64,000 bases of DNA from Rikenella microfusus (GTDB lineage Bacteria; Bacteroidota; Bacteroidia; Bacteroidales; VadinHA17). The notes beneath the pieces were generated by a model. That model worked only from the letters and a program-made list of their open reading frames with translations, ran no database searches and was not told where the DNA came from. The translations under genes and the position numbers were made by a program. The stretch is from NCBI GenBank assembly GCA_022736275.1, contig DZBJ01000003.1, positions 70,727-134,726 on the forward strand. The letters run 5' to 3'. Below, piece by piece: positions 1 to 64,000 of this stretch (the stretch's first letter is position 1; every line of letters starts with the position of its first letter).

Positions 1-317
1 TACCCGTGCCGCTGTTCCGCGACAGGATACCCGTGATTGTAGACAGGGTTACAACCCTGTGCGGGCCGGGTGAACTCATTGACGTGATCATAACCGAGAG
101 AGGGATAGCCATAAACCCCCGCAGGCAGGACCTGCTGGACTCAGTGAAAGGCAAGGGGTTGCCGCTGGTGACCATCGAAGAGCTGAAGGAGACTGCGGAA
201 AAGTTATGCGGCAAACCTGAGAAAGCCTCTGTGGATGAAAGGGTGGTGGCCGCCATCAAATGGGTTGACGGCACCGTGATAGACGCGGTTCGTAAAGTAA
301 AGAAACAGACTAACTGA
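1..317 (+). CDS. citF: Citrate lyase alpha subunit, 3' end (partial)
   Basis: The C-terminal ~105 residues of a citrate lyase alpha subunit (citrate:acetyl-ACP transferase), cut by the left window edge; the frame is open to base 3. Seen: the run RDRVTT-like '[12 protein letters not shown]', then '[12 protein letters not shown]' and the closing '[12 protein letters not shown]', all typical of the CitF C-terminus. Known: CitF swaps acetyl for citrate on the acyl carrier subunit, after which CitE cleaves citrate to oxaloacetate and acetate. Only 8 bases separate its stop from a rubredoxin gene, so the two are probably cotranscribed. The other citrate lyase subunits should lie to the left of the window. 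Confidence 0.85.
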
Positions 318-325
318 TTGGACTT

Positions 326-487
326 ATGAAAAGATACAGGTGTCCGGTGTGCGGATATATTTATGATCCCGCCATTGGCGATCCGCACAGTGATGTTGAA
401 CCGGGAACTTCCTTTGAAGCCTTGCCGCCGGGATGGTCATGCCCTGTTTGCAGCGCCCCTCCCGATGAGTTTGAGGAGTACGATTAG
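326..487 (+). CDS. Rubredoxin
   Basis: A 53-residue rubredoxin. Seen: two CPxC knuckles, CPVC at residues 6-9 and CPVC at 39-42, with the family's 'GYIYDP' after the first and '[10 protein letters not shown]' around the second; length matches the usual 52-55 residues. The four cysteines bind one iron atom for single-electron transfer in the cytoplasm, commonly to oxygen or peroxide-detoxifying enzymes in anaerobes. It follows citF by 8 bases. Its stop codon overlaps the stop of the convergent pepD gene (485-487 against 484-486), so there is no room for a separate terminator. Confidence 0.95.
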
Positions 488-1950
488 GATTTTTCCTCAG
501 GGATGTTCCTCAGGACATCAATGAGAAGATCCCAGAACATCTGAACAGTCTCTATCTCTATCTTCTCCTCGGGAGTATGAGCTCCACTGATGGTGGGTCC
601 GAATGAAATCATGTCAATGCCCTTGTACTTCTCAAGTATCAGTCCGCATTCAAGCCCGGCATGAATGGCCTTTACCTGTGGCACCTTGCCGAAAAGCTTG
701 CGGTATGAGTCAATCAGCAACCTCAGGATAGCCGAATTCATGTTGGGTTTCCATCCGGGGTAGCCGTCAGAATGGGTGACCTTCGCACCGGCAAGGTCGA
801 AACTTGCCTCAGCTTTCATGGCTGCATAATTCTTTTCCTCCTCCGATGAGCTCCGCTGCGTTGTGACCACATGGATCATGTTGTCTGAGGTGAGACGTAT
901 GGTCGCAAGATTGCTCGATGTCTCAACAAGGTCAGGAATCTCCTTTGACCACCCCAGCACCCCGTGGGGCACAATGCTCAGCGCACCCAGAAGCCGGTGC
1001 TGGGTATGTGCATCCATGACGGTCTCCGGCAGGTCAGCCGGAGTAGCCGACACCTTCAGCTCGGACTCCAGAGCGCCCAACTCATCCCTGACAAGGAGAT
1101 TGTATGCGGCGGTATCAGCAAGGATCTGCTCTTCATGGGCCGGATTGAAGGTGACGGTCACAAAAGCTTCCCTCGGAATAGCATTGCGGAGGTTGCCTCC
1201 TGTAAAATTGCTGAGGAGAACGCCGTACTTCTTTTCGAGATCCTGGAGAAGCCTTGAGATTACCTTTATCGAGTTGCCATAACCTTTGTGAATCTCATCT
1301 CCGGAATGACCTCCGTGGAGGCCGGTGACGGAAATGTTCATCGCCCTGTGGCCCGGGGTTACCTTTTCCGGTGCATACGGAAGTATCGCCTGGGTGTCTA
1401 TCCCGCCGGCACATCCGATGAAAAGGATTCCTTCATCCTCAGAATCGAGGTTCAGCAATATACGACCTGAGAAGAAATCAGGCTGCAGGTTTATAGCACC
1501 TGTCATCCCCGACTCCTCGTCAACGGTAAAGAGGCATTCAATGCGTCCCAGCTGCAGCCAGGGATCAGTAAGAACTGCCATCTGTGCGGCAATGCCTATC
1601 CCGTCATCTGCCCCCAGCGTTGTCCCGCTTGCACTGACCCACTTCCCGACAATGACCGGGACAATGGGATCTGTAGCCCAATTGTGCGGATGTGATGAAT
1701 TCTTCTCTCCAACCATGTCGAGATGGCTCTGAAGCACTACTGTGCTGACCTTCTCCTTCCCCGGCGCGGCTTCCCTGGTTATTAATATATTTCCTACACT
1801 GTCTTCTTTGGCATCAAGATTATTCATTCGCGCAAATTCAAGCATATACTCCCTTATGCGCCCCTCATTCTTCGATAACCTGGGTATTCTGCATATCTCT
1901 TCAAAGTAGCTCCATACCCTCCTGGGCTTAATATCCCCCAATACACCCAT
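484..1950 (-). CDS. pepD: Cytosol non-specific dipeptidase (M20C aminoacyl-histidine dipeptidase)
   Basis: A 488-residue PepD-family zinc peptidase that hydrolyses dipeptides in the cytoplasm. Seen: the metal motif QSHLDMV with His76 and Asp78, '[10 protein letters not shown]' with the bridging Asp115, and 'TVDEESG' with the catalytic/metal Glu pair at 145-146; a lid domain lies between about residues 200 and 390. Length agrees with E. coli PepD (485). No signal peptide. It is transcribed alone, divergent from the isocitrate dehydrogenase-like gene and convergent with rubredoxin, whose stop codon it overlaps. The start at 1950 gives the family's typical N-terminus '[13 protein letters not shown]'. 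Confidence 0.93.
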
Positions 1951-1990
1951 TATTTAACTCAATTAAAAACGTTTTCAATGATTTAAGCGG

Positions 1991-1998
1991 CAAATATA
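1991..1998 (-). promoter_or_regulatory. Possible Bacteroidota -7 box for pepD
   Basis: The minus strand reads TATATTTG here, a perfect fit to the Bacteroidota -7 consensus TAnnTTTG, about 40 bases before the pepD start. I see no good -33 TTG at the usual 18-22 base spacing (the nearest TTG is only 14 bases upstream), so this is a partial match. Confidence 0.35.
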
Positions 1999-2109
1999 GT
2001 TTTTTTCCCGCGCAACGATTATGAATTTTACATGCTTAAACTCTTTTTTTTAACTCAGGAAAAACTATATTTTTACGGGAGACGAAAAAATAGAGAAAAG
2101 GGTAAAACT

Positions 2110-3306
2110 ATGGCTAAACGTACAATTGTTGCACTGCCGGGTGATGGCATCGGAGCAGTGGTTCTGAAGCAGGCCCTCCGCGTACTTGATGCGGCAGGAT
2201 TTGAAGCTGAATATGTATATGGTGATATCGGATGGGATTTCTGGTGCCGCGAAGGGAATCCCCTTCCTCAGCGCACCATTGACCTGATAGCACAGCACAA
2301 AATTGCACTCTTCGGAGCAATAACATCCAAACCCAAGGACGATGCGACCGCGGAGCTGTCACCTGAACTGCAGGGCAAAGGCTTTACCTACAGCAGCCCG
2401 ATAGTGGGCCTCAGGCAACACTTCGGACTTGACATCTGCGTAAGGCCGTGCCGGAGCTATAAGGGCAACCCGCTTAACTTCATCCGCCGGGGGAAAGATG
2501 GCAACCCTGAAGAACCCATGGTTGACGTGGTTATTTTCAGACAGAACACCGAAGGCCTCTACGGAGGAGTGGAGTGGTCAAATCCTCCCCAACAGGTTTA
2601 TGACGCACTGATGACTCACCCCAAGTTCCGTGAAAACTTCGGATGGTGTCCGAAAGAGGAGCTGGCTGTGTCAACCAGGATATTTACAAAAAAATATACC
2701 GAACGAATAGTAAGGGCTGCGTTCGATCATGCAGTCAAGTTCGGATACAAATCGGTAACCGTCTGCGAGAAGCCCAATGTGATACGCGAGACATCAGGTC
2801 TCATGTGGAAGATAGCCAAGGATATGCAGAAGAATGAGTTTCCTGCCATCCAGCTCTGGAACACGAACATCGATGCCCAGATGATGTGGCTGACAAAGAA
2901 TCCTGAAGATTATGGCGTGATCGTGGCTGGCAACATGTTCGGAGATATCGTCTCAGACGCTTTTGCAGGTCTTATAGGCGGACTGGGTTTTGCGTGCAGC
3001 GCGCAGTTTTCCGAAGATGGCATCGGAGTGTTCGAACCGACACACGGATCGGCTCCCAAGTATGCCGGTTACAGCACTCCCATTGTGAACCCGGTGGCCA
3101 TGATTGAGTCAGCATGCATGATGCTTGATTATATTGACCGGAAACCGGTTGCCGCCCGCATTCGCCAGGCGATAGCCGAAGTGATTGAGGAGGGAAAGGT
3201 AAAGACCTATGATATGATGAAGTTCACCGGGAAACAGGAGGTGATTGACATGGGTGCAGCTTCTACCATACAGATGACAGACGCCATTATTGCAAGAATA
3301 AAATAG
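2110..3306 (+). CDS. Isocitrate/isopropylmalate dehydrogenase family protein (probable isocitrate dehydrogenase)
   Basis: Beta-decarboxylating dehydrogenase that oxidises a 2-hydroxy-3-carboxy acid with NAD(P). Seen: N-terminal 'VALPGDGIG', the substrate loop 'RPCRSYKG', 'VIFRQNTEGLYGG', the metal-binding stretch 'GNMFGDIVSDAFAGLIGGLG' and the cofactor loop 'EPTHGSAPKYAG'. The open frame extends to 2032, but I place the start at the ATG at 2110: it gives the family N-terminus 'MAKRTIVALPGDGIG' at 398 residues and has purine-rich sequence just upstream, while the extra 26 residues are lysine/phenylalanine-rich and atypical. Isocitrate is the likeliest substrate, and the citrate lyase gene nearby fits, but cofactor choice cannot be fixed by eye. 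Confidence 0.85.
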   Translation: MAKRTIVALPGDGIGAVVLKQALRVLDAAGFEAEYVYGDIGWDFWCREGNPLPQRTIDLIAQHKIALFGAITSKPKDDATAELSPELQGKGFTYSSPIVGLRQHFGLDICVRPCRSYKGNPLNFIRRGKDGNPEEPMVDVVIFRQNTEGLYGGVEWSNPPQQVYDALMTHPKFRENFGWCPKEELAVSTRIFTKKYTERIVRAAFDHAVKFGYKSVTVCEKPNVIRETSGLMWKIAKDMQKNEFPAIQLWNTNIDAQMMWLTKNPEDYGVIVAGNMFGDIVSDAFAGLIGGLGFACSAQFSEDGIGVFEPTHGSAPKYAGYSTPIVNPVAMIESACMMLDYIDRKPVAARIRQAIAEVIEEGKVKTYDMMKFTGKQEVIDMGAASTIQMTDAIIARIK

Positions 3307-3312
3307 CCAATC

Positions 3313-3864
3313 ATGACCGAAGAGATTATTAAACTGTGGCCTGAACTGGAATGGATCAGCAACCCGGATCTGAGGGAGAAGACCGCGCGGACATGGGAGG
3401 TGGCACTGGAACGAAGCGTACTCACGGCCGGGGACCTGAACCGTATCCCATTCACCCTGCTCTGCGGACCTGACCTTAAGGTAACATTTATGGATCACAA
3501 GAGATGTGTGGTGCACATAGCCAGGGATGCCGGAGAAAAAATGAACTCATTCTTCCGCGATGACCTGCCCGTGAATATGGATGTCCTGATCTCAGGCGCA
3601 ATCCTTGCCGATGTTGGCAAAATGCTTGAATACGAGCTCGATGCCAGTGGCAAAGCCGTACAGGGCAAGTACGGCCAGTATCTCAGGCATCCTTTCTCAG
3701 GAGTAAGTCTTGCCGAGGAGTGCGGCATGCCACCGGAGGTTTGTCATATAATCGCCGCCCATGCTCATGAGGGCGACCTTGTGAAGCGGACGACAGAAGC
3801 CTACATTGTGCATCACGCCGACTTTATGACCTTCCTGCCGTTTAAGAGCAGACTGATCGTATGA
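3313..3864 (+). CDS. HD-superfamily-like protein with altered HD doublet
   Basis: A 183-residue cytoplasmic protein resembling HD-domain phosphohydrolases. Seen: an early 'DHKRCVVHIA', then 'AILADVGKMLEYE' where the family usually has a His-Asp doublet (HDvGK), then 'HPFSG', 'IIAAHAHEGD' and a late 'HHADF' aspartate. So the doublet His is Ala, while the other candidate metal ligands remain. It starts 6 bases after the isocitrate dehydrogenase-like gene and is probably cotranscribed. Its stop codon lies inside a perfect 13-bp inverted repeat (3846-3875). Substrate is unknown; the change may mean lost or altered metal binding, or a subfamily norm. Confidence 0.7.
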   Translation: MTEEIIKLWPELEWISNPDLREKTARTWEVALERSVLTAGDLNRIPFTLLCGPDLKVTFMDHKRCVVHIARDAGEKMNSFFRDDLPVNMDVLISGAILADVGKMLEYELDASGKAVQGKYGQYLRHPFSGVSLAEECGMPPEVCHIIAAHAHEGDLVKRTTEAYIVHHADFMTFLPFKSRLIV

Positions 3865-3875
3865 TCAGTCTGCTC
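3846..3875. terminator. Perfect 13-bp inverted repeat between convergent genes
   Basis: Arms 3846-3858 and 3863-3875 are exact reverse complements with a 4-base loop (GTAT). The repeat spans the stop codon of the HD-like gene and sits between it and the convergent GH2 gene. There is no T-tract on either side, so intrinsic termination is uncertain; the structure could still mark or protect the 3' ends of both transcripts. Confidence 0.45.
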
Positions 3876-3877
3876 GT

Positions 3878-3958
3878 CAGTCTTCAGTCTTCAGTCTTCA
3901 GCCGCCAGTCAATCAATCACTTGCCCTCTGCTGACTGCTGACTGCCGACTGCCGACTG
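3878..3958. repeat. Two opposed arrays of 7-bp tandem repeats
   Basis: On the plus strand CAGTCTT is repeated three times (3878-3898) followed by degenerate units CAGCCGC and CAGTCAA. On the minus strand the right-hand array reads CAGTCGG, CAGTCGG, CAGTCAG, CAGTCAG (3958 down to 3931) and then CAGAGGG. Both arrays share the core CAGTC but point toward each other. The right array lies inside the 3' end of the GH2 gene and encodes its last residues. Confidence 0.85.
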
Positions 3959-5770
3959 GAACATTGCCTTCCGCACGTTGGCGAAGCCCATCTTGTCAAC
4001 CTTACGGTCATAGGTCATAAGACCGTTGGTCTCGGTCTCCACATCAGTGGTCTGCGTATAAACCGAAGCGCTCAGGCCTTTCTCCTCAACCAGCTGTCTT
4101 ACAACCGTATAGAACTGTTCATATTTTCTGAGCAGGCCGGTGCTGTCACTCATTTTCTCGTAACCCCAGTTCTTCTGTTCCCAGGTGTGACCCTGCACGG
4201 GAAGCCCAAGTCCTCCGAACTCACCAAGCACAAGGGCTCTCTCTTTTTCAGCAGGAGGCGCCACCGGCTCCGGATAATGATGCACATCCATCACGTCACC
4301 TGTCCCCCGGTCAGTCCAGCCAGATGCACTGTTCACAAGGCGGGTGGTGTCATACAATGAGAAATATTCTGTCACTGCCGGAGTGTCATACTGACCCCAG
4401 CCCTCGTTGTAAATGACCCACATCACAATGGAGGGATAATTGAATTTGGTATCAATCATCCTTGTGAGCTCGGTCATGAAGATGGCAGAATCAGCAGCAC
4501 CTTTGGTTATATCCGGCTTGTCACCCCAGATATACTCATCGCCGCTGGGCATGTCCTGCCATACGAGCATACCCAGCCGGTCAGTATGGTAATAGAATCT
4601 CCTGTTCTCAACCTTGACATGCTTGCGCATCATATTGAATCCCATCTTCTTCAGCATCTCAATGTCGTACTTCATGGCTTCGTCTGAAGGCGGTGTGTAC
4701 AGTCCGTCAGGCCAGAAGCCCTGGTCGAGAGGCCCGTTCTGCCACAGAAAGCGATTGTTGAGGAAGATTCTCGTGAAGCCGTCATCCGTGATACCCAGAG
4801 ATATCTTTCGCATCCCGGCATATGAACTGACTTCGTCGGTTACGGCACCACCGGTGATGAGTCTGACATCCAGATCGTAGAGGTGGGGATTGGCGGGGCT
4901 CCAGAGCTTTGTATCTTTTATTTCGAGTGTTATCGGTGTACCAGCTATACCTGATGCTACTGATATCGTTTCACTGCCTGTCCTGACCGTCACCTCCGCC
5001 AGCGAGGGGGCCATGTCTAGGGGCGGGCACCCTTCGGGTCCGTGACAGCGCTCCTCCATCACTGTTACGGACAGTGTGCTGTTGTCAATGTCGGACACAA
5101 TGCGCAGATCGCCGATCCATGACTTCTCAACAGGCTCAATCCATACGCTCTGCCATATGCCGCTGGTGGATGTGTACCAGATGCCACCCGGGGCAGTCAC
5201 CTGCTTGCCCCTTGGCTGCGGGCCCCTGTCAGTGGGGTCAGTGACCCTGACAACCAACATGTGTTTTCTCCCTTCAGAAAGGAACGGGGTTATGTTGCAG
5301 GAAAAAGGATCATATCCTCCCTGATGGCTTATGGCGAAGTTGTCATCAACCCATACTGTCGTCTCCCAGTCGGATGCCTCAAAATTCAGCAGGAGTTGCC
5401 TCCCATCCCAGCTCCGCGGAATGGTAAACTCACGCGAATACCAGAGGGCAAGCGAGTCACTCATCCTGAGCCTGACACCTGAAAGTGCGGATTCGACAGG
5501 GTAGGGGACCAGTATTCTGCCCTGGGGAGCAGGACGATCTTCTTCCTTTCTGCAGATGGCGTAGTCCCACAATCCGTTCAGACTCATCCAGTCGCCCCTC
5601 ACCAGTCCTGGCCTCGGATACTCCGGCCACGGCGAAGAGGGGTCAATATTCTCACCCCAGACAGTAAAAAGAGGGTTATCGGCCGGTTGCCATGCCGGGC
5701 TTCTGTCGCTGGTACAAAATGTCATCACCCCTGCCAATGCAACAAGGGCCACGATTAATTTAAGCTTCAT
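3917..5770 (-). CDS. Glycoside hydrolase family 2 protein, exported
   Basis: A 617-residue GH2 enzyme (beta-galactosidase/glucuronidase/mannosidase clan). Seen: an N-terminal signal-like segment with Cys19 (the residue before it is Phe, so lipidation is doubtful), a jelly-roll sugar-binding domain (~55-215), an Ig-like domain (~215-325) and a TIM barrel. The acid/base is in 'IYNEGWGQ' (Glu456) and the nucleophile in 'LGEFGGLG' (Glu517). It probably removes a terminal beta-linked sugar in the periplasm or at the surface; the exact sugar cannot be told. Odd: the last ~13 residues (QSAVGSQQSAEGK) are the translation of a 7-bp repeat array, so the native stop appears replaced. Transcribed toward the HD-like gene. 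Confidence 0.88.
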   Translation of the reverse strand: MKLKLIVALVALAGVMTFCTSDRSPAWQPADNPLFTVWGENIDPSSPWPEYPRPGLVRGDWMSLNGLWDYAICRKEEDRPAPQGRILVPYPVESALSGVRLRMSDSLALWYSREFTIPRSWDGRQLLLNFEASDWETTVWVDDNFAISHQGGYDPFSCNITPFLSEGRKHMLVVRVTDPTDRGPQPRGKQVTAPGGIWYTSTSGIWQSVWIEPVEKSWIGDLRIVSDIDNSTLSVTVMEERCHGPEGCPPLDMAPSLAEVTVRTGSETISVASGIAGTPITLEIKDTKLWSPANPHLYDLDVRLITGGAVTDEVSSYAGMRKISLGITDDGFTRIFLNNRFLWQNGPLDQGFWPDGLYTPPSDEAMKYDIEMLKKMGFNMMRKHVKVENRRFYYHTDRLGMLVWQDMPSGDEYIWGDKPDITKGAADSAIFMTELTRMIDTKFNYPSIVMWVIYNEGWGQYDTPAVTEYFSLYDTTRLVNSASGWTDRGTGDVMDVHHYPEPVAPPAEKERALVLGEFGGLGLPVQGHTWEQKNWGYEKMSDSTGLLRKYEQFYTVVRQLVEEKGLSASVYTQTTDVETETNGLMTYDRKVDKMGFANVRKAMFQSAVGSQQSAEGK

Positions 5771-5790
5771 GACGGAATTATGTTTAAGGA

Positions 5791-7704
5791 TCAGCCGAGT
5801 TTCATCTTCTCAACCTCTTCCATGTTGCGTTCATTGTACGAAATTTTGCCTATTGGAGTGTATAGCCAGCCGATAAGGTCACTGTATCTCTCGGTTATCT
5901 TGCCTCTCACGATCTTCATGGTGGAGTTCATCATACCATTCTCTTCATTGAAGCTGTCGTTGAGGATGCCAAGGGCTACCGGCAGCCACCGGTGCGGGAA
6001 CATGTGACCGTACTTGCCATTGATGCGGTACTCATTGACCTCATTCTCAATAAGATTGAGAACGGCGCGCTTACCTTCCTCAGTTGTTGCAGAGAGGTTG
6101 CGGTCTTCAAGGTATACCTTAAGGGCATGCTGATTCGGAACGATCAGGGCCACCGTATAAGGTTTCTGGTTGTTGTACAGCATGCACTGGTCAATATATT
6201 TCGATTGTTCGCTTATAGCCTCTTCGATTCCTTCAGGACTGAATTTTTCTCCGTCATCGGCGATAAGGAGACTCTTGAACCTCCCCATCACATAGAGGAA
6301 TCCATCCTCAGACATGTATCCCATGTCTCCGGTGTAGAGCCTTCCGTCACGGAGCGCTTCCCTTGTGGAAGTCTCATTTTTCCAATAGCCGTACATGACG
6401 TTTCCTCCCCTGATGACTATCTCTCCCTTCTGTCCTGCCGGCAGTTCATTGCCGTTATCGTCACAGATCTTCAGCTCCATGTTGTTCACAAGAAAGCCTG
6501 ATGACCCCAGCTTATGTCTCTTTGCCGAGTTGGACGAGATAATGGGAGCAGCCTCCGAGAGTCCGTAACCCTGGTACATTGGTGTGCCGATGGCATAGAA
6601 GAAGCGCTGCAGTTCGATGTCGAGAAGTGCTCCCCCTCCTATGAAGAAATCGAGCTCTCCGCCGAATGCCTCACGCACCTTCGAGAAGAGGATCCTGTCA
6701 AACAGGTTGAGAAGGGGTTTCTTAATCTTCTGTATGCCTGTGCCCTTGTTGTATCCCTCCTTATTGTAGGAATATGCCATCTTGAGTGCAAAATTAAAGA
6801 GTGCTTCGCTTACTTTGCCTTTCTCCTTTATGGCCTTTTCGATCGACTTGCGGAAGTTCTTTGCAAGGGCAGGCACACTCATCAGCAGGTTTGGCTTGAT
6901 CTCCTTCATGCAGACCGGAATATTGCGCAATGTCTCCATGGGGGTCTTACCCACCTTCACCGAGGCGATGCTGGCTCCCTTGCCCATGAAGGCGTAGATG
7001 CCTGCCGTATGAGCGAATGAGTGGTCCCACGGCAGAATAAGAAGTGTCTTGTAGTACTGCGGAATATCCATCAGACTGTATGACTGGTACACGTTCGTCA
7101 CATAGTTGCCGTGGGTCAGGATTATACCCTTCGGGTCAGCCGTTGTGCCTGAAGTGTAGCATATATTGGCGAAATCGGAAGCGGTGATCGAAGAGGTGAA
7201 CTCTTCAAACGACTTCCTGTTGGCTGGATTCTCAAGCCACTCACGCCCGGTTTTCCTTACCTCGTTGAAATGAATCTGTGCGTCGGAATACTCTTCCCTG
7301 GGATCCATGAAAATAACCTTTGCAACATCAGGGCACTTGTCTATGATCTCAAGGATCTTAGGTGCCTGAGTGCTTGATGTGATGACCATCTTTGAGCCTG
7401 AATGAATGAGGCGGAATTTTATCTCCTCGGGATTCAGCTTTATGGAGAGAGGGACATTTATACCGCCGGCATATAGTATTCCCAGTTCTCCTATAACCCA
7501 ACTATTGCGGCCATCGGCAAGCATGCTGACACGGTCACCCTTTTTTATTCCAAGCTGCATCAGCCCTGCACCGAACTCCTGAACCTGGCGCCTTGTCTCC
7601 TGGTAAGTGGTCCCCTCATACTTGTCCTGAAGCTTCTCCCACAGGTAAATATTGGATGCATATTTTTCAACATTTTCTTCAAAAAACCGGATCAGTGATT
7701 TCAT
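5791..7704 (-). CDS. Long-chain fatty acid--CoA ligase family (AMP-binding) enzyme
   Basis: A 637-residue ANL-superfamily acyl-CoA synthetase that adenylates a fatty acid and transfers it to CoA. Seen: the phosphate-binding loop 'CYTSGTTADPKGI' near residue 185, 'GYGLSEAAP' (A5 motif), 'LYTGDMGYMSEDGFLYVMGR' (A7/A8 hinge region) and a C-terminal lid domain. The C-terminus is longer than in FadD and ends 'YNERNMEEVEKMKLG', as in the Bacteroidota/Delta-type ligases of about 600-640 residues. Chain-length preference is unknown. It is 20 bases upstream of the GH2 gene on the same strand, so readthrough is possible although the functions differ. Confidence 0.88.
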   Translation of the reverse strand: MKSLIRFFEENVEKYASNIYLWEKLQDKYEGTTYQETRRQVQEFGAGLMQLGIKKGDRVSMLADGRNSWVIGELGILYAGGINVPLSIKLNPEEIKFRLIHSGSKMVITSSTQAPKILEIIDKCPDVAKVIFMDPREEYSDAQIHFNEVRKTGREWLENPANRKSFEEFTSSITASDFANICYTSGTTADPKGIILTHGNYVTNVYQSYSLMDIPQYYKTLLILPWDHSFAHTAGIYAFMGKGASIASVKVGKTPMETLRNIPVCMKEIKPNLLMSVPALAKNFRKSIEKAIKEKGKVSEALFNFALKMAYSYNKEGYNKGTGIQKIKKPLLNLFDRILFSKVREAFGGELDFFIGGGALLDIELQRFFYAIGTPMYQGYGLSEAAPIISSNSAKRHKLGSSGFLVNNMELKICDDNGNELPAGQKGEIVIRGGNVMYGYWKNETSTREALRDGRLYTGDMGYMSEDGFLYVMGRFKSLLIADDGEKFSPEGIEEAISEQSKYIDQCMLYNNQKPYTVALIVPNQHALKVYLEDRNLSATTEEGKRAVLNLIENEVNEYRINGKYGHMFPHRWLPVALGILNDSFNEENGMMNSTMKIVRGKITERYSDLIGWLYTPIGKISYNERNMEEVEKMKLG

Positions 7705-7790
7705 CTTAAACTTCCTTTTTGACGGGTTTTACAATTGTGATCTAATATAGAAAAGAATTGGGGAGTACCGGCATGTTTCAGCAGTTTTCA

Positions 7791-7821
7791 TTGCATTTTT
7801 AAGCTATTATCCCTACCTTTA
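7791..7821 (+). promoter_or_regulatory. Bacteroidota-type promoter for the SPOR gene
   Basis: TTG at 7791-7793 and TACCTTTA at 7814-7821 are separated by 20 bases. This fits the Bacteroidota -33/-7 pattern (TTTG, TAnnTTTG) with one mismatch in the -7 box, and lies 30 bases before the SPOR lipoprotein start. Confidence 0.5.
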
Positions 7822-7850
7822 TCCTTTGTTTCAATGAAAAACTGTCATTT

Positions 7851-8318
7851 ATGAACAAACTTTCCTTACTGCTGCTTGCGGGGATACTTCTGCTCGCCCC
7901 TTCATGTGATTTTATGAAAAGCATCAACCCTTTCGGAAAGAAGGCAAGGGAGACTGAAGCCCTGAGGCAGCAGCAGGAGGCATTCCGCGTTGCCGACTCC
8001 ATCAGGGTTGTCAATGAGGAAAAGGCTGAGGCTGAACGTGCGCGCCAGGCAGAGCTTGCCAGGATAGCTCAGGAGGAAACTCAGGCTGCGTCAGGTTATC
8101 ACGTCATTGTAGGCAGTTTCCTGACTCCTGCCTATGCGGATGCCTGGCTGGAACATATTAAGGGATTTGGCTATGATGCCAGAATCGTTAATATGAACGG
8201 CGGGAAATGGCAGCTTGTCTCAGCCAGGTCATTCGCTGACCTGCATGCCGCATGGAATGCGCTTGGCACCATACAGGATAACATCAACAGCGAAGCCTGG
8301 GTTTACAGGCAGGAGTGA
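7851..8318 (+). CDS. SPOR-domain lipoprotein
   Basis: A 155-residue exported protein. Seen: a lipoprotein signal ending at Cys19 ('LLAPSC'), a highly charged helical stretch (~30-80, glutamate/alanine/arginine-rich, probably coiled coil) and a C-terminal SPOR domain (~82-153) beginning 'GYHVIVGSFLTPAYADAWLEHI'. SPOR domains bind denuded septal peptidoglycan glycan strands, so a role at the division site or in wall remodelling is expected. Its stop abuts the stop of the convergent purA gene with no gap. A good Bacteroidota-type promoter lies just upstream. Confidence 0.85.
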   Translation: MNKLSLLLLAGILLLAPSCDFMKSINPFGKKARETEALRQQQEAFRVADSIRVVNEEKAEAERARQAELARIAQEETQAASGYHVIVGSFLTPAYADAWLEHIKGFGYDARIVNMNGGKWQLVSARSFADLHAAWNALGTIQDNINSEAWVYRQE

Positions 8319-9584
8319 TTACTGCCTGTAGACGGTGGCCGATCTGTCAGGCCCTACGGAGACAATGGTAACAGGCACGCCTGTCTCCTTCTCAACATAT
8401 TCAATATAATCCCTCAGTTCCGGGGGCAGTTCCTCCCACTTACGGCAGCCTCTTATATCACCCTGCCATCCGGGCATGGATCGATAGTTGATCTCTTCAA
8501 TATCATTCAGGCAATATGGCAGTTCAGTAACCTCCATGCCTCCAACGGTATATGAACGGCAAACCTTTATCTCACTGAACCCCGAAAGCACATCGGCTTT
8601 CATCATGAAGAGCCGGGTCACCCCGTTGACCATAATTGCATATTTCAGGGCCGGCAGGTCAAGCCAGCCGCACCTGCGGGGTCTGCCGGTAGTCGACCCG
8701 AATTCATTGCCGCGCTCGCGCATCATCTGCCCGTCAGCATCATCCAGCTCGGTCGGGAAGGGTCCGCTGCCCACCCTGGTGCAGTATGCCTTGAAGATGC
8801 CGAAGACCTCTCCCGTGCGTGCCGGTGCTATTCCAAGGCCCGTGCAGGCACCCGCAGCAACTGTGTTTGATGAGGTGACAAAGGGATATGTCCCGAAATC
8901 AATGTCAAGCATTGTTCCCTGGGCTCCCTCGGCAAGAACGCGCCTGCCTTCCCTGAGACTCATATCAATATGGTAGTCGGCATTAACCGTCCTGAATTGC
9001 CTGAGATATTCAACGGCACCAAACCACTCCTCCTCCAGCTCCTTAAGGTCATTGCTTAAACCAAAACCTGCAAGCATGCGAAGGTGCCCCTCAACACGCG
9101 CCCGGTATATCTCCCGGAAATCCTTCCGGAAAAGATCTCCCACCCTCACTCCGCTGCGCGCAGCCTTGTCAGTGTAAGCAGGTCCAATACCCCTCAGGGT
9201 TGAGCCAATTTTTGATTCGCCGAGCGAAGCCTCCTGGGCTGCGTCAAGCAGCTTGTGCGTGGGAAGAATAAGATGAGCCTTCAGTGATATGAGAAGCCTC
9301 TCACGCACCACACCTATGTCAAGGCTAAGACTCTCAACCTCATGACGGAAAACCACGGGGTCAATCACCAGGCCGTTACCGATGATGTTTATCTTGCCGT
9401 CATGAAAAATCCCTGACGGAATGAGATGAAGCACATGCTTGACTCCGTTGAACTCAATTGTGTGTCCGGCATTGGGACCACCCTGAAACCTTGCAACAAT
9501 ATCATAATCAGGCGTTAGGGCATCCACAATCTTTCCTTTACCCTCATCTCCCCACTGAAGACCAAGAAGGATATCAATATTCAT
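8319..9584 (-). CDS. purA: Adenylosuccinate synthetase
   Basis: A 421-residue PurA, which joins IMP and aspartate using GTP to make adenylosuccinate, the first committed AMP step. Seen: N-terminal 'GLQWGDEGKGK' with the GTP/IMP loop and catalytic Asp, 'GGPNAGHT' containing the catalytic His, 'STLRGIGPAY', 'EGAQGTMLDIDFGTYPFVTSSN' and 'GRPRRCGWLDL'. Length and all motifs match the family; start at 9584 gives the standard N-terminus. Convergent with the SPOR gene and divergent from the orphan exported protein gene; transcribed on its own. Confidence 0.97.
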   Translation of the reverse strand: MNIDILLGLQWGDEGKGKIVDALTPDYDIVARFQGGPNAGHTIEFNGVKHVLHLIPSGIFHDGKINIIGNGLVIDPVVFRHEVESLSLDIGVVRERLLISLKAHLILPTHKLLDAAQEASLGESKIGSTLRGIGPAYTDKAARSGVRVGDLFRKDFREIYRARVEGHLRMLAGFGLSNDLKELEEEWFGAVEYLRQFRTVNADYHIDMSLREGRRVLAEGAQGTMLDIDFGTYPFVTSSNTVAAGACTGLGIAPARTGEVFGIFKAYCTRVGSGPFPTELDDADGQMMRERGNEFGSTTGRPRRCGWLDLPALKYAIMVNGVTRLFMMKADVLSGFSEIKVCRSYTVGGMEVTELPYCLNDIEEINYRSMPGWQGDIRGCRKWEELPPELRDYIEYVEKETGVPVTIVSVGPDRSATVYRQ

Positions 9585-9736
9585 TTCAAGAACTTTCTAA
9601 GGAATTAATAAAGCGATACAAGATAGCTTAATTTTTTGTCATTTCGGGATGGAAAATGCAACATTACCTTTGAAATACGGTTAATAAAGAAACAAAAGTG
9701 TTCACAATTTAAATAGTTTATCTTAAGGAAATTTCA

Positions 9737-9744
9737 TAGATTTG
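9737..9744 (+). promoter_or_regulatory. Candidate -7 box for the 9809 gene
   Basis: TAGATTTG matches the Bacteroidota -7 consensus TAnnTTTG exactly and lies about 65 bases before the start at 9809, in a 224-base AT-rich gap. The -33 region is weak (a GTTTA about 18 bases upstream). Confidence 0.4.
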
Positions 9745-9808
9745 GGTAATGTGTTAACATTCAAATAAATAATTGCAATCATTTTAATTGAAAGCTAATC
9801 CTTGAATT

Positions 9809-10948
9809 ATGAAAAACAAGATTATTACTTTATTTCTGGCAGTGATACTTCTGGTTGTATCAGTCTGGAGTGTTTCCGCACAGAATCAGGACGATCTTCT
9901 GTTCAGGAGAAGGGTTGTCTCCTCTGGTGTCAACAACCTGTTCTACGGATTGGCACTTGTCGCTATCATTGAACCTGAAAGTGATGCCGCAACTGCCGGT
10001 ATTCCGATCATTGCCGCCGGCCTTGGTGCACTGGTGCCCGTTCTGACCAATGAAAAATGGCCGATTACTGTCAATCAGCTGACTCTTACCACTCACGGAC
10101 AACTTATCGGGTGGGCACACGGCTTCGGCTTATCAGCCCTGTTGATGGGTGATAATCTTGAAAATGGCGATAACTACAAGATTGCCATTGGCATGGGAGC
10201 GGCCACAAGCATCGGAATGGGTATCCTTGGAAAATCATTCGGCAAGAATAAGCCATGGAGTGAAGGCCAGGCTTCCATGTTTGCCCACTGGGGCGGTATC
10301 ATGCCTGTCACCACATTTTTTGGTGCCCTCTCGGTTAGTGAAGATGTAAGGCTTGCCGGAGCCTCCGTTTTACTTGGCGGAGCTGCGGGGTACCTGATTG
10401 GTAACTCCATTAACAGACAGGATACCTATACCAGGGGAGATGTAAGGGCAATAGGTGCATTAACGGCTCTCAACGGGACACTGGGAGCCTTTATCTATGT
10501 CGACATAATCGGATCAGGTGAGGCTGAACCGGGGCAATGGGGATGGCTTTGCCCTGCTGCAGGTATTATTTCCGGAACCCTGATCGGCCAGGCATGGCTG
10601 AAAAATGCCGACCTGACACCCAGGCAGGGGATGACCTCGATATGGTCCGCCACCGGGGGCGCTGTGCTCGGCCTTGGCGTGGCATTGCTGGTAAACTCGG
10701 AAAGCATAACTCCATGGTATGCCATACCTTATGCAACCAGCATCGGGTCATATGCACTTGCGATTGAGATGATGAAAAAGAAAAATGCCGGGATGGTATC
10801 CATAACTGACGGTGGAAAAAATCATTGGAGTTTTTCAATCATGCCTCAGAACTATTTCCTGAATGAGAAAATTGCAGGCTCGGGGTTCAGACTGAACGGA
10901 AAGGATGCCAGGATGCAGCCGCTGGTCTCTGCTTCGGTGACCTTTTAG
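9809..10948 (+). CDS. Exported glycine-rich multi-helix protein of unknown function
   Basis: I do not recognise this 379-residue protein. Seen: a signal peptide (~1-25, ending 'SVSAQ'), then a series of glycine/alanine-rich hydrophobic stretches (for example near 45-60, 65-75, 135-150, 190-200, 215-235, 250-265, 285-300) separated by short polar turns, and a C-terminal region ending in an aromatic residue ('LVSASVTF'), as in outer-membrane proteins. The glycine-zipper spacing suggests membrane insertion, either in the inner membrane or as an unusual outer-membrane protein; the two cannot be separated by eye. It stands alone between divergent purA and convergent fur. Confidence 0.6.
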   Translation: MKNKIITLFLAVILLVVSVWSVSAQNQDDLLFRRRVVSSGVNNLFYGLALVAIIEPESDAATAGIPIIAAGLGALVPVLTNEKWPITVNQLTLTTHGQLIGWAHGFGLSALLMGDNLENGDNYKIAIGMGAATSIGMGILGKSFGKNKPWSEGQASMFAHWGGIMPVTTFFGALSVSEDVRLAGASVLLGGAAGYLIGNSINRQDTYTRGDVRAIGALTALNGTLGAFIYVDIIGSGEAEPGQWGWLCPAAGIISGTLIGQAWLKNADLTPRQGMTSIWSATGGAVLGLGVALLVNSESITPWYAIPYATSIGSYALAIEMMKKKNAGMVSITDGGKNHWSFSIMPQNYFLNEKIAGSGFRLNGKDARMQPLVSASVTF

Positions 10949-10966
10949 CAGAAACTGATAATATTG

Positions 10967-11410
10967 CTATTCCTTCCTCCCAGACTTGCCGTATATGTAA
11001 AGCGAGTAGTGGTGAGGAAGGAATTCATTTTTTTCACAGGCGCTGTTTATGATCTCATTGATTCTCGGATCAGTGAATTCTATCACTTTGCCTGATTCAG
11101 TATCTATCATATGATCATGCTGCCCTGCCCGGTAGGTCTTTTCATATTGTGCCTGGTTGCGCCCGAACTTGTGCCTTGTCACCAGTTTGCAGTCAAGAAG
11201 GAGATCCATGGTATTGTAAAGGGTGGCACGAGAAACACGGTAGTTCTTGTCTTTCATGAAATTGAACAACGATTCGATGTCAAAGTGGCCATCTCGCGAG
11301 TATATCTCGTCAAGTATGGCGAACCGCTCCGGCGTCTTTCTGAACGCATGGGCTCCCAGGTATTCGGCGAATATCTGGTTCACTACCGATCTTGCATCTT
11401 CGTTTGACAT
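10967..11410 (-). CDS. Fur-family transcriptional regulator
   Basis: A 147-residue winged-helix metalloregulator. Seen: N-terminal DNA-binding domain with 'RKTPERFAILDEIYSRDGHFDIESL' and 'YRVSRATLYNTMDLLLD' as recognition helix, then a dimerisation domain with the metal-ligand stretch 'GQHDHMIDTESGKVIEF'. The C-terminal CxxC pairs that hold structural zinc in classical Fur are absent, as in many Bacteroidota homologues. Whether it senses iron, zinc or peroxide cannot be told. It lies 32 bases upstream of a convergent stop and downstream of the relA/spoT gene on the same strand, with a ~32-base gap. Confidence 0.88.
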   Translation of the reverse strand: MSNEDARSVVNQIFAEYLGAHAFRKTPERFAILDEIYSRDGHFDIESLFNFMKDKNYRVSRATLYNTMDLLLDCKLVTRHKFGRNQAQYEKTYRAGQHDHMIDTESGKVIEFTDPRINEIINSACEKNEFLPHHYSLYIYGKSGRKE

Positions 11411-11442
11411 TGCCCAATCCTGTTAGACGTAAGACACTTATT

Positions 11443-13704
11443 TTACTCCACGAATTCCTCTACTCTCCTGACACTGGCAATACCCTTCACATTTGACAAC
11501 TGCAGGATGAGGTTGTTGAGGTCACTTGTATGGTGCACGTACAGATCAATCGTCCCCTCAAATATACCGTCGTAAACTGATACGTTGATATTGCGGATGT
11601 TGACATTAAGCTCCGTGGAAATGACATTCGTAACCTCATTGATCAGCGCTATCCTGTCAATCCCGTCAATCCGTATCCTGGCAAGGAATGAGGCCAGCTT
11701 GTGTATCGTCCATCTGACTGGTATGATCCTGTTTCCCTCGCTTGACATCAGCTTGACAGCAGCAGGGCACTTGGGTTTGTGAACGATTATGGAGTTGGAG
11801 TGATCAACATATCCTATCACTTCATCGCCGGGAATGGGATTGCAGCACCCGGCAATGATGTATGAGTTGCCTGTATTGTCAATATTCTCCCTCAGCAGGT
11901 AGGGATGGCTCTTGTCAATGGTACCAGGCACGGGCGGACTCTCCTTTACACCTGAACTCTTCCTGGTCACTCCTCCGATAGCCAGCTTCCAGTACTTAGC
12001 AAGGCTTCCTTCAGGAGTCTTCCTGAGAACCTTGCGCAACTCATCGAGATTGATAAGGCCGAGTCCGATGCGTGAATAGAGCTCATCCTTGTTCAAAAGC
12101 TCATAATAGTCGAGCAGCTTCTTGATAATCTCCGAGTTAGGCTGAACGCCCAGCTCGCTGAGCCTGGTCTCGAGCATCTCCATGCCCTTCCGTATGCGGT
12201 CGGTAGATTCATCCTTCAGCGCATCCTTGATGGCGGTCTTCGCCTTGGCCGTATGGGCATACTCAAGCCATTCCTTTTCAGGCTTGGCGATATTTGACGT
12301 TATTATCTCCACCTGGTCACCGCTCTGAAGAGTGGTGGAGAGAGGGCTTAGTTTGTAATTGACTTTTGCTCCGATGGCCTTATTGCCTATGCTGGTGTGG
12401 ATCTCGTATGCAAAATCAAGTGCTGAAGCCCCCTTGGGGAGATTGACAAGCAGTCCTTTTGGTGTAAAGACCATGATCTCTGACGAAAAGAGGCTCATCT
12501 TGAACTCATCAAGGAATGCCAGAGGGTCAGACATCGGGTTGGCAAGCATCTCACGTATGTGCTTCAGCCACTTGTCGAGTTCGTTTTCTGAAACAGAGGT
12601 GTCACCCTTGTACTTCCAGTGGGCGGCAAATCCCCGCTCAGCGATGTCATCCATGCGCTGGCTTCGTATCTGCACCTCCACCCACCGTCCTTCGGGTCCC
12701 ATCACCGTGAGGTGCAGTGCTTCATACCCGTTCGACTTCGGCCTGCTGACCCAGTCGCGAAGCCTGTCTGGCTTGGGCGTGTAGATATCCGTAATGAGCG
12801 AATATATCTGCCAGCACTGCGCCCTCTCACTCATCTCCGGACCGGGCTCGAAAACGATCCTGACAGCCAGCAGGTCATATACCTCTTCAAAAGGTATATT
12901 CTTTGACTGCATCTTCTTCCATATGGAGTAGATCGATTTGAATCGGCCAGAAATGTCAAAGATGATGTTGTTTTCATTCAGCTCCTCAATGATAGGCAGG
13001 CTGAACCTGTTGATGAGGGCAAGGTTCTTCTTCTCATCCATCTTGACCTTGCGGGCAATCTCATCATAGATACGCGGATGCCTGAACTTGAAGCTCAGAT
13101 CCTCCAGTTCGGTCTTGATGGCAAAAAGACCAAGGCGGTGCGCCAGCGGAGCATACAGGTATACAGTCTCTCCGGCCACCTTCATCCTCTTGTGCTCAGG
13201 CATCGAATCGAGCGTCCGCATGTTATGAAGCCTGTCAGCTATCTTGACGAGAATGACCCTGATGTCATCCGACAGAGTCATCAGCATCTTGCGGAAGTTT
13301 TCAGCCTGAAGCGAATGAGTCTCCTTGTTGTAAGTACCTGATATCTTTGTCAACCCGTCAATCAGGGAAGCGATCTTAGGCCCGAACTCTTTCGTTATCT
13401 CATCCAGTTGAACACCGGTGTCCTCCACTACATCGTGCAGCAGCGCTGCCGCTATTGACCTGGAACCAAGTCCCATCTCCTGATTTACGATCCGGGCTAC
13501 ATTGATCGGGTGAATGATGTAGGGTTCGCCGGAGTTGCGGTACATGTCTCGGTGAGCCTCATTGGCGAACCTGAATGCCTTGTCAATAAGCTCATCGTCA
13601 CCCGGCTTGTCACACCTGTACAGGTTGTCCCTGAGCAGCCGGTACTCGGATTCTATACGGCTGACATCGTCAGAGGTGAATATTTTTGTTCTGGTCTTAC
13701 CCAT
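11443..13704 (-). CDS. Bifunctional (p)ppGpp synthetase/hydrolase, RelA/SpoT family
   Basis: A ~753-residue long RSH protein that makes and degrades the alarmone (p)ppGpp. Seen in order: an HD hydrolase domain with 'YIIHPINVARIV' and an intact 'ALLHDVVEDTG'; a synthetase domain with 'RFKSIYSIWKKM', 'YDLLAVRIVF' and 'RPKSNGYEALHLTV'; 'EVQIRSQRMDDIAERGFAAHWKYK'; a TGS domain ('VFTPKGLLVNLPKGASALDFAYEIHT'); a His/Cys-containing linker ('GCCNPIPGD'); and a C-terminal ACT domain. The open frame reaches 13731, but the ATG at 13704 ('MGKTRTKIF') gives a more typical N-terminus. The single long RSH is normal for Bacteroidota. It precedes fur on the same strand. Confidence 0.93.
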   Translation of the reverse strand: MGKTRTKIFTSDDVSRIESEYRLLRDNLYRCDKPGDDELIDKAFRFANEAHRDMYRNSGEPYIIHPINVARIVNQEMGLGSRSIAAALLHDVVEDTGVQLDEITKEFGPKIASLIDGLTKISGTYNKETHSLQAENFRKMLMTLSDDIRVILVKIADRLHNMRTLDSMPEHKRMKVAGETVYLYAPLAHRLGLFAIKTELEDLSFKFRHPRIYDEIARKVKMDEKKNLALINRFSLPIIEELNENNIIFDISGRFKSIYSIWKKMQSKNIPFEEVYDLLAVRIVFEPGPEMSERAQCWQIYSLITDIYTPKPDRLRDWVSRPKSNGYEALHLTVMGPEGRWVEVQIRSQRMDDIAERGFAAHWKYKGDTSVSENELDKWLKHIREMLANPMSDPLAFLDEFKMSLFSSEIMVFTPKGLLVNLPKGASALDFAYEIHTSIGNKAIGAKVNYKLSPLSTTLQSGDQVEIITSNIAKPEKEWLEYAHTAKAKTAIKDALKDESTDRIRKGMEMLETRLSELGVQPNSEIIKKLLDYYELLNKDELYSRIGLGLINLDELRKVLRKTPEGSLAKYWKLAIGGVTRKSSGVKESPPVPGTIDKSHPYLLRENIDNTGNSYIIAGCCNPIPGDEVIGYVDHSNSIIVHKPKCPAAVKLMSSEGNRIIPVRWTIHKLASFLARIRIDGIDRIALINEVTNVISTELNVNIRNINVSVYDGIFEGTIDLYVHHTSDLNNLILQLSNVKGIASVRRVEEFVE

Positions 13705-13765
13705 TAGTAATTGAGCACAAAGGAAGAGCAAAGATACGAAAATCGGGTCATTAAATCGGTGATGA

Positions 13766-15229
13766 TTATGGCAGTATGGTTACCGTTCCGGTCCTCACCT
13801 CTGTGCCGCCTGAAGGAGTGGTCAGCTTCAGGCTCCAGAGATAAACGCCTGAAGGCATCATAGTCCCGTTATGCAGTCCGTCCCATCCGGTTGCGTAGTC
13901 ACTGGTCTGGAACAGCATAGACCCACTCCTGGTGTAGATTCTGAATTCATATTTCACCGGCAGGAATGAAAATTCGGGTCTGAAGGTGGCATTCTCTATG
14001 CCCCTCCCGGGGGTAAAGGCATTCGGGACGAAGATATTCTCCGTTACCTCTATTGTTGTCACTGACGAGCGGTGAAGCGGAGCTCCCTCCGGTGCATCTG
14101 TGGCCACGGCCGTAATCTGGTAGGCCACCTCTGATGCTGATACATCTGCAGCAAAGAGTGAGTAATCATCTGTCCATATGGTGTCTGAGAGATGCGTAGC
14201 CACCTCCTCCCATCCCTGGCCTGTCTCACGCCATACGGTGAACAGCGTTTCGCCGTCAGGGAGAGGATTGTTCCACTTAAGATCAATGCGAGTACCGGTG
14301 ACGGCGGATGTCAGTACCATATTTCTGACGCTGCCTGATGAAACGACAGGGACATCGCAGTTATTAAGGGCCGTGATACGGTACAGTCTGACACTGGCGG
14401 TATCAGCCCCCACGGCGCTGAAGATGACGATGCCCCCTGATCCGGAGGCGCTGATGATGTTCTCCCATGAAGAGGTTGCGGGGCTGTATTGCTGAACCAC
14501 AAACCTGCTGAAACTGGTGGCCTGATCATAACTGCCGATGAATATCATTTCCCTGCCTGTCACTGCCACCGCATCTGCATTCACCCATGCAGGAGCAACT
14601 TCACTCCCGGTCGTTACACAAACCCGGTTTGACGATGATAGTCCGGAACCGTCATCGCTGGCTGTAATATGAAAGCAATAGTTGGTTCCGGGGTCATAGT
14701 CAATGAAGTTATATGATGTCTCACTCACAGGGATGGTCTCATGCAGCACCGCAGACCCGCTGGCGATGGCAACACGTACTTCATAACTGTCAGCAGGGTG
14801 CAATGCATTGTCATACTGAGTCCATAACATGGTTATCCTGCTGTTGCAGCTGTCATTGACGGCAGTAAGATAAATGGTGCTGAGGCTGTTGCTGAGCAGA
14901 CTTATATTAAGGGCTGAATCTATTGCCGCCACAACATATGTAACACTTTTATATCTGGCCAGCGATAGAGTATGAATGTACACTGTCTCATACGGTGATC
15001 TGACAGTGTCAATGGCACTGGCCGTGCCGCTGTTCAGTGTGTAGATAACATAGCCTGCGACATCGGGTGAGGATGACAAAATCCACCTGAGAGTGGCAAA
15101 TCCGTCCTGAGGATCAACAGTCACCATGTCAAGCACCGGTGATAAAGGCTGTTCCTCATCCTGCCCGTTTATGCCCGGCATCAGAGCAAACCAGAGAAGT
15201 GAAACTGCTATTAATCCTGATGGCTTCAT
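13766..15229 (-). CDS. Secreted fibronectin-III-like protein with type IX secretion C-terminal domain
   Basis: A 487-residue surface or secreted protein. Seen: signal peptide (residues 1-22, ending 'GINGQ'), three or four beta-rich fibronectin type III-like modules, and a C-terminal gliding-motility type domain beginning 'NIFVPNAFTPGRGIENATF' with 'YEFRIYTRSGSMLFQTSDYATGWDG' and 'SGVYLWSLKL'. Known: this type B C-terminal signal directs export through the type IX secretion system of Bacteroidota. No catalytic domain is visible; adhesion or matrix binding is an inference. The start overlaps the stop of the M16 gene upstream by 4 bases (ATGA), so it is translationally coupled to the protease pair. 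Confidence 0.85.
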   Translation of the reverse strand: MKPSGLIAVSLLWFALMPGINGQDEEQPLSPVLDMVTVDPQDGFATLRWILSSSPDVAGYVIYTLNSGTASAIDTVRSPYETVYIHTLSLARYKSVTYVVAAIDSALNISLLSNSLSTIYLTAVNDSCNSRITMLWTQYDNALHPADSYEVRVAIASGSAVLHETIPVSETSYNFIDYDPGTNYCFHITASDDGSGLSSSNRVCVTTGSEVAPAWVNADAVAVTGREMIFIGSYDQATSFSRFVVQQYSPATSSWENIISASGSGGIVIFSAVGADTASVRLYRITALNNCDVPVVSSGSVRNMVLTSAVTGTRIDLKWNNPLPDGETLFTVWRETGQGWEEVATHLSDTIWTDDYSLFAADVSASEVAYQITAVATDAPEGAPLHRSSVTTIEVTENIFVPNAFTPGRGIENATFRPEFSFLPVKYEFRIYTRSGSMLFQTSDYATGWDGLHNGTMMPSGVYLWSLKLTTPSGGTEVRTGTVTILP

Positions 15230-16512
15230 TGTGCCCCGGCTATGATCTCAAATGCATTATCAGTATTGAAATACCTTTCAATGAGTTCCTTTATTTTGCC
15301 CGGTGTCATCGTTCTCACCGTTTCGGCAAAACGGGTATAATAGTCCGCCCCGGCGTCATAATCTATGATCCCTCTTAGTGCCTCGGCCATGGCAAAGGGT
15401 CCGTCAAACATCCGTGCAAGCTCCCCCATAATATGGTTCCTCACCAGGGCTATCTCTTCACCGGTTACCTCATTCATGCACATCTCCGTGATCTCCTTCC
15501 TGATCTCATTCACAGTCTCCTCGCGATAGATGTTGGATACGTCAGTCATGATGGTTATGTAGCCTATCCTGTGGATAGCTCCTGCCAAGGCATGGATACC
15601 GTAGGTGTAACCTTTCTCTTCACGGATATTGCGCATCAGTCTTGAACCGAAGTAGCCCCCCAGAATCATGGTGGCCACCTGCAACCCCTGATAATCAGGG
15701 TGATCACGGGTGATCCCCTTCCAGCCCATCCTGACAGTGCTCTGCACTGAGTTACTGACCTCCCTGAATATTCTCCCCGGACTGGCGCTCTCAAATGTCA
15801 GCTCAGGCATGACAGGTTTGTGCCATTTGCCGGTTCCGGCGCCCGCAAAGTGCCTTTCCAGCACGGAAACAGCCTTGTCCGGGTTGCGGCCTGCAACCGT
15901 AATATACATATTGTCAGGTTTGTAATACCTGGTATGGAACTCTTTCAGGTCTGCTGTCGTCAGTGCCCCATAGTCATCAGGTGTGATGATTCGGCCGTAT
16001 GGATTGTTCTCACCGCAGAGGGCCTGGTAGAATGTCTCCCTGGCTATTGCTGAAGTCTTCTGCCTTGCTGTAAGAAAGGACTGCAGTCTCTTATCGGTCA
16101 GCATCCTGAATTCCTTTTCAGGAAAGGAGGGATGGAACAGCACCTCCTCCGCCAGCGACATTACCTCCTCAAGTTTTCTCGTCAGGGTGATCACCACCAG
16201 CCCGGCTTTGTCCTTGTCAGCCGTATGGTTGAACAGGGCGCCTGTTCTGTCAATCAGGTCATTGATGGAGGCAGCGTCATGTGTGATTGTTCCTTCGGTA
16301 AGCATGGCGTTAGTCGCTGAGGCTGCCAGCGGAACATCCTCCATCAGTTGCCCGGCATTGAATACGAACTCTATCCTGAGAAGGTCCAGGGTTCCGTTGG
16401 GGAGCAGGCAAACAGGAACCCCGTTGCTGAGCCTGGTCATCTCCGGAAATGAGGTGTCACCCGGCGAGGGTATAATGATTGCAGGCGCTGTTCGCATGTC
16501 GGCTGTTTTCAT
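15226..16512 (-). CDS. M16 family peptidase, non-catalytic subunit-like
   Basis: A 428-residue M16B (pitrilysin-type) protein. Seen: the N-terminal M16 fold ('RLSNGVPVCLLPNG', 'RIEFVFNAGQLMEDVPLAASATNAMLTEGT') lacks the HxxEH zinc motif, while the C-terminal domain keeps the substrate-binding signature ('REEKGYTYGIHA'). Known: in bacterial M16B heterodimers one subunit carries zinc and the other supplies the R/Y substrate-binding pair. It overlaps the catalytic gene upstream by 4 bases and the secreted protein gene downstream by 4 bases, so the three form one operon. No signal peptide seen. Confidence 0.88.
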   Translation of the reverse strand: MKTADMRTAPAIIIPSPGDTSFPEMTRLSNGVPVCLLPNGTLDLLRIEFVFNAGQLMEDVPLAASATNAMLTEGTITHDAASINDLIDRTGALFNHTADKDKAGLVVITLTRKLEEVMSLAEEVLFHPSFPEKEFRMLTDKRLQSFLTARQKTSAIARETFYQALCGENNPYGRIITPDDYGALTTADLKEFHTRYYKPDNMYITVAGRNPDKAVSVLERHFAGAGTGKWHKPVMPELTFESASPGRIFREVSNSVQSTVRMGWKGITRDHPDYQGLQVATMILGGYFGSRLMRNIREEKGYTYGIHALAGAIHRIGYITIMTDVSNIYREETVNEIRKEITEMCMNEVTGEEIALVRNHIMGELARMFDGPFAMAEALRGIIDYDAGADYYTRFAETVRTMTPGKIKELIERYFNTDNAFEIIAGAQ

Positions 16513-17750
16513 TTTGATTCCGGAAGATAATAGATTACGCTGCAGTTTGAAGGCCTGAAGATGCGTGATGAAGCGGCTGTGATCTCCTCCGCGGTAACAC
16601 TCATGTACTGCTCTGTCTCCGTGTTTACTCCCCCGGCATCACCGAGAAGCTCATGAAATGCAAGACTGAACGCTTTGTTGGAAGCGTTGAGATATGATAT
16701 CAGCCTGTGGGATTCATAGCGGTTACGCGCCTTCTCAAGCTCAGCAGCAGTGACCGTCTCCGATGCAAGTCTGCTAATCTCCTCCATGACCGCCTCCTCT
16801 GCTTTCCTGATGTCAACCCCATTTTTCAGTCTGCCGCTGAAGATAACCAGCCCCGGGTCGATCTCACCTGAAAGGTATATGTCAGCCTCGCTGAACAACT
16901 CCTTGCTTCTGACCAGGTTTTCAGGAAAGCGTCCGGAGTCGCATCCGGCCAGTATATCTGTCAATAGATCAAGGATGTAGAATTCGCGGCTTTTCCTTCC
17001 GTCAGTATGAAAGGCCATGACCAGGTGCGCTGCCGGCACCGGGCGGTGCACCGTAATCTCGCGGCGCTCATCCTGCGCTGGTTCTGCGGGCAGCATTCTG
17101 CCGTTGAACCCTCCGGCAGGAAGATGCCCGAACCTATCTTCGGCCATCATGAAAGCCTCATCAGGACTGACGCTGCCGGCGATGCTGAGGATGGCGTTCG
17201 ACGGGTTGTAATACCTGTCATAGAACCGTCTCAGCAATCCGCTGTCGGCTTTTTCAATGTGACTGATATCAATTCCGATGGCAGGCCAGCGATATGGGTG
17301 TACCTTATAGGCAAGTGGCCTGAGCAGCAGCAACATATCCCCGTAGGGCTGGTTGAGAAATCGCTGCCGGAACTCCTCCGTGACCACGCTCTTCTGCGCC
17401 GACAGCCTGCCTTCGGAGAGGTCGAGACCTCTCATTCTGTCTGACTCCAGCCACAGAGCGGTCTCCAGGTTGTTGGAAGGCAGTGTGATGTAATAATTTG
17501 TAAGGTCATTGGTGGTGAAGGCATTGTTCTCTCCTCCCGCCATCATCACGGGCTCATCAAAAGCAGGCACATTGCTCGTGCCTTCAAACATCAGATGCTC
17601 AAAGAGATGCGCAAACCCTGTCGCTGCAGGGTCCTCATCCCTGGAACCGGCATCATAAAGGATGTTTGAAGTGACCATGGGCGTGCCCCTGTCATGATGT
17701 GCAATCACTCTCAGCCCGTTGCCAAGCGTATGCCTTTCAAATATGATCAT
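16509..17750 (-). CDS. M16 family zinc peptidase, catalytic subunit
   Basis: A ~413-residue M16B zinc peptidase. Seen: the inverted zinc motif HLFEH in 'GFAHLFEHLMFEGTSN', followed by the glutamate ligand region 'ENNAFTTNDLTNYYITLPSNNLETALWLESDRM'. The open frame starts at 17777, but the ATG at 17750 ('MIIFERHTLGNGLRVIAHHD') gives the family N-terminus; the preceding nine residues are not conserved-looking. No signal peptide is apparent, so it probably acts in the cytoplasm or is exported by an unrecognised route. It partners with the zinc-less subunit encoded immediately downstream, overlapping by 4 bases. Confidence 0.9.
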   Translation of the reverse strand: MIIFERHTLGNGLRVIAHHDRGTPMVTSNILYDAGSRDEDPAATGFAHLFEHLMFEGTSNVPAFDEPVMMAGGENNAFTTNDLTNYYITLPSNNLETALWLESDRMRGLDLSEGRLSAQKSVVTEEFRQRFLNQPYGDMLLLLRPLAYKVHPYRWPAIGIDISHIEKADSGLLRRFYDRYYNPSNAILSIAGSVSPDEAFMMAEDRFGHLPAGGFNGRMLPAEPAQDERREITVHRPVPAAHLVMAFHTDGRKSREFYILDLLTDILAGCDSGRFPENLVRSKELFSEADIYLSGEIDPGLVIFSGRLKNGVDIRKAEEAVMEEISRLASETVTAAELEKARNRYESHRLISYLNASNKAFSLAFHELLGDAGGVNTETEQYMSVTAEEITAASSRIFRPSNCSVIYYLPESK

Positions 17751-17804
17751 GCAAGCAAAATATTTCAAACTTACCAAAATTAATACCTGCTACTCATTTT
17801 ATTC

Positions 17805-17812
17805 TATATTTG
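17805..17812 (+). promoter_or_regulatory. Candidate -7 box for the ClC gene
   Basis: TATATTTG is a perfect match to the Bacteroidota TAnnTTTG -7 box, 37 bases before the TTG start of the ClC gene. No clear -33 TTG at standard spacing. Confidence 0.4.
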
Positions 17813-17848
17813 TGTGTGGTATAGTTATTTTTATTTATACATGTAACC

Positions 17849-19621
17849 TTGAACACTCTGTTAATAAGGAAAATAAGACAGTTAAAATCTTTCTTTAAAG
17901 ACCAGCAGACGCTTGTCTATCTGCTCAGTTTCGTGGTGGGTCTTGTAAGCGCTGTAGCAGCAGTGGTGATGAAAAATACCATTCACTTTACGCATGTACT
18001 CTTCACCCAGAGCGTTGTAAAGGGAGTTGGCGGAGTGCTGTCAATTGTCTATCCGCTCCTTGGCATTGCCCTTACCGTGCTGGTTGTAAAATACCTGGTC
18101 CGTGACAGCATTTCCCACGGTGTCAGCCGGGTTCTGTTTGCCATCTCAAGACGTAAAAGCTATATCAAAAGACATAACAACTGGTCATCTATACTGGCCA
18201 GTTCGCTCACTATCGGTTTCGGAGGTTCAGTGGGAGCAGAGGCCCCCATTGTTCTTACAGGTGCATCAATAGGCTCAACCATCGGACGTTACTTCAACCT
18301 GAACTATAAATACGTAACCCTTCTGCTTGGTTGTGGCGCTGCCGGCGCCATCTCCGGTATCTTCAAGGCCCCCATTGGCGGCATACTCTTCACCCTTGAG
18401 GTGCTCATGCTTGACCTGACAATGTCATCAATAGTACCGCTTCTGATATCTTCGGTTACGGCTGCCACAGTCGCTTTTTTCTTCATGGGAAGCAACGTGC
18501 TCTTTTCCTTCCAGGTGCAACAGGGATTCTTTCTCAGCGAACTGCCCTTCTACTTCATCCTCGGGATTTTATGCGGGCTGGTTGGTCTTTATTTCACCAA
18601 AGTTACCGTCGCCATTGAGAAGCTCTACAAAAGGATAAAGAATCAATGGGTGAGGATGCTGGTCGGTGGCCTGATACTCGGAGGGCTTATCTACTTTCTT
18701 CCGGCACTGTATGGTGAGGGATATGAGACTGTGATGATCCTTCTTAACAGTGAGGAGGGCGTTGTGGCGGGAACATCAGTCTTTGGACAGGTAGCCTCCC
18801 GGTTCTGGGTCTTTGCAATCCTGCTGGCCGCGCTGATCTTTCTTAAAGTTGTTGCCACCGCGTCAACAAACGGCGCCGGCGGTGTGGGAGGAATTGTTGC
18901 TCCGACTCTATTCACCGGTGGTGTTGCCGGCTACCTCTTCTGCACTCTCCTGAACCACCTCTTCGGACTGTCACTTGTAGAGAGCAGCTTCACCCTCACA
19001 GCAATGGCGGGCCTCTTCGCCGCCGTACTCCATGCCCCCCTTACAGCCATATTCCTGATCGCCGAGATAACCGAAGGGTACGGACTGCTGATTCCTCTGA
19101 TAGTGACCTCTACAATTGCCTTCATTACTGCCAGATCATTCCAGAAACACTCGATCTATACAGAGCAGCTGGCGGCCAGCGGTGAGCTGATAACCCATGA
19201 CAAGGACAAGGCTGCAATGACATTGCTTGATTGGACCAGGGAAGTGGAAAAGGACCTTCTGACAGTCAGTCCTGATGGCAACCTCGGTGACCTGGTAAAA
19301 CAGATATCCAGGTCAAACCGGAACATTTTCCCGGTGGTTGATGAGTTTGATATCCTGGAGGGAGTGGTACTCCTTGATGATGTGCGCGACAGGATGTTCA
19401 ACACGGAACTGTACGACAAGATTACTGTAAGGGACCTGATGACAATTCCTCCCACCTACATTGATCTGAGCGAGAGGGGAGATGCCGTGCTTGAAGCCTT
19501 TGAGCGCACAGGGGCATGGAACCTGCCGGTTCTCGACAAGGGACAGTATGTGGGCTTCATATCCAAGTCGAGGATATTCTCTGCATACCGCGAGCTGCTC
19601 CGGCAGTTCTCGGAGGAGTGA
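17849..19621 (+). CDS. ClC-family chloride channel/antiporter with CBS domains
   Basis: A 590-residue ClC protein. Seen: about ten to twelve membrane segments (residues ~20-440); the ion-path motifs 'GSVGAEAPIVLTG' with the gating glutamate kept (GxExP form), 'GAAGAISGIFKAPIGGILFTLEV' and 'NGAGGVGGIVAPTLFTGGVAG'; and two CBS domains (~470-580) that may sense nucleotides. It probably moves chloride, alone or against protons, across the inner membrane. The start is a TTG codon; the first in-frame ATG would remove part of the amphipathic N-terminal helix, so the TTG is preferred but not certain. Single gene, divergent from the M16 operon. Confidence 0.9.
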   Translation: MNTLLIRKIRQLKSFFKDQQTLVYLLSFVVGLVSAVAAVVMKNTIHFTHVLFTQSVVKGVGGVLSIVYPLLGIALTVLVVKYLVRDSISHGVSRVLFAISRRKSYIKRHNNWSSILASSLTIGFGGSVGAEAPIVLTGASIGSTIGRYFNLNYKYVTLLLGCGAAGAISGIFKAPIGGILFTLEVLMLDLTMSSIVPLLISSVTAATVAFFFMGSNVLFSFQVQQGFFLSELPFYFILGILCGLVGLYFTKVTVAIEKLYKRIKNQWVRMLVGGLILGGLIYFLPALYGEGYETVMILLNSEEGVVAGTSVFGQVASRFWVFAILLAALIFLKVVATASTNGAGGVGGIVAPTLFTGGVAGYLFCTLLNHLFGLSLVESSFTLTAMAGLFAAVLHAPLTAIFLIAEITEGYGLLIPLIVTSTIAFITARSFQKHSIYTEQLAASGELITHDKDKAAMTLLDWTREVEKDLLTVSPDGNLGDLVKQISRSNRNIFPVVDEFDILEGVVLLDDVRDRMFNTELYDKITVRDLMTIPPTYIDLSERGDAVLEAFERTGAWNLPVLDKGQYVGFISKSRIFSAYRELLRQFSEE

Positions 19622-19652
19622 GACACTGACCTCACTGTCTTGTATCCGGATC

Positions 19653-19670
19653 AGTCAATGACAATTGACT
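19653..19670. terminator. Small hairpin after the ClC gene
   Basis: AGTCAAT and ATTGACT form a perfect 7-bp stem with a 4-base loop, 31 bases after the ClC stop. There is no T-tract, so it is at best a weak or factor-dependent terminator. Confidence 0.25.
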
Positions 19671-19715
19671 CATATGAGCACGGGGGTAATCATGGATAGA
19701 ATTAATTTTAAAATG

Positions 19716-19723
19716 TATATTTG
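19716..19723 (+). promoter_or_regulatory. Candidate -7 box for glyA
   Basis: TATATTTG fits the TAnnTTTG consensus exactly, 64 bases before the glyA start. The region ~20 bases upstream has no clear TTG. Confidence 0.4.
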
Positions 19724-19787
19724 CTGACTGTCTGACCCCGATCATATCCGGGAGCTGCGGGCATATTAATTTAACCAGGTAAACATC

Positions 19788-21068
19788 ATGGAAAGGGACA
19801 AAACCATATTTGACCTTATTGACAAGGAACGGAGACGCCAGACTGACGGCATTGAACTCATTGCATCGGAGAACTTTGTCAGCCCGCAGGTGCTGGAAGC
19901 AATGGGCTCAGTACTCACCAACAAGTATGCGGAGGGATATCCGGGAGCAAGGTATTATGGTGGATGCGAGGTGGTTGACGAGGTTGAACAGCTGGCCATT
20001 GACAGGCTCAAACAGCTCTTTAATGCCGTCTACGCTAATGTGCAGCCCCATTCCGGCGCCCAGGCAAACATGGCTGTCTTTCTCACGGTGCTTAAGCCGG
20101 GCGACACTTTTCTCGGGTTGGACCTTTCGCACGGAGGACATCTATCCCACGGATCGCCGGTGAACTCCTCGGGTATCCTTTACAGGCCGGTATCCTACGG
20201 CGTAAAGGAGGAGACAGGAAGGGTCGACTATGACATGATGGAAGAGGTTGCCCTCAGGGAGAAACCCAAACTGATTGTCGGCGGCGCCTCAGCCTACTCA
20301 AGGGAATGGGACTACGCAAGGATGCGTGAGATAGCTGAAAAGGCCGGAGCTTTACTGATGATCGACATGGCTCACCCGGCAGGGCTTATTGCAGCCGGAC
20401 TGCTTGACAATCCGCTCAGGTATGCTCATATCGTTACTTCAACCACCCATAAGACCCTCAGAGGCCCCCGTGGTGGCATAATTCTTATGGGCAGTGATTT
20501 CCCCAATCCCTGGGGTGTGACCACACCCAAAGGAGAGATCAAGATGATGTCAGCCATGCTCAACTCCGCCGTCTTCCCCGGAATCCAGGGCGGTCCGCTG
20601 GAAAATGTCATAGCTGCAAAGGCAGTCTCATTCGCCGAGGCACTGAAACCTGAGTTCAGGACTTATCAGCAGCAGGTTAAAAAGAATGCCACGGTGATGG
20701 CTGAAGCATTCATGAATCTTGGATATAAGGTAATCTCAGGAGGAACCGACAACCACTCGATGCTTATCGATCTAAGAACACGATTCCCGGAGATATCGGG
20801 TAAGAAAGTCGAAAATACACTCGTCAGGGCTCATATTACGGTGAACAAAAACATGGTGCCGTTTGACTCGCGCTCACCCTTCCTTACATCGGGAATAAGG
20901 GTTGGCACGCCTGCAGTAACGACACGTGGACTGAAAGAGAACGACATGGGAAAAATCGTCGGGTTTATTAATGAGGTACTGATCAATATAGAAAATGAAA
21001 CTGCCATCTCATCAGTAAGCGAGAGGGTGGTGCAGATGATGAAGGACTACCCGCTTTTTGCCATGTAG
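19788..21068 (+). CDS. glyA: Serine hydroxymethyltransferase
   Basis: A 426-residue PLP enzyme that interconverts serine and glycine with tetrahydrofolate, feeding one-carbon metabolism. Seen: '[38 protein letters not shown]', 'SGAQANMAV', '[15 protein letters not shown]', '[12 protein letters not shown]' and the PLP-lysine motif '[13 protein letters not shown]'. Length and motifs are full and typical. It is followed after 33 bases by a receiver-domain protein, which may be cotranscribed. Confidence 0.97.
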
Positions 21069-21101
21069 GATTTTATTAATTCCTTTTGTATTTTTGATGT
21101 C

Positions 21102-21500
21102 ATGGAAAAAATAATCCCCGAAACCGACAGTCTCATTTATGTTGTTGATGATGATCATGTGATCACAAGCTTTGTCTCTGCCCGTCTTGAGAGTGCCGGA
21201 TACAGGGTCAGGTCATTCGCGTACGCCGAGGATTGCATTGAGGCCCTTAGTGAAAACCCTGATCTTATCATACTTGATTTTTATTTTCTGAAGGAGGGGA
21301 CAGTACCGATGAATGGGATGGAGGCGTATGATGAGATATCCAGGCTGGCTCCGGAAATCCCGGTCATAATGCTCTCTGCCCAGGAAAAGGGAGAGGTTGT
21401 GCTTGAGTTCGCACGGAAGGGTATTGCTGATTATGTTATTAAGGACACAGACCTTATAGATAACCTGCAGATGGCAGTCAAGGAGGTCCTAGAGAGATAG
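21102..21500 (+). CDS. Single-domain response regulator (receiver only)
   Basis: A 132-residue CheY-like receiver with no output domain. Seen: the acidic pocket 'VVDDDH', the phospho-acceptor Asp in 'IILDFYF' (near residue 58), the switch Ser in 'VIMLSAQE' and the conserved Lys in 'DYVIKDTD'. A three- to four-residue extension after the Asp loop ('LKEGTVPMNGMEAYDEI') is seen in some Bacteroidota receivers. No histidine kinase is in the window, so its partner is unknown. It lies between glyA and the TSUP gene, 12 bases before the latter. Confidence 0.88.
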   Translation: MEKIIPETDSLIYVVDDDHVITSFVSARLESAGYRVRSFAYAEDCIEALSENPDLIILDFYFLKEGTVPMNGMEAYDEISRLAPEIPVIMLSAQEKGEVVLEFARKGIADYVIKDTDLIDNLQMAVKEVLER

Positions 21501-21512
21501 TACTCCCCCCTT

Positions 21513-22286
21513 ATGGAATGGTATATGTATCTGGCTGTCATTGCCGCCGGCCTCTTTGCAGGATTTGTCAATACCCTGGCTGGCAGCGGATCGCTGATCA
21601 CATTACCCCTCCTGATGTTTATGGGTCTTCCGGCCAATGTCGCTAACGGTACCAATAGGATTGGCGTTCTGGTCCAAAGCCTGGTCAGCAGCATCAGCTT
21701 TAAAAAGCAAAAGCTCTATACTGTTCAGGAAGGCTTGTGGATGTCACTGCCTGCACTTGCCGGTGCACTGCTGGGGTCACTTATAGCAGTAAGAATAAAC
21801 GAAAGGATTATGGAACTGCTGATAGGCGGGCTGCTTATCTTCATGTTCTTCGTCATTCTTTACAAACCAGAGCAATGGGTGCGTGATCATGTTCACTCTG
21901 CTGCAATGAGGCGACGCTGGTGGGTGCCGGTCATCTTCTTTTTTATCGGAATATATGGCGGTTTTATTCAGGCAGGTGTTGGATTCTTTCTCTTGGGTGC
22001 TCTGGTGCTTGGCGCAGGCATGGGACTTACGAGGGCCAATGCGCATAAGGTGCTTATAGTGGCCGCGATGACTTCCATTGCCCTCACGGTTTTCATCCTG
22101 AGCGACCAGGTCTATTACCTCTACGGCATTATAATTGCCGTCGGCCAGGGCGTCGGCGGATGGCTTGGCTCCAGGGTAGCCGTCAGCTGGGGTCCTAAAG
22201 TGGTGCGCGTAATACTGCTTGTGGCCATACTGGCATCGGCGCTCAATTTTACCGGCCTGTTTGACCTTATTGTCAGGCTGTTCTGA
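21513..22286 (+). CDS. TSUP-family permease (TauE/SafE)
   Basis: A 257-residue inner-membrane protein with about eight hydrophobic segments in two repeats. Seen: 'FAGFVNTLAGSGSLITLPLLMFMGLPANVANGTNR' in the first half and 'GIYGGFIQAGVGFFLLGALVLGAGMGLTRANAHKVLIVA' in the second, the paired motifs of the TauE/SafE (COG0730) family. Known members export sulfite, sulfoacetate or related organic anions; the substrate here is not deducible. It follows the receiver gene by 12 bases and is convergent with tonB. Confidence 0.88.
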   Translation: MEWYMYLAVIAAGLFAGFVNTLAGSGSLITLPLLMFMGLPANVANGTNRIGVLVQSLVSSISFKKQKLYTVQEGLWMSLPALAGALLGSLIAVRINERIMELLIGGLLIFMFFVILYKPEQWVRDHVHSAAMRRRWWVPVIFFFIGIYGGFIQAGVGFFLLGALVLGAGMGLTRANAHKVLIVAAMTSIALTVFILSDQVYYLYGIIIAVGQGVGGWLGSRVAVSWGPKVVRVILLVAILASALNFTGLFDLIVRLF

Positions 22287-22298
22287 AAAAAGAAAGTT

Positions 22299-23189
22299 CT
22301 ATCTGAAGCGGAAGTCGTAGGTGATTGTACCTTTCTGAATGAAAGCGGCATCATTACTGCTTTCAAACCTGGTCTTCAGCGCAGCTTCCTTTGCCAGCTT
22401 AAGGAGATTCTCGTCAAGTGTCGTCGATCCCTTAATGCCGGGAGTCGCTTCGGTGACCCTTCCGGAACGGTCAACTGTCACGGCAACAACTACAATTCCG
22501 TCTTTCTGGATATTATAAGGCGGTTTGAAGAGGGACTGAGCCTTCCTGTCGCCGAGATCATAAGATATACCTTCGGTTCCCAAACCACTTCCCTGCCCGT
22601 AATTTGGTGCATCAGGGGTACCTGACTTGACACCCTGGTTGTCCGGTCCGCCGGCAGTACCCTGACTCTGGCCGGTTGTTCCTGTATTTTGAGTTTTACT
22701 GAGAGCACCACTTACCCTGGCTCTTGCCGCATCAATCCGTCGCTGCTCCTCCTCCCTCTTAAGTCTCTCGGCAGTCTCCTGCTCGATGCGCTTTCGCTCA
22801 GCCTCAGCCTCCTCACGTCTCTTCTGCTCAGCAGCCCGCGCCTCTGCCTGCTTCCTGAGCTCCTCAGGAGTGGGTTGCTTCTTCTCAACCTCCACGGCCT
22901 CCTCAAATTCCTGCGTCAGAAGCGCCTCTTCAGCTCCAACATCCCCGGCAGACGGGGGAGGAGGAGGGGGTGAAACCGGTTCTGACGCCGGCTCAAAAAG
23001 ACCGCTCCCCGTCTCGTCAAAACCAAAGTTGACAAGAAGACCCTCTTCGACCGGCTCAGGTATTTTCACCCGGAAGGTCACAAAGATGATCAGCAGGGCA
23101 AGGATCAGGTGTATAATGGCACTGAAGATCAGACCCTGTTTCCTTTCCCTGGTGAGAGGCTCGTTGGCGCTATTTTGGAGTAGTGGCAA
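22299..23189 (-). CDS. TonB-like energy transducer
   Basis: A 296-residue TonB-family protein. Seen: one N-terminal membrane helix (~18-40), a proline-rich and then a strongly charged glutamate/arginine helical spacer (~60-155) that crosses the periplasm, a Gly/Gln/Thr-rich linker, and a C-terminal TonB-like fold (~225-296: 'GIVVVAVTVDRSGRVTEATPGIKGSTT'). It couples the proton motive force harvested by ExbB-ExbD to outer-membrane transporters. It overlaps the exbD gene by 20 bases and is the last gene of the exbB-exbD-tonB operon. No TonB-dependent receptor is in the window. It could also be a TolA-like protein, since the spacer is of that type. Confidence 0.85.
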   Translation of the reverse strand: MPLLQNSANEPLTRERKQGLIFSAIIHLILALLIIFVTFRVKIPEPVEEGLLVNFGFDETGSGLFEPASEPVSPPPPPPSAGDVGAEEALLTQEFEEAVEVEKKQPTPEELRKQAEARAAEQKRREEAEAERKRIEQETAERLKREEEQRRIDAARARVSGALSKTQNTGTTGQSQGTAGGPDNQGVKSGTPDAPNYGQGSGLGTEGISYDLGDRKAQSLFKPPYNIQKDGIVVVAVTVDRSGRVTEATPGIKGSTTLDENLLKLAKEAALKTRFESSNDAAFIQKGTITYDFRFR

Positions 23190-23562
23190 GTATCAGTCTG
23201 TACTGGTTCTTTGCTGCAATATTCATTATGTTGACTACATACTCCACAGGAACACTTCTGTCAGCATGAACCGAAATGTATATCTCGGGACTATCTTGCA
23301 CCCTCGACTGCAGCGCAGCTTCGAGGAATTCGAGATCTATTGGCTGATCTTCAATGTAATACTGAAGATCTTTGGTGATGGAAACCGTGGTCATCGGGCG
23401 TGCCGACGTCTGGGTTGTACCCTTGGGCAGCAGCAGCTTGAGCGCCGTCGGATGCACCAGGGTGGAGGTCAGCATGAAGAACAGCAGAAGGAGGAAGACG
23501 ATATCAGACATTCCTGCATTGCTTAAGTTGATACTGACCTTATTTTTTGAGGTGATTGCCAT
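23170..23562 (-). CDS. exbD: Biopolymer transport protein ExbD/TolR family
   Basis: A 130-residue ExbD/TolR protein. Seen: one membrane helix near residues 17-37 with the conserved proton-path Asp in 'MSDIVFLLLLFFML', then a periplasmic domain ending 'NQYRLILATTPK'. It forms the proton channel with ExbB and drives the TonB-like protein encoded just downstream (20-base overlap). It starts 6 bases after the exbB stop. Confidence 0.93.
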   Translation of the reverse strand: MAITSKNKVSINLSNAGMSDIVFLLLLFFMLTSTLVHPTALKLLLPKGTTQTSARPMTTVSITKDLQYYIEDQPIDLEFLEAALQSRVQDSPEIYISVHADRSVPVEYVVNIMNIAAKNQYRLILATTPK

Positions 23563-23568
23563 CGGATG

Positions 23569-24249
23569 CTACTTTACAGGTTCGTTAAGGATATCAAGGA
23601 ACTCGGTGGAGGTGGTCTCAAGCTGGAAAACCACGTTCTCAACCTTGACAACAAGGGTATTGTATCCGAAATAGGCAAGTATGCCAAGGATAAGGCCGCC
23701 GACGGTGGTGATGAGTGCAGTGTATATACCGCCGCTGAGGGTGCTGATGTCAAGGCTGTTTCCTGCGAGAGACATCTCATAAAATGCCTGGACCATGCCA
23801 ATGACTGTTCCGAAGAAGCCCAGCAATGGCGCTGCACCAGCTATGGTAGCCAGGGTGGGAAACCTTTTCTCGAGCTTGTGGATCTCCATCCTCCCTACAT
23901 TCTCAATGGCGGCCGTCACGTCAGCAAGCGGCCTTCCGAGACGGGTAATGCCCTTCTCCACCATCCGTGCCTGAGGTGAATTTGTCTTCCTGCAGAGTTG
24001 CAGGGCCGCATCAACCTTCCCTTCATACATGTAATCCTTGATGCGGTTCATGAAGTTTGCATCAATCTTTGTAGCCTTAGTGATTACCAGGTACCTCTCG
24101 ATAAAAATGTACAATGCAACAAATGACAGAAGTGTGATGATGATCATCACCCAGCCGCCGGCAAGGTAAAGATCAGCCAGTGACATTGTTGCCTCTTCGC
24201 CGGCCGTAGCGGCCGAAGTACCCTGCAATAAAATGTTTGCTAATATCAT
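23569..24249 (-). CDS. exbB: MotA/TolQ/ExbB proton channel family protein
   Basis: A 226-residue ExbB/TolQ. Seen: three membrane helices (~28-50, ~130-155, ~170-195), with 'LATIAGAAPLLGFFGTVIGMVQAF' and 'LSGGIYTALITTVGGLILGILAYFGYN', the family's conserved second and third helices carrying the polar Thr residues of the proton path. First gene of the exbB-exbD-tonB operon. About 127 bases of AT-rich sequence separate it from tamB upstream on the same strand. Confidence 0.93.
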   Translation of the reverse strand: MILANILLQGTSAATAGEEATMSLADLYLAGGWVMIIITLLSFVALYIFIERYLVITKATKIDANFMNRIKDYMYEGKVDAALQLCRKTNSPQARMVEKGITRLGRPLADVTAAIENVGRMEIHKLEKRFPTLATIAGAAPLLGFFGTVIGMVQAFYEMSLAGNSLDISTLSGGIYTALITTVGGLILGILAYFGYNTLVVKVENVVFQLETTSTEFLDILNEPVK

Positions 24250-24376
24250 TGTCCTTAATTTAGTTGTTAACTCTTTGACTTACTTTTTTATATCATCGCG
24301 CGAATATATATAAAAAACGGTCAATCTGTCTCATGATTATGCTTATGTTCAAAAAATAGAGCCGTTGTTGAAAAGG

Positions 24377-27300
24377 TTATTGCTTCTCCGTCTCCTCTTC
24401 AGGGGCGACTTTTCTTTTTCTGCGCTCTTCAGGCCTGACGAAGAGGTTCTTCAGCTCATCGAAATCGCGCCTGTAAAAGATTCCCACACCCTGTGTGTAT
24501 GGATGCACCTGGTAATAAAGGTTGTTGTTTGACCTGTTAAAGACCTTGAACCTGAGCATTTCCGTCAGCTTCACCTCAATGGTGAACTCCCCGCTGATGG
24601 TACTGGCATTGGTGTTCAGCTGATTGCCTCCGACATCCACATTGCCGTTGAGGGTCACCTTGTCATTCAGCAGCTGCGTTGAGAGGGCAACCTCCACCTC
24701 CTGGTCAGTGATCTCATTCCCCGGCCTGTAATTGAAGCCTATGTCAAAGTCGTTGCTGATCTGCGACAGCCAGTTGCTGAGCTGGTTTGAAAGCATCTCG
24801 GTTGTGGTGGTGACACCAAGAATCTCCGCTCCGGGCGCTGTGGTCATCGAGACCTGGCTGCCCGAACCGGATCCCGACACACTGTACAGTGCCGGGTCAG
24901 GAAAGAAGCTGTTCATCACCAGCAGATACAAAAACTGCCTGCTGAGCTTCTCCTCGGTGTCAATGGCCACCCTCAGGTACTCATTCTGCTCCTCCTCCGC
25001 GGTGGGAAGGAGAATGTCGAACTTGATGGCCGGATTTAGCAGCTTGCTGCTTAGAATGAGCACACACTCCACTGGTAAATTAACCTGAAGCTTCGGATCC
25101 GGACTGTTATATATTTCGGAGAGTGATGCCTTGGTCCTGTAAAGTGCCCTGATATTCAGGTCTGCATCATCCAAAGCTCCGTTCCATGTGATGGTTCCGC
25201 CATTCTCGACAATGAACCGCTTGTTCAGGATATTGCCCAGGGTAAAGAGATAATCACCATCCCTGATTACATAATTGCCAACCATGCGAACATCTCCCCG
25301 TGAGTTGAGGTTTATGTTCAGCTTTCCTTCTCCCTTTCCCCTGATGACGCCACCTGAAGTGGCATCAAGTATCAGCTGAACCTCAGCCTCAGGCGTGACG
25401 TCAAGGTCAAAGTTGAGCTCTATCTTGCTGGTTTTATCCTGGGTGACAAAGTTGCTTCCGGTCTCTTCCTCCTCCTCCTTTTTCTGGTTCGAGTCAATGA
25501 AAATTATGTAAGGGTAATCGCTCACCGTGGCAGATGAGTTCAGGGGGACAAAGAACTCAGTGTTGGCATCTGTCCTGGCCGATATGTTGAAAACAAGTTT
25601 CTGATCATTCCCCCTTATGCCTGCATAACCCGATGCATAAGCTGTACCGTAGAAGATGTCACTGTCCTTGGGGCGGGTATTCAGCACAAGCATCTTTTCC
25701 ATATTGATGTCGAAACTGATACCCATATCCTTGAATGACTGGTGTGAGAGCAATCCGTTTATGGTACCCTGGTTTTTCTTTTCATCATAGATACTGATGT
25801 TCCTGAAGACGATGCCCTGCGGGTTGAACCGGATGCTGTCCGAGAAGCTGTATCTGGTCTGAAGGAAATCGATCTTCATCGATGCATCCTGTGCCATTAT
25901 TGAGCCGGTCAGGGCAAACTGGCCCGGTTTCCCCTGAAGCCTCACCCTGCCTGAACCGACTCCCCTGACGTCAGAGGCAAAATCCTCTATGATAGGATTG
26001 AGAATGTCAAGGGGCATGCCAAAGGTACTGGCGGTTATGTCTGCGTTCTTTGAAGAGGGCGTGTAATTCCCTCTGATATCAAAGAACTTGCGTCCTTCAA
26101 AATCATTGAAGACATTTATGTCAGCAACCTTCTTCCGGGGGTCCCATTCGCTCCTAACTGTGAGCAGGCCGTATCCTTTGTTGTTTACCATGAAGTCGCT
26201 GACATGGATGTTGCTTTCAAAGAGCAGATCTTCATAGACATCAGACAAGGTAATGTAACCACTCATTATACCCCCCAGCAGCATCTGAGGCGACTCCTCC
26301 TCCGTTTCCGCCTTGTCGCGCTTCAGGTTATTCAGATATGACAGGTTCAGTCCTTCAAAGCTCAGTGTGAGCCTCTCCTCCGGTGACGGCGAGAGCTTTC
26401 CGTCAAGCCTGATATAGTTTGTCCGGCTGCTGAGCAGAATGTTGTCAAACCAGGCGCTGGTGGAGTCAATTACTACGCGGGCCGGGCTGATATTCCAGGG
26501 GGTGTGGCGGACAGTAAAACCTGAAGGCAGGATACCCACCGTGAGCACTGGCCTGTTCATCTCGTTAAGGCTGAAGAAGCCCCTGGCCTTCGCCTCACCC
26601 ATGGTCCTTCCTCCGTCCATGTTATCCCACCTGATCCCCAGATCAATCGTGTCAGTGCTGCTGGTTGCCTCAAGAATGAAGTTGCCCAGCTCTGAATTGT
26701 CTGGCATAAGGAGGGTGTCAGCCTTCAGCTCTAGATCCAGTTTCCCGCTGTTCATTGAACCCGAGAATTGTATTTTGCTCAGCCTTGTCCCGGCATAGGT
26801 AATTGCATCGGACCTCAGTTCTGCTGCCACCTCTGAGCGGTCAGACATAAACCGTCCCGTAAGCAGGCTGCCCTCTGTTATACTTAATCCTGTGCCCAAA
26901 AACTCATTCAGCTTGTCAATCTTTTTAAAGCGGACATTCAGTGTGAACATTGCGGCTGAAGCCATCTCCTCACTGACTGCCTGTGGTGCCTTGAACCTCG
27001 AGGGAAATAACCGGAAAAGCATGGTACTGACGGCTGACCCCATGGCATCAAAATTATACGGGCCTCTGACCTCAGCATCAGCGAAGTCGGATTTAAGGGT
27101 CAGCACGGGTTCACCGTTGACCTTCCCTGATGTGAGCAGGAAATCGTAAATGCTAAGGCGTCCGTTGGAGTTCTGAAGAATCGAGTTGATCAGCCTCATA
27201 TCTCCTTCAATGTTGTCTGCATTGTTGCCCCTGAAGGTGGCCGTAAACAGGGCAGAGGCCCTAAAGACCGAATCCGATTTGATAAGGTTCAGCTTGTGAA

Positions 27301-28894
27301 GGTCAGCATGGGCGAGGTTCATTGTGAAATCAAATTCCGGCAGCTCCTTTTCAAGATCAAACCTTCCCATGAGATCCATTTTTATGTTACTGTCCCTGAC
27401 CACCACGGTGCCATCCCATATCCTGTCGGAATATCTCCCCTCTACTTCTACATTCCGGTAGAGATAGTGATTGATCTCAACGCTGTCAATCATGCCGGTG
27501 ATATTGGCCGAAAGACGGCTGAAAGACTGCATTGACCCGTCAATGTCAGCATGCATCCAGAGACCTCCGAACATCTCATTGTTCCGGGTGATATACCCGA
27601 GATCGACATTACTGGTGCTGAGAAAACCCTTGAAACTGAACGTGTTTCTGCCGACGGGCCTTAATGACAGGTCAGTTGAGAAAGTACCTCTCTCGGTAGT
27701 GAGTTTCCCGAATGAGACGAAATCGGTGGTGAAGCCAGTAAAACTGCCCTTGTATGAAATAATACCCAGGTCATGAGCTATCACTGGCAGTTTAAGAGGC
27801 TTTTTGCCGGGGATTGAGAAATTTTCAATATCCCCTGCACTGGTTCTCATATCCTTGAAATCTATGAAGAGGTAACTGTCACTGACTGACGGGAGGCCTG
27901 AAATGTCAAAATCGAACCTCAGCATTGTGGCATCAGCATAATCGATACTGATGTTTCTTCCCTTCATTTCTGCCACGGTGCCGCTTACCCTGCCTGCAAG
28001 AACGATGTTTTCACTTATGCCTTGGAGTGGACTGACAAAGAAGGAAAGGTCAGATAGATTGATATATGAATTATTGAACAGCATATCCATCCTGACCAGG
28101 TTGATGAAATCAGACCATGCCGCCGAATCACGCGGCATCAGCAGGATCTTTTCAGCCGAGATGGCACTTGAATCTGTGAGGAGTTCAATCTCTCTGAAAA
28201 ACAACTTGTTCTCGCCGATGGCAGTATTCATGTCGAGGCTTCGGACGGCAAAACCTCCGGACTCAATAAATGACAATCCCCTTATGACCATGCTTACGGA
28301 GTCCGGAATGATGGCCAGGTCCCTTAATCTTGCATTGACGGAACTGAGCCTCAGATCACTGAAGTTGATGCTGCCCTGTCGCGCGCCGGCAGTGTCAGAC
28401 CTGTCAGTAAGCGAGAAGGCTCCGTCATTAATATCGATATCAGAGAAACTTATATTAATGCTGCTTGCAGTGTCCTGCGCAGAATCTCTCTTAAGGAGTT
28501 CCATGTATCGTGTGAGGTTCGTGACGCCGGTTGTGTCCGTTATAATTCTGAAGTCGGGACTGTAAAGCCGTACCCGGCCGAAGCTGTAGATCTGTTCCGA
28601 TGGTTTGATCTCACGCACTCTCAGATCAACTCTTTTAACCGCCAGGAGTGTGTCCCCGTTATGGTCGGCGAAGAGCAGATCGCCAAGTACAATTTTACGA
28701 AACATGGTGTACCTGACCTCGCCGATGGATATCTCCGCTCCGGTCTTCCGGGAGATGGCATTGGTGAGCCGGTTCACCGAAAAGGATTGAAAGGCAGGGG
28801 TTTGGAGCAGAATGAATAAAATGACAGGCAGCACAATCAGCACTGCTGTTATGACAAGAAGGACCCTTGCGATTTTTTTAATAATTTTGGCCAT
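24377..28894 (-). CDS. tamB: TamB-family translocation/assembly protein (DUF490, AsmA-like)
   Basis: A 1505-residue envelope protein, anchored by one N-terminal helix (~8-32), with a long repetitive beta-rich body typical of bridge-like lipid transfer proteins and a C-terminal TamB domain (~1080-1450: 'GEGKLNINLNSRGDVRMVGNYVIRDGDYLFTLGNILNKRFIVENGGTI' region, then 'LSNQLSNWLSQISNDFDIGFNYRPGN'). Known: the family forms a hydrophobic groove spanning the periplasm, linked to phospholipid transport and outer-membrane protein assembly. Bacteroidota members are this long. It diverges from tsaD with only ~53 bases between starts. Confidence 0.9.
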   Translation of the reverse strand: MAKIIKKIARVLLVITAVLIVLPVILFILLQTPAFQSFSVNRLTNAISRKTGAEISIGEVRYTMFRKIVLGDLLFADHNGDTLLAVKRVDLRVREIKPSEQIYSFGRVRLYSPDFRIITDTTGVTNLTRYMELLKRDSAQDTASSINISFSDIDINDGAFSLTDRSDTAGARQGSINFSDLRLSSVNARLRDLAIIPDSVSMVIRGLSFIESGGFAVRSLDMNTAIGENKLFFREIELLTDSSAISAEKILLMPRDSAAWSDFINLVRMDMLFNNSYINLSDLSFFVSPLQGISENIVLAGRVSGTVAEMKGRNISIDYADATMLRFDFDISGLPSVSDSYLFIDFKDMRTSAGDIENFSIPGKKPLKLPVIAHDLGIISYKGSFTGFTTDFVSFGKLTTERGTFSTDLSLRPVGRNTFSFKGFLSTSNVDLGYITRNNEMFGGLWMHADIDGSMQSFSRLSANITGMIDSVEINHYLYRNVEVEGRYSDRIWDGTVVVRDSNIKMDLMGRFDLEKELPEFDFTMNLAHADLHKLNLIKSDSVFRASALFTATFRGNNADNIEGDMRLINSILQNSNGRLSIYDFLLTSGKVNGEPVLTLKSDFADAEVRGPYNFDAMGSAVSTMLFRLFPSRFKAPQAVSEEMASAAMFTLNVRFKKIDKLNEFLGTGLSITEGSLLTGRFMSDRSEVAAELRSDAITYAGTRLSKIQFSGSMNSGKLDLELKADTLLMPDNSELGNFILEATSSTDTIDLGIRWDNMDGGRTMGEAKARGFFSLNEMNRPVLTVGILPSGFTVRHTPWNISPARVVIDSTSAWFDNILLSSRTNYIRLDGKLSPSPEERLTLSFEGLNLSYLNNLKRDKAETEEESPQMLLGGIMSGYITLSDVYEDLLFESNIHVSDFMVNNKGYGLLTVRSEWDPRKKVADINVFNDFEGRKFFDIRGNYTPSSKNADITASTFGMPLDILNPIIEDFASDVRGVGSGRVRLQGKPGQFALTGSIMAQDASMKIDFLQTRYSFSDSIRFNPQGIVFRNISIYDEKKNQGTINGLLSHQSFKDMGISFDINMEKMLVLNTRPKDSDIFYGTAYASGYAGIRGNDQKLVFNISARTDANTEFFVPLNSSATVSDYPYIIFIDSNQKKEEEEETGSNFVTQDKTSKIELNFDLDVTPEAEVQLILDATSGGVIRGKGEGKLNINLNSRGDVRMVGNYVIRDGDYLFTLGNILNKRFIVENGGTITWNGALDDADLNIRALYRTKASLSEIYNSPDPKLQVNLPVECVLILSSKLLNPAIKFDILLPTAEEEQNEYLRVAIDTEEKLSRQFLYLLVMNSFFPDPALYSVSGSGSGSQVSMTTAPGAEILGVTTTTEMLSNQLSNWLSQISNDFDIGFNYRPGNEITDQEVEVALSTQLLNDKVTLNGNVDVGGNQLNTNASTISGEFTIEVKLTEMLRFKVFNRSNNNLYYQVHPYTQGVGIFYRRDFDELKNLFVRPEERRKRKVAPEEETEKQ

Positions 28895-28947
28895 TCATGA
28901 CAGAATATCCGCCGCAGGCGAAGGTACTAAAAAAGAGTTATACAAAT

Positions 28948-29973
28948 ATGACGCCAGAGATAACGATCCTAGCCATAGAATCATCCTGTGATGATACCTC
29001 GGCTGCGGTAATAAGCAACGGCTATGTCCTTTCAAACCTTATAGCTAACCAGGCTATCCACAAGACTTACGGCGGTGTTGTGCCAGAGCTGGCCTCAAGG
29101 GCACACCAGGCAAATATAGTCCCGGTTGTTCATCAGGCGCTGACTGTAGCAGGCAAAAGAGTTGACGAGATCAGCGCTGTGGCCTTCACACGCGGCCCCG
29201 GATTGCTTGGCTCGCTGCTGGTGGGCACATCGTTTGCCAAAGGATTCGCCCTTGTACGTAACATACCGCTCATTGAGGTAAACCACCTCCGTGCACACGT
29301 CATGTCTCATTTTGCCATGGAGCACGGGAGAGAGAATCGTGTCCCGGGATTTCCATTCCTCTGCCTCCTGGTGTCGGGGGGCCATACACAACTAATTGTC
29401 ATGCGCGATCACTCAACGATGGATCTTCTTGGCAATACAATTGATGACGCTGCCGGTGAGGCTTTTGACAAGTGTGCGAAGGTGATGGGACTGCCATATC
29501 CCGGTGGCCCGGTTATCGATCGCCTGGCGGCTGAGGGTAACCCTGATGCCTTCACTTTTGCAAAGCCCAGGATACAGGGCCTTAACTTCAGTTTCTCCGG
29601 ACTTAAAACCAGCTTTCTCTATTTTCTCCGTGACAGGGTTGCGGAGGATCCGGACTTTATCTCTGAAAACCTCAATGATCTTGCAGCATCGCTGCAGCGA
29701 ACAATAATCGAGATACTGATCGGAAAGCTGGTACGTGCATCTAAGGAGACCGGCATATGCGAGATAGGCATTGCAGGAGGTGTCTCCGCAAACTCAGGTC
29801 TCAGGCTGGCAGCAGGGAGTGAGGCTCAGAGGTGGGGATGGAACCTTTTTCTTCCGGAGTTCCGTTACACTACTGACAATGCTGCAATGATCGGAATAAC
29901 TGCTTACTATAAGTATCTCAGGCAGGAGTTCACTGATCACAGCATAACTCCCCTGGCACGCATTGATTTCTGA
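28948..29973 (+). CDS. tsaD: tRNA N6-adenosine threonylcarbamoyltransferase
   Basis: A ~341-residue TsaD (Kae1/YgjD), which transfers the threonylcarbamoyl group to A37 of ANN-decoding tRNAs with TsaB, TsaE and TsaC. Seen: 'ILAIESSCDDTSAAV', the metal motif HLRAH in 'NHLRAHVMSHF', 'LLVSGGHTQLI', 'IDDAAGEAFDKCAKVMGLPYPGGP' and 'AGGVSANSGLR' with the late 'YTTDNAAMIG' metal ligand. The open frame begins at 28897, but the ATG at 28948 gives the family start 'MTPEITILAIESSCDD'. Transcribed divergently from tamB. Confidence 0.96.
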   Translation: MTPEITILAIESSCDDTSAAVISNGYVLSNLIANQAIHKTYGGVVPELASRAHQANIVPVVHQALTVAGKRVDEISAVAFTRGPGLLGSLLVGTSFAKGFALVRNIPLIEVNHLRAHVMSHFAMEHGRENRVPGFPFLCLLVSGGHTQLIVMRDHSTMDLLGNTIDDAAGEAFDKCAKVMGLPYPGGPVIDRLAAEGNPDAFTFAKPRIQGLNFSFSGLKTSFLYFLRDRVAEDPDFISENLNDLAASLQRTIIEILIGKLVRASKETGICEIGIAGGVSANSGLRLAAGSEAQRWGWNLFLPEFRYTTDNAAMIGITAYYKYLRQEFTDHSITPLARIDF

Positions 29974-29991
29974 TTACCGGGGCAGGGGGAA

Positions 29992-30480
29992 TCAGTCCTG
30001 ATCCTCATAAAAGGCCTCACGGCCGGGAAAATGAAATCGTTGACGGGCAATATTTTCAGGATAAAGGAAATATTCGATGTCGGCTTCAGCACAGTGTCGC
30101 CCCTCTCCGTCATAAAGCCTGCACCTGTAAAGGCCGCTTTTCTCCTGCAACTTTACAAGCTCTGCTTCAATCCTCACCGTTCCCTTGCTGATATAAACCG
30201 GCTTCAGGTACCTGACGGTCATTGATGAGGTTACACCTGATGTTTCTGCAGTCACATAGATGCACCAGGCACCGGCTTCGTCAAGAAGTGTGGCTATGAT
30301 GCCACCGTGCAGGACATTCATGTACCCCTGGAAAAGGGGCGCAGGATCCCAGTATGCAATCAGCTTTCCGTCCTCCTCCTCAAAAGTGAGCTTAAGCCCA
30401 ATGGGATTACCGGGGCTGCATCCGAAACACTGGTACGCATCTGCATCAAAAGGATTTCTGATTTTTTTTCTCCCTGTCAT
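29992..30480 (-). CDS. PaaI-type hotdog thioesterase
   Basis: A 162-residue hotdog-fold protein, probably a small acyl-CoA thioesterase. Seen: '[16 protein letters not shown]' (the cysteine-bearing lead-in of this subgroup), '[19 protein letters not shown]' with the HGG and catalytic Asp/Glu, and '[10 protein letters not shown]'. The natural acyl group is unknown. Its 5' end overlaps the 3' end of the membrane J-protein gene by 35 bases, which implies coupled translation. Confidence 0.87.
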
Positions 30481-31039
30481 TTTTCATCTGTTTATTTCTC
30501 TTCTGCTGAGCCAGCCAGGCACTCAGGTAAAGCAACGATATTACAAGGTAAATCACACCGATGGTAAGAGTGACTATGGCCAGCGACGCCGATGGCTCCT
30601 CCCTTGGTGTATATGCAGTTCTCATACGGTAAGAGTAACCGAAGAGAGTCATGCAGATGACGATGACAGCCAGCGCCAGGCCAAGAAACACCATAGTGCC
30701 GTCAATGACGGTGGTGCTCTGGTAAATGGGACTTTTCTTGAATTCGGAGTAGGTTGTCCGGGCATATGACTCCGCCCTCTTATTGGCCTCCGCCTGCCGG
30801 TAATCAACCCATGCCTGGTAGTTCTTTCTTGCCTCCTCCTGTGTTATGTTTCTGCCGGTCGGATGGCTGGTAAGATACTCATATGCCTCGGTTATCCTGA
30901 TGAACATCTCCTGCGCACCATCGGAATGATTCCGGTCAGGATGATACTCCATGGCCTTCCTTCGGTAAGCCTTCCTGATCTCATCATCGGAGGCACCCTG
31001 CCTTAATCCAAGCAGACTATAATAATCGCGGAGATTCAT
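30446..31039 (-). CDS. Membrane-anchored J-domain protein
   Basis: A 197-residue J-protein. Seen: N-terminal J domain (~4-65) with '[35 protein letters not shown]' containing the HPD motif, a charged linker, two membrane helices (~110-135 and ~155-178) and a basic C-terminal tail. It would recruit DnaK to the membrane face. There is no zinc finger or client-binding domain, so it is not DnaJ proper. The last 35 bases overlap the thioesterase gene. Confidence 0.87.
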
Positions 31040-31098
31040 AGTTCACTAAAGTGCCACTAATTAAGAGCTTTTTTTTATCCGTGAATTCTCTGCACAGA

Positions 31099-31127
31099 TT
31101 GTTTTTTCGATGTTTTTTCTAATTTTG
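31099..31127 (+). promoter_or_regulatory. Bacteroidota-type promoter for the ZIP transporter gene
   Basis: TTG at 31099-31101 and a perfect TAATTTTG -7 box at 31120-31127 are 18 bases apart, in an AT-rich gap 32 bases before the ATG at 31159. This fits the Bacteroidota -33/-7 consensus well. Confidence 0.55.
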
Positions 31128-31158
31128 CAATTTAAACTGATTCTAAATAATCCGCTTA

Positions 31159-32025
31159 ATGGATAGCTCCCGGATTCTTTTTGCCTTTGGAATAACACTT
31201 TTTGCAGGCCTTGCTACCGGGATCGGGGGCCTGATAGCCTTCTTTGCAAGGAGAACCAAGACAACCTTCCTTGCCTTCTCGCTTGGATTCTCTGCCGGGG
31301 TGATGATATTTATCTCCTTTACGGAAATACTTACTGACGCAGGGGACCTGATGAGGAGCAATTACACCGATGCTACTGCAGCGTGGCTTACCTTCCTCTC
31401 GTTTGTTGCCGGCATCGGTCTTTCTGCAGCCATTGACAAGATCCTTCCCACGGAGGGCAACCCCCACGAACTGAAGAGAGTGGAGCAGATGCATCCGGAG
31501 ACCCGTGATCCCGATAAACCTGAATGTCAGGGCCGGAGGATGCATGCCCGGGGCAGGCACGGCATCAGAGACCAGAAACTTATGAGGCTCGGGATCTTTA
31601 CTGCGGTGGCAATTGGAATACATAACTTTCCCGAGGGAATAGCCACCTTTATGTCGGCAATGTCTGATGTGACTGTGGGTGTGAGCATTGCTGTGGCTGT
31701 CGGCATCCACAATATTCCTGAGGGAATAGCTGTCTCCGTGCCGGTCTATTATGCCACCGGATCGAGGCGAAAGGCATTGACATGGTCAGTACTGTCAGGT
31801 TTCTCAGAGCCGATTGGAGCCTTCGTCGGCTATTTCATCCTTACTCTTTTTAAAACCGACGTGATCCTTGGATATGTATTTGCGATGGTGGCCGGAATCA
31901 TGGTCTATATCTCATTTGATGAATTGTTGCCAGCTGCGCACAAGTATGGCAAGCATCATGTGACCATATATGGTCTCATAAGCGGTATGATTGTGATCGG
32001 TCTCAGCCTGATCCTGTTGGGTTAG
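31159..32025 (+). CDS. zupT: ZIP family metal transporter (ZupT-like)
   Basis: A 288-residue divalent metal importer of the inner membrane. Seen: eight hydrophobic segments and the two metal-site helices 'HNFPEGIATFMSAM' and 'HNIPEGIAVSVPVYYATGSR', the hallmark of ZupT; a histidine/charge-rich loop (~95-140) lies between helices 3 and 4. E. coli ZupT takes up zinc, iron, manganese and cobalt. The organism's preferred metal is unknown. Single gene with its own promoter, divergent from the J-protein gene. Confidence 0.9.
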   Translation: MDSSRILFAFGITLFAGLATGIGGLIAFFARRTKTTFLAFSLGFSAGVMIFISFTEILTDAGDLMRSNYTDATAAWLTFLSFVAGIGLSAAIDKILPTEGNPHELKRVEQMHPETRDPDKPECQGRRMHARGRHGIRDQKLMRLGIFTAVAIGIHNFPEGIATFMSAMSDVTVGVSIAVAVGIHNIPEGIAVSVPVYYATGSRRKALTWSVLSGFSEPIGAFVGYFILTLFKTDVILGYVFAMVAGIMVYISFDELLPAAHKYGKHHVTIYGLISGMIVIGLSLILLG

Positions 32026-32094
32026 CAGGAGTGACTCCCGAAATAAGCACTGTATTTAAAGGCGTAAGACGGGTCTCCGCCTGTCAGCTGCAGG

Positions 32095-33369
32095 TCAGTG
32101 AGTGACAGTTGCCGTTACTTCCGGCACATGCCTGTGCCTGAAAAGAACGGTGAACAGGATTGCCACCAAAAGTGCATATCCGGCGAAGGATATCCAGATA
32201 CCCGGCCAGTCTTTGACGAGACTTGCAGGGTCTTCAAACCATTGTTTGATAACCTGCCCGGCTATGAGATTTCCAAGGACAGCGCCTATTCCGTTGGTCA
32301 TCAGCATAAAAAGACCCTGTGCCGAGGCAGTGATCTTTGAGTCAGTGTTTTGTTCCACAAACAAGGCTCCCGAGATATTGAAGAAATCAAATGCCATTCC
32401 GTAGACAATGCAGGAGATGATAATAAGTATAAAACCTGTGATGGTATTGTCGGCCAGGCCGAAAAGAGAGAAACGGAGTACCCATGCTATCATACTGAAC
32501 AGCATCACTTTCTTTATGCCGAAACGCTTCAGGAAAAACGGAATCGAAAGGATAAACAGGGTTTCGGAGATCTGTGAAATTGAGAGTATTATAGTGGAGA
32601 AGTTATTAATGATCCCGCCTTTCGGGAAAACTGAAGCATCCTGGAGAAAGCTGTCGCCGTAGGCATTGGTCAGCTGCAGGGCGCCACCCAGCATCATGCT
32701 GAAAATAAAGAACAACAGCATTTTCTTTTGCCTGAACAGCACGAAAGCTTCTAACCCCAGGCTCTGAACCCAGGTCTTCTTTTCACTTGCATCGCTTTCT
32801 ACCTTCTTTACAACCGGTAACATGAAGAATGAATAGAGAGCGAGGCCGAATGCGGAAACAGCTGCTATAATGAAGGAGACCTTGATACTATATCCCAGAC
32901 CCCATGGTTTGGTGAAGAAGTTTGTTACCCACATTGCTATGATAAAACCTACCGTACCCCACACCCTGATCGGCGGGAAGTACTTTGTGGGCTCTTTGCC
33001 TTCGCTTTTCAACAGTCTGAAACCAACAGAGTTATTCAGACCGATTGTCGGCATATAAAAGCACATCGCAAGCAGCAGAAGCCAGAAGAAGGGCAGTGGT
33101 GCCTCAATCAGCGGCAGGAAGCACATTGTTGCCCCGAACAGCAGGTGAAGTATTGCGTAGACGTAATTTGCCTTCCATTTATCGGCAAGAATCCCGAACA
33201 ATGTGGGCATGATAAGTGATGCAAAGCCCATGGTTGAGAAGACCAGGCCAAACTCAGCACCGTTCCATTGTTTCTCCACGAATCCGTAATGACCCAGTGT
33301 CATCATCCATGCCCCCCACATAAAGAACTGGAGGAAGTTCATAATGATAAGCCGGTGCTTAAGTCCCAT
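32095..33369 (-). CDS. Nucleoside permease-like MFS transporter (NupG family)
   Basis: A 424-residue transporter with about twelve membrane segments. Seen: 'LIIMNFLQFFMWGAWMMTLGHYGF' at the N-terminus and 'GLNNSVGFRLL' in the first half, typical of the NupG/XapB nucleoside:proton symporters that are common in Bacteroidota. Probably imports nucleosides with protons. The gene for uracil phosphoribosyltransferase lies 115 bases upstream on the same strand, which supports a pyrimidine-salvage role. A TATATTCG (minus strand, 33401-33408) may be its -7 box. Confidence 0.85.
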   Translation of the reverse strand: MGLKHRLIIMNFLQFFMWGAWMMTLGHYGFVEKQWNGAEFGLVFSTMGFASLIMPTLFGILADKWKANYVYAILHLLFGATMCFLPLIEAPLPFFWLLLLAMCFYMPTIGLNNSVGFRLLKSEGKEPTKYFPPIRVWGTVGFIIAMWVTNFFTKPWGLGYSIKVSFIIAAVSAFGLALYSFFMLPVVKKVESDASEKKTWVQSLGLEAFVLFRQKKMLLFFIFSMMLGGALQLTNAYGDSFLQDASVFPKGGIINNFSTIILSISQISETLFILSIPFFLKRFGIKKVMLFSMIAWVLRFSLFGLADNTITGFILIIISCIVYGMAFDFFNISGALFVEQNTDSKITASAQGLFMLMTNGIGAVLGNLIAGQVIKQWFEDPASLVKDWPGIWISFAGYALLVAILFTVLFRHRHVPEVTATVTH

Positions 33370-33484
33370 AGCCTTAAATTATTTGGAGAGGTTTAGTCTG
33401 CGAATATAGCAAGGTATTCTGTTTAGCAGAAGGGTGCTGATAAAAAGTTGAGAAAAAGAGATCAGATCAATTAAGATTCGTCTG

Positions 33485-34105
33485 TCAGAATGTCCCGAAC
33501 AGCCTGTCACCTGCATCACCGAGTCCGGGAACAATATATCCCTTCTCATTGAGATGGCTGTCAAGTGCGGCGAGGTAGATATCCACATCGGGATGTTCCT
33601 TCTCCACGCGGGTTACACCCTCAGGTGCCCCTACGATGCATACCAGTCGGATGGTAACAGCGCCCCTCTTCTTGACAGCACCTATGGCAGCACTGGCGCT
33701 GCCACCTGTGGCAAGCATCGGATCAAGCACCATAACTACCGCATCAGATATATCAGCAGGGAATTTGGCATAGTACTCGGTGGGCACCAGGGTCTCATGA
33801 TCACGCACCAGCCCTATGTGTCCTACCCTGGCAGTGGTGATCAGACTTGTGATGCCGTCAACCATGCCAAGCCCGGCCCTGAGGACAGGCACCAGAATGA
33901 TCTCCTGAGAAAGCTCCGACGTATTACATGATGAGACGGGGGTATCAATGGTAACCTCTCTCAGCGGCAGGTCCCTGGTTATCTCATAGGCCATCAGGCC
34001 TGCGATTTCATTGACATTCTGCCTGAAATCACGCGTCCCGGTCTCCTTCCTCCTGATCAGTGACAGCTTGTGCGTGATAAGGGGATGGTTGATGAGCTTA
34101 AGCAT
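33485..34105 (-). CDS. upp: Uracil phosphoribosyltransferase
   Basis: A 206-residue Upp that makes UMP from uracil and PRPP. Seen: 'REVTIDTPV', '[16 protein letters not shown]', the PRPP-binding loop '[19 protein letters not shown]' and the C-terminal uracil-binding '[17 protein letters not shown]'. Length and motifs are standard. It is next to a NupG-like nucleoside permease on the same strand, which together suggest nucleoside/uracil salvage. Confidence 0.95.
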
Positions 34106-34158
34106 ATGACAACAGTTGATTTTCTCCAGGATTACCTGCCGGGATTAGTCTCGCCAAT

Positions 34159-35076
34159 TTATTTAATAAACTTGTAAGTGAGACCTACACCAATGACCTC
34201 CTTGAATTGAGCGCGTTTGCCCATAATTGGATCACCCTCGCTTCCTTCGTCAACCTTGATCAGAACATCGTCATCATAGAGCAGGTGCGTATTCACGGTG
34301 GCTGAAATGAATTCATTGACCTTCAGAACTATCAGCATCTCCCAGCTGACATCAATATTAAGAGGATTGTTAAGGTAATTCGAGAAGAGATCGAGCTTTG
34401 TCAGAAAGTTGACATTCTTAACTATCTCATCCTTTTTATAAGCCATGTTGACGTAGGCACCAAGCTCCGTCCTGAACTTCTTCCCCGGCTCAACCCCGAA
34501 GGCACCGTCAGATGACAGGTCATCGTCATTGACAATGGTATTCTTTGAAGTCAGGGGCGACAGAAACAGTGAAAACTCAGGTATCGGCTTATAGTCCATA
34601 CCGAGTGAGAAAAGCAGGTAGGCCGGAGCCATCAGATCAGAAATCTTATCTTCAGTGTTGGGATAATTGTATCCCGGGGTCATCTGTGTCTTGAAGCTCA
34701 TCAGTGCTGAATAGTACCACTTTCCTGATCCCTGCCTGCCGTATTTCGACTGGAAATCGATCCTGTCATCGGTCTTTACCCAGCCAAGGTCAGTGCCTTG
34801 CTGCACCATCTTCCCGTAACCTATGGTCAGGGCGTTATCCCATGCCGATTTGTCTTCCTTGTAATTAGCCCCCAGCGTAATCAAGCCGTTCAGCGCCACT
34901 GAGTTCTGTCCGCCTGCCGCCCAGTTGGTAAATGAGCTCTGAGACATATTCAGCGAGACAACTCCGCTGTTGTTCCAGTTCCTGATCGTGTCAGCATCCT
35001 GCGCATGAATCACTGGACTAATTCCTGCAATCATGATTAATGCAGTCAATACGATTTTTACATTTCTCATTTTCAT
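34159..35076 (-). CDS. DUF3078 family exported protein
   Basis: A ~305-residue outer-membrane-type protein. Seen: signal peptide ending 'PVIHAQ', then 'NWNNSGVVSLNMSQSSFTNWAAGGQNSVALNG' which is the DUF3078 lead motif, and a beta-rich body with a closing 'IGVGLTYKFIK', as in small barrels. Function unknown; family is confined mostly to Bacteroidota. I start it at the ATG at 35076; an upstream ATG at 35109 adds a non-conserved basic extension. It follows a DUF4197 gene by 57 bases in a run of envelope genes. Confidence 0.8.
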   Translation of the reverse strand: MKMRNVKIVLTALIMIAGISPVIHAQDADTIRNWNNSGVVSLNMSQSSFTNWAAGGQNSVALNGLITLGANYKEDKSAWDNALTIGYGKMVQQGTDLGWVKTDDRIDFQSKYGRQGSGKWYYSALMSFKTQMTPGYNYPNTEDKISDLMAPAYLLFSLGMDYKPIPEFSLFLSPLTSKNTIVNDDDLSSDGAFGVEPGKKFRTELGAYVNMAYKKDEIVKNVNFLTKLDLFSNYLNNPLNIDVSWEMLIVLKVNEFISATVNTHLLYDDDVLIKVDEGSEGDPIMGKRAQFKEVIGVGLTYKFIK

Positions 35077-35133
35077 CGATTTAAATGTATTGTGAGAATG
35101 TTTAGCCATGGATCAACATTGATATTCCTGATG

Positions 35134-35889
35134 TCACTTATTGTCAAGTGTCCCGAAGACCTTCTGCAGAATGGGTGTGACCCTGGCCGAGACCTCTTTC
35201 CTGATCTTCAGCTCTTCCCCCTCCAGCTTGAGGAACATCCCATCAAGGGCTTTCCCGGTCAGGAAATCATCAAGATCGGTAGTGACGGGTTTGAAGCCTG
35301 CCAGCCTTCCTGCCAGGCTGCCCGCTATCGTGTTCCATTTGTCTGTCAGGGTCGTCCATGACTCCTGCGCCGATATCCCTGCCACTATCTCCTTGTTTGT
35401 AGATGCGGAGATCTTTGGCCTGTAGAGTGAGTAGAGCTCGTTCCAGGTTGTTCTTCTCAGGTAATCTGTTGCCGCATTGTCTGCGCCGTGAAGGATATTG
35501 TAACCATCAGTGATGGTCATCTGTGTCACCGAACCGGCAAAAACAGGGGCTACCTCCCTGGCAGCATCCTCTGCAGCCCTGTTGATGCTTAGAATGACAT
35601 CCTCGATGAGCTTTTCCCCGCCCGGTATCTTTCCGATGTTATCCACGATAACCCTCGCCTCATCGGGCAGAGGAATCTTCACAGCCAGATCACCATAATA
35701 GCCATTCTCCCTTAAGAGCCTTTCAGCAGCATTACTTGCACCCACCGTCAGTGCCTCCTTCAGACCGCTGATGATGTCTCCTTCAGTCAGCTCCTTCACA
35801 GCAGAGGTGGTCTGAAGAATGTTCGTCAGTTCCGCACAACCTGCCAGGATAAATAACGATATGATAAGCACTGAAACCCTGCTTTTCAT
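35134..35889 (-). CDS. DUF4197 family lipoprotein
   Basis: A ~251-residue protein. Seen: lipoprotein signal with lipobox 'ILAGC' shortly after the start 'MKSRVSVLIISLF', then an all-helical DUF4197 body: 'ISGLKEALTVGASNAAERLLRENGYYGD', 'VKIPLPDEAR', 'INRAAEDAAREVAPVF' and 'NEIVAGIS'-like repeats. The family is widespread in Gram-negatives and has no assigned function. The start at 35889 is chosen because it places the signal peptide at the very N-terminus; the open frame runs to 35913. Confidence 0.85.
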   Translation of the reverse strand: MKSRVSVLIISLFILAGCAELTNILQTTSAVKELTEGDIISGLKEALTVGASNAAERLLRENGYYGDLAVKIPLPDEARVIVDNIGKIPGGEKLIEDVILSINRAAEDAAREVAPVFAGSVTQMTITDGYNILHGADNAATDYLRRTTWNELYSLYRPKISASTNKEIVAGISAQESWTTLTDKWNTIAGSLAGRLAGFKPVTTDLDDFLTGKALDGMFLKLEGEELKIRKEVSARVTPILQKVFGTLDNK

Positions 35890-35914
35890 TTTGATACATA
35901 TTTGACCCCTCATG

Positions 35915-36325
35915 TCAGATAGCCTGGTAGGGAATAAGCGTCTGACTCTTTTCCTGCGGATTCCTTATATCAAGTATCTCTATCACTATGTACCTGCTCA
36001 TGCCTCTCCATGGAAGCGGCCTGATGTATTCCTTGTAGCGCAGCTCGACGAATTTGCCGGATGCTCTCTCGAGGACCGTGGCAAGGCTGTCATTGGTGAT
36101 GCTGAATTCAAATTCGTTGCTCTGTATGGCTCCGGGGGTAGGGGTTTTGAAGCCAGTCTGGATAAGTCTCCCTTCCCATGTCTTGAAGATGTATCCTTTT
36201 CTGACGAGGTAGTTCAGATCTCCCGCCTTTACACCTTCGCCAAAAACAAAGTAATGACGCCACCAGAACAGTGCGGCACCAACAATAATCAGAACAACAA
36301 GTGCTATCTTAAGTGTTTTTCTCAT
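35915..36325 (-). CDS. Small membrane-anchored protein of unknown function
   Basis: A 136-residue protein with one N-terminal helix (~5-24) and a soluble beta-rich domain carrying 'GDLNYLVRKGYIFKTWEGRLIQTG' and 'VELRYKEYIRPLPWRG'. Such proteins are common in Bacteroidota and have been called by misleading enzyme names; nothing here shows enzymatic residues. It overlaps the coiled-coil gene upstream by 17 bases and is 25 bases from the DUF4197 gene, so it belongs to this small-gene run. Confidence 0.7.
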   Translation of the reverse strand: MRKTLKIALVVLIIVGAALFWWRHYFVFGEGVKAGDLNYLVRKGYIFKTWEGRLIQTGFKTPTPGAIQSNEFEFSITNDSLATVLERASGKFVELRYKEYIRPLPWRGMSRYIVIEILDIRNPQEKSQTLIPYQAI

Positions 36326-36635
36326 CGTCGTCGTCCTTATCCTTAAGCCTTTCCTTTACCTCGGCAAAGGTGGCCTTCATGGTGTCCCAGATTGAATCGG
36401 CTCCGTCCTTAACTGCCTCCCATGCGTCACCGCTTGATTCCTTGAGGTCCTTAAGCTTTGACTTGCCCTCATCCAACCTGATTTCAAGCTTGTCAATGTT
36501 ATCCTGGTATTTCACTTTTGCCTCGGCGGTGGCTCCCTTAGCCTTCTCCCTGAGCCTGTCTATATCAACTCTCCATTCATTCAGTTGGGATTCGATCTTC
36601 TTCTGGTAATTTTCTTTCTGTTCGCCTGTTTCCAT
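36309..36635 (-). CDS. Coiled-coil stress-type protein (sll1863-like)
   Basis: A 108-residue, highly charged helical protein without signal peptide: heptad-like 'KKIESQLNEWRVDIDRLREKAKG', 'IDKLEIRLDEGKSKLKDLKESSGDAWEAVKDGADSIWDTMKATF' and an acidic Asp-rich tail. The amphipathic 11-residue-like pattern resembles LEA/apolipoprotein-like membrane-surface stress proteins (sll1863 family). No assigned role. Overlaps the next gene downstream by 17 bases. Confidence 0.65.
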   Translation of the reverse strand: METGEQKENYQKKIESQLNEWRVDIDRLREKAKGATAEAKVKYQDNIDKLEIRLDEGKSKLKDLKESSGDAWEAVKDGADSIWDTMKATFAEVKERLKDKDDDDEKNT

Positions 36636-36685
36636 TGTAATTATTTTTTGGGTTTTAATTTCTGCGTTCTTCTGATGAAACCGGA

Positions 36686-37584
36686 CTAATATAGTTTGAC
36701 TGCATTCAGTTTGTCTACGAATGACTGTGCCACAGCTATTTGTTCGTCTATCTTTGCCCGAATCACGGTCTGCTCCTGCTCATTCACGGGGATGGCCCGC
36801 TTGGCCTTGTCAATCTCCGATATCGCCTGTTTGATCTTGTTCTCACCCTCATTGATCTCTTTCTGCAGTTTCTTGCGTCTCTTCTCGAGATCCTTGTCCT
36901 GATCTGCTATGGAATCCCTGCCTGCGCCCACAGGCATGGAGATCATTTCCCTGTTCTTGCTGCTGATCTCGTTTGAAAGAAGACTCAGTTCATTCTGCTT
37001 GAGAGCGACTCTGTCCTGTTCCTCAGTGATGGTGGTCTTTTTAGTACTTGCCGTATTCAGAGAACGGGCCTTGCTGCTTTCCAGGCTGCCAAGCTCCTTG
37101 TTCAGATCACGGAGTATCTTTTCCTCGTTTTCGAGCTGGACTTTTATGACCTCAATATACTCCGACTTGGCAAACTCTTTCAGGTAATCCTTTGTTGCCC
37201 TCAGTTGGAGATCTCCAGTGGCTGGTTCTACATACTGGTCCTGTTTCAGTTCAAAAATTACCAGCAGCCTGGCCAGAGTGTCTTCATTCCGTAGCCTGCT
37301 GTAGATGTTGACAGGAGCGGAGGAGCCTGCTTTATGTTCGCTCCGAAAATTGTCATCTCGCCATTTTCAGTCTGCACCTTTGACTTGCTCCCGGTCTCCT
37401 GCAGCTTAATCCAGTTTTTAAGCGTGTTCTCGAAATTGGCTTCAGGAATGGTCACATTGAAGCCTGGATAGAGGTAGTTGCCAATCAGAATGCTGTCTTC
37501 GAGTACTTTTACAGGCTTCTGCGCTTCAATCGAGGGGGCCATCAACATAAGTACCAAAAGAAGAATCAGGGTGGGGTTTTTCAT
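36686..37584 (-). pseudogene. Exported coiled-coil protein, frameshifted
   Basis: One gene broken by a frameshift near 37313-37323. First part (from the ATG at 37584): signal peptide 'LILLLVLMLMAPSIEAQ', then 'NYLYPGFNVTIPEANFENTLKNWIKLQ' up to 'GANIKQAPP'. The following frame reads on without stops as 'APVNIYSRLRNEDTLARLLVIFEL', then ~190 residues of coiled coil to 'DKLNAVKLY'. The sequence needs one extra base at the junction to give a single ~300-residue protein. The same region has no slippery heptamer, so programmed shifting is unlikely; either the gene is damaged or a base is missing in the assembly. I do not recognise the family; it looks periplasmic. It is the first gene of the minus-strand run to DUF3078. 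Confidence 0.75.
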
Positions 37585-37679
37585 CTTGATTTTATTTAGG
37601 TCAGTTTCCAAAGGTAATTGATTTTCCTTAAAATCTGCAAGCATGGATTATAAAAAAACGGACAGTGGCATCACTAATA

Positions 37680-38546
37680 TTACCCTTTGAGGCCGAGTGC
37701 CACAGTCGCAGCTGCCTCTCCCTCGCTGATAATCTCCGCCGCCTTGTAGAAGTCGTAAATACCGTACGACTCCCTCGATACATGCACCATAATATCAATG
37801 GAGTGGTTTTTCAGGGTGAGGGCACCGATCTGGTTGAGCATTATGCTTATGCTTCGTGTGTTGAGATTGAGGAGGCCGATCTCGTCCTTCCTGTGTTCAG
37901 GAACAGGCTTGTCTGCCTTTTTCATAATACTTTTTATCTTTTTCAGATACCTGTGTTGGTCGGGTGATTTTTCCCTGGTTTCAAGCCTCTCATGAGGCAT
38001 GTCGGCATTGACGTCTACAACGGCAAGCAGGTCGCCATTATTTCGCTTAACCCTGTTGATCGGAATAGGATTGACAAGCCCGCCGTCGACATAATAATCA
38101 CCTTCAATCATAAAGGGCTGAAATACAGTGGGTATGGATATGGATGCCCTGATGGCATCGAACAGGCTGCCCGTGGTGAATACCTTCTCTCTCCCCCTAA
38201 GAAAATCTGTAGCTACAGCACAGTAGGGTATAAGCAGATCCTCGATGTTCCTGTCGGGAACAATCTCCTTCATTCGGTCAATGATCTTGTTTCCCTTGAC
38301 AAATCCTTTGCCGCTGATGCTTATGTCAGTCAGCTTCAGCACCTCCATCATGTCAAGGGTGGTTACCCACTCCTCGAACTCCTTCATCTGGCCGGATGCA
38401 TAGATGCCACCTACAAGAGCACCCATGGAGGTGCCTGCCACAGAGGTGATATTATACCCCTCGCGTTCAAGCACCTTTATGGCGCCAATGTGGGCAAAGC
38501 CCCTGGCCCCGCCGCTCGAGAGTACCAGTGCTACATTTTTTCCCAT
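37680..38546 (-). CDS. Patatin-like phospholipase
   Basis: A 288-residue patatin-family lipid acyl hydrolase. Seen: oxyanion loop 'LSSGGARGFAHIG', nucleophile 'GTSMGALVGG' (Ser in GxSxG, near residue 41) and catalytic Asp in 'DGGLVNPIP' (near residue 150). No signal peptide and no C-terminal barrel, so it is the short RssA/YchK-type form acting inside the cell. It is the last gene of the long operon starting at 50446, only 4 bases after the methyltransferase-like gene; its link to sugar use is unclear. Confidence 0.87.
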   Translation of the reverse strand: MGKNVALVLSSGGARGFAHIGAIKVLEREGYNITSVAGTSMGALVGGIYASGQMKEFEEWVTTLDMMEVLKLTDISISGKGFVKGNKIIDRMKEIVPDRNIEDLLIPYCAVATDFLRGREKVFTTGSLFDAIRASISIPTVFQPFMIEGDYYVDGGLVNPIPINRVKRNNGDLLAVVDVNADMPHERLETREKSPDQHRYLKKIKSIMKKADKPVPEHRKDEIGLLNLNTRSISIMLNQIGALTLKNHSIDIMVHVSRESYGIYDFYKAAEIISEGEAAATVALGLKG

Positions 38547-38550
38547 GATC

Positions 38551-39591
38551 CTATGCTTTTTTCAGATTATCCATTCTCAGGAGCTCTTCCGACAGGCTGC
38601 TGAAAAACATCAGGTTTTCATTACCCGTTCCCGGAGTAACCTCACAACCGGCGGACAGTACCGATCTGCCTGCAGCTTCTCTGAAAAATGAAAGAGCACT
38701 TTCACGTATTATCCCCTCATCGCCATCCTGTATCACCGAGACCGGGTCACTCTTGCCGGAAAAGAGCTGCTTTGCTGAGAGCAGCCATGCCGCTTCCGTC
38801 ACAGGTCCGGTGCGGTGATCGATATCAATAATGTCGGCACCTGTCCTGATCACATCCGGCAGAATGGCCGAAATATTTCCGCAGATATGAATCTTGGCGT
38901 AGGCTCCCAGTGAGTGAATATGGTCTGCAAGGGCTTTCTCGCGCTCAAAACAAAACTCCATGTAGAGCTCGGGTGATATCAATGAGCAGACTGAGTCTCC
39001 GATGCCTATGCAGTGAGCTCCGGCCTCCACCTGGAGAGTGATGAATCCCATTGCGCTCTCCGTAATAATATCCAGTGCCCTGTGCACCCTGTCAGGGTAC
39101 TCGTAAAGATCGGTCATGGCAAGGTTGATGTCCCTGATGTCACAGTATTCCGCCAGAGGACCCTCCACCCAGCCGGCAATGAAAAAGTTTTCCGAGGTCA
39201 GTTTGCGATACTCCCTGATCTCAGTGAGACGCTCACTCATGTGGCGATGATCCTCTGTCTTAATCACCTTCAGCCGGTCAATGTCACCTATCTCCTTAAT
39301 TGCATACCCGGTCACCTTCGGGAGGTCATCGTCAGGATATGAAAGCACAGTGCCGAAGGCTTCGGCCTCGGCGTAGGGGTCTGACATGGTGTTGACCCAG
39401 TCCGACCTGAAGTCTGTCGCACACTTTATATTTGCCATGCATTTGTGAGCGGCACTGAGACAGAAGTCCCGGTACATTACACCCGCATAACGGGCAGCAA
39501 ACCGCATCAGTATAGGGTGGAAGGGAACCCGGTCGACTGCCCGGCCTTCAATGAATCCAATCGTTCTTTCCAGTGAGGTCATCTGCTTCAT
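38551..39591 (-). CDS. MtaA/CmuA-type (uroporphyrinogen decarboxylase fold) methyltransferase-like protein
   Basis: A 346-residue UroD-superfamily protein of the zinc-dependent cobamide:thiol methyltransferase branch. Seen: barrel strands with 'WVEGPLAEYCDIRD', zinc ligands His-x-Cys in 'AKIHICGN' and Cys in 'LSAGCEVTPGTGNENL'. The heme-pathway UroD arginine/aspartate substrate motifs are absent, so it is not HemE. Known relatives transfer methyl groups from a corrinoid protein, but no corrinoid protein or partner methyltransferase is in the window. It sits in an amino-sugar/mannoside operon, 4 bases from the patatin gene and 6 bases from the SIS gene. Possible other roles: a zinc aldolase or decarboxylase-like enzyme. 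Confidence 0.75.
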   Translation of the reverse strand: MKQMTSLERTIGFIEGRAVDRVPFHPILMRFAARYAGVMYRDFCLSAAHKCMANIKCATDFRSDWVNTMSDPYAEAEAFGTVLSYPDDDLPKVTGYAIKEIGDIDRLKVIKTEDHRHMSERLTEIREYRKLTSENFFIAGWVEGPLAEYCDIRDINLAMTDLYEYPDRVHRALDIITESAMGFITLQVEAGAHCIGIGDSVCSLISPELYMEFCFEREKALADHIHSLGAYAKIHICGNISAILPDVIRTGADIIDIDHRTGPVTEAAWLLSAKQLFSGKSDPVSVIQDGDEGIIRESALSFFREAAGRSVLSAGCEVTPGTGNENLMFFSSLSEELLRMDNLKKA

Positions 39592-39597
39592 TTTATA

Positions 39598-40359
39598 TCA
39601 GACTCCGGCTATCCTGCGCTTGTATTCAGCCAGCGCCTCGTCAAGCCTCTCTCTGGCAGTGTTGTCTCCGGGCACGTTGTGACTCGGATGGATGTAGAGC
39701 TTGACACCCCGGTCGGCGAGGATCTCCGCTACGGTTGTGATGGTCATCCAGACACATGTGACAAAGGCCATGGTTGAGACCGGACCGATTTTGTCATAAT
39801 GGTTTTTCAGCTTTACTGAGGCGTCTTCCAGCGGAGCACATGTATCCACAACAATGTCGGCTAAATCAAAGATGGTATTTCCCGAAGAATGCCTGGTCTT
39901 TTTCCCTTCTGCTGCGGCAGCTGAACCGAAGACCACAACCTTCATTCCCCTCTTCTTTGATTCAAGGGCGATGTCTATATTGACATTGTTGATGCCGGAG
40001 TGGGAGAAGAGCCACATAGTGTCACGCTGATCAAAGGTATAGCCTTTCATTATCTCGACACCGTAGCCTTCGACCCTTTCAAGGAACACGAACTGATGAA
40101 CACCCATCTCTCCTGTAATATGTGTGAAGAAACTCAGAGGTATCTCGATCATCGGATGGAAGCCGACAAAACCCCCTATTCGGGGATACATCTCCTCGAT
40201 GGGCAGTGTGGCGTGGCCGCACCCGAAGGTGTGAACCCAGCGCCCTGATTCAATGGTGTCAGCCATTACTTCAGCAGCCCTGCGGATATTTTCAGTCTGT
40301 GTCTCTTCAATGCGGGCCATTATGCCCCTGGCATTTTTCATCCATTCGTGTGCAAGCAT
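39598..40359 (-). CDS. SIS-domain sugar isomerase-like protein (UPF0309 type)
   Basis: A 253-residue SIS-domain protein. Seen: an N-terminal helical region 'IEETQTENIRRAAEVMADTIESG', 'VHTFGCGHATLPIEEMYPRIGG' and 'LFSHSGINNVNIDIALESKKRGMKVVVFGS', the phosphosugar-binding loop and Ser-rich site. Known SIS proteins isomerise or deaminate phosphosugars or regulate by binding them. The operon holds NagA and a ROK kinase but no NagB, so this protein is a candidate to process the glucosamine-6-phosphate product; this is inference. It lies 22 bases after the MFS gene. Confidence 0.8.
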   Translation of the reverse strand: MLAHEWMKNARGIMARIEETQTENIRRAAEVMADTIESGRWVHTFGCGHATLPIEEMYPRIGGFVGFHPMIEIPLSFFTHITGEMGVHQFVFLERVEGYGVEIMKGYTFDQRDTMWLFSHSGINNVNIDIALESKKRGMKVVVFGSAAAAEGKKTRHSSGNTIFDLADIVVDTCAPLEDASVKLKNHYDKIGPVSTMAFVTCVWMTITTVAEILADRGVKLYIHPSHNVPGDNTARERLDEALAEYKRRIAGV

Positions 40360-40381
40360 AATTTGAGGTTTGATAAAGTGG

Positions 40382-41554
40382 TTATTTGTTTGTTCTCAAT
40401 CTCTTAAGTATAGCCGCAGCCATCACAGCCAGGATAATAAGTTCCGCAAATGTAAAGGTTGTCAGATGTTTTATGCCGTAATTTTCCGCTACCAGCCCCA
40501 TCGAATAGTTTACGACCATATTTCCCAGCAGTGCGATGACAAGGACGAAGCTGAAGGCTGTTCCTGACAGAAGGGGATACCTGTTGCCGACAAAACCGAG
40601 CATTGTCGGGAAGCCGGCGGCCAGGCCTGTGCCCAGCAGGAAGAGACTGGCTGCCGCCGGGATGATTGTGTTGCTCATCCTTAGCAGCACAAGGGCAGTC
40701 ATGATAATTCCCAGCGAGATGAAGAGAAGCCTATCCGGCAGCATCTTCCTGAAAAGGCTTCCTGTAAGCAGCCTCATGACTGTCATTCCTGCAACGTATG
40801 CCGAAAGACCCATCAGTGCTGCGCTCTGCGGAGCAGCGACCCTGTCAATGAGATAGGTTGTTGTCCAGTTATTAATCAGACCCTCGAAGGCGCTCTGGAA
40901 GAAGAGAAAAAACGCAATCAGGAGCAGGGTGAGGTCTTTGAACATATTCCCGATCTGTTGCATCGATATCCCCTCTGCCTGCTTGGCGGGAGGGAAGCTG
41001 ACCACAACAAACAGAACTGCTGCTGCCAGTGTCAGGAATCCTGTTGAGGCAACGATGGCTTCAAAATCAAATGTGTTCTTGAGTACGCTCAGGAGCAGCG
41101 GCATGCCGAGAGCCCCTATGCCGAAGAAGACGCCCAGGAGGCTGAGATCCGCACCCCGGCCTGTAACGCTTATATCTGCCACCACGGCGTTCGTTGCACC
41201 GTTGATTGCACCACCGCCGATGCCTGTGAGGAAGACTGCCATGATCAGAATCCAGCCCGTATGAGTGAAGGCGAGCCCTTCAAAGCCTGCGAACATGAGC
41301 AACGCCGATACCGAAAGGAGCATGCGGTACCCGTAACGGTCGCATACCGGGCCGAACAGCAGCGATCCGGCTATTGTACCAATGGGGAGTATGGAAAACA
41401 GGGTTCCGGCTTCTACGGCGCTGAGTGAATGTCTCAGCCTCAGATCCGGAAGGATGGCCCCGAGGGTTATAAAGCCTATCCCGAATATCAGCATGCCGAG
41501 ACATGCAGACCAGAACACGAGTTGCCTGTTATAGCCTGAACTCATGAGTTTCAT
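40382..41554 (-). CDS. MFS sugar transporter-like protein
   Basis: A 390-residue transporter with about twelve membrane segments. Seen: 'LGMLIFGIGFITLGAILPDLRLRHSLSAVEAGTL' and the MFS loop 'FGPVCDRYGYRMLL' between helices 2 and 3. It resembles FucP/GlcP-type sugar-proton symporters in length. Given the operon, a likely substrate is an amino sugar or mannose-derived sugar crossing the inner membrane. It overlaps the ROK kinase gene by 4 bases (ATGA). Confidence 0.8.
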   Translation of the reverse strand: MKLMSSGYNRQLVFWSACLGMLIFGIGFITLGAILPDLRLRHSLSAVEAGTLFSILPIGTIAGSLLFGPVCDRYGYRMLLSVSALLMFAGFEGLAFTHTGWILIMAVFLTGIGGGAINGATNAVVADISVTGRGADLSLLGVFFGIGALGMPLLLSVLKNTFDFEAIVASTGFLTLAAAVLFVVVSFPPAKQAEGISMQQIGNMFKDLTLLLIAFFLFFQSAFEGLINNWTTTYLIDRVAAPQSAALMGLSAYVAGMTVMRLLTGSLFRKMLPDRLLFISLGIIMTALVLLRMSNTIIPAAASLFLLGTGLAAGFPTMLGFVGNRYPLLSGTAFSFVLVIALLGNMVVNYSMGLVAENYGIKHLTTFTFAELIILAVMAAAILKRLRTNK

Positions 41555-42510
41555 CTTTGTTCATCAAGGTTTTTCATGGCGAGAAAAGCTGCTCCATATA
41601 CGCCTGCATCGCCTGCCAGGGAGGAAGACTCAAAGCTGACCTGCCTCATACTGATAGGCTGTGCCCACTTCTCCGCCTCCAGTCTGATGGCAGGGAGGAG
41701 CTCTGTGGCCGGGCCGAATACACCGCCGCCGAAGATGATCTTTTCGGGGTTGAACAAACTGACGAGATTGGCAGAGGCAATCCCCCAGTATTCAACGGCC
41801 CTTCTGATGATCTCTGCAGCTGCAGCGTCTCCCTTCTGCCAGGCGCTGAAGACATCACGGGTGGTGATCTTTCCGTCGGGGACGGACAGGAGTTCGCCCT
41901 TGTAACTGCTGTTACTGCGAATGTACTCCTCTGCCTGCCTGGTGATACCCTCTCCCGAGGCGTAGTATTCAAAGTTGCCGCAGATGGCATAGTTGCTTCT
42001 GAATGGCGGCTCCAGGGCCATCCACCCGATGGCTCCTGCAATGTCATGTGATCCGTGTAAAATATTGCCGTTGACAATAATGCCGGCACCAATCCCCGTG
42101 CCAACGGCAAGATAGATTGCATCTCTGCAGCTGCGCGCATTGCCCTTCCATATCTCACCTGAAATGTAGCAGGCCCTGTCACTCTCAATGGTGACGGGAA
42201 TGGTTTCGGTAATGGTCCTTATTTCCCTCAACAGCGGATAATCATCCCAGCCGGGGATATTGGGAGCCCATACTGTGCCCCTGTCACGACGACTTATCCC
42301 GGGTACGGAGACGCCAACGGCCTCCACTGCATCATCATGCCTGGCCGATTTCGCAAGCATCAGCGCAGCCGTTACCGTAATCATGTTTCCGACCTCTGTC
42401 CCCTTGCGGTTGTCAAGGGGCAGTGTCTCCTTGTCTCTCATGTTGCCATCATGGTCGAAGAGGGCAAAGGTTGCCTTTGATCCTCCCAGGTCTATCCCCA
42501 GCAGTGCCAT
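41551..42510 (-). CDS. ROK-family sugar kinase
   Basis: A 319-residue ROK kinase without a DNA-binding domain. Seen: N-terminal phosphate loop 'LLGIDLGGSKATFALFDHDG', 'AVGVSVPGI', 'YPLLREI', 'AVGTGIGAGIIVNGNILHG' and 'IIFGGGVF'. The usual CxCGxxGC zinc motif is reduced to 'CGNFEYYASGEG', which occurs in some ROK kinases. Likely phosphorylates N-acetylglucosamine, N-acetylmannosamine or mannose, feeding NagA or the isomerases. It overlaps the transporter gene by 4 bases and starts 4 bases after nagA's stop. Confidence 0.85.
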   Translation of the reverse strand: MALLGIDLGGSKATFALFDHDGNMRDKETLPLDNRKGTEVGNMITVTAALMLAKSARHDDAVEAVGVSVPGISRRDRGTVWAPNIPGWDDYPLLREIRTITETIPVTIESDRACYISGEIWKGNARSCRDAIYLAVGTGIGAGIIVNGNILHGSHDIAGAIGWMALEPPFRSNYAICGNFEYYASGEGITRQAEEYIRSNSSYKGELLSVPDGKITTRDVFSAWQKGDAAAAEIIRRAVEYWGIASANLVSLFNPEKIIFGGGVFGPATELLPAIRLEAEKWAQPISMRQVSFESSSLAGDAGVYGAAFLAMKNLDEQR

Positions 42511-42514
42511 AATT

Positions 42515-43633
42515 TCAGTTTTGAAGTTTCATCTTTCCGTTAAAAACTATCCCTTTCAGCTCCAGGTCGCTGTCAATGATGATCAGATCAGCCCTGGTCC
42601 CGGGAGCAATGTGACCCCTGTCTGCAGCGCCTATGAGACGCGCCGGGTAGAGTGTGCCCATCCGTATCGCCTCATACAGGTCAATGCCCGCATGATGCAT
42701 ACAGTTCCTTACAGCGTCAAGCATGGAGAGCCTGGCGCCTGACAGTGTGCCGTCAGGCAGTGTGTACCTGTCGGGCTGCATCACATGCTTGTATGCACCC
42801 CTGTCATTCTCCTCCACGGCATCAGATACCAGGAAGAGCCTCTCCTTCATTATCTTCTTTGCTATTGCCAGCATGGTGAAGTCCACATGTATGCCGTCTG
42901 CGATTATGCTTGCACAGACAGTGTCAGAGTTGAAGACGGCGCCCGGCAGACCCGGGTCACGGTGATGGATGGGCGACATCGCATTAAACAGGTGCGTGGC
43001 TGTCTCAATACCCGCTGCAAATCCTTCGGTGGCATCCCTGAAGGTGGCATTGCTGTGGCCCGCTGCCACTGTTATGCCTGATTCCTTTAAGAGTATTATC
43101 ACATCAGCACTGCATACTTCAGGCGCAACCGTCATCATCCTTACAGTACCGCCTGCCTCATCAATCAGCTCCCTGACAGCCGCTGCCACGGGCACCCTTA
43201 TGAGCTCCCGTGCATGGGCACCCCGTTTGGACATGCTGATAAAAGGCCCTTCAAGATGCAGCCCCAGCAACGAGGGATGCGGATTTTCCCTGACAGTCCT
43301 GAATGCATTGCGGTAGACCTCCGGACTGTTGGTGGGCAGCGCCAGGAGAAATCCCGTTGTGCCGGAAGACAGAATAGACCCGGTGATCGCGTCGAGGGCT
43401 TCAGGTGAAGGATTTGCTGAAAAAAGATACCCTCCGCCACCTGCAATCTGAAGATCGATAAGACCTGCCGTCACAAGATGTCCGTGACAGTCAATTTCCT
43501 CTGCTCCGTCAGGTACTGAAGCCAGGTCAGCAAAACCTTCGATACGATTATCGCTGATAACCAGTGCTTTGTTTTTTACGACTTCATCCCCTGTGAAAAA
43601 TATTCCGTTGAAAAGTACAGTCTTTATGATCAT
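42515..43633 (-). CDS. nagA: N-acetylglucosamine-6-phosphate deacetylase
   Basis: A ~372-residue NagA, which removes acetate from GlcNAc-6-phosphate. Seen: 'LVTAGLIDLQIAGGGGYLF', 'LGLHLEGPFIS', 'AAGHSNAT' with metal His, 'ATHLFNAMSPIHHRDPGLPGAVFNSD' and catalytic Asp in 'LVSDAVEENDRG'. The open frame begins at 43672; the ATG at 43633 ('MIIKTVLFNGIFFTGDEV') suits the family and is preceded by a G-rich stretch. It marks the operon as using amino sugars. Confidence 0.93.
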   Translation of the reverse strand: MIIKTVLFNGIFFTGDEVVKNKALVISDNRIEGFADLASVPDGAEEIDCHGHLVTAGLIDLQIAGGGGYLFSANPSPEALDAITGSILSSGTTGFLLALPTNSPEVYRNAFRTVRENPHPSLLGLHLEGPFISMSKRGAHARELIRVPVAAAVRELIDEAGGTVRMMTVAPEVCSADVIILLKESGITVAAGHSNATFRDATEGFAAGIETATHLFNAMSPIHHRDPGLPGAVFNSDTVCASIIADGIHVDFTMLAIAKKIMKERLFLVSDAVEENDRGAYKHVMQPDRYTLPDGTLSGARLSMLDAVRNCMHHAGIDLYEAIRMGTLYPARLIGAADRGHIAPGTRADLIIIDSDLELKGIVFNGKMKLQN

Positions 43634-43712
43634 CGCCCCGGAGTTCCTCATTGCCACACCAAAATTATTCAAAAAACCTTCTCAGCATAAAATACTTATT
43701 ACCGCCACAGCA

Positions 43713-46700
43713 TCAGGGCTGTGATATTTTAAAGAATTTTGTTTCGAGGGGGTAAATTGTTGCTGACGGATTAGCCAGCGCATGCCCTGTGACATCAACC
43801 TCAGTAATTTTTAAAGGACTGCCGGTCAGCCCGTTTGCCAGAGCAAGCTTTGTTTCAACGCCGCCCGTCTCTCTCAGGTGTAGGATCAGCGATTTTCCGT
43901 TTTCATCATCAGGTCTGGCACTGACCAGGATGATATTTGACGGCCATCCGGTGATGAATGAACCTTCGTTAAGGTCATCACCCAGACCTCCTCCGGGCAA
44001 TATTCTTGTCAGTAACGGGACTCTCGCTCCCCACCCGAACCGGGATGCAAAACTGTCACTGTTGTCATCCGAGGAGGTAAGGTAGTAAGTCCAGGAGTGC
44101 CCGCCACGCTGGTCGGCATTGAAATTGGTCACCCAGTAGTTATTCATAGGCCATGAATAGATGTGTGTCGTCTGAGGTGTTGCTCCGGCCTTATATCTTC
44201 CCGTATTTATGGCACCGAACTGCATCAGGGGCATCTCGTTGCTCCCCATAACAATCTGCATCCTGTCATTCCGCAGTGCCGCAAAGTTCTGAACCGTGTA
44301 CCAGTCATTTGATGATCCTGGAATCTGATCCTTTCCGGGCTCTATGACACCACCGGCCACCTCGGTGAAGAGCCTGCCCTTCTCAGCGGCAAACGGGAAA
44401 GCAATATAAAAGCTTTCCGGGTCAGTGATGCTCTTCTTTACAATAGAGCATGCCATGTCTATCCGCTTGCACGTATTGAAAAGCCTTATTTCAAATGAGT
44501 AGCCGCGCGGACCGATGGTTGTTTCCGTTTCACCGTAAAACCTGATGGCGTTCCATATCTCGCCCTGTGTCATCGAGTCAAACCAGACCGTATCTAGCGG
44601 AGACCTGGTGAAATCGTTCAGCATCCTGCCCTCCATCTGCGACCTGTTGCCAAGCTTCTCTAGGATAAACTCGCCAATGGCATGGGTAGCCGCCTTGTCT
44701 GCGAGTTCATGTGACAGCTCTTTGTCATAGAGCGATCTTATCACCCCGTACCGGTTATCTGTCTCTATCCTGTACCATTTGTTCTCCAGGATATCATCTT
44801 TGCCGGGCAGTGACACCGCAGCCTCATCCTCAGGCCTGATAATGAATTTCCTGTAGCCGAAGGCAGGGATATCGCTGAACCATATTGCCCAGTATGTTCC
44901 GTCAGACCTTGATGATACCGGCTGTGTGGAAAGACGGTTTCCTTCACTGTCATAAATCGCAGCCTTGGTGCCACGGGGAATGATCTGATGATCAATATAA
45001 ACTGTTGCCAAACCTGATCTTGCCCAGTTCAGCGTATTGAAGACAATCAGAGATGGCTCCTCCTCCTTGCTGAACATACCCTGCAGGAGACCCAGGGCTG
45101 ATTCTCCAAGTGATGCTGTTCTCCTTGCAGCTTCCCATGCATACGACTCCTTGAGAGCTCTTTGTTCCATTGTTGGCTGGCTGTAAGGTTCACGCACACT
45201 TTCCGAATAGCCGGTGGTATGCTCCGTGTAGAAGAGCAGTGCTTCATTGGCAAGGTCAATCTTATCGCCGGTCCCGGCCGGGAGGCTTATGCCGGCTACC
45301 GAAGCCATGGAAAGTCCTCCCATATTTGCCATCAGGGTCGTTGCCGCAGTTCGGGTTGTCGACACCTCCCGGGCTCCGGCTCCGAAACCGTCAGTCCACC
45401 AGTCAGGCCATGCTCCGCGTATCACGGGAAACTCATCCCCATGTCCATTCTCCATAGACCTGAAGAACGATTCTGCAGTTGACGTGGTAAGTCTTGGCCA
45501 CTCAAACAGATCGTTCCACCGGGCTATCATATCACTCATAAAGGTTGAAGGGGGCGAATTATCGGTCAGGTAGCCTGAGTGCTGTATTGCCATCTCATCA
45601 TACTTATAGCCTTTTGAACCAAGACTGACGAGGTAGTTGAACAGATTGTTCCTGAATTTGTCAATATCACCTGACTGCACCTCCATCACTGTGTTGCCGG
45701 TCATGTAATGCTCCGCCCTGAAGGTGAGCATCCGCTTTCCCGACGGAGACTCCCACCAGAACATTGTTGGCTTGTCGAATGCGATCAGGGCCCTGTGTCC
45801 GTGGGTACCCATGTTGAGATACCTGACCCCAAGCCCGTCATAGTAGTCATTGAGACACCATCCTATTCCGTTTACATCATTCTGCATTGCCATTGTGATG
45901 GGAATTCCATGCTCCCTGATCCTGCCGGCAGCCTTCAGGGAAGCTGCAAGTATCTGTTCATCAGGTATCTCATCAAAATTAAAATACATGCCTGTTACCT
46001 CAATCCTCCCTTCCCTGATCCGCCTGACAAGCCTGTAACACTGCTCCTTCGGCCTGCATTTCAGGTATTCGTCCACCGGCCACGATGCCTCACAGGTCCA
46101 GCGGAATTTAGCATTCTCAGCATAACCGTCGGTGGCATCACAGTAATCAAGTGCATAGTCGATGTACCGCAGGTGTTCTGCAAGTATTTCTGTCTGAGAG
46201 CGGGTGTAGCCTATATCCGTATGCGCATGCTGTATGAAACTGATCTTCCACCTCCTCACAGGTTCTAGGGTGACACTCCTTGTCAGGGTAAAATCACCGG
46301 CCACAACCTTCAACTTTACCGGCGTTGGTTTCATTACGGCAGGAAGCCCAAGGCTGACTGAATTGTGCCCGAAGTTAAGAGTGGTATTTTCAATCATCTT
46401 CCCGTTTGCATAGATTTCCGCTTCAACTCTGTCTCCGAAGTAAAAAATTCCTGCTTCAACAAGCTGAACCGGATTACCTTCATTCTTCAGTATGGCGGGG
46501 AAAGCATTCAGAGTAACACCTGTTTCGACAGGTTTCCGGAATGTCATATACCATGAAGTCAGGTTTGCAGCGCTGCCGGTGACCCTGATTTTCATGGGAC
46601 TGCCTTTGGTCACACTGCCGGATGGCACCCGAAGTATCATGTAACCGTGCTGGTCACCGTGCTGGTCAGTCATGACAGCCCTGAAACTCAGTGCAGATCC

Positions 46701-47081
46701 GTTGTCTCCTTGAATATCCCACGACCTGCGTCCGTCAGTATAAAATGAAAGATGATCACCTCCGGATGTTTCAAGATCCATCCTCGCGATGCCGGGACTG
46801 GATCCGAGGGCCGCTACCCAGACAAAGGCGGCATACTTCTCAGTTATCTTATCCGGAACCGGTGCTGTTTCCCACTCCATAGCATCTTTTCCGCCGGTGG
46901 CCCTTAGGAGAATGCTCTCGCGGAGACCGGGAATGCAGGAGTGATACTCAAAATCGAGCCCGGATACCTTGGCCGAATAACCATTCACCATGTGATCATC
47001 AGCCGTGAAGAATGACTGGCCGCCTGCAAGCGTTGTTGCTGCAGCCATGAAAACTGAAATAAACAGTGTTTTCTTCTTCAT
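43713..47081 (-). CDS. Glycoside hydrolase family 38 alpha-mannosidase-like, exported
   Basis: A 1122-residue exported GH38-type enzyme. Seen: signal peptide ('AAATTLAGGQ'), a beta-rich N-terminal region (~30-280), the GH38 metal motif 'QHAHTDIGYTRSQTEIL' (His-x-His-x-Asp pattern), 'CEASWPVDEYL', the nucleophile region 'AMQNDVNGIGWCLNDYY', then a large C-terminal beta-sandwich. GH38 enzymes remove alpha-linked mannose, as from N-glycans. It is unusually long for GH38. It is 12 bases after the mannose-6-phosphate isomerase gene and followed after 79 bases by nagA. Confidence 0.85.
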   Translation of the reverse strand: MKKKTLFISVFMAAATTLAGGQSFFTADDHMVNGYSAKVSGLDFEYHSCIPGLRESILLRATGGKDAMEWETAPVPDKITEKYAAFVWVAALGSSPGIARMDLETSGGDHLSFYTDGRRSWDIQGDNGSALSFRAVMTDQHGDQHGYMILRVPSGSVTKGSPMKIRVTGSAANLTSWYMTFRKPVETGVTLNAFPAILKNEGNPVQLVEAGIFYFGDRVEAEIYANGKMIENTTLNFGHNSVSLGLPAVMKPTPVKLKVVAGDFTLTRSVTLEPVRRWKISFIQHAHTDIGYTRSQTEILAEHLRYIDYALDYCDATDGYAENAKFRWTCEASWPVDEYLKCRPKEQCYRLVRRIREGRIEVTGMYFNFDEIPDEQILAASLKAAGRIREHGIPITMAMQNDVNGIGWCLNDYYDGLGVRYLNMGTHGHRALIAFDKPTMFWWESPSGKRMLTFRAEHYMTGNTVMEVQSGDIDKFRNNLFNYLVSLGSKGYKYDEMAIQHSGYLTDNSPPSTFMSDMIARWNDLFEWPRLTTSTAESFFRSMENGHGDEFPVIRGAWPDWWTDGFGAGAREVSTTRTAATTLMANMGGLSMASVAGISLPAGTGDKIDLANEALLFYTEHTTGYSESVREPYSQPTMEQRALKESYAWEAARRTASLGESALGLLQGMFSKEEEPSLIVFNTLNWARSGLATVYIDHQIIPRGTKAAIYDSEGNRLSTQPVSSRSDGTYWAIWFSDIPAFGYRKFIIRPEDEAAVSLPGKDDILENKWYRIETDNRYGVIRSLYDKELSHELADKAATHAIGEFILEKLGNRSQMEGRMLNDFTRSPLDTVWFDSMTQGEIWNAIRFYGETETTIGPRGYSFEIRLFNTCKRIDMACSIVKKSITDPESFYIAFPFAAEKGRLFTEVAGGVIEPGKDQIPGSSNDWYTVQNFAALRNDRMQIVMGSNEMPLMQFGAINTGRYKAGATPQTTHIYSWPMNNYWVTNFNADQRGGHSWTYYLTSSDDNSDSFASRFGWGARVPLLTRILPGGGLGDDLNEGSFITGWPSNIILVSARPDDENGKSLILHLRETGGVETKLALANGLTGSPLKITEVDVTGHALANPSATIYPLETKFFKISQP

Positions 47082-47093
47082 TTTGCTTTTCCG

Positions 47094-48863
47094 TTATTTT
47101 ATGAATGCAACAACAATCATGGCTTCGCTCTCTGAGAAATTGGTCATCGTTACGCTTTCTGCCGCTGCCGGAATCGCAAAAGTCTCAGCGTAACTTATCT
47201 TTTGTCTCAAACCGTTTCGGGTCTCCACTGTTATGCTGTGGCCCTCAACGAGATTCATTACAAGACATTTATTTTCAGTGAGAATTTCCACTGTTGTTTT
47301 GAAGCAGTACCTCACCACGTCATAAAGATGTGTTTCATGTGTCGGAAGGTGCCATAACTGCCAGTCGGGCCCCTCCTTCAGCATAACAGGTTTTGCCTTA
47401 AGCAGCCTGCTGGCCTCTTCGCCTCTCCTTTCAAAAAAGAGATTCTCCCCGGCCCGCTCAATGTTCAGGTCGCGGGGCTTCCCGTTCAGGTCCATCCGCA
47501 TCCAGTCATACATCTTGAATGTAAAGATATAGGGTGTTGAGCTTATCTCAAGAACAATGTTGTTCTTCCCCGAGCCATGTACTGTGCCGTAAGGGATCAG
47601 GAACAGATCATGCTTATCAGCCCTTTGTTTCTGAACGTACCTGTCAACATCAAGAGGCTTGCCGGTGCCGGCGCTTGTTTCCAGGGCAGTGATGAATTCA
47701 CCGGGGTCTGTCTCTTCCTGGAAACCCAGGTACACAACTGCATCATCTTTTGCATCAAGGATATAATATGATTCCTCCTGGGTAAAACTCTCCCCGAAAT
47801 GTCGCTTTGTATAATCAGGCCGCGGATGACACTGGATTGAGAGATTGCCGCCATCGAAGGTGTCGAGGAAGTCAAACCTTATAGGAAAGTCAGTTCCGAA
47901 ACGCCCATGGCAGTCGCCCAGCACAGGGTCTGCAGCAGTGTACATCAGGCAGTCGAATGATACCTCAAGCAGGAGGGAGGAGCTTTCAATCAGAAGCCCG
48001 TTTTCAGGTGAAATAAGTTCAAAGGACCATGCGTAGTTGGGAACGTCGGGATTCAGTCCCCTGATATTATCCCTGATCCATGTTCCTCCCCACGGACCGG
48101 GCTCAAACCACGGTCTGACGCGGAACATATTCCTGCTGATCGTTTGCAGTGCCTGCCTGAGCACGCTCCCTTCAATCCATACCGGTTCGTCAACTCTCTG
48201 AGCATCGACAAAAATGTCAGCAAGGGGCAAGACCTCCTGCTTGTGCCGGTTGAGCACCGGCCAGTCAATGAAGTATGAACGTTTATAGAAGGTTTTGGGA
48301 TCGGAGGGCTGCGAGAGTCCGAGATTGCTGATACTTCCTGCACGTGCACTGTATTGCTGTTCATTTTTAGGCAGATCAGCGTAGACCGTCAGCCCGTCCC
48401 AGCCTGCCAGGCTGGCTCCAGTACCCATGATAATATTTACATCGACAGCCTGATCAGGTCTGACCGCCATTAATTCCGGCATGCGGAAAAAGTCGGCCAG
48501 TGGAAGGGTGCATCTGGTTCCGAACAGCGGATCACTGCCTCCTGCATAGGGTGCGGTCAGCTCCATGATCTCCTTCTCAGGCTTCAGGTATTCATTGGTG
48601 AATATGCACCTGACTCTTTTGCCCTGACCGTTTAATGAGTCAATAATATGGTCATACAGCAGTTCCCATCGGATGCCCGTGTAACCATCAATGATTACGG
48701 TTCCTGATTCTGTAATCCGCCCGACCAGTGAGGCAAATCCGGCATGGATCAACCCTTCACCTGCGTTAAATGAGGGGTATATATCATACCCCTCCCCGGC
48801 CGGAGGTTTTCTCAGTGGCAGCGGGTACTGTCCGGAATATTTGATCTTTTCTGCCATCGTCAA
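47094..48863 (-). CDS. Class I mannose-6-phosphate isomerase with extra N-terminal domain
   Basis: A 589-residue two-domain protein. The C-terminal half (~250-589) is a cupin-fold phosphomannose isomerase: 'LSIQCHPRPDY' and 'TQEESYYILDAKDDAVVYLGF' with the zinc ligands and 'PYGTVHGSGKNNIVLEIS'. The N-terminal half (~40-230) contains 'VIIDGYTGIRWELLYDHII', in the position of a kinase P-loop but lacking its Gly-Lys-Ser, and 'IIMGTGASLAGWDGLTVYADLPKNEQQYSARAG'. This architecture occurs in Bacteroidota and Firmicutes; the N-terminal domain looks like an inactivated P-loop kinase, which is inference. The protein would feed mannose released by the GH38 enzyme into fructose-6-phosphate. Confidence 0.85.
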   Translation of the reverse strand: MTMAEKIKYSGQYPLPLRKPPAGEGYDIYPSFNAGEGLIHAGFASLVGRITESGTVIIDGYTGIRWELLYDHIIDSLNGQGKRVRCIFTNEYLKPEKEIMELTAPYAGGSDPLFGTRCTLPLADFFRMPELMAVRPDQAVDVNIIMGTGASLAGWDGLTVYADLPKNEQQYSARAGSISNLGLSQPSDPKTFYKRSYFIDWPVLNRHKQEVLPLADIFVDAQRVDEPVWIEGSVLRQALQTISRNMFRVRPWFEPGPWGGTWIRDNIRGLNPDVPNYAWSFELISPENGLLIESSSLLLEVSFDCLMYTAADPVLGDCHGRFGTDFPIRFDFLDTFDGGNLSIQCHPRPDYTKRHFGESFTQEESYYILDAKDDAVVYLGFQEETDPGEFITALETSAGTGKPLDVDRYVQKQRADKHDLFLIPYGTVHGSGKNNIVLEISSTPYIFTFKMYDWMRMDLNGKPRDLNIERAGENLFFERRGEEASRLLKAKPVMLKEGPDWQLWHLPTHETHLYDVVRYCFKTTVEILTENKCLVMNLVEGHSITVETRNGLRQKISYAETFAIPAAAESVTMTNFSESEAMIVVAFIK

Positions 48864-48880
48864 TTAAAAGGCGAACATGA

Positions 48881-50446
48881 TTACAACCCGGATTTCTTTC
48901 TTCTTAGGTCCAGGTCATGAAAATCATAGCTGAAATCGGTCAGCGGCGAGATAGCCGCCATGGTGAAACCGGCTGCCTTCCCATCTTTGTCGAGGGTGAA
49001 TACGGCCCACGCGTCTGCATCCATCGACCTGTCATCCCATTTGACAATGAAGGTGTTGCCGGTATAGTAGAGCATGTCGCCCCGGAGCTTTGGCGACTTG
49101 ACTGATCTGAAGCGCAGCCTGCCGCTCTCTTCGGAGATAACTATATCACCGAACCAGGTGTCACCGTAGCTCCCTGCATAGGTTGAATAATCTGGTGCAG
49201 TTCCGGTTTTTGAACGGTTTGCCTCCACCCTGGCCCATATCTCATCGGTTATCTTTTTGGCCTCGGCCTGGCCTCTCTCAACATTCTCTTTGAGCATGCT
49301 TACCCAGTCATTACCTGTCACTCCCAGGTACCCGTCCTTGATGGCGTTTGTAATGGCTGTAAAGGCAGAGCCCTCCTGCTGGTTGGTGAAGACTATTATT
49401 CCCAGCTTCAGCTCCGGGATGATCAGGACCTGAGTCACTATTCCAGCCAGTCCGCCCGTGTGTGAGGCCTGCAGGTAGCCGCTGACGTCAGCGAGCCGCC
49501 AGCCAAGGCCGTAACCTGCAAAATGGCTTTTGTAGGGGCCTGGTGCCCTGACCGGAATAATGGTCTGCGGCGTCCACATCTCCCTGTGGGTTCTTTCGGA
49601 AAGCATATGAAGGCCGTTGTTACCGCCGTAACTGCCGATGTTGATCATCATTCTCACCCACTTTGTCATGTCCGCCACGCTGCTGATGATGCCTCCTGCA
49701 GGATTGAGAAGGTCGCTTTCATAGAGTGGCACCACCTGCAATACCCCGCTGACCGGCACATGGGCATCAATCATGTTCGACCTGTCCCTTGCCCTGGCAG
49801 GAGAGGCTGATGAGTTCTCCATCCCCAGGGGCTTCATGATCCGCAGTTCTACAAACTCCTCCCAGCTTTGTCCTGAGACCCTCGCAACCACCTCGCCGGC
49901 AACCAGGTAAAGCAGGTTGTCATAGTCGTACTTCGTCCGGAACGGGGTGGTCTGCTTCAGGTACCTCAGGTTATGGATGATCTCTTCTTTTGTGAATGTC
50001 GATGAGTCAGGCCAGAGCATCAGGTCGCCTGCTCCCAGTCCCATGCCGCTGCGGTGAGTCAGCAGGTCCTTTATGTTGAAATCCTCCGTGACGTAAGCAT
50101 TGTAAAGTCTGAACTCCGGGATGATGTCAATCACTTTGGTCTCCCACTTGAGTTTCCCCTCATCAACCAGAATACCGAGGGCTGCAGCCGTGAAGGCCTT
50201 GGTGTTGGAGGCAATGGCAAATAGGGTGTTCTCATCCGTCTTCTCTCCTGTGGCGATGGAACGCACTCCGTAACCCTTCAGGTGTATTACTTTGTCATCC
50301 TTAACAACGGCTACTGCGATGCCCGGTACATTGAATGCCTGCATTGTATATTCCGTGATTTTGTCGATCTCCTGTGAGGTCAGTGGCTGCGTGTAGGAGG
50401 AAAGACAGACCAGTAACAGCAGCGCCAGGGTGAGGATTTTTTTCAT
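48881..50446 (-). CDS. Serine hydrolase, beta-lactamase class C fold, with DUF3471
   Basis: A 521-residue exported hydrolase. Seen: signal peptide ('LLLVCLSSYTQP'), catalytic 'SNTKAFTAAALG' (SxxK), 'YDYDNLLYLVAGEV' (YxN) and 'HTGGLAGIVT' (HxG), then a C-terminal DUF3471 domain (~430-515: 'AGSYGDTWFGDIVISEESGRLRF'). The family includes peptidases and esterases acting on D-amino acid or ester bonds; the substrate is unknown. It is the first gene of the operon running down to 37680, 17 bases before the isomerase gene. Confidence 0.88.
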   Translation of the reverse strand: MKKILTLALLLLVCLSSYTQPLTSQEIDKITEYTMQAFNVPGIAVAVVKDDKVIHLKGYGVRSIATGEKTDENTLFAIASNTKAFTAAALGILVDEGKLKWETKVIDIIPEFRLYNAYVTEDFNIKDLLTHRSGMGLGAGDLMLWPDSSTFTKEEIIHNLRYLKQTTPFRTKYDYDNLLYLVAGEVVARVSGQSWEEFVELRIMKPLGMENSSASPARARDRSNMIDAHVPVSGVLQVVPLYESDLLNPAGGIISSVADMTKWVRMMINIGSYGGNNGLHMLSERTHREMWTPQTIIPVRAPGPYKSHFAGYGLGWRLADVSGYLQASHTGGLAGIVTQVLIIPELKLGIIVFTNQQEGSAFTAITNAIKDGYLGVTGNDWVSMLKENVERGQAEAKKITDEIWARVEANRSKTGTAPDYSTYAGSYGDTWFGDIVISEESGRLRFRSVKSPKLRGDMLYYTGNTFIVKWDDRSMDADAWAVFTLDKDGKAAGFTMAAISPLTDFSYDFHDLDLRRKKSGL

Positions 50447-50616
50447 CTCTTGAGGTTTTATAGATACTGAGAGAATAAAGTTAGCACAATTGCCGTAAAT
50501 GAGATGTTCCTGGTTAAAACCTATGACCGGCCGGCAGCCGGCTGATTAAACAGGAACCCGCACTCATCCTGTCCGGGCGAAAAAGGGAGAGTGCCCGGAG
50601 ACTGCCGGACAACAGC

Positions 50617-50958
50617 TTATTCCAGTATTTTTCTCAGCCGGAGGTTATACTTATCTCCAGACCGGAGCATATAGAAAAGAAAATCTTTTTCGGGCAGAAT
50701 CTTCTGGTCGCTGCCTTCGCGCGACCAGAATGAACCGTCATAGACAAGCACATAGCTTGACCCGATCACCTCCATCGTATCGCGCTGCACAACAACAGCC
50801 GTGTTTTCATCTATTCCTATGCCCAGTAACCCGGGATGCTCACGGAGTATCGCGTACATATCAAACTGCCTGTTTCTGGCAAGCACATGCTGATCAATGA
50901 CTATATTGCTGATGTAGCCGAATCCCTCCTGGTGATCGCCCATCATAACCTGGTTATT
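50617..50958 (-). pseudogene. Cyanophycinase-family (peptidase S51) fragment, C-terminal third
   Basis: About 113 residues matching only the C-terminal part of cyanophycinase: 'MMGDHQEGFGYISNIVIDQHVLARNRQFDMYAIL', 'GLLGIGIDENTAVVV', 'VIGSSYVLVYDGSFW'. Homology to the family begins at 'NNQVMMGDH' at about 50958, with no room for the N-terminal domain that holds the catalytic serine. Immediately upstream in another frame is the end of a cytochrome oxidase subunit II remnant. So the front of the gene has been deleted. Cyanophycinase degrades the Arg-Asp polymer cyanophycin; this fragment would have no activity. Confidence 0.8.
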
Positions 50959-51470
50959 CTGAGTGTCTTGAGATATTCGGTCATGATAGCAATGTTTTCG
51001 ACTGTCAGAATATCACGGTATGACTGCATGAGATTCCTTGCATAACCAACAACAATCTCCTTGTTGGGGTCATAAATGGAACTGACAATATAGGCTTCAT
51101 CAGCGATTTCGGTCTTTTCAGTGTTACCCTCCGTGACACTCCGTTGTGATCCGTACAATCCTGCAAAGGAGGGGCCTACCAGTTTTGAACCGTCAAGAGA
51201 GTGACATCCCATGCCCACGAGGCTCGTGGCCACGAAGAATACGAAGTTGGCAATGTACATCCCCCAGCTGGTGTAATCACGCAGCCCTGTCACACCCAGT
51301 CCCTGACGGAGCTGGATGACATAGGCAAACAGACACAGGGCAAGGAGAGTGGCAAGGAAACCCATCCAAAGGATGAAACTCCTGTTGATCCTGACGTTCC
51401 TCAGGATATCGGCAGCAACGGAATCGATCTTTCGCTGCTCCCCGGGTGTATTGAAGCGGGTGTCATCCAT
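50943..51470 (-). pseudogene. Chimeric remnant: NrfD N-terminus joined to cytochrome c oxidase subunit II C-terminus
   Basis: An intact-looking frame of 175 codons made of two unrelated genes. Residues ~1-87 are the start of an NrfD/PsrC-type quinol-interacting membrane anchor ('RINRSFILWMGFLATLLALC', 'GVTGLRDYTSWGMYIANFVFFVATSLVGM'). From about residue 88 the sequence becomes the cytochrome c domain of subunit II: 'GCHSLDGSKLVGPSFAGLYGSQ', 'IVVGYARNLMQSYRDIL' and 'IAIMTEYLKTL'. The junction is at ~51209, cutting the heme motif so the first Cys of CxxCH is absent. Neither protein could work. It follows the 4Fe-4S remnant by 12 bases in what was probably a respiratory operon. Confidence 0.8.
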
Positions 51471-51482
51471 TTCGGTGCTTTT

Positions 51483-51896
51483 TTATGCTTTGTCTTCCAA
51501 GTATTCCCGTTTCTCATCCTCCTCGAATTCGAAGAGCCTGTTCCTGGAGGCAGGTAGTATACCCTCGGTTTGGTGCCAAGCTCGGGCATGAGCCTGTATG
51601 CACCTCTCATTATCAATCAGTACTATCCCGTCCTGCCTCTTGTATGTGGCATCAACGGGGCAGACTGAGACACACGGAGGGTTGTCGCAGTGCTGGCAGG
51701 GTTTGGGCATGTAGTAGGCAGGAGTATTGACTGATTCCTGCATCACCAGGGTATTGATATGATACTCATAAGGCCTGAGGTGATGGGCGCTCTGGCACGC
51801 TTCAACACACTTCCTGGCATTGCGGCATTTTGACAGATCGATCACCATGACCCATCTCCGGCCGCTGATGCCCTCCCTGCCCCTCGACTGAAGCAT
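51483..51896 (-). pseudogene. 4Fe-4S dicluster protein remnant (NrfC/HybA type), internally deleted
   Basis: Begins inside the protein ('GREGISGRRWVMVIDLSKCRNARKCVEACQSAHH') and keeps 'PKPCQHCDNPPCVSVCPVDATYKRQDGIVLIDNERCI'. The family continues with the next cysteine cluster, but here the frame jumps near 51605. In a second frame (51616 down) comes the family's C-terminal 'AYRLMPELGTKPRVYYLPP', and the original frame then resumes with 'RNRLFEFEEDEKREYLEDKA' to the stop at 51483. At the jump, 'GCATA' could belong to either side, a micro-homology typical of a deletion. It is an electron-transfer subunit for a molybdoenzyme or NrfD complex, now inactive. Confidence 0.78.
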
Positions 51897-51898
51897 CT

Positions 51899-52042
51899 TC
51901 AGGTCATGCCTTCAATTGAGAGTTCAATGGTTGCCGTCGCAGCAGGTGTCTCAGTCGCTTTCTGGCTTTTGCCGCCACCGCATGAAACTGATAACATCAT
52001 AATGCTCAGAAGAATACATGAGAATAATTTTGATCTTGTCAT
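51899..52042 (-). pseudogene. Truncated lipoprotein with start of a heavy-metal-associated domain
   Basis: A 47-codon frame from ATG at 52042: lipoprotein signal with 'SVSC' lipobox, a short linker 'GGGKSQKATETPAATA', then 'TIELSIEGMT' and a TGA. HMA (MerP-like) domains run 'GMTCxxC'; here the codon after GMT reads TGA with the next bases belonging to the 4Fe-4S gene, so the gene is cut where its metal-binding cysteines should follow. Too short for automatic callers. It is the upstream end of the deletion mosaic. Confidence 0.7.
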
Positions 52043-52406
52043 ATCAATTCAGGTTAGGTTAGTACTACGTTAAATCAGGCTCTTAAATAAAATATTATAC
52101 CAACCATAAACAATACAATAAATATCAATTCACAGTCGGAAATTACTCTCTCGGATCAGATATGGTCAGTCGTAATTTTTTCTCATTCTTCATTAAAACT
52201 TCATAATAGACTTATTAATTTCCCCATCCTAAATAGGCGAAATTAATTTCTTTCTTTCCATAAGTCCGTTTTAATGCAACGAAGACTGCCGGCACCCCAA
52301 AATCCGGCAGTCTTCTTTTTTCTCTGGCTGATTTATTTGTCAAATCCGGACCAGTATCCGGCTGATAAAAGTACCGGCATTATGGCATCTCAGACAGGAA
52401 GGGATG
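52043..52406. other. 364-base intergenic region, AT-rich, no gene
   Basis: Lies between the truncated lipoprotein and the convergent-side end of the prolyl oligopeptidase gene. It is AT-rich, with no open frame of interest and no tRNA-like fold that I can see. The only clear element is the plus-strand terminator at 52281-52321. Confidence 0.6.
52281..52321 (+). terminator. Strong intrinsic terminator with no plus-strand gene before it
   Basis: Arms GAAGACTGCCGG (52281-52292) and CCGGCAGTCTTC (52304-52315) are exact complements with an 11-base loop, followed by six T on the plus strand. On the minus strand the T-run is on the wrong side. No plus-strand gene precedes it, so it may end a small RNA or a lost gene. 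Confidence 0.75.
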
Positions 52407-54509
52407 CTACTCCTTTTTCATCAGCATCATGTTAAGGTAGGTGTAAATCAGGGCCCGCATCTCTGCCTCCTGCGAATTGGTTGATGATGCCCCGTGACCG
52501 CCTTCTATTGTCTCATGATAGTAAAGCGGGTGCTTCATATCAATCATCTTTGCTGCCATCTTGCGGGCATGCCCCGGGTGAACCCTGTCATCGCGTGTTG
52601 AGGTGATAAACAGCGGGGTTGGATACTTCGCCTCTTTCTTTACATTCTGATACGGTGAGTATTTGCTGATGAATTCCCAGTCCTCCGGCACATCTGGATT
52701 TCCGTATTCATCCATCCAACTGGCACCGGCCAGCATTTTATTGTACCTCTTCATGTCAAGCAGGGGGGCTCCGATGACCACCGCATTCCAGATATCAGGC
52801 CTCTGCGTCATTGCAACTCCCGCAAGGAGGCCGCCGTTGCTCCATCCGTAGAAACCCATGCGCTCAGGAGTGGTGATGTTCCGGCTCATAAGGTCTTCAG
52901 CCACCGCAAACAGATCATCATAGGCATTCTGTCTTTTTTCCCTCAGCGCCGAATGATGCCATGCAGGACCAAACTCGCCGCCACCGCGTATGTTGGCAAT
53001 AACATAAACACCTCCTTTTTCAATCCAGCCTATGCCAGTCAGGGAACTGTAACCGGGTCGGGTGGGACTGTTGAAACCCCCATAACCGTAGACAAGGGTG
53101 GGATTGCTGCCGTCAAGCGGCATGCCGGCCGGATGAACGATAAAGTACGGGATCTTTGTGCCGTCCTTTGAGATTGCCTCATACTGATCTACCTTAACCC
53201 CTGAGGCATCAAAGTAATCCTTCTGCTTCCTGATGGCTTTGATTTCCTTGCCGTCACCGTAATAGAGGGTTGTGGGAGTAACGGGATTGCTGAAGGTGAA
53301 GAAATACTCGTTTGACCTGTCATCGGCTCCAGCCAGGTCCACGGTGCCGAACCCCGGAACATCAACCGGTTCTGCTGACCAGTTGCCGCCTGCGTTGCGG
53401 TAGATGGTAAGCCTGCCCTGTACATTTGCCATTGTGGCTATCACTATGAAATCACGGGTCGTCATCACACCTGCAAAGCTTTCCCTCTCCCCTGGTACAT
53501 AGATGGTCTGCACAACTTGCTCGCCTTCAAGAAAAGAGGGAAGGTCATAACTGACCAGTGTACCCTTCACAAAAGTCTCACCGTTGACACTCCAGTCTGA
53601 TTGCAGGTAAAGAAGCATCTTCTCGCCGAACATGCCGCTTATCTCAACATCCTTCTGGATCTCAAGCATCTTCATGCCATCAGGGGTGAGCATATACATT
53701 GTCGACTCATAAAAACCCCTGCTCTCATTCAGAAATACATACTGTTTTCCGTTGACCTCGCTGCCACTTACAAATATTCCCATGTTGGTAGTGTCAGTCT
53801 GTTGGATTGTCACTGCTGATGAGGGATACTCCCCTCTGTTCCAGAGTTTAGCCACGGCCGGGTACCCCGATGAGGTCATTGTGCCGCCACCGTAATTGGT
53901 AGCGACAAGAATCCGGTTAGCGTCAACCCACGCAGCGCTGCCCTTGCTCTCGGCAACGGAAAAGCCCCCTTTAACGAACTTCTTTTCAACAGCGTCAAAT
54001 TCCCTTATAACCGCCTCATCCTTGCCGCCATCAGAGAGGCGGAGCAGACAGTACCGGTTCTCAGGACCAAGCCATGTGGCTCCGCCGTAAACCCACTTCC
54101 TTCCCTCTTCCGCCGATAAAACATCAAGGTCAAGCACCGTCTCCCAGTTCTCTTTCCCTGTAAGGTAATCCTTCTTCGGCATGCGCCTCCAGAGACCTCT
54201 TTCATTCTTCTCATCCTGCCAGAGGTTATAGCTCATGTCACCGACAACTCCCGGATAAATTAACTTCTCCCTGTCATTCAGTACTTCAAGGAATCTCACG
54301 CGAAGCTCAGTGTATACCGGAAGGGTGGTCAGGGCATCGTCAGAGAGCCTGTTCTGTGCACGGGCCCAGTCGAGGGCCTTCTCGTCCTGAACCTCCTCCA
54401 GCCAGAGGAAGGGATCGTCACCAACTGAAGTTTTTGTTTTCTTTTCGCCGCAACCCGGCAAAATCAATAGTAGCATAATCAACGTAAGAAGGTTAGTTAA
54501 TTGTTTCAT
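52407..54509 (-). CDS. Prolyl oligopeptidase family serine peptidase (S9A)
   Basis: A 700-residue S9 peptidase. Seen: signal peptide with Cys20 lipobox ('LLILPGC'), an N-terminal beta-propeller (~75-420) and a C-terminal alpha/beta hydrolase with the nucleophile Ser in 'YGWSNGGLLAGVAM', Asp in 'TSTRDDRVHPGHA' and His in 'IEGGHGASS'. It cleaves short peptides after proline, probably from the periplasmic face of a membrane. It overlaps the next gene upstream by 17 bases. Confidence 0.92.
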   Translation of the reverse strand: MKQLTNLLTLIMLLLILPGCGEKKTKTSVGDDPFLWLEEVQDEKALDWARAQNRLSDDALTTLPVYTELRVRFLEVLNDREKLIYPGVVGDMSYNLWQDEKNERGLWRRMPKKDYLTGKENWETVLDLDVLSAEEGRKWVYGGATWLGPENRYCLLRLSDGGKDEAVIREFDAVEKKFVKGGFSVAESKGSAAWVDANRILVATNYGGGTMTSSGYPAVAKLWNRGEYPSSAVTIQQTDTTNMGIFVSGSEVNGKQYVFLNESRGFYESTMYMLTPDGMKMLEIQKDVEISGMFGEKMLLYLQSDWSVNGETFVKGTLVSYDLPSFLEGEQVVQTIYVPGERESFAGVMTTRDFIVIATMANVQGRLTIYRNAGGNWSAEPVDVPGFGTVDLAGADDRSNEYFFTFSNPVTPTTLYYGDGKEIKAIRKQKDYFDASGVKVDQYEAISKDGTKIPYFIVHPAGMPLDGSNPTLVYGYGGFNSPTRPGYSSLTGIGWIEKGGVYVIANIRGGGEFGPAWHHSALREKRQNAYDDLFAVAEDLMSRNITTPERMGFYGWSNGGLLAGVAMTQRPDIWNAVVIGAPLLDMKRYNKMLAGASWMDEYGNPDVPEDWEFISKYSPYQNVKKEAKYPTPLFITSTRDDRVHPGHARKMAAKMIDMKHPLYYHETIEGGHGASSTNSQEAEMRALIYTYLNMMLMKKE

Positions 54510-55236
54510 CTCTGGAATATTTACAACTTTTTATTAGTATTCTGGTGATGGCTGCCACTATCAGCACTTCGCCGACAATAAACAACAGCCATATGTAACT
54601 TTCAGGTATATAGCTTGTTATCATTGACACAAGGCTTTCTGCTGCCTCCGGGGAATTTTTCCCCGGAAGCACATCACTCTCAATCAGCAGCCTGGTATAA
54701 TCAATGAGATAAGTGTAGAGAATGATGAGCGCCGCGCCGAAAATAAGGACCCAGTCGGCCATGCTGACTTTGACCGGGTAACCTCTTTCCTGTCTGCTGA
54801 CCAGGAGCAGCGCCATCATGATCATTGTCACGGAGTTCAGCACCGGGGCGAGCACCGGCCCCAACCACGATACCGGAATAAGGAAAAGGATATCCCATGT
54901 CAGGAAAGAGGCTGGCCATCCGATCAGCAATTTCAGGGCCAGATAATAGAAGATATCCCATACCCCGAAGGCAAAAAGGGCGTATAACAGCCTCTGCAGT
55001 CCGTTCCTGCCTGTCAGAATTCCGACGCCGGCCAGCATCACCAGGGTGGCAAACTCCCTGATCCATTCAATCGTCACCAGCTCCGGCGACATGAGTTTCA
55101 GGGGGAAATCAAATCCCTCAGGGTAATAGAGCTCCCTTACGTAAACAACCACGATGCCTTCCAGGAAGCCCATTGCTATTGCGAAAATGGCGAGCCAGAA
55201 GAATCTTTGCCTGTAACTGAGGTATTCGTTTCTCAT
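54493..55236 (-). CDS. Multi-pass membrane protein of unknown function
   Basis: A ~247-residue protein with about six hydrophobic segments and conserved-looking 'VYVRELYYPEGFDFPLKLMSPELVTIEWIREFATLVML'. I do not recognise the family. The open frame reaches 55428, but the start at 55236 ('MRNEYLSYRQRFFWLA') opens on the first membrane helix; the 64-residue extension is His/Gly-rich, has no helical character and overlaps the DUF1295-like gene. Overlaps prolyl oligopeptidase by 17 bases and starts 22 bases after the reductase-like gene's stop. Confidence 0.7.
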   Translation of the reverse strand: MRNEYLSYRQRFFWLAIFAIAMGFLEGIVVVYVRELYYPEGFDFPLKLMSPELVTIEWIREFATLVMLAGVGILTGRNGLQRLLYALFAFGVWDIFYYLALKLLIGWPASFLTWDILFLIPVSWLGPVLAPVLNSVTMIMMALLLVSRQERGYPVKVSMADWVLIFGAALIILYTYLIDYTRLLIESDVLPGKNSPEAAESLVSMITSYIPESYIWLLFIVGEVLIVAAITRILIKSCKYSRDETIN

Positions 55237-55258
55237 TTCAGAAAATTCAGGCAGAAAA

Positions 55259-56020
55259 TTACAAAATATAGGGAAATACTGCCTTCCTGTCCCGGGGATA
55301 TTCCGGGAAATAACTCCTGTACCAGCTGTGATGCGAGAGTGCCCTGGGTACCAGGTTGCTGAAGGTCCAGACAAAGAATGAAAATGCCGGTAATGACCAG
55401 CAGAGAAGTGCATATCCGCCCCATTCAACTATTTCGCCCAGGAAGTTGGGGCATGAGACTTTTTCAAATAGGCCCCCTCGGGGTATCTGGTATCCGTCGC
55501 TGGCCCTTTTCCTCCTGAGGTGGATTAGCTTCTCATCAGATGTAAAATTGATGGCCATTCCCGTGAGGAAAACAAGCAGGCCGGCAATGAACCGGGGGTC
55601 GGTAAGCCAGTCATTATCAAAATGGGTGTGCAAAGAGCCGGTGTAGTAACCCAGAAACCCGGCATTTACAAAATTGAAGATCACAGCCATAAGTGCCACC
55701 GCAAGCGGCATCACCTTCCCTGTGGTTCTGATTCTCAGGGGATAAACTATCGAACGGTTGATGTAGTGTATGAGGTACAGCCCGGTGACGATCCAGACTG
55801 TGACGTTCTTCGGTGCATCTCCGATGACAACAAGAGTTATGAAGATAAGAGGCGCGGGAATCTCCATGATTATCCAGCCCAGCCTGTCAGGAATGGTAAT
55901 GCCCCATGTTCTCTTTGAGTGCCTGCCATACGGAGCTGTCACAAAAAGCAGTACAAGGAAGATGATGAGAGCAGTGGCTGTCCAGAGCCATACAAGCAGA
56001 TCAAAGGTTGATTTTTCCAT
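55259..56020 (-). CDS. Steroid 5-alpha-reductase/DUF1295-like membrane protein
   Basis: A ~253-residue integral membrane protein of the 3-oxo-5-alpha-steroid 4-dehydrogenase C-terminal domain family. Seen: six hydrophobic segments, 'INRSIVYPLRIR', 'DGYQIPRGGLFEKVSCPNFLGEIVEWGGYALL' and C-terminal 'HSWYRSYFPEYPRDRKAVFPYIL', the NADPH/enone-reductase signature region. The substrate is an unknown lipid. The start at 56020 is favoured because its ATG overlaps the upstream SDR gene's TGA by one base (TGATG), giving translational coupling. Confidence 0.85.
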   Translation of the reverse strand: MEKSTFDLLVWLWTATALIIFLVLLFVTAPYGRHSKRTWGITIPDRLGWIIMEIPAPLIFITLVVIGDAPKNVTVWIVTGLYLIHYINRSIVYPLRIRTTGKVMPLAVALMAVIFNFVNAGFLGYYTGSLHTHFDNDWLTDPRFIAGLLVFLTGMAINFTSDEKLIHLRRKRASDGYQIPRGGLFEKVSCPNFLGEIVEWGGYALLCWSLPAFSFFVWTFSNLVPRALSHHSWYRSYFPEYPRDRKAVFPYIL

Positions 56021-56997
56021 CAGATATAATTGTTTTCCTTGAACCACCGGATTGTGTCTGCCATGGTCTCTTCAAAAGGACGTGATTTGTATCCGAGATC
56101 CCTGGCTGCCTTTGCCGGAGAGATGTTCCTGTGGCTCTCTTTTAAAGTATCAAGTGACATCGAGGTGTAGAGAGGGACAGCTCCTGTGACAGTGGCGTGC
56201 ATATTCAGGATGACGGCACCAATGTTTGAAAGCCACCACGGCAGTGTAATCCGGGGTGCCTTACGTCCGCCCAGCCTTTCAACTGTCAGGGCCATCTCTT
56301 TAAGGCTTTTCCAGCTCCCTGAAAGAAGATAGCATTCCCCGGGTACTCCATGATCAATTGCATTGATCGCAGCAGTACATACATCCCTGACATCCACCCA
56401 GTCATATCCTCCTGGTATCAGGCTTGGATTCTGTCCTTTGAAAAACCTGATCACAGCATTGCCCAGTAGCGATGGCTGATAATCATAAGGACCTGATATG
56501 GCGGTTGGATTAAGAACCACAACCTCCAGCCCGGGGGATGAGCCCTCCATCATAATCTTCTGCCCCATTGCCTTCGAACGGTTATATGATACACAACTGT
56601 CCAGTTCAAGATCCCTGGTCTCGTCAAGTATTTCATCATGGGGAACCTGTTTGAAGGCATGGATGGAGCTGAAATGGATAATTCTACTTACTCCTTCAGA
56701 TTTCGCTGCGCTGAGAAGGAGCTCACAACTGACGGCATTGACAGCCATGCATCTTTGATCTTTTTTCCTGATGCTGATACAGGCTGCCAGGTGGAACACA
56801 ACAGAACATCCTTCACATAGTTTTCTGAGGTCAGCGAGACTGGTAACATCCCCTTTTACAAATTCAAGACCAAGATTCTCAAGTCCTGCCATACGGTTGT
56901 GTATCAAGACTCGGACCCTGTAACCATGGTCCAGGAGCATCCTGTACAGATTTGTGCCAACATGTCCGGATGCGCCGGTGATTGCAACTTTAATCAT
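56020..56997 (-). CDS. NAD-dependent epimerase/dehydratase family protein (extended SDR)
   Basis: A 325-residue SDR. Seen: nucleotide loop 'VAITGASGHVGTNLYRML', 'VFHLAACISI', 'IIHFSSIHAF' and the catalytic 'YNRSKAMGQK' (YxxxK). Likely a dihydroflavonol-reductase/3-beta-HSD-type oxidoreductase acting on a lipid or sugar nucleotide. It is coupled by a 1-base overlap to the steroid-reductase-like gene and preceded 15 bases upstream by a decayed SDR gene on the same strand. Confidence 0.85.
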   Translation of the reverse strand: MIKVAITGASGHVGTNLYRMLLDHGYRVRVLIHNRMAGLENLGLEFVKGDVTSLADLRKLCEGCSVVFHLAACISIRKKDQRCMAVNAVSCELLLSAAKSEGVSRIIHFSSIHAFKQVPHDEILDETRDLELDSCVSYNRSKAMGQKIMMEGSSPGLEVVVLNPTAISGPYDYQPSLLGNAVIRFFKGQNPSLIPGGYDWVDVRDVCTAAINAIDHGVPGECYLLSGSWKSLKEMALTVERLGGRKAPRITLPWWLSNIGAVILNMHATVTGAVPLYTSMSLDTLKESHRNISPAKAARDLGYKSRPFEETMADTIRWFKENNYI

Positions 56998-57012
56998 AAG
57001 ATCGAAATTCAG

Positions 57013-57900
57013 TCAAAAGTAATTACCATTTTGACTTCTGAAAGAAAAAAGGCATGAACTAAACCTACCGGGAAGGTCGTTCTCCCTGCAGATCACCTCA
57101 ACCTTCATGCTGTCAACAAGATTGACTGCCAGCTTATATGATGTGGAGGTGACAAAATAGAGCCAGTAGGAGGAGAGCTTTGGTGTCATTAAAGGTACAA
57201 CCCATATCCTCCGCTTCAGATTCCTCACAGAGGCGAACCTCAGAAGCATCTCCCTGTAGGTCATGATATCCGGACCGCCAATGTCAACGTTACTGTCAAA
57301 GGTCTCTTCTCTCATCAGTACACCGTTGAGGAACTCCACAACATTACGGACTGCAATTGGGTGCGATTTTGTAGTCAGCCACCGAGGTGCCACCATCACC
57401 GGAAGTTTCTCTACCAGGTCACGCATTATCTCAAACGAGGCGCTCCCGGAGCCCAGTATGATTCCTGCCCGGAGGGTTGTAAGATGATATGATCCCTTTG
57501 ACAGCTCATCCTCCACCGTTTTGCGTGATCCAAGGTGTTTTGACAGTGCCTCGTCGTTTACTATTCCGCTCAGATAGATCACCTGCCTGACCCCGGTGCC
57601 GTTCATCCTCTCCCTGAAATTGACTGCCGATTACATCTCCATTGTCTCAAAATTGCCCACCGAAGTCGACATGGAGTGAATAAGATAATATGCTGCATCA
57701 ATATCGTCAGGGATAGCCGCAAGAGAGCTTCTGTCAAGGAAATTGGCCGTAATCACGCTCAGACGGTCTGTCCTGAACCTGGAGCTGTCAAATCTGCTGG
57801 CATCACGTACGCAGCATACTACCTCATGCCCGTTTGCAAGCAGTACCGGCAGGAGTCTTTTGGCAATATATCCGGTTGCACCGGTCAGGAGTATCTTCAT
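57013..57900 (-). pseudogene. NAD(P)-binding SDR-like protein, stop inside and truncated end
   Basis: One reading frame interrupted by a TAA at 57631-57633. Before it: 'MKILLTGATGYIAKRLLPVLLANGHEVVCCVRD' and 'DAAYYLIHSMSTSVGNFETMEM'; after it, in the same frame, 'SAVNFRERMNGTGVRQVIYLSGI', 'LRAGIILGSGSASFEIMRDLVEKLPVM'. The stop sits where a CAA would give Gln, so a single C-to-T change is the simplest cause. The usual C-terminal domain (DUF2867-type in this family) is missing: after 'ENDLPG' the frame gives unrelated residues and stops. The protein is therefore non-functional unless readthrough occurs. Sits just upstream of the intact SDR gene. Confidence 0.8.
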
Positions 57901-58005
57901 TATCGAAGCTCTTTGTCAGATATTTACATCCAAGCCGGCCATAATCCATTCCATTGAGAAAATCTGGAATACAATTTGCATTCGGCCGGAGAATGTATAT
58001 TTTTC

Positions 58006-58013
58006 TAAATTTG
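58006..58013 (+). promoter_or_regulatory. Candidate -7 box for the M81 gene
   Basis: TAAATTTG is a perfect TAnnTTTG box, 20 bases before the ATG at 58033. The -33 region is uncertain (a TTTG at 57975-57978 is 27 bases upstream, longer than usual). Confidence 0.4.
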
Positions 58014-58032
58014 TTATAAATATACTTTTTTA

Positions 58033-59604
58033 ATGATGGAAAAAATCAATTGCACACGACTCACAGTGGTCCTTTACATGACAGGACTGATAGCCCTGAT
58101 GTCGTCCTGCTCTCAGCGGGCAGATCAGAAAGTTATGACGGAGGTGAAGACAATTATGTATGCCGAATTCATGCATGAGGTGAACAGCTTCTCACCTGTT
58201 CCCACAACGGAAGTTAATTTCAAGGCTGACCATCTCTTCTTCGGGGAGGATGTGACGGCGTCAGCCCTGGCGGAAGACAAGCAGCTTGCCGGTTTCCTCT
58301 CTGCAGTTGAGAAGAGCGGCAGGGGAAGGATAAAGGCGATACCGATAGTGCATGCCAAGTCAATGTCAGGCGGACCGGTAGACAGCCTCTTTTACGCCAG
58401 AATCAAAAACCTGATCATTGATGAGGTACGAAAGCAGGAAAGGGTCGACGGCATATACCTTTCGCTGCACGGAGCAATGGGAGTACAGGGCATGTTCGAC
58501 CCCGAGGGTGACCTGATAACTTCCCTGAGGGAGGTCGTCGGTCCGGATGTGCCGATAGCAGTTACCTTCGACCTTCATGCCAATGTGACAAAGCGCAGGG
58601 CGGAGAATGCAGATATAATTGTTGGCTATCACACCAACCCCCACAGAGACCACTTCAAGATTGCCTTCCGGGCCGGTGACCTGCTGATACGAACGGTCTT
58701 TGACGAGATTGAACCGGTGATGGTGGTTAACAAGATGAAACTGCTGAAGGGCGGCGGCATCAATATAGACTTCCTTCCTCCATTCAAAAAGATATTTGCT
58801 GCGATGAAGAAAATGGAGAAGCAGGAGGGGGTTCTTTCAGTCTCCTTCTTCCCCGTACATATATGGATTGATGAGCCTGAACTGGGTTACAGCACAATCG
58901 GGATTACGGATGGAAAGCCTGACCTGGCAGCCAGTCTGGCTGATGAGATCTCGGAGATGGCATGGGCTGTGCGTGATGTGCCGCAGCCTGAAGGCAACAC
59001 CCCCGACGAGGCAGTGGCAATCGCCCGAGAAAAGAAAATTGCACGTGCATTGGGTACCCTGGTATTCTGCGATGTATCTGACGCCGTGGGTACTGGTACC
59101 CCGGGAGAGAGCACATGGATACTCAGGGCTCTTACGGAGAACGGGAGCGAACTGACCTCCTATGTTGCACTGCGCGACGAGAAGGCAGCAAGCGAAGCAT
59201 GGAACAGTAAAATTGGCGATGAGGTGACCCTCACGGTGGGAGGCAACATAGACACTGTCTACAACCAGCCCTTCACCTTCACCGGAATTGTGACCTTCAA
59301 ACAGGAGGCCTCCTACGGAAAGACCGTCATAATTAAACATAACGGCATCCACCTCATCCTCTCCGAACTGCCCATGGCATCAAGGAAGCCATCCGACTTC
59401 AAGGAGCTGGGCCTCTCAATATGGAAGGCAGATATAGTGGTGGTCAAAAACCTCTTCCCGTTCCGCTATAACTATCTCCTCTATAACAGGAAGACGGTCA
59501 ATGTCATTTCACCCGGACTGAGCAACACTGATCCGTTTGCCCTGAATTACGTGAACATACCAAGACCTGTCTATCCTCTGGATAAGATTGACAGCTGGAG
59601 ATAA
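58033..59604 (+). CDS. M81 family metallopeptidase (MlrC-like), lipoprotein
   Basis: A 523-residue MlrC/DUF1485-type protein with a lipoprotein signal ('LIALMSSCSQ'). Seen: 'EFMHEVNSFSPV', 'AVTFDLHANV' and 'IVGYHTNPHRDHF' with likely zinc ligands Asp, His and His, 'FLPPFKKIFAAMKK', and the MlrC C-terminal domain with 'DVSDAVGTGTPGESTWILRAL'. MlrC opens or degrades peptide rings of microcystin in Sphingomonas; most homologues have unknown substrates. A lipid-anchored copy suggests periplasmic or surface action. Single gene, divergent from the SDR pseudogene. Confidence 0.88.
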   Translation: MMEKINCTRLTVVLYMTGLIALMSSCSQRADQKVMTEVKTIMYAEFMHEVNSFSPVPTTEVNFKADHLFFGEDVTASALAEDKQLAGFLSAVEKSGRGRIKAIPIVHAKSMSGGPVDSLFYARIKNLIIDEVRKQERVDGIYLSLHGAMGVQGMFDPEGDLITSLREVVGPDVPIAVTFDLHANVTKRRAENADIIVGYHTNPHRDHFKIAFRAGDLLIRTVFDEIEPVMVVNKMKLLKGGGINIDFLPPFKKIFAAMKKMEKQEGVLSVSFFPVHIWIDEPELGYSTIGITDGKPDLAASLADEISEMAWAVRDVPQPEGNTPDEAVAIAREKKIARALGTLVFCDVSDAVGTGTPGESTWILRALTENGSELTSYVALRDEKAASEAWNSKIGDEVTLTVGGNIDTVYNQPFTFTGIVTFKQEASYGKTVIIKHNGIHLILSELPMASRKPSDFKELGLSIWKADIVVVKNLFPFRYNYLLYNRKTVNVISPGLSNTDPFALNYVNIPRPVYPLDKIDSWR

Positions 59605-59619
59605 CTGTCTGGCAAAGTG

Positions 59620-60168
59620 TCAGAAAACGAAGGGAATGAGCATTTTGGTTCGGGTCATGTAGTCACTGTAACTACTGCCGAAGTATTCAAGGCATTCCCT
59701 CTCATCATGTTTTGCGGTGAGCCAGAAGAGCCATGATGCAAATAATGCAACCGGCAGCGTGACGGCAAGCGGATGCTTGAGCCAGATGCCCCACACAAGC
59801 AGAAGCAGCGAGGAGTACATTGGGTGTCGTATGTACCTGAAGATGCCTGAGGTAACCAGTTCAGTGGTCTTCTCGAACCTGAAAAGCTTCTCGTCAACCC
59901 TTACGATGCCCCGTTTCCTGGCCTGACTCAGCCGGACTGCCGCTTCCGTAACAAACCATGCCGAGATGATCAGCAGCACCCAGGAAACGATCTGATTCAC
60001 TGCACAAGGCTCCTTGAACCAGTGTCCGTAATTGATGACAAAAAGGACTAATATGCACTCCCATCCGAAGAATCTGGTGTACCCGTGTCTCCGGGGTTCG
60101 AACAGGTTCTTCTTCGAGAAGAATATCACCGGCAGGCTCAGGGCAATGAAAAGGATTACCTTGTCCAT
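59620..60168 (-). CDS. Isoprenylcysteine carboxyl methyltransferase-like membrane protein
   Basis: A 182-residue protein with about five membrane helices and the phospholipid/ICMT methyltransferase signature 'VTSGIFRYIRHPMYSSLLLLVWGIW' and 'HDERECLEYFGSSYSDYMTRTKMLIPFVF'. It would transfer a methyl group from SAM to a lipid or small molecule in the membrane; the acceptor is unknown. It overlaps the GH95 gene by 13 bases, so it is translated with it although no functional link is obvious. Confidence 0.85.
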   Translation of the reverse strand: MDKVILFIALSLPVIFFSKKNLFEPRRHGYTRFFGWECILVLFVINYGHWFKEPCAVNQIVSWVLLIISAWFVTEAAVRLSQARKRGIVRVDEKLFRFEKTTELVTSGIFRYIRHPMYSSLLLLVWGIWLKHPLAVTLPVALFASWLFWLTAKHDERECLEYFGSSYSDYMTRTKMLIPFVF

Positions 60169-62534
60169 TTCAGATTACCATCAAAACTGTAAGTAACCCC
60201 TTTCTCAGTCTCCATTGAAACACTGTTGCCACGGTATGCCAGGGCCAGTGGTGCACCTGAAAGCGACTTAACCGTAATCAGGCCGGCTACACCTTCATTC
60301 CACTCTATTGAAACCTCAAAATTTCCCCTGGCTTTCAGTCCTGATACTTTTCCTTCAGGCCATGCCCGTGGCAGTGCCGGGAGTATCCTCACCACGCTGT
60401 TGTGGCTCTGCAGAAGCATCTCAGCAATACCAGCAGTACCCCCGAAGTTTCCGTCGATCTGGAACGGCGGATGGGTATCGAACAGGTTCGGCAGGGTCGA
60501 TTTCTCAAGCAGTTGTCTCAGGTGTTTGTATGCCTCATCTCCGTCAAGGAGGCGTGCGTAGAAGTTTATTATCCACGCCCTGCTCCAGCCGGTATGGCCT
60601 CCTCCGCTCTCAAGGCGCCTCTCCAGGGTCCTGCGGGCTGCGGCAAAAAGCTCAGGTGTCTCAGGCGTTATCTGTGTCCCCGGGTGCAGCCCGAGGAGAT
60701 GCGACATATGGCGGTGACCAGGCTCAGCCTCTTCGTACTCTTGAATCCATTCCATTATGGTCCCGTTCGTGGCAACCCTGTCAGGCGGCACCCTGTCAAG
60801 GATTCCATCCAGGCCCGCGGCCCACTCACTGTCAGTACCAAGAATGCTGGCAGCCTTCTGACAGTTGACAAGTACCTCCCTGATGATCTGGTTGTCCATC
60901 GTTGGAGCATAGGTCAGTTTGAACTCCCTGCCCGAGACGGGATCAATGTAACTGTTCTCAGGCGAGTAGGAGGGGACGGTGACCAGGTTGCCCTCCTTGT
61001 CTTCAATCAGAAACGTTGAAATGAAACCGGCAGCGCCCTTCATCAGCGGATATGCCCTATCACGGAGATAGACTGTGTCAAGTGTAAACTCATAGTGTTC
61101 CCACAGCGGAAGGGTCATCCATGCTCCTCCCAGCGGGAACATTCCCCAGTAGACTCCGTCAAGCACTGCGGTCTTGCCGAAGACATCCGTTGTGTGATGC
61201 ATTGCCCACCCCTTCGCACCATACATTTCCCTTGCGGTTACCCCGCCAGGTACCGTAAGCTCCTCCATGAAACGGATAAGCGGCTCAGCGGTCTCGCTGA
61301 GGTTGCAGACCTCGGCAGGCCAGTAGTTCATCTGCAGGTTGATGTTTGTGTGATAGTCGGAGTTCCAGGGGGCAAGCATATCCTTGTTCCAGATACCCTG
61401 CAGGTTGGCAGGCAACTGCGCTGAGCCCCGTGATGAACCCATCAGCAGGTAACGACCGTACTGAAAATAAGTGGAAATCAGTCGCGGATCATCCGCCCCG
61501 GCCTGAAATCTTCTCAACCGCTCATCTGTGGGCATGGTGTCAGCAGAGCGGTCGCCGCCGAGCGACAGGCTAACGCGGTTGAACATTCCTCTGTGCTCTG
61601 TGATGTGTGATTCCCTCAGTAGCTTGAATGATTTCCATGAGGCTGCACTGATTGCCTCCATGCATCGCTTGCGCGGGTCAATCGTCCGGTCCAGGTCGAG
61701 ACCGTCAAGATTGTAGTCGGTGCAGGCGTTGAAGAACAATACCATCTCAGTGCCACCGGTATACAGCATGACGCTGTCCGCCGGGGTGAGTGTCCCGTCA
61801 CAGCTCATAACCATAAGTGAGGCATAGAACTTCATGTGCTGACCAGCCGGTCCAAGGATGGGATCTTCATGGTCAACCACCTGGCCATCCATGTCAATCC
61901 GGTTCTCAGTGACCGTGATTACAGCATCTTGCGGCCGTTGCAATGAGAGCGACATGTCAAGCCCGCCCTCTTTCTCCGATTTCATCGAGATGACCATGAT
62001 ATCATCGGGCACTGAAGAGTAAACCTCGTACTCAACCCGGCCGCCGTTCCTCTCAAAGCTGACCCTGGCAATGCCCGTTTCAATATCCAGCTCACGCCGG
62101 TAATCAGTGATTGTATTAGTGGTGTCCGTAAAATGAAAGTAAATATCCCCGAGTGTCTGGTATGACCCTGTCTTAACCGGTATGCCTGAAAGATGCTTCT
62201 CGGCAAGCTCATAAGCCTCCGGGATCTTTCCCTCAAGGATCAGTTTCCTTATCTGAGGAAGATTCTCCAACGCACCCGGGTTGTTATTGGGGATGTTTAT
62301 GCCTCCCCAGAGAGACTCCTCATTCACCTGCAGCCTCTCAACGGAGGGATTGCCGAAGAGCATGCCGCCGAGGCGTCCGTTCCCGACCGGTAGCGCTTCA
62401 GTCCACTCAGCCGCAGGTTTGTCATACCACATGACGTATTCCCTGCCGGACCTTCGCTGAGGTCCGCATCCTGAAAAAAGTACAGAAACAGCTGCTGTCA
62501 GCAGCAGGATTTGTGAATATTTGCTTCGGTTCAT
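60156..62534 (-). CDS. GH95 alpha-L-fucosidase, exported
   Basis: A 792-residue GH95 enzyme. Seen: lipoprotein-type signal ('AAVSVLFSGC'), N-terminal beta domain with 'MWYDKPAAEWTEALPVGNGRLGGMLFGNPSVERLQVNEESLWGG', an (alpha/alpha)6 barrel with 'LQGIWNKDMLAPWNSDYHTNINLQMNYWPAEVCNL' (the Asn pair that activates water), 'HRHMSHLLGLHPGTQITP' and 'QIDGNFGGTAGIAEMLLQSH'. Members hydrolyse alpha-1,2-L-fucosides or alpha-L-galactosides. No other fucose genes are in the window. Confidence 0.92.
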   Translation of the reverse strand: MNRSKYSQILLLTAAVSVLFSGCGPQRRSGREYVMWYDKPAAEWTEALPVGNGRLGGMLFGNPSVERLQVNEESLWGGINIPNNNPGALENLPQIRKLILEGKIPEAYELAEKHLSGIPVKTGSYQTLGDIYFHFTDTTNTITDYRRELDIETGIARVSFERNGGRVEYEVYSSVPDDIMVISMKSEKEGGLDMSLSLQRPQDAVITVTENRIDMDGQVVDHEDPILGPAGQHMKFYASLMVMSCDGTLTPADSVMLYTGGTEMVLFFNACTDYNLDGLDLDRTIDPRKRCMEAISAASWKSFKLLRESHITEHRGMFNRVSLSLGGDRSADTMPTDERLRRFQAGADDPRLISTYFQYGRYLLMGSSRGSAQLPANLQGIWNKDMLAPWNSDYHTNINLQMNYWPAEVCNLSETAEPLIRFMEELTVPGGVTAREMYGAKGWAMHHTTDVFGKTAVLDGVYWGMFPLGGAWMTLPLWEHYEFTLDTVYLRDRAYPLMKGAAGFISTFLIEDKEGNLVTVPSYSPENSYIDPVSGREFKLTYAPTMDNQIIREVLVNCQKAASILGTDSEWAAGLDGILDRVPPDRVATNGTIMEWIQEYEEAEPGHRHMSHLLGLHPGTQITPETPELFAAARRTLERRLESGGGHTGWSRAWIINFYARLLDGDEAYKHLRQLLEKSTLPNLFDTHPPFQIDGNFGGTAGIAEMLLQSHNSVVRILPALPRAWPEGKVSGLKARGNFEVSIEWNEGVAGLITVKSLSGAPLALAYRGNSVSMETEKGVTYSFDGNLKWTR

Positions 62535-62623
62535 GGCTTTCTGGTTCTATGATGTCAGATCCTGCTGACAGCCGTTTTGCAAAGGTGGCATTAATTCCGT
62601 TCATGATATAAACAGGGGTTGGC

Positions 62624-64000
62624 TTAGTAAGATAATGGCCCGGAGTTGCTTACGAAAGCTATCCGTCGGCCGTCGGGTGACCAGCTCGGCACGTTGATGG
62701 AGCCCTGGCCTCCGTAAAGATAGGCGATTACTATGGGAGTACCTCCGTCTGCCGGCATTTTCCTGATATACACATGTTTGTAAAATGGGTGATCATCGGC
62801 CTTAACCTCAGGAAGGAAGGATAGGAAGACTATTTGTTTCCCGTCCGGTGAGAGGTGCGGGAACCAGTCATTGTACCTGTCAAAAGTAAGCTGCTCCTGC
62901 TCCGATCCGTCGGGTTTCATTCTCCAGAGCTGCATGGTTCCTGTTCGTGCCGAGTTGAAATAGATATACCTTCCGTCAGGTGAATACTCCGAACCGTCAT
63001 CCAGCCCGGGTGCATCGGTAAGCCTTATCTCCTTCTTCTTCTTAACGGAGACTTTGTAGATATCATAGTTACCGCCTCGCTCCGCAGTATAAGTCAGGTA
63101 CCTGTCGTCAGGTGACCAGCCATGCAGGTAGGAGGGACCCTTCGCTGTGATGCGTACCGGTGTGCCTCCACCCACTGGCATTGTAAAGATGATTGATTTG
63201 TTATCCTCCTCTGCAACGTGATTGCTGATACCCAGCATCTTGCCGTCGAAAGAGAGCACATGGTCATTGTTGTTGCCTGTGGCAAAGTCTGAGTTGATCA
63301 GTTCCGGCTTGCCGGTCGCCAGATCAAACCTGTAAAGAAATCCCTCGCTGTTGTAGATCAGGTATTTGCCGTCCTGCATCCAGTTGGGGGCCTGTATGGA
63401 ATTGGGAGCCTGATAAATGACTTTCCGGATGCCGGTTTCAACATCCATGATCTCAAGATTGCTCCCAAGGTAGTCGCGGTATGGCACGAAATCATCCTTC
63501 GCAGGCCTGATGATCCTCACATTGGTGAATCTGGCGCTCTCTGTGACGGTGTTGTCGTGGGAACAGATGAAGAGTCCTGCATAGACGTCACCTGTCAGCA
63601 ATGGCTGCCTGATCATCACGGTGTCAAATGGCTTACCCCTTTCTGCGGCAGAAAAGATAAAGATGTCACCTTTCCTTTCAAACTGAATTATATCCGGTGC
63701 TGCCAGGGGTGATCTGCGCTCGGAAGTCACAGCTCCCTTAACACTACGGTATTGCAGTGAGGTAAGGCCGTCACCGTGCACTGTGCCGCTCACATGCGGT
63801 GAGCCTGTTTCAAGGTTTTGCCGGATCATCCACCCGGCCTTCCGGTGCTCATGACTGCCCTCGCCAATGAAAGTGATATCAGCCTGAAGGATGAAGTCAC
63901 CGCTGAGCTTATTCCATGCAAAATGTAACTGATCCTCGCCGAACCAGATGTTGTCACCGGATCCGGTCAGCAGGTATTCCTGGGTCTGCTGAACAAATTG
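62624..64000 (-). CDS. TolB-like beta-propeller protein with lectin-like N-terminus (5' partial)
   Basis: Runs out of the right window edge; 458 codons are visible with no stop. The first ~165 visible residues form a concanavalin/DUF1349-like beta-sandwich ('NKLSGDFILQADITFIGEG', 'KAGWMIRQNL', 'DVYAGLFICSHD'), then a PD40/WD40-like propeller: 'MQDGKYLIYNSEGFLYRFDL', 'WSPDDRYLTYTAERGGNYDIYKVS', 'YSPDGRYIYFNSARTGTMQLWRMKPDGSEQEQLT'. Such proteins bind or process glycans or peptides outside the cell; no catalytic residues are seen. Ends 89 bases before the GH95 gene start and on the same strand. Confidence 0.82.
   Translation of the reverse strand, partial: QFVQQTQEYLLTGSGDNIWFGEDQLHFAWNKLSGDFILQADITFIGEGSHEHRKAGWMIRQNLETGSPHVSGTVHGDGLTSLQYRSVKGAVTSERRSPLAAPDIIQFERKGDIFIFSAAERGKPFDTVMIRQPLLTGDVYAGLFICSHDNTVTESARFTNVRIIRPAKDDFVPYRDYLGSNLEIMDVETGIRKVIYQAPNSIQAPNWMQDGKYLIYNSEGFLYRFDLATGKPELINSDFATGNNNDHVLSFDGKMLGISNHVAEEDNKSIIFTMPVGGGTPVRITAKGPSYLHGWSPDDRYLTYTAERGGNYDIYKVSVKKKKEIRLTDAPGLDDGSEYSPDGRYIYFNSARTGTMQLWRMKPDGSEQEQLTFDRYNDWFPHLSPDGKQIVFLSFLPEVKADDHPFYKHVYIRKMPADGGTPIVIAYLYGGQGSINVPSWSPDGRRIAFVSNSGPLSY

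Follow-up and report, generated by a model that had tools for sequence, protein, structure and literature searches.

Remnants at the locus

The window, a stretch of 64,000 nucleotides, spans positions 70727-134726 of contig C95 in genome assembly G000 (3.15 Mb, 187 contigs, 96% complete). It was compared with 21 other congeneric genomes, giving a set of 22 with the window genome, several of which are 61-79% complete. The genus belongs to the uncultured Bacteroidales and is apparently free-living.

Between an intact prolyl oligopeptidase gene and an intact serine hydrolase gene (Table 1) is a 1.4-kb stretch, 50617-52042, with four open frames on its minus strand, of 47, 137, 175 and 109 codons. 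By profile searches, these are a lipoprotein, a relative of the 4Fe-4S proteins DsrO and TtrB, the N-terminus of an NrfD/DsrP protein running into a cytochrome c tail, and the C-terminus of a cyanophycinase. A sequence-only reading of this DNA had claimed the remnants of five genes here, in this order on the minus strand, and all five were found by tblastn and blastn against intact relatives. The DNA searches returned the same blocks as tblastn, with E-values of about 1e-4 to 1e-124 depending on the block and the relative, thus the matches are not chance resemblance.

The lipoprotein, which in intact relatives contains an HMA domain (PF00403), stops at the GMT of that domain as had been described; it ends at EGMT because a TGA is created by junction 1. 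The 4Fe-4S protein was thought to be missing its middle. The middle is indeed gone, but so are the first 82 residues, and the last 34 or so are out of frame. This remnant is without its N-terminal signal region and its later cysteine motifs, so that most of the Fe-S cysteines are gone. The DNA match of its out-of-frame part runs uninterrupted into the start of NrfD. The NrfD anchor is cut early, as claimed, with about two helices retained relative to the 447-aa family member. The next piece is likewise what it was taken for, the C-terminal cytochrome c part of oxidase subunit II (CoxB), although it reads GMGCHSLDG against GCLACHSLDG in the intact locus L027, the CXXCH haem attachment motif having been cut down to CH. 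The last remnant belongs to cyanophycinase (TIGR02069, peptidase family S51), of which it is the C-terminal 40% rather than the C-terminal third previously suggested. It starts past the GGSSAG segment with the nucleophile serine, a segment that is present in G003, and is not a working enzyme.

Table 1. Genes, remnants and deletion junctions at the operon site (window coordinates)
Feature	Position	Strand	Basis
Serine hydrolase (beta-lactamase family), right flank, intact	48881..50446	-	PF00144, PF11954
Remnant 5: cyanophycinase, C-terminal about 40%	50617..50949	-	TIGR02069 152-228/250, 62 bits; tblastn aa 171-289/290
Junction 4: about 2975 bp missing relative to G011	50961..50969	-	alignment to G011
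Remnant 4: CoxB C-terminal cytochrome c region, aa 221-304/315	50962..51209	-	blastn, tblastn
Junction 3: 6439 bp missing; in frame	51210..51220	-	alignment to intact relatives
Remnant 3: NrfD-family membrane subunit, N-terminal about 85-94 aa of 447 (tblastn aa 1-94)	51220..51470	-	profile search, blastn, tblastn
Remnant 2b: C-terminal part of 4Fe-4S gene, outside original frame	51483..51597	-	tblastn aa 286-305 in other frame
Junction 2: 308 bp missing, frameshifting; 0-2 bp homology	51598..51602	-	alignment to intact relatives
Remnant 2a: 4Fe-4S protein (DsrO/TtrB-like), aa 83-185 of 325, in frame	51598..51899	-	profile search, blastn, tblastn
Remnant 1: HMA-domain lipoprotein N-terminus, aa 1-50/117	51899..52042	-	tblastn to L027 HMA protein
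Junction 1: 498 bp missing; 7-bp direct repeat TGACCTG	51900..51912	-	alignment to intact relatives
Prolyl oligopeptidase (S9), left flank, intact	52407..54509	-	PF00326/PF02897

The serine hydrolase has an ortholog at the locus in 19 of the 22 genomes. Adjoining it is a conserved-looking gene of 589 aa (47094-48863, minus strand) that has no matches in Pfam or NCBIfam. Towards the oligopeptidase gene, at 52243-52315 on the minus strand, a GC-rich 12-bp hairpin with compensatory changes is followed by the 28-nt segment GCATTAAAACGGACTTATGGAAAGAAAG. This segment is nearly invariant in 16 of the 22 genomes, present in single copy in each, and always in the neighbourhood of the operon site. The hairpin and segment persist where the operon, or even the oligopeptidase gene, has been lost. 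No RNA families were found in an Rfam scan of the window; the hairpin and segment are possibly a small RNA or a regulatory element. In two genomes, G003 (L033:5875-8639) and G002, a two-gene insert encoding a B12-binding-like protein and a member of the octopine dehydrogenase family separates the oligopeptidase gene from the operon site, and in G018 (L036 about 5320-5610) this insert has itself shrunk by internal deletion.

The intact operon in related genomes

Six congeners have an intact operon in the same interval, between the same flanks. It is on one contig in G010, G011 and G016 and split between contigs in G004, G009 and G015. The order of its genes is HMA lipoprotein, 4Fe-4S protein (325 aa), NrfD (447), cytochrome c (314), a DoxX-like membrane protein (129; named by eye, with no Pfam matches), SCO (260), CoxA (550), CoxC (204), CoxD (94), CoxB with a C-terminal cytochrome c (315), and UbiA/CtaB (about 290-300). 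A cyanophycinase gene closes the operon in G009, G011 and G016, though not in G010, and the prolyl oligopeptidase gene adjoins it in G009, G010, G011, G015 and G016. The operon order of Fe-S protein, NrfD and CoxB that had been guessed from the remnants is therefore real in the congeners, where seven further genes separate NrfD from the CoxB tail.

The oxidase of the relatives is of the caa3 type, with CoxA matching TIGR02891 (665 bits), CoxB matching TIGR02866 (161 bits) as well as PF00116 and PF00034, and CoxC matching PF00510. The Fe-S and NrfD proteins of the intact relative score best as DsrO-like and DsrP-like, but under the cut-offs for the DsrMKJOP complex (186 of 200 bits for DsrO and 124 of 350 bits for DsrP). 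Judged from its predicted products, the ancestral operon is a quinol-to-oxygen electron route, made up of an Fe-S/NrfD module predicted to oxidise quinol, a mono-haem cytochrome c and the caa3-type oxidase. SCO and the HMA protein are its predicted copper-handling proteins and UbiA/CtaB its predicted haem O synthase. An Fe-S and NrfD-family quinol module encoded beside cytochrome c and a haem-copper oxidase is also seen in operons that combine alternative complex III (ActABCDEF; PMC8076601) with an oxidase. Unlike that complex, the intact relative's operon has a single NrfD and a single Fe-S protein; no pentahaem ActA, second NrfD (ActF) or multihaem protein was found among its open reading frames.

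The operon of G015 is otherwise intact, and in its 4Fe-4S gene (L031 about 3190-3180, minus strand) CIGCRFC has become YLVCRLC, through changes clustered within about 12 nt. This removes a cluster cysteine, and decay of the operon may be beginning there.

Deletion junctions

Comparison with the respiratory operon of the nearest relatives, the check proposed along with the sequence-only reading, places all of the window blocks collinear with the intact copy at the same locus, on one strand and with four deletions between them. By blastn, every intact relative gives the same blocks. This direct comparison bears out the proposal that a once-intact respiratory region was hit by repeated internal deletions. 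Junction endpoints were determined by putting both parent sequences in register with the window, and deletion lengths are those measured in the intact relatives; the lengths at junctions 1 and 2 are identical against nearly all of these. Junction 3 removed the remainder of NrfD, the genes for cytochrome c, the DoxX-like protein, SCO, CoxA, CoxC and CoxD, and most of CoxB. Junction 4 removed the end of CoxB, UbiA/CtaB and the N-terminal part of cyanophycinase. When 9 kb of the intact operon was searched against the whole window genome, only the four blocks from the Fe-S gene to CoxB were found, and the deleted parts are nowhere else in it.

For the repeat at junction 1, the null P is about 0.002 with three relatives and 0.04 with G015. 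The homology at junction 3 is 2 bp; alternatively, GGCATG occurs on either side and a 5-nt filler comes after it. Junction 4 is near a shared (A)GACAC (5-6 bp), with the best-fitting crossover just past that repeat. Microhomology was considered as a general cause of all of the joins and was not upheld, being statistically clear at one and possible at another.

The joins had been said to leave open frames. Four such frames exist, but they are without meaning: the frame is kept at one of the four joins only, that between NrfD and CoxB, and is lost within the Fe-S gene and at the HMA/Fe-S and CoxB/cyanophycinase joins. This is the chance expectation, and the open frames thus give no indication of selection.

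Nature and age of the relic

The 1.4-kb stretch is very probably a dead relic of a cytochrome c oxidase operon and the adjoining cyanophycinase gene, made by at least four separate deletions. An intact ortholog is present at the same locus in close relatives. Coding capacity has been lost, with the CXXCH, the GGSSAG serine, most of the Fe-S cysteines and the reading frame gone, which marks the stretch as a relic. There is no functional copy elsewhere in the window genome, where PF00115 finds only a different gene of the oxidase superfamily. Deletions of 308 bp to 6.4 kb would have taken away about 10 kb while leaving both flanking genes intact. They would have arisen successively, through illegitimate recombination or slippage during replication, processes suggested by one clear 7-bp repeat.

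The ratio of amino-acid to silent changes in the Fe-S gene is 0.14-0.24 between the window and intact orthologs, and 0.09-0.39 among the intact orthologs. For NrfD these ranges are 0.50-0.75 and 0.24-0.93. Across the four genes, the changes unique to the window genome at otherwise invariant codons are 2 amino-acid and 10 silent, much as in the intact genomes. This lack of an excess of amino-acid changes suggests that the deletions are very recent or, less likely, that the assembly is at fault. The inactivation appears to be recent relative to the split from G015 and G003, and a rough estimate from the codon counts puts the neutral divergence since then below about 2%. Counting against a relic, the purifying-type ratios require all four deletions to be recent, and an assembly fault would look alike; the statistically clear microhomology at only one junction counts against it as well.

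In the case of an assembly artefact, the cell would still have the whole operon, and small contigs from a region of poor coverage would have been ordered and joined with the gaps collapsed. Remnants that are conserved like functional genes, and whose order and orientation match the intact operon, would be expected from this. However, just 0-7 bp are common at the joins, which is under any assembler's word length, and at one of them there seems to be a 5-nt filler. Of the missing sequence, roughly 10 kb, nothing is found in a 96%-complete genome, the surrounding 10 kb is collinear with G015 without gaps, and the independent assemblies of G003 and G018 have similar partial decay at the locus. 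Such an artefact is therefore improbable.

It is less probable still that a single complex event, template switching or the repair of several breaks, produced the four deletions together. The negligible point decay makes all four recent, and the short homology and filler bases at the joins suit template switching, but nothing observed requires simultaneity. By our own estimate, with neutral divergence of less than about 2%, the ancestral stretch of ~11 kb could have gathered as many as about 200 substitutions along with the four deletions, a ratio that is not unusual, and decay in the congeners is clearly stepwise in extent. The least credible alternative, to which we give almost no weight, is that the mosaic is a new functional unit, a 175-aa NrfD-CoxB fusion and a shortened Fe-S protein under selection: both frames are open with purifying-type substitution ratios, but the fusion has no CXXCH and has lost all but about two NrfD helices, the Fe-S protein ends out of frame, open frames are as frequent as chance allows, and no other genome has the fusion. 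A search of GTDB genomes for an NrfD-CoxB fusion found none; a match in L097 that seemed to pass the join is an ordinary NrfD.

Parallel losses in the genus

The relic in the window is not the only one. The locus has been lost independently in other species, having decayed with different endpoints in G003, G018, G001, G014, G017 and G002, of which the first five are bridged on one contig. Bridged loci are independent of genome completeness, whereas absence of the operon from the genomes that are 61-79% complete is weak evidence. G003 has lost about 111 bp of the Fe-S gene, in frame and at a repeat of about 8-10 bp. Its NrfD is broken and runs into a truncated cytochrome c, which is joined in turn to the end of CoxB; UbiA is frameshifted, and cyanophycinase is intact. 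Only a short piece of the Fe-S gene (matching aa 183-211) is left in G018, and only cyanophycinase in G001. About 310 bp remains between the flanks in G017 and 43 bp in G014. The locus is empty in G002, as seen on two contigs.

A species tree was made with IQ-TREE from RpoB, CydA and the two flank proteins, with G005 left out; it was used instead of a FastTree tree that re-rooted badly. Decayed species stand beside intact ones, G017 with G011 (support 100) and G014 with G010 (86). The window genome, G003 and G015 form a clade with support of 99, with the branching inside it at 50 only. Under losses-only parsimony, the loci bridged on one contig require six losses and the genus as a whole ten; if gain and loss are both free, the numbers of changes are five and six, respectively. 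The operon may also have been regained repeatedly, by recombination into the same site: the tree of the Fe-S and NrfD genes moves G003 to the group of G009, G010 and G011, unlike the species tree. Given this discordant placement, recombination may blur the loss count.

G005 at first seemed the nearest sister of the window genome, based on a 357-aa piece of rpoB with 97% DNA identity, and was dropped since its operon is of the kind seen in G016 and shares only about 70% identity with the sequence in the window. This RpoB contig (G005:C235, L180), 97% identical to that of the window genome in a MAG whose operon groups with G016, is probably a binning error.

It is conceivable, though on balance doubtful, that the cytochrome c oxidase locus is undergoing fast parallel dismantling in this genus, perhaps through unusually deletion-prone repair. 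Deletions would then outpace point mutation so far that sister species are found side by side in intact, half-deleted and erased states.

Remaining oxidases

The window genome has cytochrome bd, as do 18 of the 21 others, in intact or partial form. A caa3-type CoxA is absent from every decayed genome. Adaptation to anaerobic life had been offered as a possible cause of the deletions, and is supported only in part. The cytochrome c oxidase has indeed been lost, but cytochrome bd and a second, divergent gene of the haem-copper oxidase superfamily have been kept. The likeliest reading is low-oxygen life in which the bd oxidase would suffice, not strict anaerobiosis. The cytochrome c oxidase would first have become dispensable under such conditions, served by cytochrome bd, and the deletions would have come after.

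The divergent gene is the only COX1 gene of the window genome, and is part of a two-gene unit beside an Rrf2-type regulator (L134:4970-7185, G000:C110). The unit is possibly a nitric oxide reductase-like enzyme, and its substrate may be oxygen or nitric oxide.

Gene decay and its significance

Reductive genome evolution in which pseudogenes decay by deletion has been described in Sodalis glossinidius (PMC3091646) and in a fish lineage of Streptococcus agalactiae (PMC3637634). As far as the available portions of those reports go, the decay is alike in that dispensable genes are lost piecemeal, flanks are retained, and fragments keep the signatures of their families. On the same basis, the present case differs in concerning an apparently free-living, uncultured genus of Bacteroidales and not a host-restricted lineage, and in that one operon has been lost repeatedly while its intact state survives in sister species. 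A literature search found general papers on reductive evolution and none on this operon locus. The process is ordinary gene decay by deletion; what stands out is that a single genus shows this locus at several stages of its loss. What recurs here is the reductive loss of an operon for cytochrome c oxidase, not a new system.

The locus carries a warning for annotation, as mechanical calling of open reading frames would list a '4Fe-4S protein', a 'cytochrome c' and a 'cyanophycinase' here, none of which is a working gene. It is also a natural experiment, in which one locus in one genus runs from intact to fully erased states with the endpoints identified. Such a series can be used to date and order the loss of high-oxygen respiration, to test the use of short repeats by deletions, and to show that the retention of cytochrome bd with loss of cytochrome c oxidase recurs.
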